Made by a program: the position numbers and the translations under genes | The notes under the pieces: model-generated | The model's input: the letters and a program-made list of their open reading frames with translations, nothing else | Told to the model about the DNA's origin: nothing | The model's database searches: none | Assembly (NCBI GenBank): GCA_025360125.1 | Contig: JANYCU010000047.1 | Coordinates: forward strand, 1-64,000 | Direction: 5' to 3' | Length of the DNA: 64,000 bases | From: Armatimonadota bacterium | GTDB taxonomy: Bacteria; Armatimonadota; Fimbriimonadia; Fimbriimonadales; Fimbriimonadaceae | Part shown: positions 1 through 64,000 of the stretch, piece by piece | Numbering within the stretch: the first letter of the stretch is position 1 | Layout: the number at the start of each line of letters is the position of its first letter

Positions 1-132
1 CTGAAAGCTGAAAGCTGAAAGCTGAAAGCTGAAAGCTGAAAGCTGAAAGCTGAAAGCTGAAAGCTGAAAGCTGAAAGCTGAAAGCTGAAAGCTGAAAGCT
101 GAAAGCTGAAAGCTGAAAGCTGAAAGCTGAAA
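1..132. repeat. Heptanucleotide tandem repeat, unit CTGAAAG, about 19 copies
   Basis: Eighteen perfect copies of the 7-bp unit CTGAAAG run from the window edge to 126, followed by a partial unit to 132; the array may continue to the left. It stops 9 bp before the stop codon of the minus-strand DUF1800 gene, so it lies directly downstream of that gene. The unit length recalls the short tandemly repeated heptamers (STRR) known from cyanobacterial intergenic DNA; that comparison is by analogy only. Confidence 0.97.
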
Positions 133-141
133 AGCTGGCTC

Positions 142-1656
142 TTACATCATCTGGAATTCGGGGGAGGCGAATATCAGTTTGCAGACGGCTCTTGCCGTAG
201 CGTTGGCGGTTCGTTGGGTGATTTGTGTGCCGCCCTCGTTTTGAGCAGTTTCTACCAGGCCAGCGATTTTCGCAGCTGAGAAGGAGACATCGAAGATCGA
301 GGTCAGGGTTTTGACGACTCCTGCCGGGGATGGGTCGGCAGCGAACAATGGAAACGCCTGGGCTCCAACCTGGGGTCCACGATTCCCGCCGAGAGGATTT
401 GCCGGATTTTGAGTATTGCCAGCGGGGCCTCCGGCAAACAGTTTGTCGGCCCACTTCATTCGCTCGACCATCGTGGCCGAAGTGATCCAGTAGCTGCCTG
501 TTCTCCAACCGGAAACGTCGGGAGGAGCCATGAGTTCCATCCCCATCGACTTGGAAGAGGAGAACGATGTTTGGGCTGGTGAAAGTGCGCGAATCATGGA
601 CAAATTGAGGCCGTTCTGCTCGTTTATTTGGGGGTTCGCGATGCTGTCTTTTAGTCGTTCAATCATGACTTGTCCCATTCCCAATTGGCGGACGGTTGAG
701 ACAGTAAAGTCGAGTGGATTCTTGATGACCTTGCGGAACGCCCGTTCTGAGTAGAACTCGGGTGATTCCATCACGGATCGAACCAGAGCCCTGACGTCAA
801 GATTTGAAGCATAGAAGCCGTTCGAGAGGCGTTCAATCAAGGTCTCCTCGGGGTCTTCGTAGGCGAACCACGACCAGAGTTTTCTGGTGATGAATTTTGC
901 GGTTTGCTTTTGCTTGCATAGGAGCATCAGCATTTCTTCGCCGTTCAAGTTTCCGGTCTCGCCAAGGACCGTTTTGACGCCACGATCATGACGATCGACA
1001 AAGAATCGGAACTGATCGATTCGTTTTGGCGACGTATCGTTGGCTCGCAATCCGCGACCGTAAGTCCAACCTGTGTAGCAACGAGCCGATTCCTGGACAT
1101 CTTTTTCGGAATAGTTGCCGATGCCGAGCGTGAAGAGCTCCATGACTTCTCGGGCAAAGTTCTCGTTGGGGTGAGCCGCCACGTTTTCTTGGCCATCGAG
1201 CCAATAGATCATTCCGGGATCTTTGCTGATGGCTTCGAGCAGGACATTGAATTTGCCGAGGCTGTATTTGCGCAAGGTGTTGATGTGGTTGTACATCACG
1301 AATGCGTTTTCGACTTTGGCGCTGCTGGTGGCAAAATGATTATGCCAAAACAGGGTCATTTTCTCTTCGAGTGGACGCTGAGTGCCGATGAGACGCATGG
1401 CGAACAGGTTTTGCACGACCCGGAGGTTGACAACATTTTTGCCATTCGAGAAAGCCATTGGGTCGACTTCGCAAACGTCCTCGATTTTTTCGTAGTCGAG
1501 AAGAGCGGTGATCGCTCCGGCCAAGCCGTTTTTGCCGTAATAGGCTAGCTCGGCCTCACTGGCGCCAAAGCCAAATCGGCGTAGGAGGTGCCCAATTTTT
1601 TCTTGCTCGCTCAAAACCATTTGTGTGGTCAACGAAAAATGGGGTTGGATGTTCAA
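142..1656 (-). CDS. DUF1800 domain-containing protein
   Basis: A 504-residue protein matching the DUF1800 family. The typical signatures are visible: [10 protein letters not shown] near the N-terminus, [13 protein letters not shown] around residue 100, then [18 protein letters not shown] and [10 protein letters not shown] around residues 165-200. Family members are common in Armatimonadota, Planctomycetota and Proteobacteria, are usually encoded beside a DUF1501 protein, and have no settled biochemical role. The partner gene would lie to the left of the window, beyond the heptamer array. No clear signal peptide is seen. Start at residue 1 or at Met13 (MVLSEQEK) is uncertain; Met13 is nearer the conserved domain. 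Confidence 0.9.
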
Positions 1657-1861
1657 GCGTGGGACTTTGGTCTGGGTTATTTAGGCCGAGAGGTTGGTCG
1701 TTGCATCTCCCGATTTCACATCAGGATTCGGCTGTAACAGCCGGGGTCACACACCGATAGCATTCAAATTCGAAAGTCCTGGAGGGCGACCTTGGAGTTA
1801 AGACAGATTCGATTTTTCCAGGGGTCTCCAATCAACTTTGTGTATGTCTGATTGTGGTTCA

Positions 1862-2884
1862 CTAGGGCCAGATTTGTACACTAACTGGGCCCATAGCTCT
1901 TTTGACATTCGAAAATTTGACCAATGACCTCAACTCAACACATAGATTTCTCTCCGAAAAAACCATTGAAGACAACATTTTATCAATCTCTTGGGGACTC
2001 TTTTTCTTCTCAAGCATTTCAAGTTCCATCGACCGTTTGTGCTCTTTGAGTTGGTCTTCAGACACGGAAGGACTAAAAAAATCGGTGAAGTGCATCGGAA
2101 GCTTGGCGGCAACTTTCTTCGCATACTCCCGAACTTCCTTAGCCAATTCAAATCTTTCGAGCCGAACGGCCTTGGCTGCAGTTTCCGCCAAAGACAGCGC
2201 CATCGACCCAGAATCACCAATTTCATCCGAATAATTAAAAAAATTGACCGAATAATCGCTAAATGGTCTTGGGAAATACTTAATATTTTCTCGATCAAGA
2301 ACGAATGGAATTTTCGTCGTATCGAGGTCATTTATTACGGACCACTTGTGCTTCAATCTAGAAATCTTTTCAGCATCTTCGTCGCTGAAACGCACCCCTG
2401 GTGAAACGCTAGAACGAAAGCCGGATCCCGAATAAGAAACCATTTGGAAAAACCCGAAGGTAAAGGTATTTTCTTTGATTTGATCATTTGAAATTTTCAC
2501 TCCTAATCGTGCTTCTATCAGATCCTTTAGCACAGCCTGACAAGTCGGGTCCAAATCTCGGCCATTAATTTCACATGTGGCATCAAGTTCGCCGTTGTCT
2601 CCGGCCTTCTCCAAAATCGCCCTTACAAGTCTAACACTAGCTTTTAGGTACTTTAGTGCGGATATTTCTGGCGAAACAACACAATAGTAACTCCCGTAAT
2701 CTCTGACGTAATATCCATTGTCAAGCCGCCTTACTTCCCCCGAGGCGTCCTTTTTATATGCTTTAAACAAAATAGACGACAAAGGTGAAGCTTTGTCTGG
2801 AAGTGCTGCGCATATTGGTTTGAAGTCAAACCCAGTTGGCTTGACTTGCTGAACCAACGATCCAGCAAGACAAATTGCGCTCAC
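1862..2884 (-). CDS. Hypothetical exported protein, AT-rich orphan
   Basis: A 340-residue protein of no family I recognise. The N-terminus (VSAICLAGSLVQQ) looks like the end of a signal peptide. The GTG start at 2884 probably truncates it, because hydrophobic codons (V-I-V-L) continue in frame upstream and an AGGAG sits at about 2901-2905, 16 nt before the GTG. The body is charged, with two segments rich in Lys/Glu near residues 160 and 270-310 that may be helical. Base composition is visibly more AT-rich than in neighbouring housekeeping genes, as for the next gene upstream, which suggests acquired DNA. Function unknown. Confidence 0.65.
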   Translation of the reverse strand: MSAICLAGSLVQQVKPTGFDFKPICAALPDKASPLSSILFKAYKKDASGEVRRLDNGYYVRDYGSYYCVVSPEISALKYLKASVRLVRAILEKAGDNGELDATCEINGRDLDPTCQAVLKDLIEARLGVKISNDQIKENTFTFGFFQMVSYSGSGFRSSVSPGVRFSDEDAEKISRLKHKWSVINDLDTTKIPFVLDRENIKYFPRPFSDYSVNFFNYSDEIGDSGSMALSLAETAAKAVRLERFELAKEVREYAKKVAAKLPMHFTDFFSPSVSEDQLKEHKRSMELEMLEKKKSPQEIDKMLSSMVFSERNLCVELRSLVKFSNVKRAMGPVSVQIWP

Positions 2885-2938
2885 TAAAACGATAACTTCG
2901 CTCCTCGTGGTACCGAACAGAAATTACCAAAATGCTTT

Positions 2939-3316
2939 CTAGTCTGGTGTCCAAGTTGCATTATAAATCCACATTGTTCGAGATCTGCCGAATATGGTAC
3001 TGGTCGAAAAACTTTGCCAGTCATTGTATCCGTTTTGGACTTTCAAAGTATAGGCGAAAGTTACAGGCTGCCCGCTCTCATTTGTGATGTGATCAGCATG
3101 TTGCCAATAAAATATGTGGTCCACGTACGTCCTCCATGGGCATGGCTCAGTTGATCCTTGTACCGTATCCGTCGACAAGAAATTTTCGGTTCCTCCCGGT
3201 TGGATTGTAACGTGGTGCGTAGTCGTGACTGGCGCAGGAAAAGCGTCTCGAATTTCCCGGTAATCATCGAAATAAAGCTTGCCTAGTGAGAGTGACGATA
3301 GAACAATTCCGATCAT
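2939..3316 (-). CDS. Hypothetical small exported protein
   Basis: A 125-residue protein with a short hydrophobic N-terminus (MIGIVLSSLSLG) that may be a weak signal sequence. It is rich in Thr, Ser, Tyr and Trp towards the C-terminus, consistent with a small beta-rich extracellular protein, but no motif is recognised. The ATG at 3316 has no strong ribosome-binding site. It precedes the other AT-rich orphan (1862-2884) on the same strand with a 54-nt gap, so the two may be cotranscribed. No function can be assigned. Confidence 0.5.
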   Translation of the reverse strand: MIGIVLSSLSLGKLYFDDYREIRDAFPAPVTTTHHVTIQPGGTENFLSTDTVQGSTEPCPWRTYVDHIFYWQHADHITNESGQPVTFAYTLKVQNGYNDWQSFSTSTIFGRSRTMWIYNATWTPD

Positions 3317-3550
3317 AGTGCGATCTTACCCACTACTTTTTTTTCTTTGTCAATGGTTTCTGATTAAATTTCTATCTTTTCGAAAAAATGCTAGCAGTGA
3401 GTGTCAAAGAGCAAATTGTAGAGCTATATTTGGCCTTAAACGATAATTGGAGTTGGGTGAAGAACTCCACTACCAGGGGAGTAAGGTGGTCATTGCCTTT
3501 GCTAAGCTATCGAAGAAACCTGCTATTCTTACGGATATGGCACGCGAAAA

Positions 3551-3556
3551 AGGAGG
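3551..3556 (+). promoter_or_regulatory. Strong Shine-Dalgarno AGGAGG fixing the MlaE start
   Basis: AGGAGG lies 4 nt before ATG 3561. It supports this start over the upstream in-frame starts at 3447 or earlier. Confidence 0.85.
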
Positions 3557-3560
3557 GTTT

Positions 3561-4316
3561 ATGGCAAACGTTGTTCGTCCATTTGACTCCTTTTTCGTGT
3601 TCGTCGGCGAGCTGTTCATGTTGCTTACCGACGCATTTAGGCGGCTTGTGTCAAGCCGATTTGAGGCAAAGGAGACCCTCAGTCAGATGGCTTTTGTTGG
3701 CGTCAACTCAATTCCGATTGTCTTGTTGACTGGCTTCTTCAGCGGGGCGGTCTTGAGTCTCTATATCAGCACGTTCTTGTTGAAGTACGGCGCGACGGCA
3801 TTTGTCGGGGCGACGGTTTCGCTTTCGATGACCCGTGAGATTGGTCCGGTATTAGCAGGCATCATGGTTTCTGCTCGATGCGGATCTGCGATGGCCGCGC
3901 AGATTGGAACGATGGCGGTCACGGAGCAGATTGATGCTCTGAAGATGCTAAGCGTTCACCCCACCAATTACTTAGTCGTGCCGCGAATCGTTGCTTCGGT
4001 CCTCATGATGCCGATTTTGGCTTTGACTTGCGTTTGGGCGGGTTCGCTTGGCGGGTGGCTCGTTGCGGTTCAGGAAGGGGTTCCGGGTGGGGCCTATATT
4101 AATTCTGTCAGTCAATATACGCAACCATCCGACATCCTTGGTGGCTTGTACAAGGCTCCAGTTTTCGGCTTGATCGTGGCGCTGGTTGCCTGTCAGCAAG
4201 GCATGCGAACGAAAAATGGCGCGGTTGGCGTCGGCCAGGCAACTACGAACACAGTTGTCATCAGCATGGTTCTGGTCTATGTTGCTAACTTTGTTCTCGC
4301 AAGACTGATGAGCTAG
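3561..4316 (+). CDS. MlaE-family ABC transporter permease
   Basis: A 251-residue integral membrane protein of the MlaE/YrbE permease family, which forms the membrane core of ABC systems moving phospholipids or other lipids between inner and outer membranes. Family features are the central segment around GATAFVGATVSLSMTREIGPVLAGIMVSAR and the following AAQIGTMAVTEQIDALKML, where an amphipathic helix contacts the ATPase, plus about five hydrophobic segments. The start was set by the AGGAGG at 3551; this gives the usual family length of about 250-260 residues. No ATPase (MlaF) or MCE-domain partner is adjacent here; the M28 peptidase follows 16 nt downstream. Confidence 0.92.
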   Translation: MANVVRPFDSFFVFVGELFMLLTDAFRRLVSSRFEAKETLSQMAFVGVNSIPIVLLTGFFSGAVLSLYISTFLLKYGATAFVGATVSLSMTREIGPVLAGIMVSARCGSAMAAQIGTMAVTEQIDALKMLSVHPTNYLVVPRIVASVLMMPILALTCVWAGSLGGWLVAVQEGVPGGAYINSVSQYTQPSDILGGLYKAPVFGLIVALVACQQGMRTKNGAVGVGQATTNTVVISMVLVYVANFVLARLMS

Positions 4317-4332
4317 CGGATATAGTTATCGT

Positions 4333-5688
4333 ATGATTGCCCTTTCCTTATTGTTAGCGACAAGCTTTGCTAGCCCCGCCCAAAAAATTATTAACCTCAG
4401 CATCGCGGATAACCGAGTGATGCAGCACTTGCATGAACTTTGCTATGACGTTGGTGCACGCCCAACGGGCTCGCCAGAGTTACAAAAAGCGGAAAAGTGG
4501 GCCCTCGCCAAATTTAAGTCTTTCGGCTATAACAACGCCCACCTTGAGAAATGGGCTGACGTTCCGGTTGGTTTCCAACGGGGACCCAATAATTCGGCGA
4601 AGATGATTTCGCCAAGACGTGCCGAAATGCAGTTCTCCACCAACTGCTGGATGCCGGGGACCCAGGGTCCCTTGCAAGGAAGAGTCGTCATTGCACCTAA
4701 GTCGATGGAAGAATTGGTGTCGATGAAGTCCTCGCTGAACGGTGCTTGGGTTCTTTCGGATGCCCCGGTGAGCATGCGCGGCGCAAACATCGCGAAAGAG
4801 AGTGTTGACTTGATGAAGGCGATCGAAGCATCTGGCATCAATGGTGTGGTTTTTGGATCGAAAAGCGACCTTTTGCACACCCACGGAACGTGGAAAGACA
4901 AGACTTTTGAGAATCATCCCACGAATGTCCAGGTGACCGTTCGAAAAGCCGATTGGGACATGTTGGCGGAGAATGTGAGGGCGGGCAAAGACACGGTCGC
5001 GGAATTCAATATTGACAATCGATGGATCAAGGGACCGATCGAAGTCCACAACGTTGTTGCTGAAATCGTCGGCACTGAGTTCCCTGACCAAATCGTCGTC
5101 TTGGGTGGCCATTTGGATTCTTGGAACTCGCCAGGATCTCAGGGGGCGAACGACAACGGAACGGGTTCCAGCTCAACGCTCGAGGCTGCCCGCTTGATTC
5201 TGAAGAGCGGGGTCAAGCCGAAGCGAACGATTCGCTTTATTCTTTTCTCGGGAGAGGAGCAGGGTTTGCTTGGCTCAACCGAATACGTCAAGCAACATTT
5301 GGGCGAGCTGTATCGTATCAGTGCGTGTATCGTTGACGATGGCGGCTCGAATTACGAGTCGGATGCATCGGGATATGCGTCCTGGACCCCGTTCTTTCAG
5401 CCTTCGTTTGACTTGATGACTAAAGCGTTTCCTAAGATGCCGATGACGTTTCATCCATCGACTAACTACGATGCAAGTGGCGGCAGCGACCAAGCGTCGT
5501 TTTGGGCCAAGGGAGTTCCTTCCGTATTCATGGGTAAGGCAGGTACCCAGCAGTACCTTCATATTTGGCACACCCAATATGATCGCTACGAGGAAGCTGT
5601 GCCGGAATATCTGAAGCAAGTTGCGACCAGCATGGCCGTCGTCAGCTTTAACATTGCGAATGCCGATTCGATGATGCCAAGAAAGTGA
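4333..5688 (+). CDS. Secreted M28-family zinc aminopeptidase
   Basis: A 451-residue metallopeptidase beginning with a signal peptide (MIALSLLLATSFASPAQ). The M28 metal ligands and catalytic acid are in order: His in GGHLDSW (about residue 260), bridging Asp in GANDNGTG (about 273), the Glu pair in SGEEQG (about 306-307), Asp in VDDGGSN (about 334) and the distal His in LHIWHTQYD (about 412). The region before the catalytic domain (about residues 110-240) resembles the PA-domain insertion seen in many M28 enzymes. It probably trims N-terminal residues from peptides outside the cytoplasm. The stop overlaps the GTG start of ppc by 4 nt (GTGA), so the two are likely translationally coupled although their functions are unrelated. 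Confidence 0.93.
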   Translation: MIALSLLLATSFASPAQKIINLSIADNRVMQHLHELCYDVGARPTGSPELQKAEKWALAKFKSFGYNNAHLEKWADVPVGFQRGPNNSAKMISPRRAEMQFSTNCWMPGTQGPLQGRVVIAPKSMEELVSMKSSLNGAWVLSDAPVSMRGANIAKESVDLMKAIEASGINGVVFGSKSDLLHTHGTWKDKTFENHPTNVQVTVRKADWDMLAENVRAGKDTVAEFNIDNRWIKGPIEVHNVVAEIVGTEFPDQIVVLGGHLDSWNSPGSQGANDNGTGSSSTLEAARLILKSGVKPKRTIRFILFSGEEQGLLGSTEYVKQHLGELYRISACIVDDGGSNYESDASGYASWTPFFQPSFDLMTKAFPKMPMTFHPSTNYDASGGSDQASFWAKGVPSVFMGKAGTQQYLHIWHTQYDRYEEAVPEYLKQVATSMAVVSFNIANADSMMPRK

Positions 5689-8342
5689 AAAATTCGGCGT
5701 TTCTCGGACTGGACCCAACTTCGTATGGCTTATCACCGGAGCTAAGCGCCGACATACAACTTCTCGACAACGTCTTGGGCAAGGTTTTGCTTGAGCAAGA
5801 AGGACCTTGGATACTTGAATCGGCCCGTCGGCTGGTGCACGATCCGTCATGTTCAATTTCTGACCTTGATTGCCCGGAACTCAAAACTCCGGAAGGGCTT
5901 CGTGAGTTCGGCAAGGCGTTTACGATGTTCTTTCAGCTAGTCAATTCGGCTGAGCAGAAAGAGATCGTGCGGGTCAATCGGGCACGACATCCTCGACGGG
6001 AGTCGATTCGCGAAACCGTCCAGAAGATTTTCGATGCTCATGGCCGAGAAGTCTTGCTCGCAACGGTCAATCGACTTTATATCGCTCCAACCCTGACCGC
6101 TCACCCGACCGAGGCGAAGCGGAAAGTCGTTCTGGACAAGTTGAGGGAAGTCTCGCATTTGTTAGCTGAGCAGCACGGATCCAACGACTTGAACGCACCT
6201 CTGGATGCGGGTTCGGATACGGCTAGCGAACTTGAAAACGTGATCATTGAGCTTTGGCATACCGACGAAATGCGGTCGCAGCGCCTCACGGTGGATGAGG
6301 AAGTTCGGAATGCGCTGTATTTCTTTGATCGCACCATTTACGAAGTCATTCCTTGGCTTTATCGGGACCTAGAGGACGCGCTTGAGCACGTTTTAGGTGA
6401 GCGAATCGCGGTTCCGGAGATCATTCGCTATCACTCGTGGATTGGGGGAGACCGAGACGGAAATCCAAATGTCACGGCGGCGGCAACTCAAGACGCAGCC
6501 GCCACCATGCGGCGCATGGTTGTTCCGCGGCATCGCGGCGAGATCGAGAAATTGCGATGGGAATTTACCCAGTCGACGAAGTTTGTTGGCGAAGTTGTTG
6601 CGGTTCGAGAGGTCACGACGAAATTCGAGCAGTACCTGACTGATGCCGAGAAAGAACGATACAGCCAGGAGCCGTACGTTTTGCTGCTGCTCGGACTGTT
6701 TGGGTACCTGGCTACCGAAAACGTCAATCTCGACGAGGTCGAGGCGGGACTTCTCGCGGTCCAACATTCTATTGCTTCGACGGAAGGAAGCAACTTGTCG
6801 CTTCGAAGCAGTTTGCAGGATACGATTCGTCGGCTTCGGGTGTTTGGAAACTACTTAGCGAATATCGACATTCGACAACATTCGAAGGTTCACGAGCGGG
6901 CGATGGGGCTTCTCTTGGCTCAGGCGGGGATTCTTAGTTCGTCTTTGGATTATACAAGTCTTTCCGAATCGGAGCGAATTGAGCTTTTGGTTCAGGAGAT
7001 TTCGAGCCCGCGACCTCTGATTCGGACGGCGGTGGATGAGGCATTGACGACCGTTCTTGGCCCGATTGAGCTGATGGCAGGTAATTCGTCGATGGGAACT
7101 TACATCACGTCGATGTCCACCTCGGTCAGCGACATGCTCGAGGTCATGCTATTCCTCAAAGAGGAAGGCGTGCTGGCGAACAAGCCAAATATTGTTCCGT
7201 TGTTCGAAACGGTTGACGACCTTCAGCATTGCGGTCCGTTGCTTCGGCAGATTTTTGCTTTGCCAGTTTATCGCGCTCACCTTGATGCGATTGGCTACCA
7301 AGAAGTCATGTTGGGCTACAGCGACAGTAGCAAAGATGGCGGGTATTTGGCGGCGAACTGGGCACTTCAATCCGCAATGCGAGAAATTGCGGCGGTTTCG
7401 GCGGAGACCGGAATTCCGATTCGTTTATTCCATGGTCGCGGCGGCACAGTCGGGCGTGGTGGGGGCAGGGCTTCGCAGGCGATTTTGAGTCAACCGAAGG
7501 GTGCATTTAATGGTTCGATTCGATTTACTGAGCAGGGTGAGGTTATCTCGTTCCGCTATTCCCTTCCGGCGATTGCCCACCGTCACCTTGAGCAGATTGT
7601 CTCGGCTTGCTTGCTCGCGACTGCGTCGCCAAATGAGCGAGATTATGATGCGGAATTCGAGGGAATAATGGAAAGGCTTGCGGACGATTCGCGAGCGGCG
7701 TACCGTAAGTTGGTTTACGAGACTCCGGGATTTTGGGAGTTTTACACCCAGGCGACTCCGATTGATCACATCAGTTTGTTGCCAATTGCTTCTCGGCCAG
7801 TTTATCGGCCAGGCAGTGCGGCCGAGGGGGTTGAGGGCCTTCGAGCGATTCCGTGGAACTTTGCTTGGGTGCAGAGCCGGGCCTTGTTGGTCGGTTGGTA
7901 TGGGGTCGGAACTGCCTTGTCTGGCTATCTGGCTTCGGGCGGAGAAGCTACGTTGCGGACGATGTACAAGGAGTGGGCGTTCTTCCGAACGGTCATCGAT
8001 AATGCTCAATTGGAGTTGGTGCGGGCGCATATGGAGACGGCGACGCTTTATGCTTCACGGGCGACAGACCAGGCGATTTGGGGAACTATTCTGCATGAGT
8101 TTGAATTGACTCGCATGTCGCTTTTGGCAGTTACGGGCGAAAATGACTTGCTGGAGAATTCGAAGGTTATTCGCCAGACGGTTGCTTTTCGGAATCCGAT
8201 GACTTTGCCGATTAATAAGTTGCAGATTCATTTGATGGACCGTTGGGAACACCTGAGCGACGAAGAGAAGCAGGGAACATGGCGCGAGGCCATGCTCCAG
8301 TCGATCGCAGGGATTGCGGCGGCGATGCAGAGCACTGGTTAG
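5685..8342 (+). CDS. ppc: Phosphoenolpyruvate carboxylase
   Basis: An 885-residue enzyme, full length for bacterial PEP carboxylase, which adds bicarbonate to phosphoenolpyruvate to make oxaloacetate and so refills the TCA cycle. The active-site motif TAHPTEAKRK (catalytic His near residue 140), the second signature GYSDSSKDGGYLAANW and the glycine-rich loop FHGRGGTVGRGGG are all present, and the C-terminus ends in the family-typical MQSTG. The start is GTG at 5685, overlapping the stop of the M28 peptidase gene. With pyruvate kinase later in the window this marks ordinary central carbon metabolism. Confidence 0.98.
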   Translation: MKNSAFLGLDPTSYGLSPELSADIQLLDNVLGKVLLEQEGPWILESARRLVHDPSCSISDLDCPELKTPEGLREFGKAFTMFFQLVNSAEQKEIVRVNRARHPRRESIRETVQKIFDAHGREVLLATVNRLYIAPTLTAHPTEAKRKVVLDKLREVSHLLAEQHGSNDLNAPLDAGSDTASELENVIIELWHTDEMRSQRLTVDEEVRNALYFFDRTIYEVIPWLYRDLEDALEHVLGERIAVPEIIRYHSWIGGDRDGNPNVTAAATQDAAATMRRMVVPRHRGEIEKLRWEFTQSTKFVGEVVAVREVTTKFEQYLTDAEKERYSQEPYVLLLLGLFGYLATENVNLDEVEAGLLAVQHSIASTEGSNLSLRSSLQDTIRRLRVFGNYLANIDIRQHSKVHERAMGLLLAQAGILSSSLDYTSLSESERIELLVQEISSPRPLIRTAVDEALTTVLGPIELMAGNSSMGTYITSMSTSVSDMLEVMLFLKEEGVLANKPNIVPLFETVDDLQHCGPLLRQIFALPVYRAHLDAIGYQEVMLGYSDSSKDGGYLAANWALQSAMREIAAVSAETGIPIRLFHGRGGTVGRGGGRASQAILSQPKGAFNGSIRFTEQGEVISFRYSLPAIAHRHLEQIVSACLLATASPNERDYDAEFEGIMERLADDSRAAYRKLVYETPGFWEFYTQATPIDHISLLPIASRPVYRPGSAAEGVEGLRAIPWNFAWVQSRALLVGWYGVGTALSGYLASGGEATLRTMYKEWAFFRTVIDNAQLELVRAHMETATLYASRATDQAIWGTILHEFELTRMSLLAVTGENDLLENSKVIRQTVAFRNPMTLPINKLQIHLMDRWEHLSDEEKQGTWREAMLQSIAGIAAAMQSTG

Positions 8343-8387
8343 GGCAAAAGTTGAACATTTTCTTTGTGCAAGGTGTATAAAGAGACC

Positions 8388-8801
8388 ATGAACGATCTCG
8401 TTTCAAAGTGGACGGGCTATGCCCCTTATTTCCAGAGCATCTTGCGCATAGTGGCAGGTGCAATGTTTATGTTATCTGGCACGATGCTGATGTTTGGCTT
8501 CCCGGCCTGGGGTCCAGGAATGACTGCCGCTCCGGCTTTGATGTCTCAAATGGGAATTGGCGGAATTCTTCTTCTTGGTGGTGGAGTGCTCATGTTGCTT
8601 GGGCTATTTACGCGCCCGGTGGCATTCGTATTGTCAGGAATGATGGCGGTTGCATATTTCCAATTCCACAAGCCCAATGGATTTTGGCCACAACTGAATG
8701 GTGGCGTTGACTCGGTGCTTTTCTGTTTCATTTGGCTGTATTTCTCGGCCGCAGGCGCTGGCCCAATTAGTCTTGATGCCATGCTTGCCAAACGCAAATA
8801 G
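8388..8801 (+). CDS. DoxX-family membrane protein
   Basis: A 137-residue protein with four hydrophobic segments, matching the DoxX/SURF4-like family: LRIVAGAMFMLSGTMLMFG, a glycine-rich GIGGILLLGGGVLMLLGLFTRP and a C-terminal WLYFSAAGAGPISLD. DoxX-like proteins are small inner-membrane proteins linked to quinone or thiosulfate redox chemistry in a few cases and unassigned in most. ATG 8388 was chosen over a TTG at 8364 because the protein then begins directly before the first membrane segment. It ends 23 nt before the convergent gene at 8825. Confidence 0.88.
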   Translation: MNDLVSKWTGYAPYFQSILRIVAGAMFMLSGTMLMFGFPAWGPGMTAAPALMSQMGIGGILLLGGGVLMLLGLFTRPVAFVLSGMMAVAYFQFHKPNGFWPQLNGGVDSVLFCFIWLYFSAAGAGPISLDAMLAKRK

Positions 8802-8824
8802 CTTGGTCGGGATGAGTCGCTTTG

Positions 8825-11086
8825 CTAGGTCATTGAGACATGCCATTTTGCCGCAAATGCCTTTGCCGTCAGGAGGGCGTCGCCGCTGTTGCCTGCGAAT
8901 CCAGTCGATGATCCTCGGTTATCCCAATCGCTTACCGCCAAGACCAACCAAGCTGTGTCTCCGTAGTTCCACCAGGTGATTCCTTGGGAGATGATCTCTG
9001 TGCCAAATCCGTCTGCACCAACATAGTGAACGTTTGTGATCGTACCGTTGTTATATCCAAGAGACCCGCCAAACAATTGCCCTTGGGTGACTGGTGTCGA
9101 AGGACTAATCGCTGTGCTTGCGGCCGGAATTTTGATGTCGTAGCTCGCAGTACCCCATTCATCGTGGACAAGCGAGATGTGCTTTGTAGTTTGTTGGTTA
9201 CCCATCGGAACACCGAAGAATACGATTGCGTAACCTCCGCCTTGAGGATGGGTGCCGGTCCCTCCGACTATTGTCTGAAGAGCGTTTGAATAGTCCTGAG
9301 TGGTTCCTTTGGAATAGACCGCGGTTGCCGTACCCAGGACGGTCGAAGTACTCGTGTCGGTCACGGTTACGGTTATCGTCAGGTTGCCTTGGGTCGACGG
9401 AGTCGTGGCCAAATTGACGGTTTTAACTGTTGACGTAAAATCAGTTCCGACGGTCGTTCCGTCGGAGAGATTTGCAAGATTGGACCCGGTTAGTTTCCAA
9501 TGGTAGGAAAGGTGGCTTTGGGGAACTCCCGGAGCCAAGGCTTCGATCGATTTGTCGAATCCTGCAGTATAAGTTCCGTTTGCCGGGCTCAGGTTCACTT
9601 TCGGATCAAAAAGTGTAAGGGTGAATAGGTCTGCTCGCTGACCCGTTGAAGTATCTTTAGCCACGGCAATAAGATCGGCTCCTAACCCAATGAGTCCAAC
9701 GGCAAGGAAGATTCTCACAGCGGCTCGCATCGCGACGTAAACCGACGATGATGCCTGACCAGCGGCGAGATCGCGAGCAAGTTGCCCTTCGGCCTTTTCA
9801 AGTAACGGCTGGAATGCCTTTATCCCATCGGGCGACAGCAGGCTGTCAGACAGAAACTTTTGAATGACCGTTTTAGTTAGTGGGATGAGGGCATAGCCAT
9901 CTTGCGCTCCAATAAGAAGGGAGACCAGATTACTGCTAACTGGAGTCAATCGCGCAATCGTAGCGGTGAGTTCGGCAATTCCAAATGTCAGACCGCCAAT
10001 ACCAATGGCATCAAATATTATGCCTGCAACATAACTCAAGACCATATTTGCATGGAGGGATCGAACGTCTTGCTTCCATTGATCAACGACACCCGCATAC
10101 TTACTAAGACTGTAGACCGCAGGATCGTTGGCACCAAAAACGACATTAAGGGCTACCGATTCGTAGATGGACTTCTTGTCCTGTCCTTGGATTTTGAGCG
10201 GCACGGCAGGAGTGGTGACTGGATGCCAGCCACTAGAAAGGTTGAGGAGTGACTTAGTCGATGGAATTTCGAGTGGGCTGCCGATCTGCTGTGGCGTAAT
10301 GTCGGTTCGGGTGCCGTTCGCGTCCACATGGGCAACCAAGTAGGTGTACATGAGGCCATTTCGGCGTCGCGCATTTTGAACATCAAAGCCGAGCACGGCA
10401 GAATCCTGAACTACGGTTAGGCCGTCCACTTCGTTACTTGGCTCAATCAACATGAGCGTGGTTAAATTCTGAGTATCAGAAGATAGGGGGAAATGAGTGA
10501 ACGACTGGGCGGAGTGATTTTGCGAGCTGATCGTCGCGGCGGCGGTAGCAACGGCATTCTGCAAGGTTGATGAAGCGGTCTCCAGGGCGTATGGGTCGGA
10601 CGCGAGGAGTCCTTGAATCACCGTGGCTAGGTCGGCGGTAGCAGGAGAGTTCCGAATGATGTCTAATAGGGCTTTGCGACCGTCCTTTGGCAACGCACTA
10701 CCGTCAAGGGCCATGAAGAGCAATGCTTCGGCATCGGAAGTTGCATCCATTTTTGGAGCATGGTTCGATGGATCGAATATGCCCATTCCGACGACTTTTC
10801 CGGATGGCCCGTGGAGGGCCAAGACCCAGGAAGGGGCGCCCGTGTCGATTGCAACTCGGAACGCTCCAGAAGTGACTTGGCCCGTTTTCCCCAGGCCGAC
10901 AATTAAAAGGTCTGTTTCTGATAGCCCAGGCGGAACAATCACATTTCCCGAGACCATCGAGAATGATCCACTTCCTCCTCCTCCACTGAGAATTCCTCCG
11001 CATCCGGTCAGAAATACGGCCCCAATTGCAGATATTCGCAGTCCGTGGCCCAGGATCTCACGGCGACTCAGTTTGGTTTCGGTCAT
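8825..11086 (-). CDS. Putative Tat-exported lipoprotein with Ig-like C-terminal region
   Basis: A 753-residue protein. Its N-terminus carries both a twin-arginine-like sequence (SRREILGHG) and a lipobox (FLTGCGG), so it is probably exported folded and lipid-anchored. Residues about 350-500 contain two hydrophobic stretches, and residues about 560-640 look like an Ig/PKD-type beta domain (SYHWKLTGSN, LTITVTVTDTST). The C-terminus has a repeated beta-sheet flavour (VHDEWGTASYDIKI). No catalytic family is recognised. ATG 11086 was preferred to the longer ORF from 11158 because the signal sequence begins there. It lies downstream of the tandem metallopeptidase gene on the same strand with a 78-nt gap. 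Confidence 0.75.
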   Translation of the reverse strand: MTETKLSRREILGHGLRISAIGAVFLTGCGGILSGGGGSGSFSMVSGNVIVPPGLSETDLLIVGLGKTGQVTSGAFRVAIDTGAPSWVLALHGPSGKVVGMGIFDPSNHAPKMDATSDAEALLFMALDGSALPKDGRKALLDIIRNSPATADLATVIQGLLASDPYALETASSTLQNAVATAAATISSQNHSAQSFTHFPLSSDTQNLTTLMLIEPSNEVDGLTVVQDSAVLGFDVQNARRRNGLMYTYLVAHVDANGTRTDITPQQIGSPLEIPSTKSLLNLSSGWHPVTTPAVPLKIQGQDKKSIYESVALNVVFGANDPAVYSLSKYAGVVDQWKQDVRSLHANMVLSYVAGIIFDAIGIGGLTFGIAELTATIARLTPVSSNLVSLLIGAQDGYALIPLTKTVIQKFLSDSLLSPDGIKAFQPLLEKAEGQLARDLAAGQASSSVYVAMRAAVRIFLAVGLIGLGADLIAVAKDTSTGQRADLFTLTLFDPKVNLSPANGTYTAGFDKSIEALAPGVPQSHLSYHWKLTGSNLANLSDGTTVGTDFTSTVKTVNLATTPSTQGNLTITVTVTDTSTSTVLGTATAVYSKGTTQDYSNALQTIVGGTGTHPQGGGYAIVFFGVPMGNQQTTKHISLVHDEWGTASYDIKIPAASTAISPSTPVTQGQLFGGSLGYNNGTITNVHYVGADGFGTEIISQGITWWNYGDTAWLVLAVSDWDNRGSSTGFAGNSGDALLTAKAFAAKWHVSMT

Positions 11087-11164
11087 GCAATAGATGATAT
11101 TAGGCGAGCGTGACAACAGCGTGACAACACATCGTTTGGGCGAGGAATCCTCGGCCAAACCCGT

Positions 11165-12658
11165 TTATACACGCCAGTCGGCGTGGCCGTCGTATGCCAT
11201 CGTCTCGTTCACCAGTTCGAATAAGCCCGCATCGTAGCCCTTCAGTAATTCTCGGGTTTTGATGGGATGCGGGGCATCGTTTGGCGCGGCATCTGAGTCG
11301 TTGAGGTCGAAGTAGGCGGCGACGCCAGCGACCCAATAATCTTCACGGGAATTGACGGCGAATGAACCTTTCCACATTCCTTTTGCGACGGCCGCGTCGT
11401 AGAGGGCTTTCAGCTTTTCGTCGAAGGTGACGTCGAGGCGTTTGACGCGCAATTCGTACTGCTGGACGTCTCGGCCCCGATTGTTCCAATTGGGATCAAC
11501 TGGACGGATTGCCGTGACACGGTATAAGGCGCGGGCAAATAGGCGGACGATTTCGCGCAAGTTTTCTTCACCAACCACGATGGCTTTGGTTGGGTTGTAG
11601 TCGCAGGTGCGGGCGAGGAGGTCGATGTCGGCTCGTCCGGTGAACTCTGGGAGGTCGGCCAGCCGTTCCTTCTTACTGATTACTACGAGTTTGCATCCGT
11701 CATTGATGAGGGCTTTGAGGATGTCGTGGCGATAGGCGAAAATTTTTCGGATGGTGTCGTTGGCTTTGAGGAGCGTGGCGTCATTGGCTCCGCGTCCGAC
11801 TATGGGAAACTCTCTCGCCCAGGTGAATTTGGTGTAATACGGGTCGATTTTGAAGCGGGCGGGGGGCTTGGTGACGTTGGGGAGGGGTTGGATCCAGGCG
11901 TATCTCCACTCTTGGTCGGGCTTAAAATTGAACGCCTTTCTGACCAATTCATAGGACTCCGGATCATAGGCTTTGAGCTGTTCTCGGGTTCGAATCGGTC
12001 CGTGATTCCAGTTATTGACGCGATTGCAGTCGAAGTATGATTGGCAAATTTCGGCCCAGTATTCAGCAGGATTCGAGCCTGCGTAGGTGTTCTTCCAGAG
12101 TCCTTTTGCAAGCGCGCCTCGAAACGCGGCGGTCCTTCTGGATGACCAGGTTGAGTCGACAGCGGCCATCGCGCTGTCGATGGTGTGGCAGAACTCGTGG
12201 ACGCCGATGCTTTCGTCATCGTAGCGGTCGATCGGCATGCTGAGCAGGTTTTCTTCGCCGAAACTGGTGGGCTTTCCTCCCGTGCCACGGACGCGTTCGT
12301 TCATGTAGTCGGGGTTCTGCGCGTTGCGATATTCGGGCATGTCGGTGTACTTCTGATCCTTTCCGATGATGATGAGATACATCTTGTTTTTGACCATTGA
12401 GGTGAGTACATCGGGGCGGCCCGCGAGGAGGTGGGAAACGATCTCATGGGTGCGGCGCAATGCGGCGTCGGTCACGTCTGGAGCGGCGACGACGGGGAGT
12501 CCGTTGACGTCGAGATATTTCTTGTAAAACTTCCGAGCTTCGGCCCGGTCTCGTTCGGCAACAATCGCGAAAAAGGTTTCCGGTGGGGTCGTAACCTTCA
12601 TTGATTGGGCGGGCGCAATAATGGATGCCCAAGCGATGAAACAACTTATGCCGATCAT
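11165..12658 (-). CDS. Tandem-domain gluzincin-like metallopeptidase, second domain degenerate
   Basis: A 497-residue exported protein (signal peptide MIGISCFIAWASIIAPAQS) built from two copies of one domain. Copy 1 (about 55-260) has GEENLL at 134, the zinc motif HEFCH at 154-158 and a downstream Glu in EYWAEICQSYFD (Glu203), the pattern of gluzincins such as anthrax lethal factor and Pro-Pro endopeptidases. Copy 2 (about 295-497) keeps the scaffold (LADLPEF, VVGEENL, KGMWKGSF, DYWVAGVAAYFD), but the HExxH position reads ALYRVTAI and the ligand Glu is replaced, so it should not bind zinc. A divergent single-domain relative starts 53 nt away. Substrate unknown. Confidence 0.8.
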   Translation of the reverse strand: MIGISCFIAWASIIAPAQSMKVTTPPETFFAIVAERDRAEARKFYKKYLDVNGLPVVAAPDVTDAALRRTHEIVSHLLAGRPDVLTSMVKNKMYLIIIGKDQKYTDMPEYRNAQNPDYMNERVRGTGGKPTSFGEENLLSMPIDRYDDESIGVHEFCHTIDSAMAAVDSTWSSRRTAAFRGALAKGLWKNTYAGSNPAEYWAEICQSYFDCNRVNNWNHGPIRTREQLKAYDPESYELVRKAFNFKPDQEWRYAWIQPLPNVTKPPARFKIDPYYTKFTWAREFPIVGRGANDATLLKANDTIRKIFAYRHDILKALINDGCKLVVISKKERLADLPEFTGRADIDLLARTCDYNPTKAIVVGEENLREIVRLFARALYRVTAIRPVDPNWNNRGRDVQQYELRVKRLDVTFDEKLKALYDAAVAKGMWKGSFAVNSREDYWVAGVAAYFDLNDSDAAPNDAPHPIKTRELLKGYDAGLFELVNETMAYDGHADWRV

Positions 12659-12711
12659 AGATTTCCTTTTACCTTATGACCTGGGACTGTCGATTGTGCG
12701 AAAATGGAAAC

Positions 12712-13455
12712 ATGATTGCGGTTTCTCTCTTCTTGGCTTTGCAGGTGCCGGTTATTACGCCGATTGTCCCTCAGGAGAAAGGATTCTTTGACAAGCGCAC
12801 CGACTATATGGGAATCCCGATTCGGACGAATAAAGTCGTCTCGGACGAAGCAATGATTGAGGCATGGCGCCGGATGGGAATGGTGCTGAAGAATATGCCG
12901 AACGCGATTGCCAATTTGGTTAATGCGCACGCTGAGCTTGATATTATTGGGAAAGACCAAGTGACTTCGGACTTGCCGGAATTTCGGCATTTGAAGGGGA
13001 AGCCGTTTCAGGGCAAGCCAACCGAGAAGGTGACCACGATTGACGAACGGACCCGGGGCATGGGTGGACTGACTTGGTCGTGCGGCGAAGAAAACTTGCT
13101 GAAGTTGAAAACGGACCGCTATTTTGGGCGTGACATCTGCGTTCACGAAATGGCACACACGTTGCAGAACTACGGGCTGTCGCGGGACATTCAGGACAAG
13201 ATCATTGCGCACTTTAAGGCGACGATGGCGAAGGGGCTTTGGAAGGGGGCTTATTCGTCATCGGACAAAGACGAGTTCTTCGCTGAGTTGACGATGTGGT
13301 ACTTTGGCACCCACGGAGACATGCCGAAAGGTGCCGGACTTCCAGTTCCGGGACCAGAGGCGTTTAAGGCTTACGATCCCGAATCGTTTCAACTGCTCGA
13401 CGACATCTACTCGGGTCGCATGCCCGTATCGCTTCGTAAAAGGCGCCAGAGCTAA
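12712..13455 (+). CDS. Single-domain gluzincin-like metallopeptidase
   Basis: A 247-residue exported protein (signal MIAVSLFLALQVPVITP) homologous to each half of the divergent neighbour. It keeps GEENLL, HEMAH (His145, Glu146, His149 from this start) and a downstream Glu in EFFAELTMWYFG (Glu192), the order of a gluzincin zinc site. Shared landmarks are DLPEF, ERTRGMGG, AKGLWKGAY and AYDPESFQL. ATG 12712 was chosen over the ORF start at 12676 because the signal peptide begins there and GGAAAC precedes it. Its stop overlaps that of the convergent M61 gene by 4 nt. Substrate not deducible. Confidence 0.8.
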   Translation: MIAVSLFLALQVPVITPIVPQEKGFFDKRTDYMGIPIRTNKVVSDEAMIEAWRRMGMVLKNMPNAIANLVNAHAELDIIGKDQVTSDLPEFRHLKGKPFQGKPTEKVTTIDERTRGMGGLTWSCGEENLLKLKTDRYFGRDICVHEMAHTLQNYGLSRDIQDKIIAHFKATMAKGLWKGAYSSSDKDEFFAELTMWYFGTHGDMPKGAGLPVPGPEAFKAYDPESFQLLDDIYSGRMPVSLRKRRQS

Positions 13456-14960
13456 AGCTTTTTCGTCTTGAGCCAGATTGCTCGAAGGCGAAGCTGCTCA
13501 GCGGTTGGCGACGAGACCGGGGCGATATGAGCACGCTGGTCGAGGGCAGGGCTGCCCTCCATTTTGGTGCGAGCAATGAATTCATATCCAACAACGTTCA
13601 GCGCTTCGGCAATTGGTAGATTGCCCGGTTGCATGACCACGCGGTCGTAGTATGCCCCCATTGACTCTCCGCCAAACCTGATCAACTGCTTGCGAATCTC
13701 GCCCTCTTCAAATCCTGGTCGGCTATCTTTGCACATGTTAAAAAGTGCTAATTCGACATCGTCTAGCCGGACTTTACCTTTTGATTTCGATATTAGTTCA
13801 AGGTCTAAGCAGAGTCCCACTACGAATCCTTCTTCGTAATAGCTGAGTCCAAATCCATCGCTGTTGCCTCTCCCGCCGTTGGTTTCATCGACGCGGTAGC
13901 TGGAGTCATACGGTGAAACCGTGAGTCGAGCAGGATTTGTGCTTTGGTTCTGGACATTTCCGGCGATCTCGGTCAACCACTCCTTTTCGGTGTACCAACC
14001 GTATCGACCGAGAAGATTGACCGCATAGTATTCCGTCACTCCTTCGAGCCACCAGAGTGCTCCTGTCTTTGGTAGCTTGGTGTAATCGAATGGGCCGAGA
14101 ACTCGGCTGCGGATTCGTTTCACATTCCAAAGGTGGAAGAATTCGTGGGCGAACAGGTTGGCTGTTCCAGTGCTAAGACCCGTTCCGACGTTGATTTCGA
14201 CACTGCTGAGATGTTCGATGCCAGAAGTAAAGCCGCGACCAGTGTGGACGTCCATGTGCCACACATAATGGCTGAAGGGTAGCCCGCCCATAAAGTCTGC
14301 CTCAATCGTGGAAACGAACTCGCACTGCTTTTTGAGGGTAGTTAGATCGACCTTGTCCGCTCCGGGGCCTACCAGCGCCAGTGTGTGTTTCTTGCCCGCG
14401 ACCAAGTATGTTGCTTCGACAAACTTGCCGAGCGTGACCGAATTATCGGCGAGTACATCGTAAGTTGGCGCTCTATACTCTGAGCCTTGGCCATCGAGAC
14501 CGACTGCGATTTTCCAGTCCTTAGGCACATCGAACGTAAGTCGACATGGTTCCTGGGTTCGTCCCACCACGTACATATAACTTGGCGTACCGCTGTAATG
14601 TCCCATTCCATTTGAGAAATTGAAAGGGACTCGATAAGAGACGATAATTTCTGTTGCCTTAGCCGCGTTGATCTTCCAAGTGTGATCATCGACTGTGTCG
14701 ATAGAGACGACGCCATTGTCAGGACCTTTAGCGATGAGGTCCTTAATATTTTTGCCCGAATCGGAGAGGACATAGTAACCCGGCATCCACCGTGGAATCT
14801 GGACCAGAGTTTCGGCAGATTTTGTGGGAATTCGGATCTCAACAATCAATTCCTTCGTTTCAGGACGAGGATGAACGGTGTAGCGGATCTCGGCGTGAGC
14901 CGCGCCCATCATAACAAAGGTGGCTATGGTAATAGCCGAACGAATATGATACCGATGCAT
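13452..14960 (-). CDS. M61-family (glycyl aminopeptidase-like) peptidase
   Basis: A 502-residue exported protease with a signal peptide (MHRYHIRSAITIATFVMMGAAHA). The M61 N-terminal beta domain (IPRWMPGYYVLSDSGKNI) is followed by the zinc site HEFFHLWNVKRIR and the downstream Glu in WLEGVTEYYA. Typical M61 proteins are about 600 residues and end in a PDZ domain; here the C-terminus stops soon after the catalytic domain, so the PDZ domain appears to be absent. ATG 14960 was chosen over 14981 because it begins at the signal peptide. It is the last gene of a minus-strand series that includes a GNAT protein and a broken small gene. Confidence 0.88.
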   Translation of the reverse strand: MHRYHIRSAITIATFVMMGAAHAEIRYTVHPRPETKELIVEIRIPTKSAETLVQIPRWMPGYYVLSDSGKNIKDLIAKGPDNGVVSIDTVDDHTWKINAAKATEIIVSYRVPFNFSNGMGHYSGTPSYMYVVGRTQEPCRLTFDVPKDWKIAVGLDGQGSEYRAPTYDVLADNSVTLGKFVEATYLVAGKKHTLALVGPGADKVDLTTLKKQCEFVSTIEADFMGGLPFSHYVWHMDVHTGRGFTSGIEHLSSVEINVGTGLSTGTANLFAHEFFHLWNVKRIRSRVLGPFDYTKLPKTGALWWLEGVTEYYAVNLLGRYGWYTEKEWLTEIAGNVQNQSTNPARLTVSPYDSSYRVDETNGGRGNSDGFGLSYYEEGFVVGLCLDLELISKSKGKVRLDDVELALFNMCKDSRPGFEEGEIRKQLIRFGGESMGAYYDRVVMQPGNLPIAEALNVVGYEFIARTKMEGSPALDQRAHIAPVSSPTAEQLRLRAIWLKTKKL

Positions 14961-14983
14961 TTCGTAAGTATAACCGGGCACGA

Positions 14984-15148
14984 CTATGAAGCTTCGGCTA
15001 CTTTTGCCTTATATTTGGCGTACTCGACCGCGTCGGATTCTTCTAACTGGATCCTTTCGGCAGCTCTTCTCAGCGCGTTGAGCGCCTGTTGAGCTCTTTG
15101 CTCGGCTTGAATCCCTTCTTTTGATCAGTCTTTTGTTCCTTCATCCAT
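14984..15148 (-). pseudogene. Small charged coiled-coil-like protein, frame broken at an A4 run
   Basis: From ATG 15144 (preceded by AAAGGA) the frame reads MKEQKTDQ and closes after about 24 codons. In the frame one base back, a coherent sequence continues to TAG at 14984-14986, with heptad-like segments such as QALNALRRAAERIQLEE and ending YAKYKAKVAEAS. Restoring one base in the A4 run on the minus strand (T4 at 15119-15122) gives a 53-residue all-helical protein. The alternative ATG 15148 is in the right frame but meets TGA at codon 8. It sits between the GNAT gene and the M61 gene. Function unknown; either a real frameshift or a one-base sequence error. Confidence 0.45.
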
Positions 15149-15202
15149 GATCCTTTTTTTGGCTTCTTGTGGCACGGTCGAATTGTACCGTCAACTGATT
15201 GT

Positions 15203-16147
15203 TTACCCCTGACATCCCCAGAAGTCCCTTGACAAGCTTAGCACCGCGGGTTGGCGGACGAAGCCGAGTTTGTCGTTGATGGCAAGCATGGGTTTGTTGC
15301 GCGTGTCGTTGTCGGTTTTGATTGTTGCGATTCCGAGGCGTTTGATTTCCGTTGCCTGGGCAATTTTTAAGGCGAGGGCGATTCCCTTTCCGCGATAGTT
15401 GCGGTGGGTAGCGGTGAGCCACTGATCAAAATGGTCGTTCTCATGATCGTGGAAACCCGCCGTGAATCCGACTATTTGGCCATCTTTGAAGGCGAACAAG
15501 GTGGCGCTTCGAACCAGGTCTGGTTCCTGTACGATTTGGGTTTCAAAGAAATCGAAGGTCAGGGGAGTCGGGGGAGCGGTGCGGGGGACGTCTTGTCGGA
15601 CGATGGTGAAGAAGTCAAACCACTGCTCACGGACTTCGGGTGAATCGAGTTGTTCGAGCGACTTGATTTCGAGTCCGTCGATCGGTTGATCAAAGTTCGA
15701 GGGGCTAAAGGTGCTGAGGTCCAACGCGGAAATGAAGTTTCGCTTCTGCTCTGCATAGCCACGGCGGGCGGCGAACTCGAGTCCGGCTTCGTTGGCTTCG
15801 GACACTTGGCAGGAAATGCTTAGGAGACCGAGATCGGCGAGATGATCAAATACCGTTTGGTACAAAGAACTCCCTATCCCCTGCTTTCTGAAGTCTTTCG
15901 AAACTCCCATTTCAAGCATGTATTTCATTGGATGATAAGAACCCGCGGTTCGATTGGCGACGGCAACGCCAACGATCTCATCGGCCGCTTGAGCAACAAA
16001 TATGATGCGCTGTAGTTCGGGAGCAAGCGTTTCTTCATCGCGGAGGACTTCTTGCCGAGAGACTTTATGCATTGGCGCACATTCGTTTTGGACCCGAATG
16101 ACTCCGTCTAGATCTTCGGGTTGCGAAGGTCGGATGATCCAATTCAT
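15203..16147 (-). CDS. Tandem GNAT-domain acetyltransferase
   Basis: A 314-residue protein with two GCN5-related N-acetyltransferase folds. The first (about 1-150) contains MGVSKDFRKQGIGSSLY, the acetyl-CoA pyrophosphate-binding loop R-x-x-G-x-G/A; the second (about 165-314) contains THRNYRGKGIALALK and a following NDTRNKPMLAINDKLGF, the usual end of a GNAT domain. Two-domain GNATs include mycothiol synthase-like enzymes, but the substrate cannot be inferred. ATG 16147 starts just before the first beta strand (MNWIIRPSQ) and lies 7 nt after the stop of the zinc-ribbon gene, favouring this start over 16291 and indicating an operon. Confidence 0.88.
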   Translation of the reverse strand: MNWIIRPSQPEDLDGVIRVQNECAPMHKVSRQEVLRDEETLAPELQRIIFVAQAADEIVGVAVANRTAGSYHPMKYMLEMGVSKDFRKQGIGSSLYQTVFDHLADLGLLSISCQVSEANEAGLEFAARRGYAEQKRNFISALDLSTFSPSNFDQPIDGLEIKSLEQLDSPEVREQWFDFFTIVRQDVPRTAPPTPLTFDFFETQIVQEPDLVRSATLFAFKDGQIVGFTAGFHDHENDHFDQWLTATHRNYRGKGIALALKIAQATEIKRLGIATIKTDNDTRNKPMLAINDKLGFVRQPAVLSLSRDFWGCQG

Positions 16148-16154
16148 TTCAGCG

Positions 16155-16496
16155 TTATAAGCCAAGTGGATGCAGAGCTCCGCCACACCAGGAACACTTG
16201 TTCGGATTGCGGGTGAGGACTTTTCGGTTGCAGTGAGGGCAGATTCGTTCGGCGCGGGAGATTTTCCCGTCAACTTTACCGTCTCGCCCATCGACTTCGG
16301 TGATTGCTTCGACGAGGAGTTCGTCGGTGTAGCCGTGTTTATCCTTGAGGATGGTCCACATCGCAGCGCAGGCTAGTTCGAGGGATTGGAGTCGGAGCTC
16401 GATCGCCTTGGAGGAATCTTCGGCGATCATTCTGGCGTCGGCGGAGGAGATGCCGGACATTCCGCCGACTGGGTTTGAAATCATGTAGGAGAGCAT
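16155..16496 (-). CDS. Hypothetical protein with C-terminal zinc ribbon
   Basis: A 113-residue protein with an N-terminal helical part and a C-terminal four-cysteine zinc ribbon, CPHCNRKVLTR followed by CSWCG (CxxC-x11-CxxC). Between them lies a charged segment rich in Asp and Gly. Zinc ribbons of this sort usually mediate protein or nucleic-acid contacts. The gene is directly upstream of the tandem GNAT gene (7-nt gap), so the two are probably cotranscribed. No specific family is recognised. Confidence 0.7.
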   Translation of the reverse strand: MLSYMISNPVGGMSGISSADARMIAEDSSKAIELRLQSLELACAAMWTILKDKHGYTDELLVEAITEVDGRDGKVDGKISRAERICPHCNRKVLTRNPNKCSWCGGALHPLGL

Positions 16497-16595
16497 TGGT
16501 CAGAGTATATAACTCGTTTTGGCGGGTTTGGGTTGCGACGGGGGAATTGAAGGAACTCTGATCCGTGTAAAGTAAGTTGTTCTGGAGAAGGAGCC

Positions 16596-17567
16596 ATGAG
16601 GAGTCGAATAGCTTGGATCATTGTCGGCGTGCTTGTCTTCTGCTGTTTGCCGATTGCATTTGTAATCGCTTGGATTCGAGACAGCCAGACCGGGCACTAT
16701 CGACACCCTAGTCACTACGACATAAGCTTTGATTTATCCCCGAAGGGTGACGAAATCGCATTTAGCCTGCCCGTGGAGGGTGGCATGGACATTTACCTTT
16801 ATAACATTCCGCTGAAAAAGGTTTCTCGGTTGCTGACAACAGAAAAGTATGAGTGGGCACCCAGGTTTTCATCCGACGGTTCAAAACTTGCATTTGCTGG
16901 CGGTGTGCCCGGTGAACGAGGAGACCACATATTTGTGCTTGATCGGAAAAGCAGTAAGTTGGAGCAGCTTACAAAGGGTCTCGATAACGACACTTGGCCC
17001 AGCTTTTATGACCATGACCGCAAGATAGTATTTACTCGTGAGACAGAGTATCAATGGGGCGGACTTACCCCAAATTGGCACGACGCGGGAAAGGTTCATT
17101 CGCTCGACCTTTCGACCCACGAAATCAAGCAAATTGATGACCGATCTCTTTACGTTATGGCTCCCGAAGTTTTGCGTTCTGGACTTCTCTTTGTGAACGA
17201 CTTTCAATTCATTAAGACAGTTGATCTGAAATCGAAAGCCCAGAAAGTACTGGTGAAAGAATGTCGCGACGCCCGGATTTCCGCAGACGAGAAATCCATT
17301 GTCTTCACGGAAGGTGGCCTTAAGGATAACTATCTCATTCACGTCAAATCCTTGGTTGATGGATCGGTACATGGAATGATTGAGTGGAATCAAAATCCGT
17401 GTTCTAATCCTGTGCTTTCGTCCGACAGGAAATCGATCTACTACCTTGAGAGAGCATACGACTCGTCCAATGGTCATCAACTTACTCTGAACAGGATTGG
17501 TCGGGATGGGAAGAATCCCGAAGTGTTGTTTAACTTCGACGACGTGGAGAGTTTGGGAAGGTCATAG
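16596..17567 (+). CDS. Membrane-anchored TolB-like beta-propeller protein
   Basis: A 323-residue protein with one N-terminal membrane segment (IAWIIVGVLVFCCLPIAFVIAWI) followed by WD40-like/PD40 repeats of the TolB type: DLSPKGDEIAFSLP, FSSDGSKLAFAGG, DHDRKIVFTRE, ISADEKSIVFTEG and LSSDRKSIYYLER. Such propellers are usually periplasmic binding or scaffold modules; no enzymatic motif is visible. The start has a good ribosome-binding site (GGAGAAGGAG ending 2-3 nt before ATG). It ends 161 nt before the convergent ftsZ, in a stretch with several small palindromes. A second propeller protein of the same design is at 25540-26892. Confidence 0.82.
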   Translation: MRSRIAWIIVGVLVFCCLPIAFVIAWIRDSQTGHYRHPSHYDISFDLSPKGDEIAFSLPVEGGMDIYLYNIPLKKVSRLLTTEKYEWAPRFSSDGSKLAFAGGVPGERGDHIFVLDRKSSKLEQLTKGLDNDTWPSFYDHDRKIVFTRETEYQWGGLTPNWHDAGKVHSLDLSTHEIKQIDDRSLYVMAPEVLRSGLLFVNDFQFIKTVDLKSKAQKVLVKECRDARISADEKSIVFTEGGLKDNYLIHVKSLVDGSVHGMIEWNQNPCSNPVLSSDRKSIYYLERAYDSSNGHQLTLNRIGRDGKNPEVLFNFDDVESLGRS

Positions 17568-17674
17568 GTGTTAGGCGCTTGGCCAACGCCAAGAAAAGAA
17601 AGTTGAATTTCAGCGAAATAAATTTCGCAGGCCAAAGCGCGAATAAATTCGCGCACTCCATATAATTTGCAGAC

Positions 17675-17706
17675 AAAAAAATGGCCCCGAGGGTGTCGGG
17701 GCCTAT
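17675..17706 (-). terminator. Rho-independent terminator after ftsZ
   Basis: An 8-bp perfect stem GGCCCCGA/TCGGGGCC (17683-17690 with 17696-17703, 5-nt loop) is followed on the minus strand by AT and a run of seven T. It lies about 25 nt beyond the ftsZ stop codon. Confidence 0.92.
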
Positions 17707-17728
17707 GTGGCTGGAGAATGATATTGTC

Positions 17729-18913
17729 TTACTCACCGAGTCGCTGTCTTCGTAGGAATGTCGGTATGTCTAGATCAATATCTTCAAGTTGAGGCGCTGC
17801 TAATTGGGTTTGTGAACCCTCATAGGCGATCGAACTTGTAGGTAAGGACGTGGTGTCGGGCAAGAACGGCTCAGAATTATTTCGCTGCCGCGAATATTCT
17901 GCCGGGATCGTTGGTTGAACAAAGATCATCGGGTCGATCTTGGCCGAAACCGTTCGATTGGAGAGGTCCATACCAGCCGCTAGCAAAGTGATTTGAACTT
18001 CGCCATCGGCGGTTTCCTTCATGACGTGGCCCATGATGATTTCGGCATCTTCGGCATCGGTGAACTGAAGGATGTATTCCATCGCTTCGTGCGCTTCGCC
18101 GATGCTGAAATCTGGGCCAGCGGTTACGTTGACCAATAGTCGCTTCGCCCCTTGGATGTTGGTTTCCAACAACGGTGAGTTAGCGGCCGCTTGTGCAGCG
18201 AGCTTCGCTCGCTGGTCGCCCACAGCGCGGCCAAGTCCCATGAGGGCGACCCCCGCATTGCTCATTACCGACCGAACGTCGGCAAAGTCGACGTTGATGA
18301 TTCCGGGCAGCAGAATGATATCGGAGATACCTTGCACTCCCTGCCTCAACACGTCGTCGGCTTCAGCAAAAGCTTGTTGCATCGTCGTTTTCTTTTCGAC
18401 GACATCGAGGAGTCGGTCATTTGGGACCGTGATGAGGGTGTCCACTTGTTCGCGTAGGGCTTCCGCTCCGGCGGCAGCGAGTTTCCCTCGCTTTGGCCCT
18501 TCGAAGAGGAATGGCTTGGTGACAACGCCAACCGTGAGGATTCCCATTTCTTTGGCAATCTTCGCGACGATAGGCGCGGCACCCGTTCCGGTTCCGCCGC
18601 CCATTCCTGCAGTGATGAAGACCATATCGACGCCTTCGAGCTCTTCTCGAATGATGGCTTCGCTTTCGTTTGCCGATTGCTCTCCAACAGTAGGATCGCC
18701 TCCGGCACCGAGTCCACGGGTCAAGTCATTTCCCAACTGAATCTTCTTGGGAGCAAGACTCGTTGATAATGCCTGGGCATCGGTGTTCATCGCTACGAAA
18801 TGAACGCCCATGACGCCTTCACGAATCATACGGTTGACCGCGTTGCTTCCAGCACCGCCGACTCCGATTACTTTTATGGTCGCTTGATTTTCAAACAAAT
18901 TTTCCGGTCGCAT
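17729..18913 (-). CDS. ftsZ: Cell division protein FtsZ
   Basis: A 394-residue tubulin-like GTPase that polymerises into the cytokinetic ring. The N-terminal [15 protein letters not shown], the tubulin signature [13 protein letters not shown] and the T7-loop region [14 protein letters not shown] are intact. After a short variable linker (about residues 320-380) it ends with [10 protein letters not shown], the conserved C-terminal peptide that binds FtsA, ZipA or SepF. ATG 18913 ([17 protein letters not shown]) was preferred over the longer ORF. The gene stands alone here, without ftsA or ftsQ, and is followed by a strong terminator. Confidence 0.98.
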
Positions 18914-19285
18914 TGTTTTCCAGATTTTGCCGTCCAGGCAATTTACACGCGACAATCCCTTGCTGCGAATAAGGACGGAGGAGACGCTTTAAAAGGCGCA
19001 CCAGATATTATTCAACCTCGCAAATGGGGATAAGATTCCATTTTGGGGATAAGTGGGAAGATAGCCTTTAGCTGTTAGTCGTTGGTCGCAAGGAGCGGCG
19101 ATAATCGCCGGGTCGCAAAGCTCCTTGGACTTGGGACTACTCTGACCTTTCCAGGGGTCTTCGTTCCTCGACTATTATCTGTGACCCCTCCGGGGTCAAG
19201 TTCCTGATGTTTCAAGTTGATAGGGCAAAGCCGCATTGGTGCAGAATGCGTTAGCCGTTGGCAGTTGGCAGTTGGCAGAAATAGC
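18914..19285. other. Intergenic region with small inverted repeats and a heptamer array
   Basis: No convincing gene is seen. It holds nested inverted repeats near 19089-19132 (CAAGGAGC with GCTCCTTG, enclosing GGCGA/TCGCC), a hairpin TGACCCC-TCC-GGGGTCA at 19182-19198, and three copies of GTTGGCA at 19257-19277. The upstream control region of ftsZ must lie in the part near 18914-19050. Confidence 0.6.
19257..19277. repeat. Heptamer tandem repeat GTTGGCA, 3 copies
   Basis: Three perfect copies of GTTGGCA lie 8 bp downstream of the end of the polyprenyl synthase gene (minus strand). Same period and same position at a gene 3' end as the array at 1-132. Confidence 0.85.
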
Positions 19286-20146
19286 TTAGTTCAATCTTTC
19301 GACGGTGTACCGTGCGATGCCTTGGAGGAGGGATTCGTTATCTAGTCCTTGGACACATTGGGAGGCAGTTTTTGCCAGGTCCAAAGCTTTGGTTCGGCTT
19401 GCTTCGATTCCGTAGACTGCTGGATAGGTTGCCTTTTGTCGCTCGCGGTCGCTACCTGCGGCTTTACCAAGCTGGTCGGCGGTTCCGGTTTCGTTAAGAA
19501 CATCGTCGGCAATTTGAAATGCAAGGCCGATGCATTCACCGTACTCGCGCAGTTTCGCTCGGGAGTTAGATTTCGAGAAAAGGGCGCCTATTTCGCAGGA
19601 TGCGGCGATAAGGGAGGCGGTTTTTCGACGATGGATGAGTTCGAGGGTCGCGGCATCGACGGGTTTACCTTCGCTGAGAATATCGATGGTCTCGCCGCCG
19701 ACGAGACCGAGGGAACCGACGGCGGTCGTCAGTATTTGAATCGTTGGCACCGTGATTTCAAAGGGGCTCTTTTGGTTGGCGACGGTCTCAAATGCCAAAG
19801 CGAACAAGGCGTCCCCCGCGAGGATCGCGATTGCCTCGCCAAATTTGACATGGCAGGTGGGCAGTCCGCGTCTCAGGTCGTCGTTGTCCAGGGCGGGAAG
19901 GTCGTCGTGGATGAGCGAAAAGCAGTGGATCATTTCGATGGCGCAGGCAGCATCGAGGGCATCTCGGCGATTTTCACCCGCACAGATTAGGCTTAGAACA
20001 GGGCGTATTCTTTTCCCAGGGGCGAGTGCGCTGTACCGCATAGCCTGGTGGAGTTGGGGTGGCTCGGCGGTTTCGAGCGGGAGTAATTGGGCGAGTCGAG
20101 CATTCACTTCGAGGATATAGGGGCGAAGCGAAAGCTCGAAGTCCAT
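19286..20146 (-). CDS. ispA: Polyprenyl synthetase (geranylgeranyl/farnesyl diphosphate synthase type)
   Basis: A 286-residue trans-prenyltransferase that condenses isopentenyl diphosphate with an allylic diphosphate to make C15-C20 isoprenoids. The first aspartate-rich motif is complete (HDDLPALDNDDLRRG, about residues 81-95), GKRIRP is present near residue 44, and the second motif reads QIADDVLNETG. The usual DDxxD is therefore DDVLN, with Asn at the last position, a deviation whose effect I cannot judge. ATG 20146 (MDFELSLRPY) was chosen over the longer ORF from 20218. The first nine codons and leader are duplicated 510 bp upstream. The symbol follows the family, not proven chain length. 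Confidence 0.9.
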   Translation of the reverse strand: MDFELSLRPYILEVNARLAQLLPLETAEPPQLHQAMRYSALAPGKRIRPVLSLICAGENRRDALDAACAIEMIHCFSLIHDDLPALDNDDLRRGLPTCHVKFGEAIAILAGDALFALAFETVANQKSPFEITVPTIQILTTAVGSLGLVGGETIDILSEGKPVDAATLELIHRRKTASLIAASCEIGALFSKSNSRAKLREYGECIGLAFQIADDVLNETGTADQLGKAAGSDRERQKATYPAVYGIEASRTKALDLAKTASQCVQGLDNESLLQGIARYTVERLN

Positions 20147-20162
20147 GACGTTAGGATACCGA
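20121..20162. repeat. 42-bp repeat, copy at the start of the polyprenyl synthase gene
   Basis: This segment covers the leader and first nine codons of the polyprenyl synthase gene. It matches 20631-20672 at 35 of 42 positions by direct comparison. Confidence 0.85.
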
Positions 20163-20268
20163 GTTGAAGGAAAGGGTGAGGAGACGTGATCAATTCCGCT
20201 CGGATCGTGATTTGACAATTACACTACAAGCGGGTCAACATCCCCCTCGCCACCCGAAGCTATGGTGT

Positions 20269-20364
20269 TCACTTGGGTCTGTTGATGTGTTTCCAAGCTT
20301 CAATTACGGCAAAGTATAAGGAAACGACCAGAAAGATGAAAAAAATCCAGCCAAGAACTCTCAT
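20269..20364 (-). CDS. Possible 31-residue single-pass membrane protein
   Basis: A 31-codon frame from ATG 20364 to TGA at 20269 encodes MRVLGWIFFIFLVVSLYFA followed by a basic tail ending HINRPK. This is a clean hydrophobic helix with charged C-terminal residues, the usual shape of bacterial small membrane proteins. An in-frame stop lies four codons upstream, so the start is essentially fixed, but the ribosome-binding site is weak. It lies between the two copies of the 42-bp repeat. It could be a chance frame. Confidence 0.35.
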   Translation of the reverse strand: MRVLGWIFFIFLVVSLYFAVIEAWKHINRPK

Positions 20365-20723
20365 TGCTTTTCTTCAAACCTTATTCTTCCATAAAGTTCA
20401 ATTTTCAGCCAATTCGTGGGTTAGTTCGATTTCATTCACTGACAACTCTCAGCCTCGCAGAGGTCGTCCTGGTCCCTTAGCGACTATAGTGTCACTGATT
20501 GCTTTCCATTCTCACATCCCCCTCTCAGTCACGCGTTTCATTGGTGCCAAATACTAGGAATGAAACGCGCGCCAGCTCTCCTCAGGAGAGCATCTTTAGA
20601 TTGAAGTCTTTCATCAGCCATTTTCAGAACGGGCGAGGTGAAAGCTCAAAATCCATTCCGTAAGGATACCGAACGCTGTCAGCCGTCAGCCGAAAATCAA
20701 AGCGCCTAGGTACGCTCAACCTG
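20365..20723. other. Intergenic region with two stem-loops and a decayed gene start
   Basis: No convincing larger gene. It contains an 11-bp perfect stem CGCGTTTCATT/AATGAAACGCG (20532-20542 with 20559-20569), directly followed by a 7-bp stem GCTCTCC-TCA-GGAGAGC (20575-20591), then the second copy of the 42-bp repeat (20631-20672) and two copies of GTCAGCC (20678-20691). Confidence 0.6.
20631..20672. repeat. 42-bp repeat, orphan copy of the polyprenyl synthase gene start
   Basis: On the minus strand this copy reads ATG and then MDFELSPRPF followed directly by a stop, the same first residues as the polyprenyl synthase (MDFELSLRPY). It also keeps the GGTATCC leader. It looks like a relic of a duplicated gene start. 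Confidence 0.8.
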
Positions 20724-21611
20724 ATGTCGTCGCTCCTGTTTTATCGCCCCTGGAACTTTCGCGACGGCGACGCATCTCAAATTTCTGCGATCATGGAGCC
20801 AGACCGGAAACCTGACGACCGATCCCCGTTCGTTCAATATGCTCGGTCGGCGGCGATGTGGGCGGAGTGGGTTCGGGAGGAGGTCGTCGTGCTTGATCCT
20901 GAAATTCAGACGCCATCGGTTGAGGTTGCGGGACATGCCTTTCGATATGCTTTGGTGCCGATTGATTCGCTGATGCCATTGGTTTCGGTTCCGCCATCGG
21001 CGCGAGTTCACCAGCAAAGGCTGTTGGAAGCGACCCAACTTTACTCCGAACCGATTGTTGTTGTTGAACTCGAAGGTGGGATCTATTCGGTGGTTGGGAA
21101 TCATGAACTCTTTTCTGCGGCGAAAGCATATCAACAAGAATTGGCGAGGCCAAACAAGCAGCGGCCATCGGACTTCTGTTTAGTTGCGGTGACCGACGAG
21201 TCGTTTTTGACTACGATCCAAGCCAAGCCTTTATCTTTTTGCTGCACGAGGCCGCTTGATGAGCTTCGCCCAATGCTGATCGAAGCGGGCTACGCCGTAA
21301 GTCCTAGGGCAGATGACCCACAACACGCCACCCTTCAGGTTGCGGAGGATAAATACTTATGTCCTTTCCGTGGTAGTGACGGTGAATTGGAGAAATTGCG
21401 GGAGATTCTGGGCGTCAGAAGTCTTGATTCTGGTTCGGATTTGATTAACTTAGATGACAGCAGCGGCAACGCAATCGTGACATTAATGTCCCCAAAACTG
21501 ACAAAAAATGTCATCAAATCGAGGTTCGAGTACCCATACATGGCTTACGCGAATAGCATCCTGCCGTTGCCAGGGGCTAATATGTGGAGTCTTAGAGATT
21601 TTCGAATTTAA
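20724..21611 (+). CDS. Hypothetical protein with a ParB/sulfiredoxin-like N-terminal fold
   Basis: A 295-residue protein with no firm family. Residues about 80-140 (VPIDSLMPL, then PIVVVELEGGIYSVVGNHELFSAAKAY) have the order of a ParB/Srx-like domain: a short strand with conserved Leu-Pro, an Arg-rich helix, a hairpin ending in GNHE where ParB has GxHR, and an Ala-rich helix. The key Arg is missing, so nuclease or CTPase activity is doubtful. The C-terminal half contains a CPFRGSDGE segment. The stop overlaps the start of the MBL-fold gene by 1 nt, so the two are coupled. The start is uncertain (Met1 or Met24). Confidence 0.7.
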   Translation: MSSLLFYRPWNFRDGDASQISAIMEPDRKPDDRSPFVQYARSAAMWAEWVREEVVVLDPEIQTPSVEVAGHAFRYALVPIDSLMPLVSVPPSARVHQQRLLEATQLYSEPIVVVELEGGIYSVVGNHELFSAAKAYQQELARPNKQRPSDFCLVAVTDESFLTTIQAKPLSFCCTRPLDELRPMLIEAGYAVSPRADDPQHATLQVAEDKYLCPFRGSDGELEKLREILGVRSLDSGSDLINLDDSSGNAIVTLMSPKLTKNVIKSRFEYPYMAYANSILPLPGANMWSLRDFRI

Positions 21612-22417
21612 TGAAGGTTCTTTTGATGGGCACAGGTGGAGCAGACGGGATTCCGGCTCTCTATGGAAGCGACCGAGTGAGCAAAGTAGCTCGCGCGAAC
21701 GGCGGCAAAGACCTCCGCACCCGTTCGGCTGCCCTCATTGATGCCACCCTCAAGCTCGATCTCGGTCCGGATACGCTTAGCCAGGTCCATCGATTTGGAA
21801 TTGATGCCCGCGATTGGTCTGCGGTGTTTTTTACCCACAGTGACGAAGATCACCTGTGCTTGAGTGAGATTCAGTACGGAATGTTTCCCTTCGTTGACGA
21901 CGAGAAGCTGGACTACACGATTTACGGCAACGAAATCGTTTGCCAGCTTATTCGGCATCGATATCCCGAATGGCCCATTGACCTTATTGAGCTTAAATCC
22001 TATGTTCCCGTGGTCCACGAGGAATACCACGTCACCCCAATCAAGGCAACTCACAAGGGTGATGAAGAATGTCACAACTTCATCGTTGAAAAAGATGGCC
22101 GAAAGCTGCTGTACGCTACCGACACAGGTTTCTATCGAGATGAGGTGTTCGATTTTTTGGCGGGTCGAGAAATCGACGCGTTGGTCGTCGAATGTAGCGA
22201 AGGATTTCAAAAAACACCCTATATTGGGCACATGGATATTGCCCAATGTGTTGAGCTCGTTGAGCGGCTGCGAGCGAACGGAGCGTTGATCTCTGATGCG
22301 CGTGTGGTCACAACTCACCATGCAGCAGGTGGCGATGCAACCCACGATGAACTTGTCGCGGCCCTCAAACCTCACGACATTGAGGCAGGATTCGACGGAT
22401 TTTCGTTCGATGTTTGA
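21611..22417 (+). CDS. MBL-fold metallo-hydrolase, PhnP-like
   Basis: A 268-residue metallo-beta-lactamase-fold protein. It opens with MKVLLMGTGGADGIPALYG, as in PhnP (cyclic phosphodiesterase) and related hydrolases. Metal-site segments are FTHSDEDH (the HxHxDH motif with Asp in place of the second His), TPIKATHKGDE, YATDTG and the C-terminal TTHHAAGG. The Asp substitution also occurs in some PhnP-like enzymes. A cytoplasmic phosphodiesterase is the best guess. It is translationally coupled to the ParB-like gene, which hints at a shared but unknown pathway. Confidence 0.85.
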   Translation: MKVLLMGTGGADGIPALYGSDRVSKVARANGGKDLRTRSAALIDATLKLDLGPDTLSQVHRFGIDARDWSAVFFTHSDEDHLCLSEIQYGMFPFVDDEKLDYTIYGNEIVCQLIRHRYPEWPIDLIELKSYVPVVHEEYHVTPIKATHKGDEECHNFIVEKDGRKLLYATDTGFYRDEVFDFLAGREIDALVVECSEGFQKTPYIGHMDIAQCVELVERLRANGALISDARVVTTHHAAGGDATHDELVAALKPHDIEAGFDGFSFDV

Positions 22418-22549
22418 ATCATTCTTGGTTGGACTCCCGTCACTATTTAAGCCAACGGATTGGCGGGCGCAATATTGGCCAGGATGGCCTTTTTCTTTTC
22501 ACGGGATAATTAGTTGTAAAATAGGTTATCGGAGGCTTGTTCAAAACAA

Positions 22550-23422
22550 TTGGTTAATCTCGTAGCTGGCGTTGTTCTCGCTCAAAAACCCCTATCGACG
22601 CCAATTGGCACATTTGGCTTTCCTCAGCCCGCTCGGGTATCGACTCGAAAACCAAATCCGGACGGAAAGGTGTTCATTGTTATGTACCACCATTTCCGAG
22701 AAGGGTCCAATGCGATGTTCCGCTCGCCCTCAAAATTTCGCCAAGACTTAGAGCATCTTTACAAAATGGGCTTTCGCCCAGTAACTATCTCCGAATATGT
22801 CGGAAACAGAATGATTTTGGCTCAAGGTGCATCTCCTGTGGTCATGACGTTTGACGATGGGCACCCCGACCAATTTACAATCCGCAAAGATGGGACGATT
22901 GATCCTAAATGTGCAGTCGGAATCTGGGCTGATTTTGCAAAAACTCACCCTGACTTTCCGGTTAAAGGCACTTTTTACACGCTTCCAGTTTTGTGGGGTC
23001 AGCATAACCTCATCCAAAAGAAAATCGACATGCTGAAGGGATGGGGATCGGAAATTGGTAACCATACCTACAATCACCGTTTTTTGAGTCGTCTGAATGA
23101 TGATCAAGTGAAGGCGGAAATCGCCAAAATGAATGATCTTTTGGTTAGCTATGGTGTAAAGCCCAATATGCCATTTTGCCCGCCCTATGGCGAGTATCCC
23201 CACAACAAATCGTTGGTTAAATCGTTCACCTATAAAGGCAAACTGTACGCTCATTCATCGGCATGTATGGCGTGGGATTCTCCGGCAGCCTCGCCGAATG
23301 ACGCGAAAAAATTCAATCGATACAAATTTGAGCGACTCCATGGAAATGGCCGTGAAATGGGGATTGATTACTGGCTCGACAAAGTTCAAAAAGGCAAAGT
23401 GCAAGTATATGTTGCTCCTTAA
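22550..23422 (+). CDS. Polysaccharide deacetylase (carbohydrate esterase family 4)
   Basis: A 290-residue protein with the NodB-homology domain: catalytic base and metal Asp in MTFDDGHPD (about residues 99-107), metal-binding histidines in IGNHTYNHRFLS (about 170-180), and CPPYGEYPHN, the third motif that in active enzymes lines the groove. It likely removes N-acetyl groups from peptidoglycan or an extracellular polysaccharide. The only available start in this frame is TTG 22550, followed by a short hydrophobic stretch (VNLVAGVVLAQ) that may be a signal peptide. A GGAGG lies 14 nt upstream. Confidence 0.87.
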   Translation: MVNLVAGVVLAQKPLSTPIGTFGFPQPARVSTRKPNPDGKVFIVMYHHFREGSNAMFRSPSKFRQDLEHLYKMGFRPVTISEYVGNRMILAQGASPVVMTFDDGHPDQFTIRKDGTIDPKCAVGIWADFAKTHPDFPVKGTFYTLPVLWGQHNLIQKKIDMLKGWGSEIGNHTYNHRFLSRLNDDQVKAEIAKMNDLLVSYGVKPNMPFCPPYGEYPHNKSLVKSFTYKGKLYAHSSACMAWDSPAASPNDAKKFNRYKFERLHGNGREMGIDYWLDKVQKGKVQVYVAP

Positions 23423-23431
23423 CCGTTAGCC

Positions 23432-24748
23432 ATGCACCACGATGCCCCTTCGGCCAGTATTGTTTCCAACCTGATCATTTTGGTATTGCTCCTGATCGGC
23501 AGTGCATTCTTTGTTGGCGGAGAGTATTCGCTGGTTTCGATGCGTCGGTCACGCCTTGAGGGCATGGCCAAGAAGGGCAATAAGGGTGCGAAAGATATCC
23601 TCAAGATGTCCGAAAATGTTTCGCCGTTCATCGCAGGGACACAAATCGGCATTACGATGATCGGGGTAGCGATGGGTTCGTTTACCGAGCCCTTCGTTAC
23701 TCACCTTCTCGTTGAAAAGTTTTCTGGTCTCAATCACACGGTCACTGAAGTTCTTTCGTTTGTCATCGTCCTGTTTTTTCTGGTTGTTCTTGGCGAATTG
23801 ATCCCGAAATATGTTGCCCTCAAACATCCCGAGCGATTTATCTTCCTGACCTATCGCCCGCTTAGGCTCTTTGTCAAGCTTTTTTCGGCCATCATCTGGT
23901 GCGCCCAATGGGTGTCGCAACTCCTGCTCAAGCCCTTTAAGATCAACATTAGGGAGACGGGCAAGGAAACGATCGGCAAAGAAGAGCTGATCATGATGGT
24001 TCAGTCAACCGGATCTGAAGGAGTGCTTGAAAAGGCTCATGCCGATTTGGTATCTCGCGCCCTCCGACTCGACGCATTGGCGGCGCGCGACATCATGGTT
24101 CACCGCCTTGATATTAAGTGGTTGGACATCGACTTGAATCTGCAAGAAACCCTGTCGAAGATGTCTCAGATTCGCTATTCCCGAGTTCCAGTTTGTCGGG
24201 GAGACATTGATGACATTGTTGGGATTGTCTACACGGTTGACTTGTTGAGAGCCTACACCAATTCTGATTTTGACCTCGAAAAGCTGGCTCGTCCATTTGT
24301 TGCTATCCCCGAGAACCTTCCGATGGAGCGCATTGTACAAACGATGCGAGAAAGCAATTCCCAGGTTGTCATTGTGCTGGACGAATATGGTGGGACGAGT
24401 GGACTGATAAGCCTTGAAGACGTGGTTGAGGAAGTCTTTGGCGAACTGCAAGACGGCCCAGACAGTGAGCGAAATCCAATTGAGACGCTGCCAAATGGTC
24501 GAGTTTCGGCACGGGCTGAAGTCCGTTTTGACGAGTTAGTGAATAAGCTTGGGCTGAACATTGACATTGCCAATCGAACGGAGACTTTGGCGAATATGAT
24601 CGTCGAGAAGCTTGAGCGGGTTCCGCGTCCGGGAGATTCGGTTGAAACAGAGCTTGGCTCGATGCGGGTGGAGAATATGGCGCGAAGGAGAATCACCCGG
24701 GTTGGGATTTCGATTGATCCGAAGTTGCTGGACCAGAAGGGACATTAG
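23432..24748 (+). CDS. CNNM/CBS-domain membrane protein, hemolysin C/CorC family
   Basis: A 438-residue protein in the standard three-part order: a DUF21/CNNM transmembrane domain (about 1-190, with GTQIGITMIGVAMGSF and GELIPKYVAL), a pair of CBS domains (about 205-330, with ARDIMVHRLDIKWL and QVVIVLDEYGGTSGLISLEDVVEEVFGE) and a C-terminal CorC_HlyC domain (about 350-430). Family members act in magnesium or cobalt efflux or homeostasis, with the CBS pair sensing adenine nucleotides. Despite the family name it is not a toxin. Its stop overlaps that of the convergent phoU by 4 nt. Confidence 0.94.
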   Translation: MHHDAPSASIVSNLIILVLLLIGSAFFVGGEYSLVSMRRSRLEGMAKKGNKGAKDILKMSENVSPFIAGTQIGITMIGVAMGSFTEPFVTHLLVEKFSGLNHTVTEVLSFVIVLFFLVVLGELIPKYVALKHPERFIFLTYRPLRLFVKLFSAIIWCAQWVSQLLLKPFKINIRETGKETIGKEELIMMVQSTGSEGVLEKAHADLVSRALRLDALAARDIMVHRLDIKWLDIDLNLQETLSKMSQIRYSRVPVCRGDIDDIVGIVYTVDLLRAYTNSDFDLEKLARPFVAIPENLPMERIVQTMRESNSQVVIVLDEYGGTSGLISLEDVVEEVFGELQDGPDSERNPIETLPNGRVSARAEVRFDELVNKLGLNIDIANRTETLANMIVEKLERVPRPGDSVETELGSMRVENMARRRITRVGISIDPKLLDQKGH

Positions 24749-25395
24749 CCAGCCATCGATGGTGGCGGTTCGTCGATCAATTGCATTCGTTTGGCGATGG
24801 CCACGGCGCCATCCGAAACATGTTCCAGGGCATGAAATACCTCAATCGCCCGTACCAAGCCTTTGGCGTCGGTCGGGTCTAGCTTCAAAATTCCGAGTAA
24901 TTCGTCCCTAGCTTTGCTGTAAGCCGAATCAACTTCATCATCGGTGTCAATAATCGATTGTGCTAGCTCCGGGTCAAAATCGGCATAAAGCCGAACCGCG
25001 CTCGCCAATTGACGACGTGCAATCTCGCTGAGGTCGCTGAGCTGGACCTTCATTGATGACGGGAAATTTGAACCTAGTTTGATGCTTCGACGCGCAAGCT
25101 TCACTGCATCATCAGCGACTTCTTCAATTTCGCCAACCACCCCGAGAGTTGAAATTAAAAATCGGAGATCGGAACCGACTGGACTCTCTTGCATGACCAG
25201 CATTATGGTCTCAATCGTCGTTTGGCGCTCGGCGGCATCAACCGCGTCATCGTCCCGAATGACTTCATTTGCCAGAGATGGGTTTCCGGTGATGACTGAT
25301 TCCGACGCCTTCTTAACCATGTCATGGGCAAGATTTCCCATGGCGATGACTTGGCTTCGAATAGCGGACAGCCTTTCTTCATAGTGAATTCGCAA
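24745..25395 (-). CDS. phoU: Phosphate transport regulator PhoU
   Basis: A 216-residue all-helical protein with the two PhoU repeats. Each carries the acidic metal-binding pattern, seen as NEVIRDDDAVDAAERQ and SIIDTDDEVDSAYSK, and the second repeat ends with ALEHVSDGAVAIAKRM, a typical PhoU helix. PhoU represses phosphate uptake by working between the PstSCAB transporter and the PhoR kinase. No pst genes are next to it here, which is unusual but not rare. The 144 nt upstream hold no phosphate box that I could recognise. Confidence 0.94.
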   Translation of the reverse strand: MRIHYEERLSAIRSQVIAMGNLAHDMVKKASESVITGNPSLANEVIRDDDAVDAAERQTTIETIMLVMQESPVGSDLRFLISTLGVVGEIEEVADDAVKLARRSIKLGSNFPSSMKVQLSDLSEIARRQLASAVRLYADFDPELAQSIIDTDDEVDSAYSKARDELLGILKLDPTDAKGLVRAIEVFHALEHVSDGAVAIAKRMQLIDEPPPSMAG

Positions 25396-25539
25396 TGTCG
25401 GTTTTCCTTAACTTTCTATTAACATTATGGCCACAGATTTGAATTCTGCGTAGGTTTGGAATTGCGTCAATTTTTGACTCACAATTCGACCCTAACTTTA
25501 GTAACGTCTTTAAAAGCTGAATTGTGTCGTCGGCAAGTC

Positions 25540-26892
25540 CTACTTGTACTGCGGCGAAAAGACTGGGGCGGCAAAGTCTCCTGCCGAACCTGTCAGATTC
25601 TTGGCACCGCTGCCATCGTTAGCCGCGACAAAAATTGCTTGATGTCCGCCCTCTTGACGAACAAAGGCTATCTTCCGGCCGTCCGGGCTATAACTTTGAT
25701 CGGTTACGGTTCCAGGCGCAACTTGTGACATTCCTCGAATTCCGCCAGCGGTTAGGGGGCACGATACGAGATTTTGGGTTTCCATGTTGCCGTCACCCAT
25801 ATACTTTCCAATTTGGAACATCATCGCGCTTCCGTCCGGTGAAACAACCGGATTTCCAAAGCAAAAATCTCTGCCCGGGCTTGGCCCAATGAATTCAGCT
25901 TTTGGCCCTGTATTGGTGATCGAAAGCATAAACAAGGCGTGAACAAAGTCGTACTTTGGCGGCTTGTTATCGGGACCAAGAACAGGCGTGCCGTCTGGCT
26001 TTAGAATTGGTAACACTTCTGTGATTGAAAAGATCAAGCTGCCCGATTTAGGATCAACCGCAAGGTTAATTTTTTGAGCCACGAACAAGATTTGGGGAGG
26101 CCGAACATCTCCTTTTTCATCCGGGTCGTTGTTTTGAATGATTAGCGATTCGCCTTTGTCTTCTCGTCGCATGACCGCCGCAGTGTAGTGTCGATCGTTA
26201 AACCAGCGTGCAACCTTAAAGCTATCACCATATCGCTTGTAAATCAGATCGAATGCGCTCGTGGAACCGCCCTCAGGGTCGCCATTCGCCTTTTTTGGTG
26301 GTGGCATGACCTGCTGGCTTTTTGCGGTTTTCGGGGTGAATTTTTGAACTGTTCCGCGAACCATTACAAGTCCTACTAGCTCGCCATTCCCCTTATCTTG
26401 AGTATCAAAAGTGAGGTTGCTTCGTCCGGCCTTGTCGATTGAGCGTTGATCAACTTTGTCTCTCTGAGGATCCCATCGGTAGATGTGGAAGCTGTCGTCT
26501 TTTCGGTCACTAATAAAGAACAGCCTTTCGCCTTTCGGATCCCAGGCCAAGTCCCGATCAGATTTGCCCATCACGTATCCACTCGACTGAGTTACTTTGC
26601 CTTGAGCATCGATGACAACCGCTTGGGATCCTTGGTCGAGCAGTCGGGTCGCTGCAATCATCGTGCTGGTATCCGAGTGAAGTTGGAGGTCGCCTTTGAG
26701 TCCGATGAACCAATATCCTCCGTAGAGGAACACGGCGAGAATAACTGACATGATCGCGAGCCGCTTGGCGGTTCGGGGCCGAATTCCGCGACGGATTTTT
26801 TCAGCATCTGCCTTTTCATAAGCCGAAACGAAAGTCTTCTTTTCCGGTTGAATTTCGGGTTCGTTTGCCTCGGGTACGTTTGGTTCGCTCAT
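25540..26892 (-). CDS. Membrane-anchored TolB/PD40 beta-propeller protein
   Basis: A 450-residue protein: a cytoplasmic N-terminal stretch of about 45 residues rich in Glu/Lys, one membrane segment (LAIMSVILAVFLYGGYWFIG), then an extracytoplasmic domain with PD40-like blades such as DLAWDPKGERLFFISDR, PVVSPDGSAMMFQIG and QSYSPDGRKIAFVRQEGGHQAIFV. The C-terminus ends in NLTGSAGDFAAPVFSP, as in TolB-type propellers. There are no peptidase residues after the propeller, so it is not a prolyl oligopeptidase. It may be a binding or scaffold protein; it lies upstream of phoU on the same strand but 144 nt away. Confidence 0.82.
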   Translation of the reverse strand: MSEPNVPEANEPEIQPEKKTFVSAYEKADAEKIRRGIRPRTAKRLAIMSVILAVFLYGGYWFIGLKGDLQLHSDTSTMIAATRLLDQGSQAVVIDAQGKVTQSSGYVMGKSDRDLAWDPKGERLFFISDRKDDSFHIYRWDPQRDKVDQRSIDKAGRSNLTFDTQDKGNGELVGLVMVRGTVQKFTPKTAKSQQVMPPPKKANGDPEGGSTSAFDLIYKRYGDSFKVARWFNDRHYTAAVMRREDKGESLIIQNNDPDEKGDVRPPQILFVAQKINLAVDPKSGSLIFSITEVLPILKPDGTPVLGPDNKPPKYDFVHALFMLSITNTGPKAEFIGPSPGRDFCFGNPVVSPDGSAMMFQIGKYMGDGNMETQNLVSCPLTAGGIRGMSQVAPGTVTDQSYSPDGRKIAFVRQEGGHQAIFVAANDGSGAKNLTGSAGDFAAPVFSPQYK

Positions 26893-26956
26893 TGATTTAT
26901 ACAGGGATTATGTCATCCAAGCCAGTATGAGTTCCAGAAAAGGCGACAATCACTCG

Positions 26957-27865
26957 CTAAACGAGCTGATCACCGACGGAAAGATGTCTTCCGAGCGCCC
27001 AAGCGGCACCCGACATGGCTGGCTTTCCTTCTGGCTGAATCGTTATCAGCGCAAGACTTGTGCCAACAAATGAGACAGTTAGAGGATTCAATGACACGAT
27101 TTGCCCCGGCGTCTGGTTATTTGGTACTCCGCGGCATTCTTTGATCTTGATTCGACCATGCGAAGTATTGAGAAAAACAGAGGGAAATGGCGAAAAAGCT
27201 CGAAATCGGTTGTATTCTTCGATTCCATTTCGCGTGACGTCCAGCTCCGTCTCAGCGCGGTCAATTTTGGTAGCGTAGGTTGCTTGGTCACTGTCTTGAG
27301 GGGTTCGCGGATAATTGCCGCTCGCCAGTCGTTCGATCCAGTTGGCGGCTAAGTCTTTGGCGATAAATGAAAGTCGGGTTTGGAGTTCGCCGTAGGTTTC
27401 GTTCGGATCGATTGGGGTTCGGACAATGTCAATCATATCGCCAGTGTCCATGCCTTTGTCCATTTGCATCAGCGTGACTCCGGTCTCGGTGTCACCGTTG
27501 AGGATGCATCTCTGGATTGGGGCGGCTCCGCGGTACTGAGGCAGGATTGATCCGTGGAGATTAATTCCGCCGTGCTTGGCGGTTTCGAGCAATTTGAGGG
27601 AGAGGATTTGACCGTAGGCAGCGACGATGTGGACGTCGGCAGCTATGGCGGCAATTTGTTCGACAAATTCAGGTGCGCGGGCTCGTTCGGGGGTTTCGAC
27701 GGGAATACCAAGCTCAAGGGCGAGTTTCTTGACTGGACTGGACTGAAGTTTCATGCCTCGACCAGTCGGGCGATCCGGTTGGCTGACCACAAGGACGACG
27801 TGCGGGGCTATCGCTTGGAGGGCGGGAACGGCGAAGTCACTGGTACCGAAATAGACGACTTTCAC
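26957..27865 (-). CDS. fmt: Methionyl-tRNA formyltransferase
   Basis: A 302-residue enzyme that transfers a formyl group from 10-formyl-tetrahydrofolate to initiator Met-tRNA. The N-terminal FGTSDFAVPALQAI, the active-site NLHGSILPQYRGAAPIQRCILNG with catalytic Asn and His, and the folate-loop region QMDKGMDTGDM are all present, followed by the C-terminal tRNA-binding domain. The start is GTG and overlaps the stop of def by 4 nt (GTGA), the classic def-fmt pair that starts and ends N-formylation of proteins. Confidence 0.97.
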   Translation of the reverse strand: MKVVYFGTSDFAVPALQAIAPHVVLVVSQPDRPTGRGMKLQSSPVKKLALELGIPVETPERARAPEFVEQIAAIAADVHIVAAYGQILSLKLLETAKHGGINLHGSILPQYRGAAPIQRCILNGDTETGVTLMQMDKGMDTGDMIDIVRTPIDPNETYGELQTRLSFIAKDLAANWIERLASGNYPRTPQDSDQATYATKIDRAETELDVTRNGIEEYNRFRAFSPFPSVFLNTSHGRIKIKECRGVPNNQTPGQIVSLNPLTVSFVGTSLALITIQPEGKPAMSGAAWALGRHLSVGDQLV

Positions 27866-28398
27866 TCGGCATCATCCGCATCCATCTTGTCTGGGTCCGT
27901 CCAGTGCAGCGTGGCGGCATCGACTTTATCGATGAAAAGAATTCCATCAAGGTGATCAATTTCGTGTTGCGCGACCCGGGCTGACATCCCTTCAAGCTCG
28001 AAAATCATCTCACGCCCCTTTCGGTCCATGGCTTCTACCTCAACATAGTCGGCCCGTTTCACGTCGCCATAAAGTCCGGGAATGGAAAGGCAACCTTCTA
28101 GTCCGATTTGCTCTCCCTCGGCCCGAATAATTCTTGGGTTGATGAGCGCGGTTGGTTTGTAATCCATTGGAGCAATGACAATGACTCGGGTGCTGATTCC
28201 GAGTTGAGGAGCCGCTAGTCCAACGCCGCTGGCTTTTCGCATGGCCCGCATCATTTCGTTAATGAGGAAGTCGGTTTTCTTGTTGATTTTCGCATCAACG
28301 GCAATTTTTCGAAGCACCGGATCGGGAATCTTTACAACGGGACGATCCTTGCTCTGAACGAACAGGTGCTTAAATTCCTCTGGAACAACGATCTCCAC
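27862..28398 (-). CDS. def: Peptide deformylase
   Basis: A metal-dependent enzyme removing the N-formyl group from nascent proteins. All three motifs are present: GVGLAAPQLG, EGCLSIPG (metal Cys) and QHEIDHLDG (two metal His and catalytic Glu). The ORF is open to 28467, but that would overlap the divergent esterase gene. GTG 28398 gives 178 residues, the family's usual length, with the first conserved segment (IPDPVLRKIA) about 20 residues in. Start is therefore inferred. Directly coupled to fmt. Confidence 0.95.
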   Translation of the reverse strand: MEIVVPEEFKHLFVQSKDRPVVKIPDPVLRKIAVDAKINKKTDFLINEMMRAMRKASGVGLAAPQLGISTRVIVIAPMDYKPTALINPRIIRAEGEQIGLEGCLSIPGLYGDVKRADYVEVEAMDRKGREMIFELEGMSARVAQHEIDHLDGILFIDKVDAATLHWTDPDKMDADDAE

Positions 28399-28437
28399 CC
28401 CCCTATTGTGGCGCAAAAAGCGGGTTAAATCCCAGTC

Positions 28438-29391
28438 ATGCCCCTTGTCGACATGCCGTTGGATCAACTCCTGACTTATCTAGGCCGAAATCCTAAGCCG
28501 TCGGACTTCGAAGTTTTCTGGGATCAAGCGTTGGCCGAGCTTGCCGATACAACTCCGTCGATGACCTTGACGCCAAAGGCTATTTCAGCGGATTTTGCTG
28601 AATGCTTTGAGCTTCGATTTCATGGGACGCGAGGCGGACATGTCTACGCAAAGTATGTTCGGCCGAAAGGAAAGAAGAATTGTCCGGTTCTGCTTCGATT
28701 TCATGGCTATTCGGCAAGTAGTGGAGATTGGTCCAACCAACTCGCTTGGGCGGCGCGCGGTTTTGCCGTGGCTTCGATGGATTGTCGGGGACAAGGAGGC
28801 GGGTCTCATGACATGGGTATGTATCAAGGCATGACTCTGCGAGGTCATATCGTTAGGGGATTGGACGGACCGCCCGAGCAAATGTATTTCCGCAATGTTT
28901 TTCTGGATACCGCGCAGTTGGCGAGAGTGGTTGCGGATTTTGATGAGGTGGACGCAAGTCGGATGGGAGCGACTGGGGGTTCTCAGGGCGGGGGATTAGC
29001 GTTGGCGTGCGCGGCTTTGGCTCCGATTAAGATGTGCGCTGCAGTCTTTCCGTTTTTGTGCGACTATAAGCGGGTTTGGGAGATGGATTTGGCGAAAGAT
29101 GCTTACGACGAGATTCGCTACTTTTTCCGGAGCTTTGACCCTCGGCATGAGCGGGAAGACGAGCTGTTTACTAAGCTGGGATATATTGACAATCAACATT
29201 TGGCTTCTCGGATCAAGGGTGAGGTTTTGCTGCTCGGAGGTCTGATGGATTCGATCACTCCGCCAAGCTCGTACTTTGCGGCTTATAACAAGATCAAGGG
29301 TCCCAAGAAGCATGTTTTGTATCCTGACTTTGGCCATGAGGGTTTGCCGGGTTCGGACGATATTATTTGGGAGTTTTTCCAGGGGTTATAG
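28438..29391 (+). CDS. Acetyl xylan esterase / cephalosporin-C deacetylase family hydrolase
   Basis: A 317-residue alpha/beta-hydrolase of the AXE1 family, which deacetylates xylan oligosaccharides and some small acetylated molecules. The oxyanion region reads RFHGYSASSGDW, the nucleophile elbow is GGSQGGG (Ser about 183), and the catalytic Asp and His are in GGLMDSITPPS and PDFGHEGLPG. The family mark CRGQGGGSHD is also present. No signal peptide is seen, so a cytoplasmic enzyme acting on imported oligomers is likely. It is divergent from def. Confidence 0.92.
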   Translation: MPLVDMPLDQLLTYLGRNPKPSDFEVFWDQALAELADTTPSMTLTPKAISADFAECFELRFHGTRGGHVYAKYVRPKGKKNCPVLLRFHGYSASSGDWSNQLAWAARGFAVASMDCRGQGGGSHDMGMYQGMTLRGHIVRGLDGPPEQMYFRNVFLDTAQLARVVADFDEVDASRMGATGGSQGGGLALACAALAPIKMCAAVFPFLCDYKRVWEMDLAKDAYDEIRYFFRSFDPRHEREDELFTKLGYIDNQHLASRIKGEVLLLGGLMDSITPPSSYFAAYNKIKGPKKHVLYPDFGHEGLPGSDDIIWEFFQGL

Positions 29392-29484
29392 GGAGGAAGG
29401 CGGAAGTTGGGAGCGTTTTTGCCAAAAATCTACTCTCAAGGTTCATCAAACTGTTTCGATTTCTCAAGTGGATTTGATTCACCC

Positions 29485-29506
29485 ATCTCTCTTCAAAAAG
29501 AGAGAT
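29485..29506. other. 9-bp stem-loop in the gap before the ECF42 gene
   Basis: ATCTCTCTT (29485-29493), loop CAAA, AAGAGAGAT (29498-29506) form a perfect hairpin about 95 bp after the esterase stop. No T-run follows on either strand, so it is not a standard intrinsic terminator; it could be processed RNA or an operator. Confidence 0.5.
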
Positions 29507-29605
29507 CTTGGTTGGAACGTGGCCGGGAGTTGTCAGAACGGATAGGCACCAAATCCTATCCATACTAGTTCCTTGGTAGTACTATGATCGCAGCATAGAA
29601 GGTTG

Positions 29606-30820
29606 ATGAATGACGTCAAACAGTCCATAGATGACCTTTATCGAGCAGAGTCTCGGCGGGTGTTTGCGACTCTTGTTCGCTTGCTGGGTGATTTTGATCT
29701 GGCGGAGGACTCGATGCATGAGGCATTTAGTGCGGCGATGGAAAAGTGGCCGCAGACAGGCGTTCCTGAGAATCCAGTGGCTTGGCTCATTTCGACCGGG
29801 CGGTTTAAGGCGATCGACACTATTCGACGGGGAACACGGTTCCAGACCCTAACTGAGAGTCACGATGCGGCAATTGACATTGACCATGAGCACGAAGCGG
29901 TCGGTGACGAAGTGCTTCGTCTTATCTTTACCTGTTGCCACCCCGCCCTAGCCCCAGATGCCCAAATCGCGCTAACTCTTCGCGAAGTTTGCGACCTCAC
30001 GACGGAGGAGATTGCGCGCGCTTTTTTGACCCCGGTTCCAACTCTCGCCCAGCGTATTGTTCGAGCTAAGGCAAAGATTCGCGACGCGCAGATTCCGTTT
30101 GAAGTGCCTGATGAAAATGAACTCGGAGCGCGACTGCGCAGTGTTCTCCGGGTTATTTATCTTGTTTACAACGAAGGGTATTCGGCGAGTTCGGGCGAGA
30201 CTGCGGTCCGCCGAGACCTGGTTCAGGAAGCCATTCGTTTGACCCGGTTGGTTGCGTCGTTGCTGCCCGATGCTGAAGTGTTTGGCTTGCTTGCCCTCAT
30301 GCTTTTGCAGGAAGCCCGGAGGACAACACGAACGACACATGATGGGGATTTGATTCCGCTGGATGAGCAAGACCGCTCCCGGTGGAACATGGCGCAGGTT
30401 GAGGAGGCGTCGTTGATCACTCAGCAAGCCTTGCGCACGGGTCGGTTTGGGGTTTATACGTTGCAGGCGGCGATCGCGGCGGTTCACGCGGAAGCAAAGA
30501 CATACGAAGAAACGGATTGGGAAGAGATCATCGGGCTCTACGATGCCCTCCTCCAGATGGAGCCATCGAGTGTCATCCAACTGAACCGCGCGGTGGCGGT
30601 TGCGATGTATCATGGCCCTGAGCAAGGGCTCGAATTGGTGGACGACCTCATAAAAGAGGGTGGCTTGATGGATTATCATCTGGCTCACGCGGCTCGGGCC
30701 GACTTTTGTCGGCGCCTTGATCGCAAGGATGAGGCGCGGGCATCCTATTTGTTCGCAATCAAGTTGGCTCATCAAGAGCCTGAAAAGCGCTTTTTGAGCC
30801 GGCAAATCGAGAAACTTTAG
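29606..30820 (+). CDS. ECF42-type RNA polymerase sigma factor with C-terminal TPR extension
   Basis: A 404-residue sigma factor. Residues about 1-165 carry sigma2 (DLYRAESRRVFATLVRLLGDFDLAEDSMHEAFSAA is shortened here to its start, DLYRAESRR, and its end, MHEAFSAA) and sigma4 (LREVCDLTTEEIARAF, then QRIVRAKAKIRDA). The long C-terminal half contains VYNEGYSASSG and TPR-like helices (LLQMEPSSVIQLNRAVAVA), the hallmark of the ECF42 group, which has no anti-sigma factor and is regulated through this extension. ATG 29606 is preceded by AGAAGG. The following genes, including a DGPF protein, match the group's known context. Confidence 0.93.
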   Translation: MNDVKQSIDDLYRAESRRVFATLVRLLGDFDLAEDSMHEAFSAAMEKWPQTGVPENPVAWLISTGRFKAIDTIRRGTRFQTLTESHDAAIDIDHEHEAVGDEVLRLIFTCCHPALAPDAQIALTLREVCDLTTEEIARAFLTPVPTLAQRIVRAKAKIRDAQIPFEVPDENELGARLRSVLRVIYLVYNEGYSASSGETAVRRDLVQEAIRLTRLVASLLPDAEVFGLLALMLLQEARRTTRTTHDGDLIPLDEQDRSRWNMAQVEEASLITQQALRTGRFGVYTLQAAIAAVHAEAKTYEETDWEEIIGLYDALLQMEPSSVIQLNRAVAVAMYHGPEQGLELVDDLIKEGGLMDYHLAHAARADFCRRLDRKDEARASYLFAIKLAHQEPEKRFLSRQIEKL

Positions 30821-30835
30821 AAAATTTGAAATCAT

Positions 30836-30862
30836 TGTCGAATGCTCTTAGGGCCGTTCGAT
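30836..30862 (+). promoter_or_regulatory. Candidate ECF42-type promoter
   Basis: TGTCGA (30836-30841), a 17-nt spacer and CGAT (30859-30862) stand between the sigma gene and the VOC gene. From memory, ECF42 promoters carry TGTCGA at -35 and a CGA/TC element at -10, so this fits autoregulated transcription of the downstream operon. The transcription start would fall about 35-40 nt before ATG 30908. Confidence 0.6.
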
Positions 30863-30907
30863 TACTCATCATCAAGGCCAAAACTGGTCAACAACGGAGA
30901 AACTCAA

Positions 30908-31351
30908 ATGTCTTTTACAAAAACAAGCACCCTTCAGCCAATCCCTTACCTCGCCTTCAACGGCGACTGCGCCGACGCGATGCGTTACTACGAAAAGGTC
31001 CTCGGCGGAACGATCAAGGTCATGATGTCCGGTAAGGATTCCCCATTCAAGGATCCAATGATCGAGTCTTTTGGCGACCGAATCCTCAATGCTCAGCTTG
31101 AACTTCCCGGTGGAGTTTTCCTTTTTGCTGGCGATGCTCCGACCCCAATGGAATATCAGGGGATGCATGGTTTCAGCCTGACTTTGAACTTTGATACCGT
31201 CGAAGAAGCTGAGTTGATTTTTAACACACTCGCCGAAGGTGGCCATGTCACGATGCCGTTCAGCCCAACTTTCTGGGCTGAGAAATTTGGCATGCTTACC
31301 GACAAATTTGGAGTTCATTGGATCATCAACGGCAATCTTCAGGCGATGTAA
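30908..31351 (+). CDS. VOC-family PhnB-like protein
   Basis: A 147-residue vicinal-oxygen-chelate-fold protein of the PhnB/3-demethylubiquinone-methyltransferase-like type. The beta-alpha-beta repeats are visible as PYLAFNGDCADAMRYYEKVLGG and LTLNFDTVEEAELIFNTLAEGG, ending FGMLTDKFGVHWIING. Such proteins are usually single-domain dimers of unknown substrate. ATG 30908 has GGAGA 7 nt upstream and was preferred over 30842. It is the first gene after the sigma factor and candidate promoter, so probably the first member of its regulon. Confidence 0.9.
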   Translation: MSFTKTSTLQPIPYLAFNGDCADAMRYYEKVLGGTIKVMMSGKDSPFKDPMIESFGDRILNAQLELPGGVFLFAGDAPTPMEYQGMHGFSLTLNFDTVEEAELIFNTLAEGGHVTMPFSPTFWAEKFGMLTDKFGVHWIINGNLQAM

Positions 31352-31378
31352 GACAGGTAAACCTAAGGGAGATTATTC

Positions 31379-31855
31379 ATGAGCCAATATCGAACCCAAA
31401 TCGACCCAGAGAGAGACCTGGTGCTTGAGCGAGTTGTGCCAACCAGCCGAGCCGATGTCTTCGCGGCGTGGACCAAACCTGAACTCATTATTCAATGGTT
31501 TGTGCCGAAACCCTGGACCATTACTTTCGCCGAAATGGATCTTCGGCCAGGTGGCGCTTCGAAAATCACTATGGCTTCACCGGAGGGTCAAGAGATGCCA
31601 AATGTCGGCTGTATCCTCGAGTGCATCCCCAACGAACGATTGGTGTTTACCAGTGCGCTTGAACCCGGATTTCGTCCATCACCCACTCCATTTTTTACCG
31701 GAGTCATTGAGTTGGAGGAGGTCGAAGGTGGAACCTTGTACCGAGCGATCGCAATGCACAAGGACGTCGAAGATCGCCAAAAGCATGAAGCGATGGGATT
31801 CCATACGGGCTGGGGTCTGTGCCTTGATCAGTTGGTGGAGTTGATGGCGAAATGA
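31379..31855 (+). CDS. SRPBCC/AHSA1-family protein
   Basis: A 158-residue START-like protein of the Aha1/CalC-type SRPBCC family: VVPTSRADVFAAWTKPELIIQWFVP at the N-terminus, then MDLRPGGASKITM, and a C-terminal amphipathic helix GFHTGWGLCLDQLVELM. These form a deep hydrophobic cavity and often accompany ECF and ArsR regulators. It has a good ribosome-binding site (GGGAG) and overlaps the next gene by 4 nt, so it belongs to the ECF42 operon. Confidence 0.92.
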   Translation: MSQYRTQIDPERDLVLERVVPTSRADVFAAWTKPELIIQWFVPKPWTITFAEMDLRPGGASKITMASPEGQEMPNVGCILECIPNERLVFTSALEPGFRPSPTPFFTGVIELEEVEGGTLYRAIAMHKDVEDRQKHEAMGFHTGWGLCLDQLVELMAK

Positions 31856-32229
31856 AATACCTTTGCCTCGTGTATTTAGATCAAGAACATTGGGATTCGT
31901 GCCCCGACGAAACGTGCGGGGCATACGCCCAAGATTTGATCGATGGCGGGCACATGGTTGCGGCCGAGCCTCTCCATGGGGTCCATACCGCGACATCCGT
32001 GCGAGTTCGTAACGGCCAGCTTTCGGTCACCGATGGTCCGTTTGCGGAGACGAAAGAGATGCTGGCTGGGTTCTATTTACTTGATGCGAAGGATTTGAAC
32101 GAAGCGATTCGATTGGCGTCGGGGATCCCTCCCGCCAAGTACGGAACGATTGAAGTTCGTCCGGTTCGAACCCTAGATATGCCCGGTGGCACACCGTCCG
32201 TCGGGGCTCCATCGGTGGCGGGTTCATGA
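31852..32229 (+). CDS. YCII-related DGPF-domain protein
   Basis: A 125-residue ferredoxin-like-fold protein of the YCII/DGPF family. It opens MKYLCLVYLDQE and carries the family motif DGPFAETKE (about residues 61-69), followed by GFYLLDAKDLNEAIRLA. DGPF proteins are the standard neighbours of ECF42 sigma factors and have been proposed to take part in their signalling or to be part of their regulon; activity is unknown. Both ends overlap neighbours by 4 nt, so translation is coupled. Confidence 0.94.
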   Translation: MKYLCLVYLDQEHWDSCPDETCGAYAQDLIDGGHMVAAEPLHGVHTATSVRVRNGQLSVTDGPFAETKEMLAGFYLLDAKDLNEAIRLASGIPPAKYGTIEVRPVRTLDMPGGTPSVGAPSVAGS

Positions 32230-32798
32230 GAAAGCTTGTCTCGTTGATGCACGTTTCGCTTGATGGATTCGTCGCCGGACCCAATGGCGAAATGAACTGG
32301 ATTAATATCTCGGAAGAGATTTTCGACCTCGCTGGCGACCTCACGAGCAAGGCCGACACCGCGCTTTATGGACGAGTGACGTACGACATGATGGAAGCCT
32401 ATTGGCCAACCGCGGCTGACGGTCCCAATCCATCGAAGCACGATATTGAACATTCGGCTTGGTACAAAAGAGTTGACAAAGTCGTCGTTTCGACTACTTT
32501 GTCAAGTGATGCTGACCGCAAGCGAACCGTCATTTCCGACCACATTGAATGCGGAATCAAGCATCTGAAAGAGCAGGATGGTTCGAACATTCTCCTGCTC
32601 GGAAGTCCATCGGTAACTCGATTGCTTATCGAAGCTGACCTCATCGATGAGATGTGGTGGCTGATTAATCCCGTCATTCTCGGCCAGGGCATCAAGATGT
32701 TCCCTGAGCTGTCCTCCCCGAAGAACCTCACTTTCGTTTCAAGCGAAATGCGCGATCCGGGCGTCATTGTTCTCCATTCTCTCCGAAGTCAATCCTGA
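32226..32798 (+). CDS. Dihydrofolate reductase-like (RibD C-terminal) protein
   Basis: A 190-residue protein of the RibD_C/DHFR-like family often annotated as dihydrofolate reductase family protein. Visible marks are SLMHVSLDGFVAGPNGEMNW at the N-terminus, LYGRVTYDMMEAYWP for the cofactor site, NILLLGSPSVTRLLIEADLIDEMW and the LGQGIKMFP turn. Members probably use NADPH, but their substrates are mostly unknown. It overlaps the DGPF gene by 4 nt and is part of the same operon. Confidence 0.92.
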   Translation: MRKLVSLMHVSLDGFVAGPNGEMNWINISEEIFDLAGDLTSKADTALYGRVTYDMMEAYWPTAADGPNPSKHDIEHSAWYKRVDKVVVSTTLSSDADRKRTVISDHIECGIKHLKEQDGSNILLLGSPSVTRLLIEADLIDEMWWLINPVILGQGIKMFPELSSPKNLTFVSSEMRDPGVIVLHSLRSQS

Positions 32799-32805
32799 AA
32801 TTATC

Positions 32806-33291
32806 ATGTCTGCAATCGTTGCCTCCGACGCTAAAACTATCGCCGTTAAGTACCTGAAGAACGCCTTTTGGCGATTTCGGGTCGATCTGCTTGCTATTCC
32901 TGAGGAAGCTATGTTCAAAAGCTTTGGAGGATGCTCGCGCTCGATCGCCGATCTCGTTTTCGAAACTGGCCAGGTCGATAAGCATATTTGCCAAGGCGTT
33001 CGCGGTGAAACTCAGTTCGAATGGGTGGATGGCTGGTTGAAGGCTCCCGAGACTTGGAAGACCAAACAGCAAGTCGTTGATGCCTTTACCGAGTCGTCCG
33101 AGCAAACCATCAAGACCTTCGATGACCTCACTCTGGAGGAGCTAGAAGCACCTTATGAGGACGGCGGTAAGACCACCACGCGCATGGAGCGGTGTCGGTT
33201 CATTACCTTTCACACCGATTATCATAGCGGGCAAATTAACTTTGTCCAGTCATTGCTTGGCGACGACAAATTCCACTGGTTGGCTGGCTAA
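32806..33291 (+). CDS. DinB-family protein
   Basis: A 161-residue four-helix protein of the DinB/YfiT-like superfamily, metal-dependent bundles that include thiol S-transferases. Helix 1 contains the start of the bundle (FRVDLLAIPEEAMFKSFGG) and the last helix carries the conserved FITFHTDYHSGQINFVQ with two His; the third ligand is probably in the DLVFETGQVDKH helix. ATG 32806 is 7 nt after the DHFR-like stop and was preferred over 32767, which would overlap that gene. Last gene of the ECF42 operon; IS110 sequence follows. Confidence 0.85.
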   Translation: MSAIVASDAKTIAVKYLKNAFWRFRVDLLAIPEEAMFKSFGGCSRSIADLVFETGQVDKHICQGVRGETQFEWVDGWLKAPETWKTKQQVVDAFTESSEQTIKTFDDLTLEELEAPYEDGGKTTTRMERCRFITFHTDYHSGQINFVQSLLGDDKFHWLAG

Positions 33292-33518
33292 CTTCAGAGA
33301 ATTATTCGCTTCGCTCAATCGACTTGTATAGTTGTGGAAGAGGCGGAGGACCACAATCGACTAACAGCCATCAGGACTGTGTGGGTGAGTACGGTCCCCG
33401 TTTCTTTGCTTAACTTTTAGAGTGCGAATAAAGAATCCAACACCACAGTAACGAGCTGCGAGTGCGAATCAGAATCACAAGTCAGCACCGAGCAGAGGAC
33501 CGCCTCAGGTACAAATCT
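33292..33518 (+). ncRNA. Candidate IS110 left end / bridge-RNA region
   Basis: This 227-nt stretch before the IS110 transposase has no gene. It holds a stem TTGTGG/CCACAA with a 13-nt loop near 33337-33361, GGAC/GTCC arms around a GTGTGGGTGAGTACG loop near 33374-33396, two copies of AATCGACT, and a direct repeat starting GAGTGCGAAT at 33420 and 33460. IS110-group elements encode a bridge RNA in this position, so this is its likely location, but I have not matched a consensus structure and the element is decayed. Confidence 0.35.
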
Positions 33519-34103
33519 ATGATATCACTTGGAGCCGACGTTGCTAAAGACAGCATCGTCATTTTTGATGGAAACAGCACATTCACCGTTGCGAACAAAC
33601 CAACTGAACTGAGGAAGTTCCTCGTCCAGCATCCAGGAGCTAGATTGGCAGTTGAGCCAACGGGTGGGATGCAGGACCTCATCTGCCAGATTGCCTTCAA
33701 GCTTGGGATGACGGTCTACGTCATCCAGTCTTCTTGGATCCGCTCTCACCGAAGAGGCATCAAACCACGAGGAAAGACCGACAAGATCGATGCCCAGACA
33801 ATCCAGGACTTTCTGGTCGAGAGAGCCGACCATCTTCATATCTGGAGACCGCTTCCAAAGTTGCTGGCTGAGCTCAGATTGACTCTGAGACAACGCCAAG
33901 GTCTTGCCAAAGACCTCTCCAGGATGAGACAACGCTACCGAGCATTAAAGCTTGCAAAAGCTCATCTAGAGGCCCTTTTGAAGCCATTACATGACCTCAT
34001 CCAGATGAAAGACGACCGGCTCAAAGAACTGCTCGAAGATATTCCAAACTTAGCATCGCTGGAGTTGGAATCCTCACGGCCGGCGCAGCGCTCTGTTCGC
34101 TAG
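33519..34103 (+). pseudogene. IS110 transposase, N-terminal DEDD part (frameshifted)
   Basis: From ATG 33519 the frame encodes the RuvC-like DEDD domain: first Asp in GADVAKDSI, Glu in LAVEPTGG, and the pair in KTDKIDAQTIQ, followed by a helical segment (LRQRQGLAKDLSRMRQRY). It reaches LLEDIPNLAS, where the family's IPGIG helix-hairpin-helix begins, and then runs into an unrelated frame and a stop. The proper continuation is in the -1 frame at about 34058. Confidence 0.85.
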
Positions 34104-34423
34104 AATATAGCCCGTTTAGGGACGCAGAAGCATTCGTCGCCTTCGCCGGAATTGACCCCGTGCCCAACGACTCGGGAAAATTCAAAGGGCAAAGACACAT
34201 CTCGAAGAAAGGAGACATGACTTTAAGGACCTTGCGCTACCTCGCCGGGACGTCGGCGACCAGAACGAAAGCCTGGAAGCCAAGATATGAAAAGCTGCTC
34301 GCTAAAGGTAAAGAAAAGAAGCAAGCGATCGTTGCAATTGCCAGAAGGATCGCAATCACTCTCTACTCAGTTTATAAATTTAACTCGATGTTCGACATAA
34401 AGAGGATTGACAAGCAACTATAG
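34058..34423 (+). pseudogene. IS110 transposase, C-terminal part
   Basis: The -1 frame from GCT 34058 reads AGVGILTAGAALCSLEYSPF, then FVAFAGIDPVPNDSGK, HISKKGDMTLRTLRYLAG and a basic C-terminus, the Transposase_20 domain with its catalytic serine region. The annotated start at GTG 34160 would cut this domain. Together with 33519-34103 it makes a full-length transposase of about 300 residues broken by one indel. Confidence 0.85.
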
Positions 34424-34873
34424 AATCTCATCCGGTTTGGTCCTCACCGACTTCTCTCGCCCTCGCGCGCAGATGCCTTTTTGGCATCTGCTTCGCAGGG
34501 GACCTCAGAGAAGCATCTCGCTTCGCGAGGAAGTGATCTAGACCAGGAACGACACGTTTCATTGGTTGGATGGCTAGTCACTCCGAATCATACGTTCTTT
34601 CCACTTTTACCGACGTTCTCGGACGCTATCGACAGAACGAGACCTTCAGCGAGTGTCTGGTAAACGGAGTTGATTTAGGAATTACACTTCGACTTCTCAA
34701 TTCTTTGTTCGTCAATGACCATACTGAAATGTATAGCTTCTGTGATTGATTTCACAACACTATCATACGGGTATAAACGACCATTGACATAAATACTTTA
34801 TCCATCCTGACTGCCTGGAAACTTTTTTAACTATTGTCGATACACTTGTGTTATCATTTCATTTATAACGACA
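34424..34873. other. Non-coding region between IS110 and the cassette
   Basis: I see no gene. An 8-bp stem CAGATGCC/GGCATCTG with a T5 loop lies at 34470-34490 and a small CTCGC/GCGAG stem near 34527-34539. The last 130 nt are AT-rich and should contain the cassette promoter, but no clear -35/-10 pair stands out. Confidence 0.5.
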
Positions 34874-35242
34874 ATGAAGTCAAGAGCCAATGATGGACCG
34901 AAGATTGACATGCACTTTTGGCGAAAGAGCTTAAATTTTCTTGGAATGCTATACGCCATTGGAGTTTGTGCCTGGATTGGAATTCAAAGTTGGAACCTTT
35001 GGTATCGAGAGGAAGTTAGGCTTCTACTAATCTCCCGACAATCACAACAGCAAGATCTATCTTTAATTACGCTGGGCCAAGAAAGTTCTGGCGGACACTT
35101 CACATATTGTCCAGCAACTTCTCGCTTTGGGCGCGACATGCTCGCTCAAGTCAAGGCACCGGCGTCGGCGCCTCTGGTCCTAATTATTGATCCGCTTACT
35201 CGGGCTGGGGAGGGGGGGGGGCAGATCCACAGTCGTCACTGA
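34874..35242 (+). CDS. N-terminal fragment of VKOR/thioredoxin fusion protein (frameshifted at G10)
   Basis: A 122-residue frame with one membrane segment (LNFLGMLYAIGVCAWIGIQSW) and then a soluble part containing APLVLIIDP. It ends just past a run of ten G (35212-35221) in a low-complexity tail (GEGGGQIHSRH). With nine or twelve G the frame would join the next ORF and give one protein of about 442 residues, with the join reading AGEGGGRSTVVTDTAKI. The soluble part then looks like a small extracytoplasmic domain placed before the membrane domain. Confidence 0.7.
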   Translation: MKSRANDGPKIDMHFWRKSLNFLGMLYAIGVCAWIGIQSWNLWYREEVRLLLISRQSQQQDLSLITLGQESSGGHFTYCPATSRFGRDMLAQVKAPASAPLVLIIDPLTRAGEGGGQIHSRH

Positions 35243-36203
35243 CACAGCAAAGATTAAGCAGGAAATCTTGAGCCTAGTTGCTGGTAAAGCCCAACCGCAA
35301 AGTAAACTTCTAATCTTCGGCGTCCCGATCCTTGTGCTATGGCTGGGACTACTACTTCGAGCACCGAGGGTTGCCCCGATATTATTCGCAATATCAGTTG
35401 CAGCAATGTCAGCGAAGGTAACAACTCTATGTGTTGTGTGCGGTGAGGGCACCGGAATACCATTTTACGCGTCAATAGTAGCTTTGGTTTTAGGTTCGAT
35501 AGCACTTACCATAACTCAGATCGCTGCGAACCCGATAGGAATGCATTGCGCTCGAAGTCTTGCCCTTGTCCTGGCAATTGGGCAACTCGCCTTGCTCCTG
35601 ACTTATCCGACGAGTTCCTGCAATGCATGCATTGTAGCTTGGCTGGCGATTGGGCCATTGGCGATATCTTATAGCTGGGCCAATGATATCGCAGCAAAAT
35701 GGTCTGGTACCGCGATGAGGGTACTAATGGTCGCTTTGGCCATAGCTACCTTTTTTGCCTTAACAAACTTGTCTGGAAGCAGAGGCAATGGAACTTCCCT
35801 GAAATCAGATTCTCCAAGAAAGCACTTCTCGTCATTTGTCGGATCAAATGCAACTACTGGGCCATTAAAACTAATTGAAGACGATCAACATTCCGCCAAA
35901 CTTATTTGCCTTTCCCGTAACACGTGTGTACCATGCCAGGAAGCAAAAACATACTTTTCTGCGCTTCCAAATTTTCACATTCATTTTGTTGAGGTCCTAC
36001 CCCGGGGTTCGATGCAGAGGGTCGATTCGTCGCAATTTGTACCTTCACCTGATATTAGTATTCAAACCCCAACCTTCCTCGTTGTTGGGTCGGATGGAAT
36101 AATCTACAGTCAGACGAGCGGATGGTCAAATGAAGCGGATTGGAAGAAGGCGATTACACAAACACTAACGGATTCCCTGCAAATTGCAGAGATAGGAAAA
36201 TAG
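35187..36203 (+). CDS. VKOR-like membrane oxidoreductase fused to a thioredoxin-like domain (main fragment)
   Basis: This frame continues the protein begun at 34874 after the G10 tract; its nominal start in the G-rich stretch is probably artificial. It has several hydrophobic segments. Cysteine pairs CVVC, followed by GTGIPFYASIVALVLG, and SCNAC at the head of a later helix match the vitamin-K-epoxide-reductase arrangement, in which one pair meets the quinone and the other relays electrons. The C-terminal 110 residues form a thioredoxin-like domain with CVPC and TPTFLVVGSDG (cis-Pro). The fused protein would make disulfides outside the membrane. The cysteine-rich peptide gene begins 2 nt downstream. 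Confidence 0.75.
   Translation: MIRLLGLGRGGGRSTVVTDTAKIKQEILSLVAGKAQPQSKLLIFGVPILVLWLGLLLRAPRVAPILFAISVAAMSAKVTTLCVVCGEGTGIPFYASIVALVLGSIALTITQIAANPIGMHCARSLALVLAIGQLALLLTYPTSSCNACIVAWLAIGPLAISYSWANDIAAKWSGTAMRVLMVALAIATFFALTNLSGSRGNGTSLKSDSPRKHFSSFVGSNATTGPLKLIEDDQHSAKLICLSRNTCVPCQEAKTYFSALPNFHIHFVEVLPRGSMQRVDSSQFVPSPDISIQTPTFLVVGSDGIIYSQTSGWSNEADWKKAITQTLTDSLQIAEIGK
35212..35221 (+). repeat. Poly-G tract (G10) interrupting the VKOR/thioredoxin gene
   Basis: Ten consecutive G, preceded by GGGGA. It is the exact point where the reading frame is lost, and loss of one G would restore it. This is either a slipped-strand phase-variation site or a homopolymer miscount. Confidence 0.9.
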
Positions 36204-36204
36204 A

Positions 36205-36510
36205 ATGAAAAAACTCATGATTGTTATGGCAACCCTGGCAACGGTAGCTAGTTTTGCAACTTCGCCATGTTCTGGTGGGGACTTTGGTGGTAGACGGGCA
36301 ACCCAACATTGCGTTGATGAGACCGACGACTGTAGCACAACGCACCTACTTTACTGGGAACAAGCTTCTTGTGACTGGTGGTGCTGCCCAACAGGCGTTT
36401 ACATGGTCAATAACTGCGGGACCTTTGCCCCCACCGGGCAGTGCTGTGATCCATCAGATACTGGTCTATACCACATGGTTAGCCCGAACCCACTTTCTTG
36501 TGCCCCTTAG
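36205..36510 (+). CDS. Secreted cysteine-rich peptide (10 Cys)
   Basis: A 101-residue precursor with a signal peptide (MKKLMIVMATLATVASFA) and a mature part of about 80 residues containing ten cysteines, including the doublets WWCCP and QCCDP. The even number and spacing suggest a compact disulfide-bonded protein. It matches no family I know. It starts 2 nt after the disulfide-forming VKOR/thioredoxin gene and precedes a membrane protein and a pilin-like protein, so it is the likely substrate of the first gene. A structural, adhesive or bacteriocin-like role are all possible; none is shown by the sequence. Confidence 0.72.
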   Translation: MKKLMIVMATLATVASFATSPCSGGDFGGRRATQHCVDETDDCSTTHLLYWEQASCDWWCCPTGVYMVNNCGTFAPTGQCCDPSDTGLYHMVSPNPLSCAP

Positions 36511-36522
36511 TAAAGGTAGTTG

Positions 36523-37014
36523 ATGAAAAGCAAGGTGCTCAACTCAATTTTGCAATCTGCCGCTTGTGCCGCAAGCGTACTTGTGTGCGCAATGGTTTGC
36601 AACACAGTGTTTAGCACCTTGCTTCGGCTCCTGGGCGTATTGGGCCATAATCGGCTCAGGGGCGACATACCCCATTCGATCTTCGAACAATATTTGATTA
36701 CATTTTGGTATGATTTGTTGGATTCGAGAGAATTCGGATTTCTAGTCACTCCAATTATTTGGCTGATATTCATGTTCTTGAACCGGTCATTCAAGTTGTA
36801 TAGAATTTTGAGTTGGGTTGTTGTAAGCATCGTTGCCTATCAATTCATGATCCCTGGCGGTTTGCCCGCTTTGCTGACAAGAAAGCATGGTGGATATTGG
36901 ATTTTGATTTTTAATGGATTGGCATGCGGGCTACTGTTTCCAAAAGTTGAACAATTTTTGACATACTTCTTCAAGACTTTAAACCAAACAAGATTGTTTG
37001 AGGAATCCAAATGA
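36523..37014 (+). CDS. Hypothetical multi-pass membrane protein
   Basis: A 163-residue protein with about four hydrophobic segments (around residues 12-38, 70-90, 97-113 and 125-145) and no recognised family. It has two cysteines in its first helix (AACAASVLVCAMVC region) that could sit close to the periplasmic face. ATG 36523 was chosen over TTG 36520. It lies 12 nt after the cysteine-rich peptide gene and overlaps the pilin-like gene by 4 nt, so it belongs to the cassette; a role in exporting or anchoring its neighbours is only a guess. Confidence 0.65.
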   Translation: MKSKVLNSILQSAACAASVLVCAMVCNTVFSTLLRLLGVLGHNRLRGDIPHSIFEQYLITFWYDLLDSREFGFLVTPIIWLIFMFLNRSFKLYRILSWVVVSIVAYQFMIPGGLPALLTRKHGGYWILIFNGLACGLLFPKVEQFLTYFFKTLNQTRLFEESK

Positions 37015-37625
37015 AAAACAAAGGCATAACACTGCTTGAAATAATGATCGTGATTGTGATCATATCGATTCTGTCTGCACAACTTTTCCCGTTAATTGGC
37101 CAAGCGAAGAAGCGAGCCAAGGCAGTTACTGATATTACTAACATGAGGCAACTTTATGCTGCTGTTTGTATGTATGAATCCGATTCAGATGACAGGTCGC
37201 CAGCCTTTTTACCTCTGACGGCTGGTTACACTGGTAGCGTGGAAGTGTTTAAATCGATTCTCGACCCCAGAAAGCAGAACTCGACTAAGCAAGGATGGAA
37301 TTCGCCCCCTTGTGCTCCTCCAAATACCTTTGACCGAAGTTATTATCGCATTAGCTATCCATATTTACGGTCATTTAAGGATGATGATGAATCTAGTTAC
37401 ATAGTATTACGTCAGGATGCAAAAGTGGGAATGCTCGCCTCCCCTTGGGTTGGAGATATATCTCAATGGATGGGTAATTCGTACGACGACTCTGAGTATG
37501 GGCCAGTAATGCGAGGGGCTATCTTTAGGACAAACATGGACGGATCCCTTTATGTCTTGCCAAAGAGAAAATTTGAAGATTGTCTGTGCGCTTGTAAAGA
37601 GGATTTATTTTCTACTTCGAAGTAG
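37011..37625 (+). CDS. Type IV pilin-like protein
   Basis: A 204-residue protein with a prepilin signal: KNKG then ITLLEIMIVIVIISILSAQ, that is a basic leader, Gly at the cleavage point, Glu5 and a long hydrophobic helix, with Ile in place of the usual Phe at +1. The rest resembles the DUF1559/H-X9-DG-type pseudopilins of planctomycetes and related phyla (TDITNMRQLYAAVCMYESDSDDRSP, FRTNMDGSLYVLP). A late CLCACKED adds three cysteines, which fits the disulfide theme of the cassette. Prepilin peptidase and assembly genes are not in the window. Confidence 0.82.
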   Translation: MKNKGITLLEIMIVIVIISILSAQLFPLIGQAKKRAKAVTDITNMRQLYAAVCMYESDSDDRSPAFLPLTAGYTGSVEVFKSILDPRKQNSTKQGWNSPPCAPPNTFDRSYYRISYPYLRSFKDDDESSYIVLRQDAKVGMLASPWVGDISQWMGNSYDDSEYGPVMRGAIFRTNMDGSLYVLPKRKFEDCLCACKEDLFSTSK

Positions 37626-37767
37626 ATTTAATCCCAATCAATCTGGTTTGGACTGCAAGCCAATCGAATTCGCCCGCATGTCAATGTGCCCGTGATTCTT
37701 CCGTCTGATTTTTCGACTTAAACTTATCAGGACTGTCCATTCCAAGTCATAATGGTTAGACACCAGG

Positions 37768-39687
37768 ATGGTCTTAGCCACTTTCGCTTTTGGCTTGCAA
37801 ATGATGTTGCGCCCGGCACCGATTTTCGCCGATCATATGGTGCTACCCCGAGACATGTCGGTGCCCGTATTTGGCCTCGGAATCCCCGGCAAAACCGTTG
37901 AGGTTCAATTTGAAGGCTTTCGATCGCAAACGGTTGTGAAACCCGAAGGGGTTTGGCGCCTTAAGCTCCCACGCCACGCGGCTGGCGGTCCGTATGTGAT
38001 GCGCATCAAGTCCGCAGGTCAAGAAACCGTTATTTCGGATATCCAAATGGGAGACGTTTGGCTTTTGAGCGGGCAAAGCAATATCGAGTGGCCCGTTTCG
38101 CGGAGCAAAGAAGTCGACAAAATGCGAGCCGAAGTTGACCCAAACATTCGTCTTTTTCGGGTGGTGCGGCAGAGCACCGAGGCTCCGGTTCGCGAGATTC
38201 GAGGCAACTGGACGGTTGGGTCGAAGCAATCGGTCGGAAACTGGTCGGGAATTGGCCTTGCCTTTGCCATCGAATTGCGCAAACAAGCCAAAGTGCCAAT
38301 CGGCCTGATTCAGGCCACATGGGGCGGAACTCGGATTGAAGCTTGGATGAGCGAGAAATCGCTTGAATCGGACAAGCGGCTGAAACCGCTGATGGACGAA
38401 TATTTGGGAAATCTTTCTGGCTTTCAGGTCCGTTTGGATAAATGGCAGGCAGAAGCCAACGTTTGGGATGCCCTCAACGAGAAGAAGGACCCGGGCAATG
38501 CGGGATTCGACAAGGGTTGGCATAAGCCGGAATTTAACGACAAAGATTGGGCCGACATGTCGCTTCCCGAGCCCTGGGAACAGGACGAGTCGAAGGATGT
38601 TGACGGGGCTAGTTGGTACCGATATCACTTCCAGCTTCCGGTTGATTGGAAAGGCAAAGGCTTGCGGATTGAGCTTGGGTTCGTTGGCAACGACGACATG
38701 ACCTACATCAACGGCCTCAAAATTGGCGGAGCGTTTGGTAAAGACAAACCACGGGCGTATTACGTTGGCCCGGGCGTGGTTCACGAGGGAGAAAACGTCA
38801 TCGCGGTTCGAGTTTGGAATCGTTCGGGCGAGGGCGGAATCCTTGGTCCCAACCTACGCCTTGGTCCGGTGGATGGCGGAGCCTACATGGACCTTGCTAC
38901 GACTTGGAAAACGAAGAACGAATTGGTGATTGAGCCACCGATCGACGAAGCGAAAAAACGTCCTTTGCGTCCGATGGGGCCGGGTGACCGCAACGCGCCA
39001 GCAGGGGCTTTTTCCGGCATGATTTCTCCCTTGATTCCGTTTGGGATTAAGGGGATTGTTTGGTACCAAGGCGAAGGCAATGTTGGCCAAGCCGAAGAGT
39101 ATCGGACCGCTTTTCCAACTTTGATCAAGGATTGGCGAGAGCGATGGAAGAACCCGGAGCTTCCCTTCTTTTTCGTTCAACTTCCGGGCTTTGCCCGGGC
39201 GGTTGAGCCCAAGAAATCCGAGTGGGCCGAGATGCGGGAGGCTCAGTTATCGGGACTGAATTTGCCGTACGTTAGCATGGTTGTCAGTATTGATCAGCAG
39301 GATCCAGATACGATTCACCCGATCAAGAAGTATGAGATTGGCAAGCGCCTGGCGGGCCTCGCGGCGGCGCAAGTTTACGAGCGCGGAAATTACGCGTTTA
39401 GCCCGATTATTAGCTCGATCAAATTAAGCGGTCCAACGGCTCGGATTGTTTTCCAGAATGCTTATCGGGGCTTGAAGACATCGGATGGCGGTCCCGTTAG
39501 GGGGTTCGAAGTCATGGACTCGGGCGGGGGTTGGCATGCGGCACAAGTGGCGATTTTGACCCCCTCAGTCACGGTTTCGGCGGTCGGGATTGGCGTGATC
39601 AAGGGCGTCCGGTACTGCTGGGCAGACAACCCGAGCGGAAACCTCGTCAACAGCGCGGGGCTACCGGCAACGCCGTTTATGCGGTAG
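37768..39687 (+). CDS. Sialate O-acetylesterase-like SGNH hydrolase
   Basis: A 639-residue exported enzyme (short hydrophobic start MVLATFAFGLQMML) of the family that removes O-acetyl groups from sialic acids and other sugars. The catalytic serine is in LLSGQSNIEWPV (about residue 103), the GxND-like block is IQATWGGTRIEAW, and Asp/His are in DPDTIHPIKKYEIG (about 512-525). Residues about 250-370 form an inserted beta-sandwich with WYRYHFQLP and VWNRSGEGGILGP, usual in long bacterial members. Its stop directly abuts that of the convergent PhoPQ-related gene. Confidence 0.92.
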   Translation: MVLATFAFGLQMMLRPAPIFADHMVLPRDMSVPVFGLGIPGKTVEVQFEGFRSQTVVKPEGVWRLKLPRHAAGGPYVMRIKSAGQETVISDIQMGDVWLLSGQSNIEWPVSRSKEVDKMRAEVDPNIRLFRVVRQSTEAPVREIRGNWTVGSKQSVGNWSGIGLAFAIELRKQAKVPIGLIQATWGGTRIEAWMSEKSLESDKRLKPLMDEYLGNLSGFQVRLDKWQAEANVWDALNEKKDPGNAGFDKGWHKPEFNDKDWADMSLPEPWEQDESKDVDGASWYRYHFQLPVDWKGKGLRIELGFVGNDDMTYINGLKIGGAFGKDKPRAYYVGPGVVHEGENVIAVRVWNRSGEGGILGPNLRLGPVDGGAYMDLATTWKTKNELVIEPPIDEAKKRPLRPMGPGDRNAPAGAFSGMISPLIPFGIKGIVWYQGEGNVGQAEEYRTAFPTLIKDWRERWKNPELPFFFVQLPGFARAVEPKKSEWAEMREAQLSGLNLPYVSMVVSIDQQDPDTIHPIKKYEIGKRLAGLAAAQVYERGNYAFSPIISSIKLSGPTARIVFQNAYRGLKTSDGGPVRGFEVMDSGGGWHAAQVAILTPSVTVSAVGIGVIKGVRYCWADNPSGNLVNSAGLPATPFMR

Positions 39688-40989
39688 CTATTCTTCCTTG
39701 TCGATGACTTGGACGGGGCTACTTAGGCTAAAGATCCGACCGTTGACCGAGTACTTTGCTTCGACAAATACCGCGTGGAACAGGTTCGGATTGGTATCGA
39801 TTTTGAGGATATCGGACTTTGCTTTCTTGAATTCCTTCCACTTCGATGCCCGGAAGTCTTTGGTGTCGCTCTCGGCTTGCCAAATCGAGACACCGGCGGG
39901 AGCACCAGAGCCGCCATCGAGGTTAAAGCTGACAGTATGTTCGCGTTTATCGGTGGACATTTTGGCGTCTAAAACTGGAAGTTTAAACTGACCTGCGACG
40001 GATCGCGCGAATGCGCCGACTGTGTTCACCACACGGATTTTGTCTTCGAGTCCGTGACCCGAATTCGGTACTTCGAGCAGCCACTTCGGCTGGTGCAAAT
40101 CGTTCCAAAAGACGGAGGTTGAATCGACCGTCCAATAAGGATCGTTGGTTCCGTTGACGATGAGGGTCGGCATTCGATATCGGTCACGATAGGAGAACGG
40201 ATCAACCATCGCCATGAGGTCTTGGCCCGTTTTAGTTTCGAGTTGGGCTTGGAGTCCACGTCGGGTGTAGTCGGCGATCTGGTCGCTATATTTGCCCCAA
40301 TCGGCCAGTTGTTTGGGCATTTGGGCATCAAATTTGAGGTTAGGGAACACCATCGGCGCGATTCCGGCGATCCGACGATCGCCCGAGGCGGCGGTCAGCC
40401 AGGTGGTCCAACCGCGCTTACTCGCGCCCGTCACGACAAATTTGTCGAACTGCATTTGATTTTGCCGGGCAATTTTCTGGACGACGTTCATTGCCACGAT
40501 GGCGGATTTGGTCATAGGGAAGAGGAGCGGCCACGTGTCATCCTTGGTTTCGAGGTACTTACCGAACGTGTGGGCAATGAGGTCATCTTCCTTCATTTCC
40601 CAAAGTGGCTGATTGGGAATATTGAAGAGCATCGCGATTGGCATTCCGGTGGCCGCCGATAGCAAGCTCAGTTCGGAGTAATCACCCTTGAACGGTCCAT
40701 CGCCCGTGATGTACAGGATCGCGGTGTGAATTTTCTCGGCTCCTTTCGGCACCAGAAGGAGCACTTTATGACTCCAAAGAGTGTTGTGCCATTTCTGACT
40801 ACAAAACTCAATTTCGTACGTCATGCCATTTTTCGTCACTTTCGTCTCTGGAAGACCCCGCTCGGGGGCGTTCAGGAACCTATCCAGGGGCGTTTGGGGA
40901 CCTAAAAGTAAGTGAGAAAGGAGTGCTAATTCAACAACCACGCATAAGTAGACGTGCAAAAACCCAATTAAATTTACATTTCCCGGCAT
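39688..40989 (-). CDS. PhoPQ-activated pathogenicity-related family hydrolase
   Basis: A 433-residue alpha/beta-hydrolase of the PqaA-like family. The nucleophile is in VVTGASKRGWTTWL, with Asp in IVNGTNDPYWTVDS and His in VPNSGHGLEDK; TGDGPFKGDYSE and WPLLFPMTKSAI are also family-typical. The C-terminal 100 residues are a beta domain. The name comes from a Salmonella gene; the biochemical role is unknown and this occurrence does not imply pathogenicity. ATG 40989 (MPGNVNLIGFLHVYLC) gives a signal peptide and was chosen over 41031. Confidence 0.88.
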   Translation of the reverse strand: MPGNVNLIGFLHVYLCVVVELALLSHLLLGPQTPLDRFLNAPERGLPETKVTKNGMTYEIEFCSQKWHNTLWSHKVLLLVPKGAEKIHTAILYITGDGPFKGDYSELSLLSAATGMPIAMLFNIPNQPLWEMKEDDLIAHTFGKYLETKDDTWPLLFPMTKSAIVAMNVVQKIARQNQMQFDKFVVTGASKRGWTTWLTAASGDRRIAGIAPMVFPNLKFDAQMPKQLADWGKYSDQIADYTRRGLQAQLETKTGQDLMAMVDPFSYRDRYRMPTLIVNGTNDPYWTVDSTSVFWNDLHQPKWLLEVPNSGHGLEDKIRVVNTVGAFARSVAGQFKLPVLDAKMSTDKREHTVSFNLDGGSGAPAGVSIWQAESDTKDFRASKWKEFKKAKSDILKIDTNPNLFHAVFVEAKYSVNGRIFSLSSPVQVIDKEE

Positions 40990-41085
40990 TCTCAGGGCGT
41001 TTTTGCTTGACAATAGAAGGGATCGGTGCAAAAATACAGCATCGGTTATGCTGTCTTACGATAGCAGGATCAGGAATTAAGGGGA

Positions 41086-42513
41086 ATGTTAAATCGCTAC
41101 ACAAGCATCAAACGAACGATGGCTCTGGCTGGGGTCGCTGCGTTAAGCGCAGGATCGTTCGCATTTATGCTCGATACGAATATCGTTATCGAGCGGGCTC
41201 TGAACAGCCCAACACTTACCGTGAAATACGATGGCGCTAGCGCTTCATTGGTCGAGCTTCGCATCAATGGCATTAGCTTGGCAACCAAAGCGGTCAGTGC
41301 TGCTACCAACAAAGGTGAAACCAATTTTGCACTGACAATGTCAGACCTCAAGGATGGCGAGAACGACGTCGAAGTCCGATTGTACGACAAGACTGGCAAA
41401 GTCATTGGAAGCCAAAAGCAGAAGATGACCACCGATCCGGATACGAAAGGTCCGGTTTATATTTCGGGTCCACGTCAAGGCTCCACAGTCCAAGGCGTCA
41501 CCGAGATCAAGCTTGGCTTTGGTAAAGAATTAAAGAGTGTTTGGGTCAGCTTCTTTGTTGACGGCGATCACCGAGACATTACCAATACACCACCTTACGC
41601 TTACACTTGGGATACTCAACGAGAATCCAATGGTTGGCACACCGTCGAAGCTTGGGCTGTTGATGGAGACACCAACACATTTAAGTCCAAACAAGTTCGA
41701 GTGTTTGTCAACAATCCTGGTGGACGAACTGAGCGACACAACCTTGGCACTCCTGAAGAAGCTCCGAAGACAACTCCTGAGCCTCCAAAGAATCCGGCTA
41801 AAACCACAGAAGTGGCGCCTCCGGTTAAAGAGCCAATCAAAACAACGAAGGTTGTCAATACAAAGATTAACAGCGTCAAGGCCGTTCTTCCTGCCGTCAC
41901 AAAAGGCAGCGCAACGGCAACTGTTTTGGCCGCGAAGGTCAGCAAGATGGCTCCTGCATCACTCGGCGCACCAGTTGCAATGGGTCCTCAAGATATGACT
42001 CCAACCGGAACTCGAGTTGCTGGCGTTTCTCATGAAACGAAGTCAACAACTCCAACGAAAGTCGCTTCCGTCAAGAGCTTTAGCAGCAAGGTTCCTAACT
42101 ATGCTTTCGAAGCCGCTGGTAAAGCCCTCAGCATTGAGAAAGGCACCCGACTCAACGGCGTGACATCATTCAACGTGTTGTATAACGGTTCCTATGTCGA
42201 ATTCGACGTTCAACCACGAGTTGACGACGGAATTCCGATGACTCCTTTCCGACACTTGATGGAGAAATCAGGCGGTAAGGTTTCTTGGCTCAACAGCGAT
42301 AAGTCAGTTAATGCGACTTCCGACGGAAAGAGCATTTGGTTCAAAGTTGGCGACAGCACCGCTAAAGTCAACAACATGCCGTTCACCCTCGAACTGGCTC
42401 CTTACATCGATCGAGGCCGAACAATTGTTCCGCTTAGCTTCATGAAGGATGCCCTGGATGTCAACATCCAGTTCGACCCAGCAACGGGCCACGTTCTCAT
42501 CACCAAGAAATAA
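41086..42513 (+). CDS. Exported stalk-domain (copper amine oxidase N-terminal-like) protein
   Basis: A 475-residue exported protein (signal about 1-27). Residues about 40-120 and 125-215 are Ig-like (DGENDVEVRLYDKTG, then WVSFFVDGDHRDITNTPPYAYTWD, HTVEAWAVDGD). Residues 225-340 form a low-complexity linker rich in Pro, Thr and Lys. The C-terminal 130 residues match the copper amine oxidase N-terminal-like fold (VDDGIPMTPFRHLMEKSGGKVSW, IVPLSFMKDALDVNIQFD), common in Fimbriimonadia and Firmicutes surface proteins. Likely a cell-envelope structural or carbohydrate-binding protein. A strong terminator follows. Confidence 0.85.
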   Translation: MLNRYTSIKRTMALAGVAALSAGSFAFMLDTNIVIERALNSPTLTVKYDGASASLVELRINGISLATKAVSAATNKGETNFALTMSDLKDGENDVEVRLYDKTGKVIGSQKQKMTTDPDTKGPVYISGPRQGSTVQGVTEIKLGFGKELKSVWVSFFVDGDHRDITNTPPYAYTWDTQRESNGWHTVEAWAVDGDTNTFKSKQVRVFVNNPGGRTERHNLGTPEEAPKTTPEPPKNPAKTTEVAPPVKEPIKTTKVVNTKINSVKAVLPAVTKGSATATVLAAKVSKMAPASLGAPVAMGPQDMTPTGTRVAGVSHETKSTTPTKVASVKSFSSKVPNYAFEAAGKALSIEKGTRLNGVTSFNVLYNGSYVEFDVQPRVDDGIPMTPFRHLMEKSGGKVSWLNSDKSVNATSDGKSIWFKVGDSTAKVNNMPFTLELAPYIDRGRTIVPLSFMKDALDVNIQFDPATGHVLITKK

Positions 42514-42536
42514 GCCAGCCAGCTTAACTTCCCCAA

Positions 42537-42571
42537 ATAGGGCCCGCATTCACTGCGGGCCCTATTTTTTT
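42537..42571 (+). terminator. Rho-independent terminator after the stalk-domain gene
   Basis: A 12-bp perfect stem (42537-42548 with 42554-42565; core GGGCCCGCA/TGCGGGCCC), 5-nt loop, then a run of seven T. It lies 24 nt after the stop codon. Confidence 0.95.
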
Positions 42572-42666
42572 AACTCTTGCGTGCGGATTTCCCTTCATTT
42601 GTACGGGTGTCTTCCCGATAACTAAAGTAATTCCGCAGAATTGCGGGGTTGAACTAGGGAAAAACC

Positions 42667-43035
42667 GTGAATCTTGCGTACAACTCAGACAAACGACGAT
42701 ATGTTCGCTATGAACTGCTTGACTACGCAGCAATGAGCCTTAACGAGGGTAGAGACTCCGTTAACATCGTCATCACTGACATTGGACTGGGCGGAATTCA
42801 GATTCGATCGAAGTCAGAATTGATCTCGGGGACCCGATGCCTTATTCATGTCGCTTGTATGGATGGGACGACTCTTCAGTTGCGCGGCGAGATTCGACAC
42901 GCGACCACGGTCAACAATTCCGAACTCTATAGTGCAGGCGTGCGATTTGTTCCCGACAACCACGGCGAGCGAATGGCGGTTGCTGAGTTCGTTCATCAAG
43001 TTTTTCAGCGACAAGCTGACGATTTGGCTAGCTAA
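42667..43035 (+). CDS. PilZ-domain protein
   Basis: A 122-residue single-domain PilZ protein, likely a cyclic-di-GMP receptor. The N-terminal arginines (DKRRYVRYELLD) and the beta-barrel motif DIGLGGIQIRS correspond to the RxxxR and (D/N)xSxxG ligand-binding motifs, though the Ser is replaced by Gly-Leu (D-I-G-L-G-G). RGEIRHATTV and YSAGVRFVPD complete the barrel. It would link c-di-GMP to motility or surface polymers. It stands alone between two intergenic stretches. Confidence 0.88.
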   Translation: MNLAYNSDKRRYVRYELLDYAAMSLNEGRDSVNIVITDIGLGGIQIRSKSELISGTRCLIHVACMDGTTLQLRGEIRHATTVNNSELYSAGVRFVPDNHGERMAVAEFVHQVFQRQADDLAS

Positions 43036-43060
43036 ACAGAAAAGTGCGGAGTGCAAAGAG

Positions 43061-43088
43061 CGTTTGCCGTTTGCCGTTTGCCGTTTGC
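43061..43088. repeat. Heptamer tandem repeat CGTTTGC, 4 copies
   Basis: Four perfect copies of CGTTTGC lie between the convergent PilZ and fumarylacetoacetase genes, 25 bp from each. Same 7-bp period as the arrays at 1-132 and 19257-19277. Confidence 0.92.
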
Positions 43089-43113
43089 CGCGGGGAAAAT
43101 TTTCTCCTAAACC

Positions 43114-44358
43114 TTAGGACGGTAGGATCGTTCCCGATACCGTTCCAAATCCGACTCGGAAGCCATCACCTTGGCAATAGCCCGTCATCGTCAGCGTGTC
43201 GCCATCCTCTAGGAAAGTTCGCTCCGCGCCATCGACCTGAATCGGCTTGGTTCCCTTCCAGGTCAGCTCAAGTAAGGAGCCAAAGGAACCTTCGAGCGGT
43301 CCGCTAATGGTTCCGCTGGCGTAGAGGTCTCCCCAGCCCAGTGGAGTTCCGTTTGAAGCTTGATGGGCCAATTGTTGATCGAACGACCAGTAAAGGTATT
43401 TCGAATTCGAGGTTGAAATCATCTGAGGCTGGGTGGACTTCGCCGTTGACAGATGGACTTCAAGCTTGATGTCGTACGTCAATGGCTTTTTGGTCTGAAG
43501 ATGGGGCAACGGAGCGGGTTCTTGCTCGATGGCTCCAATTCGGAACGGCTCTAAGGCGTCGGGCAAAATCACCCACGGTGAGATCGATGTAGCGAAGCTT
43601 TTGGCGAGGAACGGGCCAAGCGGCACATATTCCCATCGCTGCACGTCGCGAGCAGACCAGTCGTTTACCAGCACATAGCCGAGGATATGCTCGGGAGCAT
43701 CCTTGATCGGGACGGTTTCGCCCATCGCGCTGGGGCGGCCGACAAAGAAACCCATTTCCAATTCAAAATCCAGCTCTTTGGTCGGACCAAAGGTAGGAAG
43801 TTCATCATTTGCGCCCTTGGTTTGTCCCTTCGGACGGCGAATGGGCGTTCCACTCACGACCACGCTCGAGGCCCGGCCGTTATAGCCGACCGGAATATGT
43901 CGATAGTTGGGCAGCAGGGGCGGCATGTCGGGGCGGAACATCTTGCCGACGTTGGACGCATGGTGAATTCCCGAATAGAAATCGACAAATGCGGTCGGTT
44001 TGATCGGCATCAACACTTTGGCTTCGCTCAGAGATTCCATTGCTCCCCTGCGCAGAATTTCATTGTCGCGAAGGCGAGGGTTTGAGTCAACAAAGATGTC
44101 GTAAATCTTGCGTCGAAGCTCGGAAAGGTCTTCTTGGGTGAAGTCGGCGAACGAATCGAGATCGACGACTCGAGAAATATCGAGGAGGCCAGCCTCGCGC
44201 AAGGCGGTCAAATCAACTGCATATTCACCAATTGCGGTAGCTAAGGTGACATTTCGACCTGCAGGAGCAAGGAGTCCAAGCGGTAGGTTTTGAATTGAAA
44301 AATGAGAGTTCGGTTCTACTGGTACCCATGACCGAGCGGTGGAAGGAATGATGAACAT
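43114..44358 (-). CDS. fahA: Fumarylacetoacetase
   Basis: A 414-residue enzyme that hydrolyses fumarylacetoacetate to fumarate and acetoacetate, the last step of tyrosine and homogentisate breakdown. Characteristic blocks are VDFYSGIHHASNVGKMFRP (catalytic His), LDFELEMGFFVG (metal Glu), VLVNDWSARDVQRWEYVPLGPFLAKSF (metal Asp, Lys) and the C-terminal WGDLYASGTISGP. Length matches the animal-type full enzyme. The next gene upstream on the same strand is 3 nt away, so the two form an operon; other homogentisate-pathway genes are not in the window. Confidence 0.96.
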   Translation of the reverse strand: MFIIPSTARSWVPVEPNSHFSIQNLPLGLLAPAGRNVTLATAIGEYAVDLTALREAGLLDISRVVDLDSFADFTQEDLSELRRKIYDIFVDSNPRLRDNEILRRGAMESLSEAKVLMPIKPTAFVDFYSGIHHASNVGKMFRPDMPPLLPNYRHIPVGYNGRASSVVVSGTPIRRPKGQTKGANDELPTFGPTKELDFELEMGFFVGRPSAMGETVPIKDAPEHILGYVLVNDWSARDVQRWEYVPLGPFLAKSFATSISPWVILPDALEPFRIGAIEQEPAPLPHLQTKKPLTYDIKLEVHLSTAKSTQPQMISTSNSKYLYWSFDQQLAHQASNGTPLGWGDLYASGTISGPLEGSFGSLLELTWKGTKPIQVDGAERTFLEDGDTLTMTGYCQGDGFRVGFGTVSGTILPS

Positions 44359-44361
44359 AAA

Positions 44362-45246
44362 TTATCCTTGAAGTCGCCGCAGACCATCGAGCGGCTCTGA
44401 AATGGAGCAAGAACCAAACGAACCAAAAAATGATCGAGCATCATTGAGTTCGTCGCGGCCGAGAGTTTTTCCGTTGAAACTGAGGCCGTTCTGAACGCTC
44501 CACAAGCTGACATCAGTGTTTTCCAGTACGTCTGCCATTTCTTCGATCGAAGCTTCGTCATGGAACGCCATCGACGTGGCCATCAACACGTTGAGGAATC
44601 CGAACGCAAGCGTTCCGATCTTCGAATCACTGTGCGTGATTGGTTCGTGCAGCCCGGCGGTCAGCTTAAATTCAATTTCAAGGTCGATGCATTGCTTGAG
44701 GACGGAAGCCAGTTGGGAAGGTGATGGATAGGCGTCCTTGGTCTTACCCCCAGTACGAAATTTGACTCTTACCCACTCTTCACAGGCAATTTCCGCCAAT
44801 ACGTCGTCAATCGGCTGATCCCATGGTAATTCGAGATAAATATCGGTTTCTTTGCCAAGCATCCGAAGCGAATTCATCGCGTCGGTGATTTTCGAAAGGT
44901 CTTCGATCCGCGACTCGTAAGTTGATGCGACTACGCCAGGCCAGTGGTCCAGAAGGCGATTGACGTCTTCAACATCCTGAAGCCGAGCATCTTGCCATGA
45001 TTCCCATGTGGTGCTTGGCCGGCCAATTAAGGCCATTTCGAACTCGTCATTCGGGGTTAGCAGCGGGTCAAGGTCGGATAATGTGCTGCAGGTCCAAGCC
45101 AGAGATCCGAGGATCCAGTTCTCTTCGCCATTTTGATACGCCCGAAAGCTGCGAATGGCATCAAGAGGCGAAAGGGAGCCCGGGGGAAATATTCCCGCGA
45201 AATCGATAATGTTTTCAAGAAACCAGAGGTCCGCGGTAGCCACCAA
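44362..45246 (-). CDS. Unnamed protein co-encoded with fumarylacetoacetase
   Basis: A 294-residue cytoplasmic protein with no named family. It has an alternation of strands and helices, such as IYLELPW near residue 135, WVRVKFRTGG near 160 and IEFKLTAGLHEPI near 190, which suggests a TIM-barrel like those of class I aldolases or CoA-lyases. The strictly placed Lys/Arg/His residues (KFRTGG, KLTAGLH) could line an active site. From memory, similar hypothetical proteins sit beside homogentisate-pathway genes in other phyla. Its start is 3 nt upstream of fahA, so a role in aromatic amino-acid breakdown is likely. Confidence 0.75.
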   Translation of the reverse strand: MVATADLWFLENIIDFAGIFPPGSLSPLDAIRSFRAYQNGEENWILGSLAWTCSTLSDLDPLLTPNDEFEMALIGRPSTTWESWQDARLQDVEDVNRLLDHWPGVVASTYESRIEDLSKITDAMNSLRMLGKETDIYLELPWDQPIDDVLAEIACEEWVRVKFRTGGKTKDAYPSPSQLASVLKQCIDLEIEFKLTAGLHEPITHSDSKIGTLAFGFLNVLMATSMAFHDEASIEEMADVLENTDVSLWSVQNGLSFNGKTLGRDELNDARSFFGSFGSCSISEPLDGLRRLQG

Positions 45247-45383
45247 TACAGTTTATCCAAAAAGCTGGAGGCTAAGAGCCGTTCAGGGCCCGATGTAGGA
45301 CAATCGCAAAAAGGTATCTTTAAGGTTCGGAACTCATTTTCAGCGTCTCAGTGGCGAGAGGCAAAAACCCCGACCAACCCAAA

Positions 45384-45959
45384 ATGTCCAAAATCAAAGT
45401 CCTAATTGCTGATGACGAGCCAATCATTCGCCTCGACCTTCGACAAATGCTCGAAAGTCTGGATTATGAAGTCGTAGCCGAGGCCGGAAACGGCAAAGAG
45501 GCGGTTGATCTTGCGCGACTGCACAACCCAGACGTTTGCATTTTGGACGTCAAAATGCCCGTCATGGATGGAATTGAAGCAGTCGATATCATTACCGAAG
45601 AGAGCATTGCTCCGACCATTTTACTCACCGCCTATTCGGACAAAGAGCTGATTAATCGAGCCAAAGCAGCGGGAGTTTTTGCCTACTTGGTCAAGCCATT
45701 TAAGCCGAGCGACCTTGCACCCACGATTGAAGTAGCCCGCGCAAGATTCGAACAAAACGTCCTGCTCAGCAAAGAAGTTTTGAGCCTTACCGAACGGCTC
45801 GATGCTCGAAAGGCAATCGATAAAGCCAAAGGCATTCTTATGCAATCGCAAGGGATCAATGAAGCCGAAGCCTACCGCCGAATCCAAATTCAGTCAATGA
45901 ACCTTCGAAAGTCGATGCGAGAAGTCGCCGATGCCATTGTCGTTGCCGAATCAACCTAG
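45384..45959 (+). CDS. Response regulator with ANTAR RNA-binding output domain
   Basis: A 191-residue regulator. The receiver domain (about 1-120) has the acidic pair in IADDEPIIRLD, the phosphoacceptor in VCILDVKMPVMDG, the Thr/Ser switch in ILLTAYSD and Lys in YLVKPFKP. The C-terminal ANTAR domain (about 135-190) contains RKAIDKAKGILMQSQGINEAEAYRRIQIQSM. ANTAR regulators bind paired hexaloop hairpins in mRNA leaders and prevent termination, often in nitrogen metabolism. The cognate kinase is not adjacent. ATG 45384 was chosen over 45351. HIT, UDG and ComM genes follow on the same strand. Confidence 0.94.
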   Translation: MSKIKVLIADDEPIIRLDLRQMLESLDYEVVAEAGNGKEAVDLARLHNPDVCILDVKMPVMDGIEAVDIITEESIAPTILLTAYSDKELINRAKAAGVFAYLVKPFKPSDLAPTIEVARARFEQNVLLSKEVLSLTERLDARKAIDKAKGILMQSQGINEAEAYRRIQIQSMNLRKSMREVADAIVVAEST

Positions 45960-45970
45960 AACGCCACGCA

Positions 45971-46459
45971 ATGAACGAAAACCTTTGGGCCCCCTGGAGA
46001 CTAAAATACGTGGAAAAGGCGGGTTCCTCGGGCAATATCTTCTTGGATTTGCCTGCCCAAAATGACGACCGAAAGAATTTCATTTTGGTTCGCGGAGAAA
46101 CTGCGTTTGTCCTTCTAAACGCATTTCCGTATACCAGCGGGCACCTGATGGTGGCCCCATACCGACAGACGAATGAATTCCACTTGATGTCGGACCAGGA
46201 ACTGCTGGAGATCAATCAGCTTCTGGCTAAATCGGTTCGGTGGCTGAAACAAGCTTACAATCCCGACGGCTTTAACGTTGGGCTCAACATCGGAAGCGCG
46301 GCAGGGGCGGGAATTCCCATCCACCTGCATTGGCACGTTGTTCCTCGGTGGAGCGGCGATACAAACTTCATGACCACGATCGGCGAAGTCCGAGTGATGC
46401 CTGCAACGCTCGAAGAGTCGTACGATAAATTGATGGAAATCATTCGAAATGATCCTTGA
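45971..46459 (+). CDS. HIT-domain nucleotide hydrolase/phosphorylase
   Basis: A 162-residue histidine-triad protein. The HxHxHxx motif is IHLHWHVVPRW (about residues 116-126), preceded by GFNVGLNIGSAAGAGI. The N-terminal WAPWRLKYVEKA is shared with Ap4A phosphorylase-like HIT proteins of actinobacteria and related phyla. It probably cleaves diadenosine polyphosphates or adenylated products. It starts 11 nt after the response regulator and overlaps the uracil-DNA glycosylase gene by 11 nt. Confidence 0.93.
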   Translation: MNENLWAPWRLKYVEKAGSSGNIFLDLPAQNDDRKNFILVRGETAFVLLNAFPYTSGHLMVAPYRQTNEFHLMSDQELLEINQLLAKSVRWLKQAYNPDGFNVGLNIGSAAGAGIPIHLHWHVVPRWSGDTNFMTTIGEVRVMPATLEESYDKLMEIIRNDP

Positions 46460-47057
46460 TGAGCTCCGATCCAAGGCCTTGGTCTGCACTGCCTGCAGCC
46501 TGTCCGAACGTCGAACCAACGTTGTCTTTGGCGAAGGCGACCCTCGATCTCCTTTGGTGCTCGTGGGTGAAGGTCCCGGCGACAACGAAGACAAGACTGG
46601 ACGGCCCTTTGTGGGTCGAGCTGGGCAGCTTTTGGACAAGGCGTTGGTTGAGGCTGGGTTGAGCCGGGAAATGGTCTACATTTGCAACACGGTCAAGTGC
46701 AGGGCGGCCGATTGGTCGACCGGGAAACCCCAAAACCGCCCACCCACCGACGAAGAGACTTTAGCTTGTCGGCAATGGTTGATTCCTCAGCTGGGATTGA
46801 TCGCTCCGAAGGTGATTTTGTGCGTGGGGGCGCCGAGTGCGAAGAACTTAATTAAGAAGAATTTCTTGATCACCAAGGAACGTGGCCTGTACTTCCCTTG
46901 CGAGTACGCCAAGACCGCGATGGCGGCACTACACCCGAGCTATATTCTGCGCCAGCAGCGACCCGACAGTGATGGTGGGTTTGGACTTTTGGTTCAAGAC
47001 ATCGAGCGGGCTTGGCAGGCAGCGCAAAAATTAGCCGAGAAAGATGCCCAGCACTGA
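46449..47057 (+). CDS. Family-4 uracil-DNA glycosylase with Fe-S cluster
   Basis: A 202-residue glycosylase that removes uracil from DNA formed by cytosine deamination. Motif 1 is GEGPGDNEDKTGRPFVGRAGQLL and motif 2 is ALHPSYILR. Fe-S cluster cysteines are at 13 and 16 (VCTACSLSE), 84 and 107, with a longer gap between the last two than in the Thermotoga enzyme because of the insert ADWSTGKPQNR. It is encoded with a nucleotide hydrolase and ComM, a reasonable nucleic-acid maintenance group. Confidence 0.95.
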   Translation: MILDELRSKALVCTACSLSERRTNVVFGEGDPRSPLVLVGEGPGDNEDKTGRPFVGRAGQLLDKALVEAGLSREMVYICNTVKCRAADWSTGKPQNRPPTDEETLACRQWLIPQLGLIAPKVILCVGAPSAKNLIKKNFLITKERGLYFPCEYAKTAMAALHPSYILRQQRPDSDGGFGLLVQDIERAWQAAQKLAEKDAQH

Positions 47058-47084
47058 GATGTCTTTCTCAGATAAGATTAGGCC

Positions 47085-48599
47085 GTGATTGCCAAAGCCC
47101 ACTCTGCAACCCTTAGTGGGATTGACGCCTTGCCGATTGTCATCGAAATCGACCTCCAGCCCTGGCGCGATGTTTCCATCATTTTGGTTGGCCTCGCCGA
47201 CCAAGCCGTCGCCGAAAGCAAAGAGCGAGTGCGGGCCGCAATCAACAATTCGGGCTTTTCGATGCCGAAGAAGACCGTCATGTGTAACCTCGCCCCGGGC
47301 GATATCCGGAAGCAAGGACCATGGCTAGACTTGCCGATTGCTTGCACGATCCTGGCAAGTGACGGCGTGCTCCCGATTTCAGAGCTGGAACAAACGGTAA
47401 TCCTTGGTGAACTGGGGTTAGACGGAAAGCTTCGCCCAATCGACGGGGCTGTATCTGTCGCCCTGATGGCGCTCGAAAAAGGCTTTAAACGACTCATTTT
47501 GCCCAAGCAAAACGCTCCCGAAGCGGCCGTCGCCCTCGGTCTTAGCGTCTACGGCGTCACCAGCTTGCTCGAAGCGGTCGAGCTTTTGAATGGCTCACCG
47601 CTGATCTTCCCCGAGACCTTTGACGACTCGCCCGAGGCTCGGATGCCGGAATACATGGTCGACTTTAGCGACGTGAAGGGGCAAAAGCATGCCGTTCGCG
47701 CCTTGGAGATAGCGGCAGCGGGAGGGCATAACGTTTTGATGGTTGGCCCGCCGGGAAGTGGAAAGACGATGTTGGCTCGTCGGTTACCGACGATTTTGCC
47801 TCCACTGAGCTTGGAAGAAAGTGTGGCGGTCACCCGGATTCACTCATCGAGTGGGCAGAAGCAAAAGGACGGCCTGATTTGGGAGCGTCCGTTTCGGGCT
47901 CCGCACCATTCGGCGTCGCATGCGGCGATTGTCGGCGGAGGAAAGAATCCGAAGCCGGGTGAGATTTCGATGGCACACTTTGGGTGCTTGTTCATGGATG
48001 AAATGCCCGAGTTCGATCGCACGGTTTTGGAGGCTTTGCGTCAACCGCTGGAGGACGGAATTGTCACCGTCGCGCGGGTGCAAAACACGGTGACTTTTCC
48101 GGCCGAGTGCATACTCGTCGGGGCGATGAATCCATGTCCGTGCGGTTTTCGGGGTCTGCCGGAGCAGAAGTGCATTTCGACCCCGTCGAGCTGCATTAAG
48201 TACGCGGGAAAGATTAGCGGTCCGCTGCTCGACCGAATCGATATCCATATCGAGGTTCCCCGGTTGAAGCCGGACGAATTGATGGATAAATCGGGCGGCG
48301 AGGAGAGCGCGTTGATTCGGGAGCGGGTTTTGCGGGCCAGGGCTTTGCAGGGTAAACGGCTGGGTGGATCGCGAGTAAATGCGAAGATGTCTCCGCGGGA
48401 GACGCGAGAGATGGTCGCGCTTGACGCGGAATGTGACCAATTCATGCGCCAGGTCTCGGCTCGGATGAATATCTCCGCTCGGGTTTTTGACCGGATTTTG
48501 CGGGTGGGAAGAACCATCGCAGACCTTGATGGAAGCGACGTCGTGAAGAAAAGTCACCTCGCTGAAGCCGTCCAGTACCGTGAACGGGTTGTGGTTTAG
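47085..48599 (+). CDS. comM: YifB/ComM-family AAA+ ATPase (Mg-chelatase-like)
   Basis: A 504-residue protein with the ComM order: an N-terminal Lon-protease-like domain (about 1-170, starting IAKAHSATLSGIDALPIVIEID), an AAA+ core with Walker A GPPGSGKTMLAR (about 221), Walker B FMDEMPEF and the family block MNPCPCGF, and a C-terminal Mg-chelatase-type domain. In naturally competent bacteria ComM is a helicase aiding branch migration during transformation. The start is GTG. Its stop overlaps the convergent serine hydrolase gene by 4 nt. Confidence 0.95.
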   Translation: MIAKAHSATLSGIDALPIVIEIDLQPWRDVSIILVGLADQAVAESKERVRAAINNSGFSMPKKTVMCNLAPGDIRKQGPWLDLPIACTILASDGVLPISELEQTVILGELGLDGKLRPIDGAVSVALMALEKGFKRLILPKQNAPEAAVALGLSVYGVTSLLEAVELLNGSPLIFPETFDDSPEARMPEYMVDFSDVKGQKHAVRALEIAAAGGHNVLMVGPPGSGKTMLARRLPTILPPLSLEESVAVTRIHSSSGQKQKDGLIWERPFRAPHHSASHAAIVGGGKNPKPGEISMAHFGCLFMDEMPEFDRTVLEALRQPLEDGIVTVARVQNTVTFPAECILVGAMNPCPCGFRGLPEQKCISTPSSCIKYAGKISGPLLDRIDIHIEVPRLKPDELMDKSGGEESALIRERVLRARALQGKRLGGSRVNAKMSPRETREMVALDAECDQFMRQVSARMNISARVFDRILRVGRTIADLDGSDVVKKSHLAEAVQYRERVVV

Positions 48600-49195
48600 T
48601 TTTGAACAATTAAAGGCATGATGTCGTGGCCGATTTGAGCCGGGTTGCTTGGTTCATCTTCCATGTTCGTGAGGACAGCGATGGTTAGTTTGGTGTCGAG
48701 GAGGCGGGCGATGTAGGTTGAGAAGCCTTGCCAGGCGCCTTTGTGTTGAGCCATACGAGGGAGGTTTGGTTCGTGGGGGAGCATCCAGCCGAGACCGAAG
48801 CGGAGGGCGGTGGTTCCGGCGAGGCGTCCGTCACGGAAACGGACGGGTTCCCACATTCGTTGGATTTCGCGTTGCGGGAGCAGTTGGTCGGAACCAAGGG
48901 CTTTTGACCACGCGACGAAGTCCTGAGTGCTCATGAGGAGACCGCCGTCGGCGGTGGTGTTGTGACTGGGGGCGATCCACGCTTGGGGATGCACCTTGCC
49001 GTCGGTGATCTCGTAGCCGATGGCCCGGTCTGGGCTGGGGGTTTCGTCGATGACACGGGCGGTGGTCATTCCAAGGGGCTTGAAGATTTTTCGCTCATCG
49101 CGTCGTACCAGGTTTGGCTCGTTATCCGGTGGATGAGGGCTCCGAGAAGGACGTAGCCCGAGTTGCAGTAGTCCCACTTTGTTCCAGACTGCCAA
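48596..49195 (-). CDS. Serine hydrolase, C-terminal fragment (frameshifted)
   Basis: The C-terminal half of a beta-lactamase class C-like (PBP4*-type) hydrolase: KIFKPLGMTTARVIDETP, GGLLMSTQDFVAWSKAL, FGLGWMLP, and HKGAWQGFSTYIARLLD, where the HxG motif corresponds to the third active-site element. The real coding sequence begins at about 49090, where the upstream frame is lost; the region upstream of that in this frame is not protein-like. One extra A in the A5 run on the minus strand (T5 at 49087-49091) joins it to the N-terminal part as SEKIFKPLG. Confidence 0.8.
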   Translation of the reverse strand: MAVWNKVGLLQLGLRPSRSPHPPDNEPNLVRRDERKIFKPLGMTTARVIDETPSPDRAIGYEITDGKVHPQAWIAPSHNTTADGGLLMSTQDFVAWSKALGSDQLLPQREIQRMWEPVRFRDGRLAGTTALRFGLGWMLPHEPNLPRMAQHKGAWQGFSTYIARLLDTKLTIAVLTNMEDEPSNPAQIGHDIMPLIVQN

Positions 49196-49626
49196 AGCAG
49201 CGGAGCGCTGGCAATAGTCGAAACGAATTCGTCCTCGGTGTAGTCGGTTTGGTCATCGAGGTCGTTCATCGGTGCGTCGGAGATACCTGAGAGGTGGGCG
49301 ATGAGGTGGCGAACCGAGATCATCGACCATTTGTGGCCGCCTTCAGGGAGCCATTTGGTGATTGCGTCGTCGAGATGGAGTTTGCCTTCGAGCGCGAGCA
49401 CGGTCACCAAGGTTGCAGTGAATTGCTTGGTGAGGGAGGCGATTGGGAAGGTTGTGTTTTCGGTGACGGGGATTTGGTTTTCGATGTCGGCAAATCCGAA
49501 GCCACTTAGGAGTAGGGGTTGGTCATCTTGGATGATGGCGACGGAAGCTCCCGGGACGCGTTGCTCGGCGAGGTGGCGACGGATGTGATCTTCGATTTCC
49601 GAATAGACCGCCGAGGTGAGAACCAT
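49066..49626 (-). CDS. Serine hydrolase, N-terminal fragment (frameshifted)
   Basis: The N-terminal part of a beta-lactamase/transpeptidase-like serine hydrolase, carrying the catalytic SxxK in FPIASLTKQFTATLV (about residue 64) and the YxN motif in WDYCNSGYVLLG (about residue 153). No signal peptide is visible. It runs out of frame after YDAMSEK, at the A5 run on the minus strand (T5 at 49087-49091). Joined with 48596-49195 it would give an enzyme of about 344 residues, a normal length. True pseudogene or one-base sequence error. Confidence 0.82.
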   Translation of the reverse strand: MVLTSAVYSEIEDHIRRHLAEQRVPGASVAIIQDDQPLLLSGFGFADIENQIPVTENTTFPIASLTKQFTATLVTVLALEGKLHLDDAITKWLPEGGHKWSMISVRHLIAHLSGISDAPMNDLDDQTDYTEDEFVSTIASAPLLWQSGTKWDYCNSGYVLLGALIHRITSQTWYDAMSEKSSSPLE

Positions 49627-49954
49627 TGGTTTCTAGTTTAGCGGTTTAGTAGGGCTCCCTCCGCAGCCCGGCCAGGTCAATTCTCGATTTGACCGCCAAA
49701 CAATAAGTGGTTAAAGGCCATGTTGTGGAGGCTAATGTCTTGAGCCTCCACAGCATGAGCATTGGTATCCAGTGGTAAATGGCGAACTATCCGATGGGCA
49801 CCCCGGGCTGCGGAGGCAGCGAAAATCGCATTCGTCGAGGTGTGAAAATCTAATACCCTCAGTAGCGAGGTCATAGGTGAATCTACGCAAGGTATCCCAA
49901 TCCGAGAACTTGGCTCGTGAGCTACTGAGGGAGCGATTCCACTCCCTTCCCGAT
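49627..49954. other. Intergenic region rich in long inverted repeats
   Basis: No convincing gene; a 132-codon minus frame crossing it (49677-50075) has no family features. It holds a 14-bp perfect inverted repeat (49658-49671 with 49803-49816) enclosing a 10-bp stem TGTGGAGGCT/AGCCTCCACA (49724-49733 with 49743-49752, extendable outward to 49719/49757 through one T/G wobble) and a 6-bp GGTCAA/TTGACC stem (49675-49694). An 11-bp inverted repeat follows at 49856-49931. Confidence 0.8.
49856..49945 (-). repeat. Dispersed inverted-repeat element, copy A
   Basis: Arms CCCTCAGTAGC and GCTACTGAGGG enclose exactly 54 nt, and the outer flank continues AGCGATTCCAC. On the minus strand it begins about 10 nt after the stop of the TPR glycosyltransferase gene. 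Arms and flank are shared with 57056-57145, loops are not. Confidence 0.8.
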
Positions 49955-51997
49955 CTAAGCGGCTTGTGAGACGGTCATCAAGTTGGCTTGCGCCTTTTGA
50001 TGTTGAGGATCGAGTACAAGGGCTTGCGAATAGCATTTCATTGCGGCCTGATCGTGGTCCATTTGCGCCATACAATTACCCAGTACGAACCAGCCATCGG
50101 CAAAGTCCATTCGGGATCGCAGTGTGATCTCATAAATCTGGGCCGCTTCGGGGAATGCGCCAATTGTGTAGAGCATGTCACCGCAACTAAACGAAGCGTT
50201 TGAGTCACTTGGATCAACGTTGATTGCTTCTTGATAGTGGACCAAGGCATGGTCGAAGGCTTGGCATCGCTCGCAGGCTCGCGCCCAATTGACGTAGAAG
50301 CCAGAAGTTGGCTTATGAAATTCGAGATAGGCTTGGTAAGCTCCCTCAATCTGAGCTAAGTCGCTTAAGTTATCGAGGCACGTGACCCATTCATTCCATA
50401 ATTCTTGATTCTCGGTTTGCGCGGTCCACGCTTGCTCGAAATACTTGCACGCCTGCTCGAAATTTCCTCGATGCAGCTCAATCGAAGCAAGTCCACGAGA
50501 ACACATTGCCACTTGGCGAGGATCGGTTATCGCGGCTAAATAGTCTTTTTCCGCTTCGTTAAATCGATTGAGATTCTCGAGCGCAATCGCTCGACCCATC
50601 AGGGCGGGTCGGAATCCGGGTTGGCGTGAAAGCGTGTCGTCAAATCCATCTAAGGACTCTTGCCATTTGCCAAGGCATCCTTTGAGCTGGGCGAGAAGGC
50701 CGTGGCGTCGGAAGTCGGCAATACCACGATCACCAATGCATCCGTCGGGCCAACTGAGAGTCATGCACTTTTCGCATGATCGCATAGCTTCGGGATATCG
50801 GCCGAGATTGAGGAGTACCGAGGCGCGCAAATATTCGTTGACGACACCGCTATACGATGTTTGATCGCATTGATCGCAGGCACGTAAAGCTTCTTGCTGT
50901 CGACCAAGGATGTCGAGGCTTGAGACTAAGACCTGGAATGCGGCGTGGCCGTATTCGGCTCCGGCGGTCGGCATGAACTTCACGCACTTCTGGGCGACTT
51001 CGACTGTTTTTGTGTAGTCGGCGGCCACGAAGTAGGTGTTGGCTAAGTTAAAAAGGTGGAAGGGGTCGTTCGGATTCTTTTCGACGACTCCTTGGAGAAT
51101 ATCGAGGGTTCGCTGGACCTTATTCTTCTCTTCAAGCGCAGCTTGACGGTATCCGTCGTGGTGAATTTTGCAGCCAGGCAATGGGGTCCACGGCAATCGG
51201 AACTTCATCAACGAAGGGGTGATTTGTTCGTGAATGGGCTCGGTAAACTCGACTCCTTCTATTCTTCGGAACAGTCGGGTTGGACTGTGGACAAATTCGG
51301 TCGTGGTTCCGCCATCGTCAAGATAGTTGACGATCTCGATGCTATAGCCGCCAATATGCGGTCGAACGATCCCTTTTGGAAATTCGGTGGCGCATGTTGC
51401 ATCGAGTTGCTCGTCGGCATCGATCCAGAGGGCCCATTCGCCAGTTGCAAGCGAGAGAGAGTGGTTTCGAGCCGCGGCAAAATCTTTGATCCAAGGAAAG
51501 GAGCCGATGGTCGCGCCGTACATTTTGGCAATCTTGACCGTGTCGTCCGTGCTGCCTGTGTCGACGACAACGATTTCGTCTACGATTCCCTTGAGGCTAT
51601 CAAGACATTTTGCTAAGTTTTTGGATTCATCTTTGGTGATCAGACACGCAGAGATGCGAATTCCGACTCCGGCTTCGGGAGTATAAGGGTGTTTGGTTAG
51701 CCAATCATTCGCTGGAATGTCGGTGCGTGATTGTCGTACTGCAAGAAGTTGTCGGCAATAGAAATAACGCGACAAAAGAAGTTGGAGATCATGGGTTCGT
51801 TTGGTACCTTTGGCTTCCTCGAATCGCGTTGCCGCGGACTCTTCGTTTCCGAAGTAGCTCTCGCAAATGAGGTGTTCGCAGAGAATATCAGGGTGGCTCT
51901 CGCCACGAGAAATTGCGTCAACCAAGATCTGTCTTGCTTTCGAGAACAAGTGTCCTTCGAGTGCTTGACGAGCTTGTTCAGCAACCGGATGGCTCAT
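49955..51997 (-). CDS. TPR-containing family 2 glycosyltransferase
   Basis: A 680-residue protein with a GT2 domain at about 110-330 (ISACLITKDESKNLAKCLDSL, VDEIVVVDTGSTDDTVKIA, and the metal-binding WALWIDADEQLD) followed by about ten TPR-like helix pairs to the end (NPNDPFHLFNLANTYFVAADY, AMKCYSQALVLDPQHQKAQ). An N-terminal TPR-like segment precedes the GT domain. This order is typical of bacterial glycan-modifying or protein O-glycosylating enzymes, but the acceptor is unknown. It has no membrane segment. It overlaps the upstream MerR gene by 4 nt. Confidence 0.9.
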   Translation of the reverse strand: MSHPVAEQARQALEGHLFSKARQILVDAISRGESHPDILCEHLICESYFGNEESAATRFEEAKGTKRTHDLQLLLSRYFYCRQLLAVRQSRTDIPANDWLTKHPYTPEAGVGIRISACLITKDESKNLAKCLDSLKGIVDEIVVVDTGSTDDTVKIAKMYGATIGSFPWIKDFAAARNHSLSLATGEWALWIDADEQLDATCATEFPKGIVRPHIGGYSIEIVNYLDDGGTTTEFVHSPTRLFRRIEGVEFTEPIHEQITPSLMKFRLPWTPLPGCKIHHDGYRQAALEEKNKVQRTLDILQGVVEKNPNDPFHLFNLANTYFVAADYTKTVEVAQKCVKFMPTAGAEYGHAAFQVLVSSLDILGRQQEALRACDQCDQTSYSGVVNEYLRASVLLNLGRYPEAMRSCEKCMTLSWPDGCIGDRGIADFRRHGLLAQLKGCLGKWQESLDGFDDTLSRQPGFRPALMGRAIALENLNRFNEAEKDYLAAITDPRQVAMCSRGLASIELHRGNFEQACKYFEQAWTAQTENQELWNEWVTCLDNLSDLAQIEGAYQAYLEFHKPTSGFYVNWARACERCQAFDHALVHYQEAINVDPSDSNASFSCGDMLYTIGAFPEAAQIYEITLRSRMDFADGWFVLGNCMAQMDHDQAAMKCYSQALVLDPQHQKAQANLMTVSQAA

Positions 51998-52263
51998 GCT
52001 GCTTCCGATTGTCGTTGCTTGGCAAGATATCGCCGAGCACCCGCAATGCTAAACATCTCGTCGCGAACAAGTCGCTTGATCGTGAAGACAGTTTGAATGT
52101 CCTCTGGGCGATACCGTCGCTGTCCACCATCCGTTCGGACGGGCTCGAGAAATGCTTCGAATTCTCGTTCCCAATACCGGAGCGTATGGATTTCCACAGC
52201 TGTAATCTTGCTGGCGACGCTAATGCTTACCAGGCCTTCCGACTTTCGTCTCTCGTTCGTCAT
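51994..52263 (-). CDS. MerR-family transcriptional regulator
   Basis: An 89-residue DNA-binding protein: VSISVASKITAVEIHTLRYWEREFEAFLEPVRTD is the MerR winged helix-turn-helix (quoted in parts: SISVASKITAVEIHTLRYWE), followed by GGQRRYRPEDIQTVFTIKRLV. There is almost no effector domain after it, as in short MerR proteins such as HspR- or RacA-like regulators. ATG 52263 was chosen over 52356 because it begins just before the domain. It is coupled to the glycosyltransferase gene and divergent from the M14 peptidase, either of which it may regulate. Confidence 0.9.
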   Translation of the reverse strand: MTNERRKSEGLVSISVASKITAVEIHTLRYWEREFEAFLEPVRTDGGQRRYRPEDIQTVFTIKRLVRDEMFSIAGARRYLAKQRQSEAA

Positions 52264-52356
52264 GATCGTAGATGTGTGAGGCAAAACTTGACTCACATTT
52301 GAGGTATCGGCAGGTACCTCGTATTTTTGCAGTGCTTTGCGAGATAGAATCCTCAA

Positions 52357-54858
52357 ATGCTTTCGCTTTTTGCCTGTTCTTTAGCCCTTGCTCGGGTTCA
52401 AGTCAACGCCAACATGGAACTCAACGGACCATTCGACGGAAATGTTCCGAAGCCAGAATCGACCCTCGGTTACCCGATTGGCACCCGCATCACAACCTAC
52501 CGAGACCAAGAGCGGGCGATGGAGTCCATGCTCAAAAACTCAGGCGGGAAGGCCCGGCGAATCGATTACGGAATGACCAATGATCGCCTGCCATTGCGGG
52601 TTTATGCGATTTCGTCGGCGAAGAATATTGCTCGCCTCGATGATATTCATAAGGCGATGGCCGCGTCGGCTAAATCAGGCACCACTCCAAGTGCCGATAC
52701 TCCCGCCATTGTTTGGGTCAACGAAACCATTCATGGCAACGAGCCTGCCTCTTTTGAGTCGGGAATGATGCTGATGTACAACCTGATCGCAGGCAAAGGC
52801 ACCTACGCAAAAGCACTCGACAACATCGTGGTTATCCTGAACCCTTGTTACAACCCAGATGGGCACGAGCGATTTGCCGTCGGTTACAATTCCTACGCTC
52901 GGGGCGACTTTGCTCCAGGAAATTTTGAGCAGTACGAGGCTGGTTTGTTCAATGGACGACTGAACCATTTTCGTTTTGATATGAACCGAGATCGAGTTTC
53001 ATTTTCGCAAAAAGAAACTCAGGAGGAAGTCGCGCTCATGCAAAGCTGGCGACCTCAAATCTATCTTGACCAACATGGCCAAGTTTCGAACTACTTCTTC
53101 CCACCGAACCCAATGTCGATCAACACCAACGTCGATCGGAACCGACTGAACAAGTGGACGGACATTTTGGGCCGCGCCTGTGCGAAAGCATTCGATGCGA
53201 CCGGATGGAGCTATTTCATCAAGGACGAATTCGACTTTTACTACCCTGGCTATCTCGACGCCCATTCGGCCTTATCGGGTGCTATCGGCATTACTCATGA
53301 GACCGACGGTGGCAAGGAGCTTTATAAAACCCGCGAAGACGGATCAATTTCATCGTTGCGCGAGGGCGCGGCCAAGCACATGACTACTGCTTTGGCGTGC
53401 ATTAACGCGGCGAGCGGCAAAAAGCAAGAACTGCTGACGGACTGGGCATCATTCAAACGAAGCGCGGTCACGGGCGAGTTTGCCGGAAAATTTAAGCGAG
53501 CGATTTTCCAATCTCGGAACGTTTTGGATTTGACCCGCTTGCAAAATCAATTGCTCCATACGGGAGTGACAAGCACTCTTGTCAGTTCCAAATCAAGCAT
53601 CCAGGCCACATCGTTCTGGTCGGGCAAGCAGGAGGATGTTTCGCTGGCGAGCCCAACCCTTATTGTCGATATGGCTCAAGAATATGGACCGATCGCTAAG
53701 GCACTGATTGAGCAGACCTCGGATTTCGAAAAGCAGTTTGTTGACGCTCAAATAAAGAAGAAATCGTCTGCCCCCGAAGGCGAGCAGTACCCTGGACAAG
53801 AAGGCATCGAATTTTACGACATGACGGGCTGGGCGTTGCCCTACGCCCACAACCTCAAAGCCTGGTGGACGGCTGACACAAAGACGATTGAGCCCATGTC
53901 CCAAAGTGCTCGAATCACGGCATTGCCCGAAAGCGAAGTCGGATATGTTTTACCTTACACCAGCCAAGACTCGGTTCTTGCGGCGGCTGACCTTGCGGCG
54001 GCGGGAGTCAAGATCGCGTTTATGAGGTCAGATATGAAGCTCGGCGGACAGACCTTCGACCGAGGATCGTTCGTCATCTTTAAGATTCGCAATGAAGGGG
54101 ACCTCAAAGCCAAATTACAACACGAAATGGACACCCGAGGAGTTTCATTCGTTGGCCTGCCTACGAGCTATCCCGACGAGGGACGTGAAGGACCGGGCAA
54201 CCGCCTTAGCGCGGTTACGGCTCCCCGAATCGGCTTAGTGTTTGGAAACGGAGCGCAAATGACCGCATCGAGCGGGGTTTGGTTTACCCTTGAAAAGGTG
54301 TTCAACATGCCGTTTGTGTCTTTGGGAGCGCAGGCTTTGAACAGCAACTCGATCTTGAACTCCTATTCGGTCATCATTGCCCCTCGTGGTTCTGGCGCGT
54401 CAACAAACCAGAAAGTGAAGGATTGGGTGAAAGAGGGTGGAGTTCTGATCCTATTTGGCGATTCGCTTTCGAACGTCGCGACGTTTAGCAACGGATCGGA
54501 ATCACGAGCCATGCCTGGTTCGATTTTCCGGGCGAAGCTTGATACTCGGTCTTTGCTTTCGTACGGCTATGAGGGTGACGAGATTGCTGTCCCGGTTTCT
54601 GGGTCTACTTTCCCGAAAGCCCGCAAAGAAGGCGGCGGCGTGGTGAAGTTTGCCGAAGGCGACACGAAGAAGCTGCTGACGGGTTGGACGTGGGGCGAGG
54701 AAACCGAGAAGGCACTGGCAGGTGCGGTTTGGCTGCACGACGAGCCGTCGGGACGGGGGCATATCGTTTGGTTCGCCGAGGATCCTTGCGAGCGGGCAAT
54801 GTGGCCGGGGCTGCATAAGTTGCTCTTGAATTCGTTAGTCTTGTTGCCCGGGAACTAG
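52357..54858 (+). CDS. Secreted M14-family zinc carboxypeptidase
   Basis: An 833-residue exported peptidase (signal MLSLFACSLALARVQVNA). The M14 zinc ligands are His and Glu in NETIHGNEPAS (about residues 127-130) and a distal His in YLDQHGQVS (about 236), and the likely catalytic Glu is in ITHETDGG (about 313). The substrate-Arg region FDMNRDRVSF precedes the distal His. The C-terminal 400 residues add domains including a ThuA/glutamine-amidotransferase-like fold (SYSVIIAPRGSG, GGVLILFGDS), as in other long bacterial M14 proteins. A terminator follows 20 nt after the stop. Confidence 0.92.
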   Translation: MLSLFACSLALARVQVNANMELNGPFDGNVPKPESTLGYPIGTRITTYRDQERAMESMLKNSGGKARRIDYGMTNDRLPLRVYAISSAKNIARLDDIHKAMAASAKSGTTPSADTPAIVWVNETIHGNEPASFESGMMLMYNLIAGKGTYAKALDNIVVILNPCYNPDGHERFAVGYNSYARGDFAPGNFEQYEAGLFNGRLNHFRFDMNRDRVSFSQKETQEEVALMQSWRPQIYLDQHGQVSNYFFPPNPMSINTNVDRNRLNKWTDILGRACAKAFDATGWSYFIKDEFDFYYPGYLDAHSALSGAIGITHETDGGKELYKTREDGSISSLREGAAKHMTTALACINAASGKKQELLTDWASFKRSAVTGEFAGKFKRAIFQSRNVLDLTRLQNQLLHTGVTSTLVSSKSSIQATSFWSGKQEDVSLASPTLIVDMAQEYGPIAKALIEQTSDFEKQFVDAQIKKKSSAPEGEQYPGQEGIEFYDMTGWALPYAHNLKAWWTADTKTIEPMSQSARITALPESEVGYVLPYTSQDSVLAAADLAAAGVKIAFMRSDMKLGGQTFDRGSFVIFKIRNEGDLKAKLQHEMDTRGVSFVGLPTSYPDEGREGPGNRLSAVTAPRIGLVFGNGAQMTASSGVWFTLEKVFNMPFVSLGAQALNSNSILNSYSVIIAPRGSGASTNQKVKDWVKEGGVLILFGDSLSNVATFSNGSESRAMPGSIFRAKLDTRSLLSYGYEGDEIAVPVSGSTFPKARKEGGGVVKFAEGDTKKLLTGWTWGEETEKALAGAVWLHDEPSGRGHIVWFAEDPCERAMWPGLHKLLLNSLVLLPGN

Positions 54859-54877
54859 GTCTAGTAACCAATATTCG

Positions 54878-54916
54878 AATCCCCTCGTCCAATTGGGCGA
54901 GGGGATTCTTGTTTTT
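54878..54916 (+). terminator. Rho-independent terminator after the M14 gene
   Basis: AATCCCCTCG (54878-54887) pairs with CGAGGGGATT (54898-54907); inner bases extend the stem to about 13 bp with an AATT loop. CTTG and five T follow. The nominal start of the next gene (TTG 54893) falls inside this hairpin. Confidence 0.9.
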
Positions 54917-57019
54917 CGCAACCTTACTTTTCTTCAGCGACCGAATATCAGCTTTGATTTCGAGGTTGGTCCCATCTCGGGAGCGGTGCGCGAATTAAGC
55001 AAGGTGAGTGGCGTCCCTCTCAGCGTCGAAGGCGTCGCTAGGAATGAGACGGTTTTCCTTCACGTCGACAATCGGCCCTTGCAGGAAGTTCTGGACGAGA
55101 TTGCCAAGGTAACGACGAGCGAGTGGACGTCGAACGGTAGTGGCGGGTTCAAGCTTTCCAGGCCAGCGTCGCTTATCGAACGCGCCCGGACGGCGGAGAA
55201 TCAGCAATTGCTATCGATTGTCAAGGCATGGCAAAGCGATGGGATTAAGCCCATTCGTGGTCCGTCGGCAATGGAATTGGAATCGAAGTATGTGGCTGCA
55301 CTCCGCAGGCTCATCAAGAATAGGAAAGGTTACCGAGGAACCTACCCAAGCAAATACGTTGATGAGGGTCTGCTGGCACCGCTCTACCAAGAATGCCTAA
55401 AGCGGATCGACCCGGCAAAGATTGCCAAATTACAATTGGATCAGAGAGTTGTGTTTTCGTCTTCTCCCACTCCAAGACAAGCTTCGTTTACACAATCAAG
55501 AACACTCGCTATCCGCGACTTGAATGACACGTTGAAGCGGTGGCGCACAAGCCTTGCCAAGGCTGGGCTTCGAACCAAGGCGTTGACGGTCGATCCAAAG
55601 AAATATGAGCAATCGATTCTCACTGATGGTGGTGCGAATGCAACATTGCCGTTTGCTCGGCCCGTCGCATCGGTAGTCCTGTCCTTCAATGCGACCAGTT
55701 ACGATAGCGCCCTCGCAGTTATGTCTCTCCTCGATGATCGAGGTCAAGTGGTTGCAGCAATGCTTTGTGATCAGGTGAGATTGTCGTTGCCGAAGCGGCA
55801 GCCAGTGATCAATTTGCCGGAAATTGAGTCGGCAAATCTAGTTTCGACAAGCAGACAAACCCGTGCACTGTTTGATGCCAGCGAGCAGCACCGTCACAAG
55901 AAGCCAGGCCACTTATCGGATCAGGAGATCAGTGAGGCACTGGCTCCATACTTCAACGACCCGGAAAACAACGACTTTCTCAAGCTTGGGAACCAGGAAT
56001 TTCTCTCGTTTCTTGGACCAGCGACCAAGCGGTCAATCGTGGCATGCATTCCGGATGGGCAGTTTTTACACTGGGATGAAACACGAGTGAAGCGGTTTGT
56101 TGAGGCAGGCATTGGAGATGCTACGACTAGCGCGGTTTCGGAGAATTGGATTGAGTTTTTCCCACGAAATCCCGCCAGTCATTGGCAGTCCCAGGGCAAT
56201 CGTGAGGCACTTGCTCGTTGCGCCAAGGCGTGGAGCGCAACGCAAACCATGCCCATGCGTGACGTGGTTCACCTCTTTCCCGGAGGGAGCATTGGTTACC
56301 CTAACATCCTTGAGTTTGCTCAGTTGGCAATGCCTCCGGCGCGAAATCTCCATTACAACTCTCAGGTTGCCTATACGAATTATCGTGGTATGGGTGAGCT
56401 CCTCGGTAGCTTAACTGATGCCCAGATGAAGCTGCTTCTTCACGGCACGATGATTCGCTATCGAGACTTAAGTAAAGCCCAACGAAGTTACTGTGAAGCG
56501 ATCGTCTATGGAGTTCCTTTCCATCGAATCATTGGCGGAACTGGCGCTTGGGAACCAACTATCGAGCTACCCAACGGGCTGAACGATAACTTGGGCATCA
56601 CAGCCCAATATATCGATGAGAAGTATCTGTTGGCTCATGACCCAGAAGAACCCCCCTATGATGACATCCGCGAAACTATGGCACTTGACGAACAGCCCGA
56701 GCGATTTAACGGAGCACAGCGTGATTGCGGAAATTATGCCCGGGCGAATCGGTGGATGAAGTTCGATTTTCGGACGCGCCGACGATTTGCCCTGAGATGC
56801 TATTTGACGAAGGGCCATTACTATTCGGTTGATTACTATGATCCGATTTCGCCGGATAAGGGGCAACGGCTAACGGTTGATCAGTTGTCTCCTTCTTTGG
56901 TTGCCAAGATAAAGAAGGCGAACGGGGCATTTAACTCGCGAGTTGTAGTAACCATCGATAAGAATGGCGACAGGCATGGGCGAACGGAGACGTATCAGGA
57001 ACCGAAGAAGAAGAAATGA
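54893..57019 (+). CDS. Large hypothetical protein with N-terminal secretin/STN-like domain
   Basis: A 708-residue frame. Residues about 20-95 resemble the secretin/TonB short N-terminal domain (SFDFEVGPISGAVRELSKVS, then VFLHVDNRPLQEVLDEIAKV), a periplasmic fold. The remaining 600 residues match nothing I know and end in a basic EPKKKK. The start is doubtful: TTG 54893 lies in a terminator stem, and a signal-peptide-like start (TTG 54909, MFFATLLFFS) with GAGGGG before it is in the +1 frame, so an indel near 54940 is possible. An exported protein is expected from the STN-like domain. Confidence 0.7.
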   Translation: MGEGILVFRNLTFLQRPNISFDFEVGPISGAVRELSKVSGVPLSVEGVARNETVFLHVDNRPLQEVLDEIAKVTTSEWTSNGSGGFKLSRPASLIERARTAENQQLLSIVKAWQSDGIKPIRGPSAMELESKYVAALRRLIKNRKGYRGTYPSKYVDEGLLAPLYQECLKRIDPAKIAKLQLDQRVVFSSSPTPRQASFTQSRTLAIRDLNDTLKRWRTSLAKAGLRTKALTVDPKKYEQSILTDGGANATLPFARPVASVVLSFNATSYDSALAVMSLLDDRGQVVAAMLCDQVRLSLPKRQPVINLPEIESANLVSTSRQTRALFDASEQHRHKKPGHLSDQEISEALAPYFNDPENNDFLKLGNQEFLSFLGPATKRSIVACIPDGQFLHWDETRVKRFVEAGIGDATTSAVSENWIEFFPRNPASHWQSQGNREALARCAKAWSATQTMPMRDVVHLFPGGSIGYPNILEFAQLAMPPARNLHYNSQVAYTNYRGMGELLGSLTDAQMKLLLHGTMIRYRDLSKAQRSYCEAIVYGVPFHRIIGGTGAWEPTIELPNGLNDNLGITAQYIDEKYLLAHDPEEPPYDDIRETMALDEQPERFNGAQRDCGNYARANRWMKFDFRTRRRFALRCYLTKGHYYSVDYYDPISPDKGQRLTVDQLSPSLVAKIKKANGAFNSRVVVTIDKNGDRHGRTETYQEPKKKK

Positions 57020-57055
57020 TCCGAATTTACATCTTGTTATCCAAGAGTTTTCTTA

Positions 57056-57145
57056 GCCTCAGCAGCAGATGCCTGGACGTGAGGATGCGACGGGTTTCAG
57101 TCTATATTCTGGAATCGTTTGCTACTGAGGCAGCGAATCCACGCC
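57056..57145 (-). repeat. Dispersed inverted-repeat element, copy B
   Basis: Arms GCCTCAGCAGC and GCTACTGAGGC enclose exactly 54 nt, with outer flank AGCGAATCCAC. The single arm mismatch becomes a G-U pair if the RNA is read from the minus strand, the strand of the DUF488 gene whose stop it reaches. See copy A at 49856-49945. Confidence 0.8.
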
Positions 57146-57654
57146 TAGAACAGGCTCAACTGTTCGGCTAAGTCCAATTCGCTTTGTTTGACGACCTCGT
57201 TGTCGGCGTCGATGTGGTGGACATCGACGCCCTTTTCGAGCAGGGCTCGGCCGAGGAGGCGGGAACGATGGCAGCCGTTCGGGCGCATGCACCCGCACAT
57301 GAGGCAGACCACTCGGTCTGGCGCGTTCATGGCTTTCAGCAAGGCATCGAGGCCTTTGGCCAATTCAGGATCGGCGAAAAGGGGCTGAATATCGACCGAG
57401 TCGGGGTCTTTGCATAGGACTGCAGAGTCGCGAACTCCACCCAGCGTGTCGCCCATATAGACGTATTTCAACCCACGCGCCGGGATAGAGTCCATGAGGT
57501 TTTCGCGTCGGAAGTCCTCCCAATAGGAGCTTTTCGGCACCGCTCGGACGTCGACAAGGTGCGTGACTCCATAATGCCGCATCAATTCGATGAACGAATC
57601 GAGGCCGCGGTTGCCGTAGCCCGCAGTGTAAAGGACTGGTAATTCACCCGTCAT
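57145..57654 (-). CDS. DUF488 family protein
   Basis: A 169-residue protein of the DUF488 family: LYTAGYGNRGLDSFIELMRHYGVTHLVDVRAVPKS is the typical N-terminus (first part LYTAGYGNRGLDSFIELM), followed by YVYMGDTLGG and the cysteine/histidine block VVCLMCGCMRPNGCHRSRLLG near residue 125, with the conserved CxxxxxCHR. The histidine and cysteines suggest metal or nucleotide chemistry; function is unproven. ATG 57654 was preferred because longer starts (57681, 57759) approach or overlap the divergent gene at 57690. Confidence 0.9.
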   Translation of the reverse strand: MTGELPVLYTAGYGNRGLDSFIELMRHYGVTHLVDVRAVPKSSYWEDFRRENLMDSIPARGLKYVYMGDTLGGVRDSAVLCKDPDSVDIQPLFADPELAKGLDALLKAMNAPDRVVCLMCGCMRPNGCHRSRLLGRALLEKGVDVHHIDADNEVVKQSELDLAEQLSLF

Positions 57655-57689
57655 GGATTCAATTTCATTATGGAAGACCATCTGCGGAG

Positions 57690-58325
57690 ATGGATCACGC
57701 CGTTCAAATTTATGCTGGGTGCGCAGGGATTGCGTTGACGATAATTGCATCGTTTGCACGCTGGCGCGTTCGATCCAAAGCCCGCACCCGACTGGAACTT
57801 TTGAACCTAGAGCGCAATGTCCCGTCTTCTCGCGACGGACTCCTGCTTTCCGCCCTGGTGGTTGAAATTGTAAACGGAAACGGGCCGGTGATCTCCAACG
57901 AACCGTGGCTTGGCGAGCTTTGGGTTACGATTGACAAAATTGTCGAATCTCATCGGCTTAAGAAAGTTGGCACCTATCTCAGCACCTATATGGCCGCCGC
58001 AGCGGATTATCGAATCGCCGAAGAAGCCTTAATGCAAACAGCATTGACCGCCCTCGCAATTCGGGACGGAGTGCAACTTTTCGCGAGTGAACACAACCTG
58101 GTGGTCAGTGCAAAATTTGGAATCAATGCCGACATTATTCCGACGGCTGGTCTTGGTTCGACGGTGGCCCTGAGCCAACTTTGGAACACGACGATGGATT
58201 TGGCCGATAGGGGACAACCGTTTAAGATCGAACTGAGCGAGTCCGCTGCCGAGTGGCTGGGCACCAATTTTGATATTGATCGGTTTGGTGAGCGCCCCGT
58301 CCTCCACACTCGAAAATCCGCCTAA
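57690..58325 (+). CDS. Hypothetical protein with N-terminal membrane anchor
   Basis: A 211-residue protein with one N-terminal hydrophobic segment (VQIYAGCAGIALTIIASFA), then a basic stretch (RWRVRSKARTR) consistent with an inside-facing loop, and a mixed alpha/beta soluble domain with no recognised motif. It is divergent from the DUF488 gene and ends in a 4-nt overlap with the convergent exported protein at 58322. Function unknown. Confidence 0.72.
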   Translation: MDHAVQIYAGCAGIALTIIASFARWRVRSKARTRLELLNLERNVPSSRDGLLLSALVVEIVNGNGPVISNEPWLGELWVTIDKIVESHRLKKVGTYLSTYMAAAADYRIAEEALMQTALTALAIRDGVQLFASEHNLVVSAKFGINADIIPTAGLGSTVALSQLWNTTMDLADRGQPFKIELSESAAEWLGTNFDIDRFGERPVLHTRKSA

Positions 58326-58984
58326 GCTGGCTTTTTTGGCTTGAGATTCATCGAGAAATCGCAGTCGACCACATCGGTTCCGCCGGACATTCTCGTGTTC
58401 GTAAAGTGCATTTCGAGCTGACTCGGGAAAGGCATCTTTTCTTTGCGGGTGAATTTGCCCAAACCGTTTGTGCCTCCATCCTCTCGGTAGCGGACCTTAA
58501 AATTTGCGCTTTCTTTTGTTGAATCGACAAAGGCCGCTTTGAGGTTCCCTTCTGGCATTCCCTGCCCATCTTCGGCAAATGCCACTTGCCATTGAGTTGA
58601 TCGCGCCGGATCGCCTTTTGGCTCGGGAAAAATTCCTTTCAATATTCGGTACAGGCGCGACTCCAGCGGGAATCTGGCAGTTGGCATGAACGCTACTGAT
58701 CCCGTCGGCGAGAGGGCCCATTCGTGGGTCGATGGAATGGCTTTCGGGTCGGTTGGCACTCTTTGTCCATCGAATAACGATGCGACTAATTTTTGCGAAA
58801 CCTTGATCGTGGTTGAGTCTGGTTTGACCTTCGTAACCTCAACTTCAAACGATTCTTCGTCGGTTAAGTTGAGCTCTTTGTTACTAAAATGCCACGTAAC
58901 GTCATACTGCCACTTCTGCCCGACGGTTTGTTGGTCGGCAAGTGCCAAGAAACAAACCATCGGAACAATCGCAGCGACGATCAT
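58322..58984 (-). CDS. Hypothetical exported protein
   Basis: A 220-residue protein with a signal peptide (MIVAAIVPMVCFLALADQ) and a beta-rich body (WQYDVTWHFSNKELNL, SFEVEVTKVKPDSTTIKVSQ) that may form a lipocalin-like or beta-sandwich fold. It resembles the many DUF6263-type uncharacterised periplasmic proteins but I cannot assign it. It overlaps the FtsB/DivIC-like gene upstream by 4 nt and is the last gene of the pyk operon. Confidence 0.72.
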   Translation of the reverse strand: MIVAAIVPMVCFLALADQQTVGQKWQYDVTWHFSNKELNLTDEESFEVEVTKVKPDSTTIKVSQKLVASLFDGQRVPTDPKAIPSTHEWALSPTGSVAFMPTARFPLESRLYRILKGIFPEPKGDPARSTQWQVAFAEDGQGMPEGNLKAAFVDSTKESANFKVRYREDGGTNGLGKFTRKEKMPFPSQLEMHFTNTRMSGGTDVVDCDFSMNLKPKKPA

Positions 58985-59376
58985 CGGGGAGCAGCCTGAA
59001 CTTCTTCGTTGGTATCGGAGCCCTTCAAATCGATTGGCGGCTCGGCCACATCTGTTTTCTTTTTCGAAGTCTTGGGCGACTTTTCGTCCGCGATTATTGG
59101 TGGGGCAGTCTTTTCGGGATACGGTGTCTCATCCGGTCGAACGTAACCCAACCGGCGCGCCTCTTCTTCTTTTTGAACCGGATTCATGATCTGGTCTTTG
59201 CGCCGCAATTTGGCGTCAGCTTTCCGAGTGGTATCAATTTCCGAACGCATTTGGGTTGCCTTATCCTTCTCCGCTTGATACACCTTCCACGTCTTGCTCG
59301 ACGTATAGATGGCCAAACCAAGTCCGGCTACAACCGCCACCGGAATGAAGTAATTTAGTCTTCGCTTTTTACTCAT
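58981..59376 (-). CDS. FtsB/DivIC-like septum formation initiator protein
   Basis: A 131-residue bitopic protein: a short basic cytoplasmic tail (MSKKRRLNY), a membrane helix (FIPVAVVAGLGLAIYTSS), a charged coiled coil (about 30-65, KVYQAEKDKATQMRSEID) and the family's mark EEEARRLGYVRPDETPY near residue 70, where FtsB/DivIC proteins have a conserved Arg-Leu-Gly-(M/Y)-(V/I)-x-P-x-E. A Pro/Lys-rich tail follows. Such proteins link FtsL and FtsQ in the divisome. It lies 9 nt after pyk; in other bacteria this family is often beside eno. Confidence 0.78.
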   Translation of the reverse strand: MSKKRRLNYFIPVAVVAGLGLAIYTSSKTWKVYQAEKDKATQMRSEIDTTRKADAKLRRKDQIMNPVQKEEEARRLGYVRPDETPYPEKTAPPIIADEKSPKTSKKKTDVAEPPIDLKGSDTNEEVQAAPR

Positions 59377-59385
59377 GCTTAATCA

Positions 59386-60795
59386 CTATTCGTGTTTGAT
59401 TACCTGGGTCATGATGAGGTTCGTACTGCCAACCTTTCCGGCTGGGACTCCGGCAGTGAAAATAACGAGGTCTCCATTTTTCAGACGCCCCGCCTTGCAG
59501 AATGTATCCGTTGCATTGGTCAAAACCTCGTCGGTGGTAGTTAAATTGTCGATTAACATCCCTTCGACCCCCCAAACAACCGCCATAAAGGCAACTGTTT
59601 GCTGTGACCAACTGGCGCAGAGTATTCGTGATCGGGGTCGATACTTGCTGACCAGTCTTGGTGTCTGTCCGCTGGTCGAGGTGCAAAGAATCGCGGCGGG
59701 GGATAGTTGCCGCTCGAGGGTCGAGATAGCGAGCGCAATGGCGTGCGTATGCTCTTCCGGCTCCTTGTTGGAGCGCTTTAGGTAAATGCTGTCGCCGAGT
59801 TCGTATTCCGCTTCGATAGCGATGCGGGACATAACCCGAACGCACTCGATGGGATACTGTCCGGCGGCGGTTTCACCGCTGAGCATAATCGCGTCCGTTC
59901 CGTCGGTGATGGCGTTGAAGACATCGGAAACCTCGGCCCGAGTTGGGCGTGGGTTCGACATCATGCTTTCGAGCATTTGGGTTGCGGTAATTACCGGAAC
60001 GCCGTTCTCAGTGCATTGGTCGATGATTCGCTTCTGCAATCGGGGGACATCTTCGATGTCCATCTGAAGTCCCATGTCGCCGCGGGCAACCATGATGATA
60101 TCGACCTCTTCCATGATCGAATGAAGTTCGGAGATCGCTTCTGCCGTTTCGATCTTCGCGCAAATTTTGACCTTCGCACCGAGCTTGTTCAGCTCCCATT
60201 TGAGAAGCTTTATGTCGGCAGCATGCTTGACGTAGCTGAGGGCGACAAAGTCGACCTTTGCCTCAACCGCTTCCTTCATGTCTTCGACGTCTTTATCGGT
60301 GAGGGCGGGGACCTTGAAGGTTTGACCAACGAGAGTAATTCCTTTTCGGCTCTTGAGGTTTCCGCCCGTGACGACCGTGCCCGTAAACCATTCGTGTTCT
60401 TTTGAATCGATTGCAATTTCGATTTCTCCATCGCCGAGTAGGAGGCGTTCTCCAGCATCCATCTCATCGAGGATTTCTTGCTGCTCAATGGGAACTTGGG
60501 CACCGTGGCCGAGGGTAACCCTCTGACCAGCGACAAGATCAAGGCCTGAAGTTGGCAATGAGCCAACGCGAAATTTTGGACCTTGAAGGTCAGCCAAGAT
60601 GGCGACTGGGCCAAATTTTGGGCTCAGTTCTCGAATCCATTCGATCCATTGTCGCTTGTCCTTCCACTCACCGTGGCTGCAATTGAGCCTCGCGACATTC
60701 ATTCCAGCTTCGATTAACTGTTGAATCTTCTCGCGGGAATCGACCGCTGGTCCAAGCGTTACGACGATTTTTGTGCGTCTTTCCATATTCGGCAT
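59386..60795 (-). CDS. pyk: Pyruvate kinase
   Basis: A 469-residue glycolytic enzyme making ATP and pyruvate from phosphoenolpyruvate and ADP. Signatures are TKIVVTLGPAVDS, RLNCSHG, the active-site IMVARGDMGLQMDIEDVPRLQ (Mg and Lys block preceded by KICAKIETAEAI), VITATQMLESMMSNPRPTRAEVSDVFNAI (start VITATQMLESM) and LSGETAAGQYP. The C-terminal allosteric domain is present, with length typical of bacterial type I/II enzymes. FtsB-like and exported-protein genes follow closely on the same strand. Confidence 0.98.
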   Translation of the reverse strand: MPNMERRTKIVVTLGPAVDSREKIQQLIEAGMNVARLNCSHGEWKDKRQWIEWIRELSPKFGPVAILADLQGPKFRVGSLPTSGLDLVAGQRVTLGHGAQVPIEQQEILDEMDAGERLLLGDGEIEIAIDSKEHEWFTGTVVTGGNLKSRKGITLVGQTFKVPALTDKDVEDMKEAVEAKVDFVALSYVKHAADIKLLKWELNKLGAKVKICAKIETAEAISELHSIMEEVDIIMVARGDMGLQMDIEDVPRLQKRIIDQCTENGVPVITATQMLESMMSNPRPTRAEVSDVFNAITDGTDAIMLSGETAAGQYPIECVRVMSRIAIEAEYELGDSIYLKRSNKEPEEHTHAIALAISTLERQLSPAAILCTSTSGQTPRLVSKYRPRSRILCASWSQQTVAFMAVVWGVEGMLIDNLTTTDEVLTNATDTFCKAGRLKNGDLVIFTAGVPAGKVGSTNLIMTQVIKHE

Positions 60796-60847
60796 CCATG
60801 CCTTATTTCTAGTTTAGCAACCTGCAACCGAAATTAGTCAATGTCGT

Positions 60848-61420
60848 ATGATTAATAACGTGGAGCGCGAAACATTACAGTCGGGGGAAGATGTCGACGC
60901 GATTCTTAAGATTGCCCTTAGGCAAGACCATGGATCGGCCGATGAGCTGCGACTACGACTGACTCGCTCGGCCGAGGAGCTGGGCATTAGCCCCGAGGCT
61001 CTCGCCCAGGCTGAAAAAGTATATCTGGCAGAAGGAGATCGTGTTCGCGAAGAGCAGTTGCTCGAATCGAAGATCAATCGATTTATGAGGGCCAAGCGAG
61101 CAGGTTTCGCCTCCCATTTGACTTCCTATCTCAGCACCAATATAACGCTGCATGTGATTTGGTACCTCTCGGGTAAAGATTTCTATTGGCCAGGGATCGT
61201 GTTGGCAGCGTGGGGAATTGGATTGGCTTCGCACTTTGTTCACTCGCGGCAACGAGCTACCACCCATGATCACGATTTTCAGCGATGGGTGGAGATGGGC
61301 GAACCCGGCAAGTATCGAGTTGATGGCGACGACAATGACGTCAACGACTGGCATCGTCGGAAGATGCGGCGTCATAGAGGCGTGACGATCGGGATTAATA
61401 TTCCGGAGAAAAGAGATTAA
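60848..61420 (+). CDS. 2TM-domain membrane protein
   Basis: A 190-residue protein with a helical, charged N-terminal 70 residues (SADELRLRLTRSAEELGISP, a SHOCT/DUF1707-like segment) and a 2TM domain at about 85-135 (GFASHLTSYLSTNITLHVIWYL and WPGIVLAAWGIGLASHFVH), followed by a basic tail. The 2TM domain is a common two-helix module in sensor-like proteins. It is divergent from pyk and followed after 21 nt by a second small membrane protein. Confidence 0.82.
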   Translation: MINNVERETLQSGEDVDAILKIALRQDHGSADELRLRLTRSAEELGISPEALAQAEKVYLAEGDRVREEQLLESKINRFMRAKRAGFASHLTSYLSTNITLHVIWYLSGKDFYWPGIVLAAWGIGLASHFVHSRQRATTHDHDFQRWVEMGEPGKYRVDGDDNDVNDWHRRKMRRHRGVTIGINIPEKRD

Positions 61421-61441
61421 TTAGCCCAGGAGGCGGAAGAA

Positions 61442-61729
61442 GTGATGAGAGAAGAAACTGTTCCAACAATTGATCCACTCTATAGGCGGTTGGTACTTTT
61501 TCCATTGATCGCATCGACAACTGTAGAAGTGATCGGATCGGTCGCATTCTTGTTATGGATTCCGGAACCAATACTTAACTATTTCTGGATATTAATGATC
61601 GTCCTTTGGATTGGCTTGTTTCTCTTCCAGGTCAATCGAAAGCTCATCAATGTCGAGTCTAGAAGTCGATATATCGCAAAATGGGAATCGGAAGGTAGAC
61701 CCACATCCTACGGTGCTATTGACAATTAG
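61442..61729 (+). CDS. Small two-helix membrane protein
   Basis: A 95-residue protein with two hydrophobic segments (RRLVLFPLIASTTVEVIGSV and ILNYFWILMIVLWIGLFLFQ) and charged ends. No family is recognised. It starts at GTG 61442 or the adjacent ATG 61445, with AGGAGG at 61428-61433 favouring GTG by spacing. It probably forms an operon with the 2TM protein. Confidence 0.72.
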   Translation: MMREETVPTIDPLYRRLVLFPLIASTTVEVIGSVAFLLWIPEPILNYFWILMIVLWIGLFLFQVNRKLINVESRSRYIAKWESEGRPTSYGAIDN

Positions 61730-61758
61730 CTAAGGCCACTTGAAAGTAAACTCTTCGC

Positions 61759-62781
61759 ATGATATCTGAAGAAGGTTTGGCGCGTCGCCAGATCATTCAA
61801 GACTTGCCAAAAGTCGAGCTCCACGTTCATCTCGAAGGTTCAATCCAACCGGAAACCCTCCTTCAGCTCGCTTCGCGAAATGACATTTCGTTGCCCGCTT
61901 CGGACGTCGCCGGATTGCGCGAATGGTTCAAATTTCGCGACTTTAACCACTTCGTCGAAGTCTATGTTGCGGCTTCAAAGTGCATTCGAAAGCCAGAAGA
62001 TTTGGAGCTGATCGCCGAGGAATTTGCCCGGGGGCAGGCAGCGCAAAACATTCTTTACACCGAGGCGCATTACACCGCGATGACGATTTTCCGATACGCC
62101 GGAATTCCATTTGACGAGCAGTTGGACGCCCTTCATCGAGGGTTTGCGAAGGTTCCGGAGTCTCCGGTGAACTTAATCTTGGATATTGTTCGCGGCTTTC
62201 CGGTCGCCGAGGGCGAGCAGATTGCCCGGTGGTGCATCGATGGAATGGGTAAGGGTGTAGTTGGGATTGGACTTTCCGGTTTTGAAGGCACGGACCCAGT
62301 CGCGGTCCACAAACACTCGTTCAAGGCCGCCAAGGATGCCGGGTTGAAATGCTCGGCTCATGCGGGCGAAACGGGTGGCGCATCGGCAATTCGTGAAGTG
62401 CTTGCCGACGCCTACGCTGATCGAATCGGGCACGGAGTTCGCTGTATCGAAGATGGCCAGCTCGTCAAAGAACTGCGAGATAAGCAAATCCACCTTGAGG
62501 TCAATCCTACGAGTAATGTCAGCCTCGGGCTGTACCCGTCGCTCGCCGACCACCCGCTGCCAATCCTGATGGACGAGGGGCTAAGCGTCTCGATCAACTC
62601 GGATGATCCTCCCTTTTTCAACACGACGTTGACCGATGAATGGATCCGCTGCGCCGAAGAGTTCCAATTCAGCACCGACATTTTGTTTAGCCTTTGCCAA
62701 GGGGCTGTAAACAAATCGTTCCTTGACGATGCCAAGAAATCGGTTTTAAGAAAGCAGATCTCGGAAAGTTGGGACACCTAA
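61759..62781 (+). CDS. add: Adenosine deaminase
   Basis: A 340-residue zinc enzyme that converts adenosine to inosine in purine salvage. Ligands and catalytic residues are in order: HVHLEGS (about 22-28), HAGE (about 200-203, metal His and catalytic Glu), GHGVRC (about 223) and SINSDDPPFF (about 281, metal Asp). The C-terminus ISESWDT and the stop codon recur 841 bp downstream, flanking a toxin-antitoxin pair. Confidence 0.96.
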   Translation: MISEEGLARRQIIQDLPKVELHVHLEGSIQPETLLQLASRNDISLPASDVAGLREWFKFRDFNHFVEVYVAASKCIRKPEDLELIAEEFARGQAAQNILYTEAHYTAMTIFRYAGIPFDEQLDALHRGFAKVPESPVNLILDIVRGFPVAEGEQIARWCIDGMGKGVVGIGLSGFEGTDPVAVHKHSFKAAKDAGLKCSAHAGETGGASAIREVLADAYADRIGHGVRCIEDGQLVKELRDKQIHLEVNPTSNVSLGLYPSLADHPLPILMDEGLSVSINSDDPPFFNTTLTDEWIRCAEEFQFSTDILFSLCQGAVNKSFLDDAKKSVLRKQISESWDT

Positions 62782-62783
62782 TT
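62757..62783. repeat. 27-bp direct repeat, copy 1 (3' end of add)
   Basis: It covers the last codons and stop of add (ISESWDT) and matches 63598-63624 at 24 of 27 positions. Confidence 0.9.
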
Positions 62784-62791
62784 GCTACCCA

Positions 62792-63145
62792 TTAAATAGA
62801 CTGCAAGAATGCCACCGACACATGGGCCTCACGCTTTTCAGATTGGGGCCGTGCGCGAATAATGATTTCAATATCTTGATCGAGGCTATTAAGGATTCTC
62901 AGAAGTCGATCTGACGAAAAACCTTCAGTTATTCCACGGAGGAGTTTTGAAACTTTCGATTGGTCGATTCCAATCATTTTTGCCAAATCAGTTTGGTTGA
63001 CTCCTTTCGATGCCATTGCTTTGCTGATAGCGTGAACAAGCTGTGCTTTTGCCAGCATTTCGTCAGCATTCTCAAATCCGAGATCAGCGAAAACATTTCC
63101 ACTACTGGACTCAATTAGGATTTCTTCTTGTTTTTGTTTTGCCAT
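62792..63145 (-). CDS. HigA-like XRE-family antitoxin
   Basis: A 117-residue protein with a helix-turn-helix at about 38-95: LVHAISKAMASKGVNQTDLA, then KMIGIDQSKVSKLLRGITEG and LLRILNSLDQDIEI, the shape of the XRE/HTH_37 antitoxins paired with HigB/Gp49-type toxins. It lies downstream of the toxin gene and overlaps it by 31 nt. It should neutralise the toxin and repress the operon. Confidence 0.9.
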   Translation of the reverse strand: MAKQKQEEILIESSSGNVFADLGFENADEMLAKAQLVHAISKAMASKGVNQTDLAKMIGIDQSKVSKLLRGITEGFSSDRLLRILNSLDQDIEIIIRARPQSEKREAHVSVAFLQSI

Positions 63146-63486
63146 TCTTTGTGCCTTCCTTCCGCAATCTTCAATCTGCCTTTCACCTTGTCAATATCCT
63201 GTTTCGGAGTAGAAATGCCCGATTTCGACTTCTTTTGGAAGCAATGAAGAACGTAGACTGCCTCCTCAAACTTCACGGTATAGACCGCTCGGTAAGTACC
63301 TCCATCAAAATCTTCAACGACCTCTAGAACTCCTGCTCCTCCAAAGTCCTTCGAATGGGATGATTTCTCGCCCAATTGCGCTAAATCGAGTGCGAATCCT
63401 ACTGCCTGCTTAACCTCTCTTGGAAAATCTAGAATATCTTTTCGACTTGAACCAATCCATTCCAAGGGTTTACGTTCACTATTCAT
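63115..63486 (-). CDS. HigB/Gp49-like toxin (RelE superfamily)
   Basis: A 123-residue protein of the phage-derived Gp49-like/HigB-2 family. Visible marks are LEWIGSSRKDILDFPREVKQ, GGTYRAVYTVKFEEAVYVLH and the C-terminal CFQKKSKSGISTPKQDID, where the strand-end Lys/Phe/Lys residues resemble the mRNA-interferase site of RelE-fold toxins. Toxin-first order with a HigA-like antitoxin fits the higBA layout. The pair is flanked by copies of the add 3' end. Confidence 0.9.
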   Translation of the reverse strand: MNSERKPLEWIGSSRKDILDFPREVKQAVGFALDLAQLGEKSSHSKDFGGAGVLEVVEDFDGGTYRAVYTVKFEEAVYVLHCFQKKSKSGISTPKQDIDKVKGRLKIAEGRHKEWQNKNKKKS

Positions 63487-63597
63487 TTTAGGCTATTTCT
63501 GGCTTATTTTACACGAAATTTTGTCCATTCCTTAATGTAGTGGGTCGGTTTACAACTGATTGGACCAAATAGGATTTCGAAACGGCTAGGCAGTTCC

Positions 63598-63624
63598 GAT
63601 TTCGGAAAGTTGGGACGCCTAGTT
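63598..63624. repeat. 27-bp direct repeat, copy 2 (relic of an add 3' end)
   Basis: It still reads ISESWDA and TAG in the add frame. The three differences from copy 1 are ATC/ATT, ACC/GCC and TAA/TAG, so it looks like the end of a related add gene. Confidence 0.88.
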
Positions 63625-63630
63625 CTCCGA

Positions 63631-64000
63631 TTACCAACGAATTAGGTTGGCGCCCCAAACGAGCCCCGCACCAAATCCGACGGTAAGGACCAACATGCCT
63701 GGCTTGAGTCGGCCGCTATCGCTGGCTTCGTATAGAGCCAGAGGTATCGATCCGCCGCTCGTGTTTCCATATTTGTGAACGTTGACAAACACTTTCTCCG
63801 AAGGAAACTTAAATCGCTCGGCTGCGGCTCTAATGATTCTCATATTGGCTTGGTGAGGAATGAATAGATCGACCTCAGAGGCATCGACTCCGGCTTCAGC
63901 CAGGACCTTCTCGCACGCATCGCCCATCGCCTTGATGGCGAACCGATAGACCTCGTTACCCATCATTTGGATTCCGTACTTCATACCTTCTGGCGCAACT
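63631..64000 (-). CDS. fabH: 3-oxoacyl-ACP synthase III (C-terminal part; gene runs off the right edge)
   Basis: The last 120 or so residues of the condensing enzyme that starts fatty-acid synthesis from acetyl-CoA and malonyl-ACP. Catalytic His is in [12 protein letters not shown] and Asn in [16 protein letters not shown], followed by the C-terminal [17 protein letters not shown]. The catalytic Cys and the start lie beyond position 64000. The frame continues upstream to the window edge (VAPEGMKYG), so no internal start should be called. Confidence 0.95.

Follow-up and report, generated by a model that had tools for sequence, protein, structure and literature searches.

The protein encoded at positions 36205-36510 of the window, by which we mean the whole 64,000-nucleotide stretch of Armatimonadota DNA analysed, represents a previously undescribed family of predicted secreted proteins, and its gene recurs in a cassette with genes for a membrane thiol-disulfide oxidoreductase, a small multi-transmembrane (multi-TM) protein, and a pilin-like protein. 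From the sequence, the conservation of the cysteines, the synteny, and the motifs, we infer disulfides, a direction of electron flow, a complex with the pilin-like protein, and a surface role. The complete account, a Sec-exported disulfide miniprotein with its own oxidase and a pilin-linked function at the surface, is in our judgement evenly balanced between right and wrong. That the peptide is an exported multi-disulfide miniprotein oxidised by the adjacent enzyme is highly probable; that it acts with the pilin-like partner at the cell surface is close to an even call. The features of the cassette are these:

34874-36203, + strand: gene for a membrane thiol-disulfide oxidoreductase with a VKOR-like membrane part and a C-terminal thioredoxin-like domain (ORFs 34874-35242 and 35187-36203; aligned relatives)
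35212-35221, + strand: G10 tract splitting the enzyme frame, one of two G/C runs of at least 10 in the 4.13-Mb genome
35430-35441, + strand: first invariant CxxC of the enzyme (C82-C85 of ORF 35187-36203), flanked by predicted membrane helices
35619-35630, + strand: second invariant CxxC (C145-C148), opening a predicted membrane helix
35925-35936, + strand: third invariant CxxC (C247-C250), the thioredoxin-like active site by alignment
36069-36071, + strand: invariant Pro of the thioredoxin-like domain, by alignment
36205-36510, + strand: ten-cysteine secreted protein, the subject of this study (ORF with ATG start, 101 aa; signal-like segment at about residues 1-19)
36523-37014, + strand: small multi-TM protein of no family, beginning 12 nt past the peptide gene and overlapping the pilin-like gene by 4 nt
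37011-37625, + strand: pilin-like protein of 204 aa with an N-terminal methylation motif (PF07963, E 2.5e-6; TIGR02532 over cut-off)

The peptide opens with an MKK-type, lysine-rich start and a hydrophobic stretch running to about residue 19, and all ten cysteines lie downstream of it (C22, C36, C43, C56, C60, C61, C71, C80, C81, and C99). A preliminary description of this DNA had reported ten cysteines in a mature region of about 80 residues, with two CC doublets and a WWCC segment, which the ORF sequence confirms; it had placed the oxidoreductase 2 nt upstream, but only 1 nt separates the end of ORF 35187-36203 from the ATG of the peptide. Cysteine makes up 1.04% of residues in the 41 non-overlapping ORFs of at least 200 aa in the 64-kb window, and against this background ten cysteines in 84 residues have a binomial P of 2e-8. 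The most that any 83-residue stretch holds elsewhere in those 41 long ORFs is six, and among the 304 window ORFs of at least 60 aa, the peptide alone reaches nine or more. The signal peptide, on whose presence in orthologues the earlier reading had been staked, does recur: in a hydropathy scan, the N-terminal segment was above the cut-off in 12 of the 15 peptides listed, the three below it being those of G038, whose start codon is ambiguous, G064, and G120. The AlphaFold model of the peptide is of low confidence (pLDDT 55) and names no fold.

The peptide had no match in Pfam, NCBIfam, or PADLOC, and a profile of seven peptides found none among PDB sequences; PHROGs gave one weak match, phrog_24063 (E 0.028), of unknown function. 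Membership of a known cysteine-rich family was rejected because of this lack of profile or PDB-sequence matches, and the initial statement that no recognised family could be named thus stands for these collections. The suggested search for paralogues turned up no second copy in the peptide's own genome (4.13 Mb, 58 contigs). In the open-licence PMC literature, we found nothing on Armatimonadota with cysteine-rich proteins, with phase variation, or with cysteine and pilin together, and nothing linking a pseudopilin to an operon with a secreted cysteine-rich protein or a thioredoxin, so that a description elsewhere is possible. For Armatimonadetes with disulfides and pili, the same literature returned a single paper, PMC4072686.

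Relatives were sought with the peptide and with the enzyme in 113 genomes of the order and with peptide profiles and an enzyme profile in 291 genomes of the phylum; in the former search, peptide matches of E >0.001 were counted only if the enzyme adjoined. Among the 291 genomes of this one phylum, 15 hold 20 complete peptides. Ten have a single one (the window genome, G000, together with G019, G020, G021, G038, G063, G064, G120, G151, and G163), and five have a pair belonging to two different cassettes (G009, G014, G030, G032, and G111). G153 and G162 add partial copies cut by contig ends, which makes 17 genomes in total. Some records carry two handles (G163 is L103, and contig 19 of G009 is L101), and the second G030 copy was taken from L098. 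Peptide identity falls to about 20% between relatives, and a scan of contigs with the window peptide alone gave no confirmed relative. Scanning contigs with a motif common to the pilin-like proteins of one branch confirmed 11 loci out of 19 pattern matches, mostly in Armatimonadota MAGs (Armatimonadetes, Fimbriimonas, Chthonomonas, and Chthonomonadaceae). The type-2 pilin motif gave 40 pattern matches in viral contigs, none of them confirmed, and the cassette enzyme had no match in plasmids. A peptide-profile match at E 0.008 in G180, from a distant family, showed no cassette on reading and was dropped.

Cysteines are the only invariant residues among the first seven relatives. Counting mature cysteines only, which leaves out those in the signal segment (one each in G151 and G032a, for example) and in G038 starts at the first cysteine past the hydrophobic stretch, 17 of the 20 complete relatives have 10, two have 12, and one has 9. 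The twelve-cysteine versions are the two peptides of G111; the nine-cysteine version is the G014a peptide, in which an in-frame stop falls just ahead of the usual site of the tenth. The number is therefore even in 19 of 20, for which a fair coin, with relatedness ignored, gives P 2e-5 for at least 19. The first branch follows the pattern C-C-C-C-x3-CC-C-CC-C. Peptides of the second branch are without the cysteine preceding the first doublet (the fourth, in C-x3-CC) and have one near the C-terminus, so that the total is still ten; this swap of a loss for a gain suggests that the lost and gained cysteines would share one partner. A single doublet with the total still at ten is seen in both copies of G030 and in one of those of G032. 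The two branches are joined by hhalign (prob 91, P 1.1e-6) and by profile cross-matches, and no histidine or CxxC pattern is conserved across them.

Since the enzyme, peptide, multi-TM, and pilin-like genes share a strand with short gaps, they look like one operon. The enzyme gene or a remnant of it is immediately upstream of the peptide in 20 of 20 complete loci, and a pilin-like gene is downstream in all 20, cut by the contig end in G151. Of the 19 loci whose flanks are long enough, 18 have the multi-TM gene, the exception being G064; the G009a copy, which the hydropathy scan did not flag, was counted from reading the sequence. In three loci (G021, G038, and G063), the multi-TM and pilin-like parts form a single open frame, the pilin-like part of G063 having no Pfam prepilin match. 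The multi-TM gene precedes or is fused to the pilin-like gene in first-branch loci and follows it in the second-branch loci checked. Because the partners recur around the peptide, we conclude that the cassette tends to evolve as a unit. The window's pilin-like protein carries the prepilin N-terminal methylation motif and hydrophobic helix of a type IV pilin or pseudopilin; the ten-cysteine peptide itself matches neither PF07963 nor TIGR02532. Pilin-like genes are abundant in the phylum, with 79 PulG-like genes in F. ginsengisoli according to PMC4072686, so adjacency to one is a weaker argument than it seems. There are also pilin-like relatives with no peptide or enzyme found upstream (L100, L106, and L107), and in L102 an enzyme remnant directly abuts the pilin-like gene with no peptide gene between.

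In the window, the enzyme gene is read as two ORFs, 34874-35242 and 35187-36203, the first of which leaves frame at the G10 tract, a split that the preliminary description missed. Invariant in 14 aligned enzymes are the three CxxC pairs, one Gln, one Pro, and one Gly, and the Pro at 36069-36071 sits at what we take to be the cis-Pro position of the thioredoxin fold. The C-terminal part is a thioredoxin-like domain: it has the invariant CxxC and Pro, the best VIA-align match had Z 9.6 (118 residues, rmsd 3.4) and many thioredoxins scored close to 9, and a PDB profile match had E 0.0026. Some relatives' enzymes gave weak Glutaredoxin or Thioredoxin_2 Pfam matches, all below cut-off.

The membrane part is harder to place, as the AlphaFold model of the enzyme is of low confidence (pLDDT 57) and its fold in this part is not nameable. 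The VKOR profile PF07884 had no match at E<=1 in the two window ORFs or in the enzymes of 13 relatives, whereas a true VKOR in L088 scored E 1.4e-11. Comparison by hhalign with VKORs of the phylum, for which 13 of 20 VKOR loci were kept by motif, was weak and varied with the set: seven enzymes gave prob 34 and P 4e-4, 14 enzymes gave prob 4 and P 0.011, and a pilin control gave P 0.35. VKORs are membrane helix bundles with a CxxC at the start of a helix; in the low-confidence model of the cassette enzyme, an invariant CxxC would open a predicted helix. VKOR was absent among the structural matches listed, which is compatible with a VKOR fold all the same. In the VKOR family, a loop cysteine pair, spaced wider than CxxC, precedes the CxxC. 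The window genome's own VKOR (L161) has this wider pair, but the first pair of the cassette enzyme is a CxxC in 14 of 14 aligned sequences. VKOR-thioredoxin fusion proteins join a membrane helix core with cysteine pairs to a thioredoxin-like domain; the cassette enzyme differs from them in having two membrane CxxC motifs and usually an extra N-terminal region, and in having no Pfam VKOR match. Because the Pfam match is lacking and the profile comparison is weak and set-dependent, the enzyme is called VKOR-like in layout and is not classed as a VKOR. Since a canonical VKOR is encoded elsewhere in 15 of the 16 cassette genomes searched, the window genome included, the cassette enzyme is apparently an extra, dedicated copy. 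The VKOR of L088 mentioned above (3660-4637, - strand), which the cassette enzyme profile picked up at E 8.5e-8, has a C-terminal extension, with no cysteine-rich peptide seen alongside.

Based on these findings, we propose the following scheme. The miniprotein would be exported by Sec, and its ten cysteines would pair into about five disulfides outside the cytoplasm. The upstream membrane enzyme would be an oxidase dedicated to this client: electrons drawn from the peptide by the thioredoxin-like domain would move to the membrane CxxC pairs and from there probably to quinone, as in VKOR. That the peptide is the likely client of the adjoining oxidoreductase had been suggested at the outset, and its position downstream of a CxxC/CxxC/thioredoxin enzyme or remnant in 20 of 20 loci argues for this. 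Once locked by its disulfides, the miniprotein would act on the cell surface together with two other products of the operon, the pilin-like protein and the small membrane protein; its most likely role there is that of a binding or capping subunit associated with a pilus or pseudopilus. If the scheme is true, secreted multi-disulfide miniproteins that have an oxidase of their own and a pilin-like partner form a family spanning the phylum, a divergent VKOR-like enzyme gains a concrete client, and the cassette is a sign of an undescribed surface system in bacteria that have seen very little experimental work.

This scheme recalls known systems. In the Bacillus competence pseudopilus, the thiol-disulfide oxidoreductases BdbDC form disulfides needed by ComGC and ComEC of a pseudopilin-based surface machine (PMC8262900); the likeness would be an oxidoreductase serving such a machine, but there the pilin subunit is itself a client, and that account has no separate ten-cysteine exported miniprotein. 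In Actinobacteria, VKOR re-oxidises the membrane oxidoreductase MdbA, which folds exported pilins (PMC9974433); as described there, this differs in being a general pathway with many clients, in its covalently linked pili, and in having no cysteine-rich miniprotein partner. The sublancin operon sunA-sunT-bdbA-sunS-bdbB encodes a small secreted cysteine peptide with the oxidoreductase that its maturation requires (PMC6391423); in that account, it differs in its two disulfides plus S-glucose, its exporter with leader peptidase, and its want of a pilin-like gene. As these sources present them, the first two systems support the surface reading and the sublancin operon with BdbB supports antagonism.

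The preliminary description had left the choice between a structural surface protein and an antagonistic peptide. It missed the pilin-like and multi-TM partners, and because these are conserved we favour a surface component, although the choice is not settled. As an antagonist, the ten-cysteine protein would be a bacteriocin-like toxin, with the enzyme as maturase, the multi-TM protein as immunity protein, and the pilin-like protein as part of delivery. In keeping with this, the peptide is small, fast-diverging, and cysteine-rich, with a dedicated oxidoreductase like BdbB of the sublancin operon (PMC6391423); its spread is patchy (17/291 genomes), with two different cassettes in each of the five genomes named above; and the multi-TM protein is too diverged for a sequence search to find within the order, the 113 genomes giving, besides itself, weak matches only (best E 0.021). 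However, no ABC exporter or leader peptidase appears among the nearby window ORFs or in a Pfam scan of the neighbours, the signal is of ordinary Sec type, the pilin-like gene is there in 20 of 20 loci, and it would be odd for an immunity protein to be fused, as the multi-TM protein is, with the pilin-like part at three loci and to be absent from G064. To our knowledge, bacteriocin operons need no pilin-like gene. We consider an antagonist unlikely. Highly doubtful in our view is a metal- or cofactor-binding or redox-active periplasmic protein, whose cysteines would be partly reduced, with the enzyme reducing them in a DsbD/CcmG-like direction. CcmG/DsbE reductases are indeed among the nearest structural matches to the thioredoxin-like domain, but such matches are silent on direction, and the even cysteine number kept through losses and gains, the CC doublets, and the missing cross-branch histidine or CxxC pattern fit structural disulfides better.

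The cassette might also be a decaying selfish or horizontally moved element, functionless in the window genome, with the enzyme reduced to a pseudogene and the peptide surviving as a relic; this we find distinctly unlikely. With a G+C of 45.7%, where the window averages 51.5%, the cassette (34874-37625) ranks sixth-lowest of 613 sliding windows, and its G+C is below that of its flanks in 12 of 16 other loci, in one of these by a trivial margin. About 770 bases upstream, at 33462-34103, is the N-terminal part of an IS110-family transposase (PF01548, E 4e-15), short for a full transposase. Taken together with the patchy distribution, the low G+C and this transposase part suggest horizontal movement or repeated loss of the cassette. 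Of the 20 loci, 13 have the enzyme as a single open frame, and in the other 7 its frame is interrupted (G000, G009a, G014a, G064, G151, G111a, and G111b), so that the peptide may manage without the enzyme or the cassette may be decaying. On the other hand, the window has open frames for the peptide, the multi-TM protein, and the pilin-like protein, the ten cysteines are intact, and the enzyme break sits in a homopolymer, prone to slippage or mis-assembly; some or all of the breaks could be assembly faults of draft genomes. Against the 7 of 20 enzyme genes, 1 of 20 peptides has a broken frame, and as the enzyme gene is the longer, the excess of breaks in it over the other cassette genes is only suggestive.

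The breaks of G000 (G10) and G064 (G14) coincide with poly-G. The G163 enzyme has an in-frame G11 tract near its start, and at the same site an enzyme remnant at a contig end, L102, has a G24 (17-40). Runs of ten G or C amount to 177 overlapping 10-base matches in the 65 Mb of 16 genomes, from which at most 0.07 would be expected in 21 enzyme genes, against three observed (P 6e-5); omitting the window's tract, which prompted the test, leaves two (P 0.003). Because poly-G recurs in enzyme genes above expectation, slipped-strand phase variation of the enzyme gene is suggested. The one other tract of this kind in the window genome falls within a different open frame; such tracts are therefore not necessarily switches. 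We regard as quite improbable a phase-variable surface system, in which poly-G slippage in the oxidase gene toggles maturation of a pilus-displayed ten-cysteine binding or killing protein; if the poly-G switch were real, the contingency switch would be maturation chemistry, namely disulfide formation, and not a structural gene.

Directly past the window's cassette, positions 37768-39687 encode a protein that resembles sialate O-acetylesterases (PF03629, E 4.9e-25) and carries a glycosyl hydrolase 2 sugar-binding domain. In L093 (G014 contig 3), positions 2106-3870 hold a further truncated enzyme copy and, after it, an ORF that by eye looks like an integrase-type transposase; this enzyme copy is apparently interrupted by insertion. 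Downstream of the cassette in L061, an ORF at 3174-3914 has a repeated unit (SERNVADGPTVVRASAKQSALKQ...), spotted by eye.

Follow-up and report, generated by a model that had tools for sequence, protein, structure and literature searches.

How did a toxin-antitoxin pair come to lie between two copies of the 3′ end of an adenosine deaminase gene? The arrangement is found in a 64,000-nucleotide window (G000:C57:1-64000), the whole stretch of DNA analysed here, which comes from a draft genome of 4.13 Mb in 58 contigs. Fimbriimonadaceae records are among the relatives of this genome, which is thus probably one of the Armatimonadota. An initial annotation had read it as a HigBA-like pair carried by a mobile unit, which entered at the end of add and restored the gene with a copy of its own.

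A 27-bp direct repeat at the end of add

The adenosine deaminase gene add (61759-62781, plus strand; PF00962, E 2e-77) is intact, encodes 340 residues and ends in ISESWDT. It converges with fabH, the gene for β-ketoacyl-ACP synthase III, the 3′ part of which occupies 63631-63999 on the minus strand (PF08541, E 4e-36). The toxin and antitoxin genes lie between the two, both on the minus strand. The last seven codons and stop of add, with two further nucleotides, form copy 1 of a direct repeat of 27 bp (62757-62783). Copy 2 (63598-63624) stands just before fabH and reads ATT TCG GAA AGT TGG GAC GCC TAG, or ISESWDA-stop. The copies agree at 24 of 27 positions with a spacing of 841 bp, and in length, position, identity and reading the repeat is exactly as annotated. 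The annotation further remarked that the differences keep the reading frame. This is true and uninformative: all three are single-base transitions, two of them silent and one changing an amino acid, which makes frame-keeping trivial.

The repeat is beyond chance: the only direct pairs in the whole window that agree at 24 or more of 27 positions are this repeat and a heptamer array at the left end, and 20 Markov simulations gave no direct pair at 24/27 for distances below 2 kb. The array itself is a tandem run of CTGAAAG at the window's left edge (positions 1 to about 130). Nor is the repeat a dispersed one. In the 4.13-Mb genome, TCGGAAAGTTGGGA has exactly two occurrences, the two copies of this repeat, the 14-base core likewise has no others, and the 23-bp core was found nowhere else in the genome and in none of 84 genomes of the family, where up to two mismatches were allowed. 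The longest exact run common to both copies is 15 bp; this is short for the usual assembly artefact, so an error of assembly is an unlikely source of the repeat.

The edge of the repeat is sharp on the add side, and anchored extension is significant on neither side (P = 0.06 toward fabH, 1.0 toward add). The stop codons of fabH and of the antitoxin gene are both TAA on the minus strand, a few bases apart relative to the copies, and a gapped extension to them is suggestive (P 0.06). Most of copy 2 is contained in a potential stem-loop at 63587-63622 (CTAGGC-A-GTTCC ... GGGAC-GCCTAG; z -2.06 for the 144-nt region) that may serve as a terminator for fabH, and which a terminator scan did not detect. 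Its outer stem, CTAGGC/GCCTAG, takes in two of the three positions at which the copies differ.

The two copies could instead match by coincidence, or a terminator-like stretch could have been copied locally behind fabH and the antitoxin gene on the minus strand: each copy lies 6-8 bp past a minus-strand stop codon, and copy 2 forms the stem-loop. We consider this extremely improbable, since the simulations produced no chance pair of such quality, copy 1 lacks the left arm of the stem-loop, and the match coincides with the codons and stop of add.

Identity and composition of the toxin-antitoxin pair

The toxin gene (63115-63486, minus strand) encodes 123 residues that match Gp49/DUF891 of the RelE superfamily over the full length of the profile (PF05973, E 4e-22), with 60% identity to Tad of plasmid pAMI2. 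It is followed, with an overlap of 31 bp, by an antitoxin gene (62792-63145, minus strand) for a 117-residue HTH_37 protein (PF13744, E 1e-22) that is 39% identical to pAMI2 Ata. A Gp49/DUF891 toxin (COG4679) encoded first, with an overlapping gene after it for an HTH antitoxin of the COG5606 kind, is what defines type II systems of the Tad-Ata group, of which pAMI2 tad-ata is the archetype (PMC3832669). On these profile matches we assign the pair to the Tad-Ata type (Gp49 + HTH_37), a cousin of HigBA within the RelE superfamily. The toxin matched no HigB-family profile; Gp49 was its only match in Pfam, and NCBIfam returned none. The name HigBA-like thus holds at the level of the superfamily, and HigBA in the strict sense is rejected.

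The closest described system for the predicted pair is that of pAMI2 (COG4679-COG5606; PMC2701414), which it resembles in the leading toxin gene, the overlapping antitoxin gene and the identity of both proteins. It differs from the pAMI2 system in being chromosomal, in a Fimbriimonadaceae-like genome, and in being bracketed by gene-end repeats. Toxins of the Tad-Ata group have been proposed to be mRNA interferases of the RelE superfamily (PMC2701414).

At 42.9% GC, the insert between the copies (62784-63597, 814 bp) lies below the window as a whole (51.5%), and its toxin and antitoxin genes have 36-43% GC at third codon positions, where add and fabH have 58-61%. This composition makes the pair look imported, and we read it as probably acquired horizontally; within the genus its homologues are patchy.

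An origin in a larger integrative element that had its own integrase, internally deleted down to the toxin-antitoxin pair and left as a CIME-like relic between attL and attR, would agree with the company such genes keep: Tad-Ata pairs are characteristically carried by plasmids, phages and ICEs, the pair here has matches in 448 plasmid records, and a 2007 title in the references of PMC3832669 names homologues in SXT and phage N15. CIMEs and elements integrated at gene 3′ ends share with this locus the direct repeats and the restored gene end. The unit here, unlike them, is below 1 kb, has no integrase or relic of one, and has a site unseen elsewhere. The pair also fills the unit, with 8 bp to copy 1 and about 110 bp to copy 2, and no trace of other element genes remains in the 814 bp, which makes descent from a larger element very unlikely.

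The add-fabH junction in relatives

The toxin-antitoxin pair is absent from the junction in all five genomes of the genus that have add and fabH linked. Three of them (G001, G015 and G018) have a compact junction, add and fabH sharing 20 bp; compact junctions were seen only in these species, which are 59-63% identical in Add, and in none that is the same or a sister species. The comparison of junctions that the annotation had called for yields junctions without the pair, at the distance of other species. The two nearest species have spacers unrelated to the insert: about 224 bp and geneless in G009, and about 637 bp with a 165-residue orphan frame in G002. That frame (L139, G002:C4, 7521-8018) has no family match, so the G002 junction holds another insert or a new gene. 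No closer match came up in a scan of the contigs of GTDB 220.

Joined across the repeat, the flanks give an intact add of unchanged length that ends in ISESWDA-stop, 8 bp from the stop of fabH. The junction reconstructed in this way from the letters is compact and resembles the compact junctions of relatives. A duplicated add end was sought in 24 relatives and found in none. Relatives without the pair are also without a second copy, which supports insertion of the pair at the end of add with duplication of that end. The observations that would have spoken against insertion, namely both copies without the pair or no empty form anywhere, were not made among the relatives. Insertion is well supported, together with duplication of the 3′ end of add.

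Which of the copies is older can be approached through the three differing bases. At all three, copy 2 equals the add end of G002 (ATT, GCN, TAG) and copy 1 differs from it; against G009 the two copies tie. Copy 2 is therefore the likelier original end of add and copy 1 the likelier derivative, which would have arrived with the insertion or changed afterwards; the polarity rests on three bases. The initial annotation had taken copy 2 for the incoming copy, which the outgroup comparison reverses. It had also traced copy 2 to the end of another add gene. The copies are far closer to each other (24/27) than either is to the nearest known add (17/27 and 14/27), and three transitions, two of them silent, cannot show a donor gene, which leaves that donor unsupported; a simple duplication fits.

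A derived copy 1 could also have come with a longer stretch. A relative that already had the order add-pair-fabH may have donated it by homologous recombination with a crossover within add, the duplication having arisen elsewhere. In keeping with this, the last 23 aligned residues of Add match G002 and G009 at 8 positions each, compared with 12 of 23 between those two. The difference at the C-terminus is small, C-termini are variable anyway, and the windows upstream have no break; import would moreover only mean that the duplication arose in some other cell. We regard it as decidedly unlikely.

Routes of insertion

Several familiar element types were considered for the unit. No inverted pair joins its two ends, and a DNA transposon is rejected on that ground; there is also no transposase in the unit. 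Inspected by eye for attC cores (RYYYAAC/GTTRRRY), both copies carry GTTGGGA, which mismatches the last Y, and the antitoxin gene is followed by only about 10 bp; an integron cassette is, by the same inspection, unlikely. The 27-mer has no inverted arms by eye, and dif modules, which need XerC/XerD-like sites, are set aside as well.

The annotation had noted that the 841-bp unit lacks an integrase, which is correct of the unit and of the whole contig, and had proposed that it moved in trans or by homologous recombination. In the first case the 27 bp at the end of add would serve as an att site for a tyrosine integrase encoded elsewhere, and the unit would be a minimal non-autonomous element. 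The locus has the classic form of such integration, a gene 3′ end repeated directly and the gene thereby restored, and the genome has 13 Phage_integrase matches, so integrases are available. None of the 13 is on this contig, the repeat site is absent elsewhere in the genome, in the 84 family genomes and in viral contigs, and the duplicated add end is missing from all 24 relatives. Neither an integrase within the element nor an att site used by an integrase-bearing element was found in the unit, the contig, the genome, the family or the viral contigs. This evidence counts against the proposal, and we hold an integrase acting in trans to be unlikely.

A known precedent comes closer. Restriction-modification (RM) genes insert with long, variable target duplications and with no known mobile element (PMC3874152; PMC3031569). 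This "insertion with long target duplication", for which those papers cite Nobusato 2000 and Furuta 2010, shares with the present locus selfish addiction genes, the lack of a transposase or integrase, and direct copies of the target on both flanks. It differs in that the genes are RM and not toxin-antitoxin genes, in duplications in the range of 100 bp and not 27 bp, and in having been demonstrated by comparison of close genomes, where the comparison here is with more distant species. A target sequence directly duplicated around a selfish unit that has neither transposase nor integrase is what we observe.

We regard a target-duplicating or Campbell-type insertion of a foreign Tad-Ata pair at the add end as the best explanation, and on balance a probable one. 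The pair would have entered a tight convergent junction (add, 8 bp, fabH) in a single event by which the 27 bp at the end of add came to be present twice; the incoming side would have given add its new end, copy 1, and displaced the old end, copy 2, toward fabH. Most likely a small piece of DNA went in by a single crossover (Campbell-type) or by an insertion that duplicates its target, and either a brief stretch of identity or a staggered cut at the end of add was used, as has been described for RM genes. Such an event could survive because neither add nor fabH is damaged, and the addiction pair would subsequently have maintained itself in place. Several observations weigh against this explanation: the compact junctions belong to species only 59-63% identical in Add, the nearest species compared, G002 and G009, have other spacers at the junction, the duplications of the RM precedent are, at about 100 bp, longer than 27 bp, other Tad-Ata pairs of the genus lack such a duplication, and the polarity depends on three bases.

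The other Tad-Ata-like loci retrieved have no repeat within 500 bp that is clearly above shuffles, in a scan whose automatic span was too wide for the window's own pair and missed its known repeat, which a separate scan of the window recovered. With no such duplication at the other pairs, the route is apparently not a property of the pair itself. One of them, in G007, lies between two perfect 24-bp repeats; these belong to a REP-like family (ATCGGCTCCCAGCCGATGAAC) with more than 100 places in G007:C1 (for example 2804761 and 2805765), and the locus is rejected as a second case. REP-like repeats also occur in the genome studied here, as inverted pairs about 640 bp apart (G000:C56:5918-6591 and 34558-35222). 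A frame inside the first of these pairs resembles, by eye, a REP-associated (Y1-type) transposase.

A survey of 865 kb from the genome studied here and of 12 retrieved loci gave two look-alikes. Outside the window, a 21-bp direct repeat with one mismatch (G000 C57:103917-103937 and 104772-104792; L176:11917-11937 and 12772-12792), its copies 855 bp apart, brackets a DUF4259-like gene of 259 codons between redoxin and GNAT genes. The repeated sequence is the start codon of the redoxin gene with the bases preceding it. These neighbors are kept together in no relative, so there is no empty site for comparison. In G012 (L137, G012:C16), a 19-bp direct repeat with one mismatch (4968-4986 and 5900-5918, 932 bp apart) surrounds a gene for an AbiEii-like nucleotidyltransferase (toxin) beside a Tad-Ata-like pair. 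Taken with the add locus, these could point to a common, undescribed route throughout the genus, by which small cassettes (about 0.85-0.95 kb) with addiction or defence genes enter at the edges of genes and duplicate 19-27 bp of the target. Isolated short local repeats number about 20 in the 865 kb; several lie inside genes or match one paralogue to another, so that one such repeat is poor evidence on its own. Both look-alikes are weaker than the add case and serve as leads only. We give such a genus-wide route little credence.

The ccdO157 islet between folA and apaH (PMC7167474) offers another parallel: a lone pair that relatives lack, set between conserved genes, with other sequence at the site in some of them. 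The add locus has a duplicated gene end, of which the relevant part of that paper makes no mention; the same part terms the insertion mechanism of such islets unelucidated. The locus described here is ordinary in its parts and mildly unusual in the clarity of its scar. By analogy with the RM genes, this pair and its 27 bp of repeated target would add a further case to the insertions with long target duplication. The readable scar provides a concrete junction for comparison across strains, which makes the question of how such pairs integrate testable.
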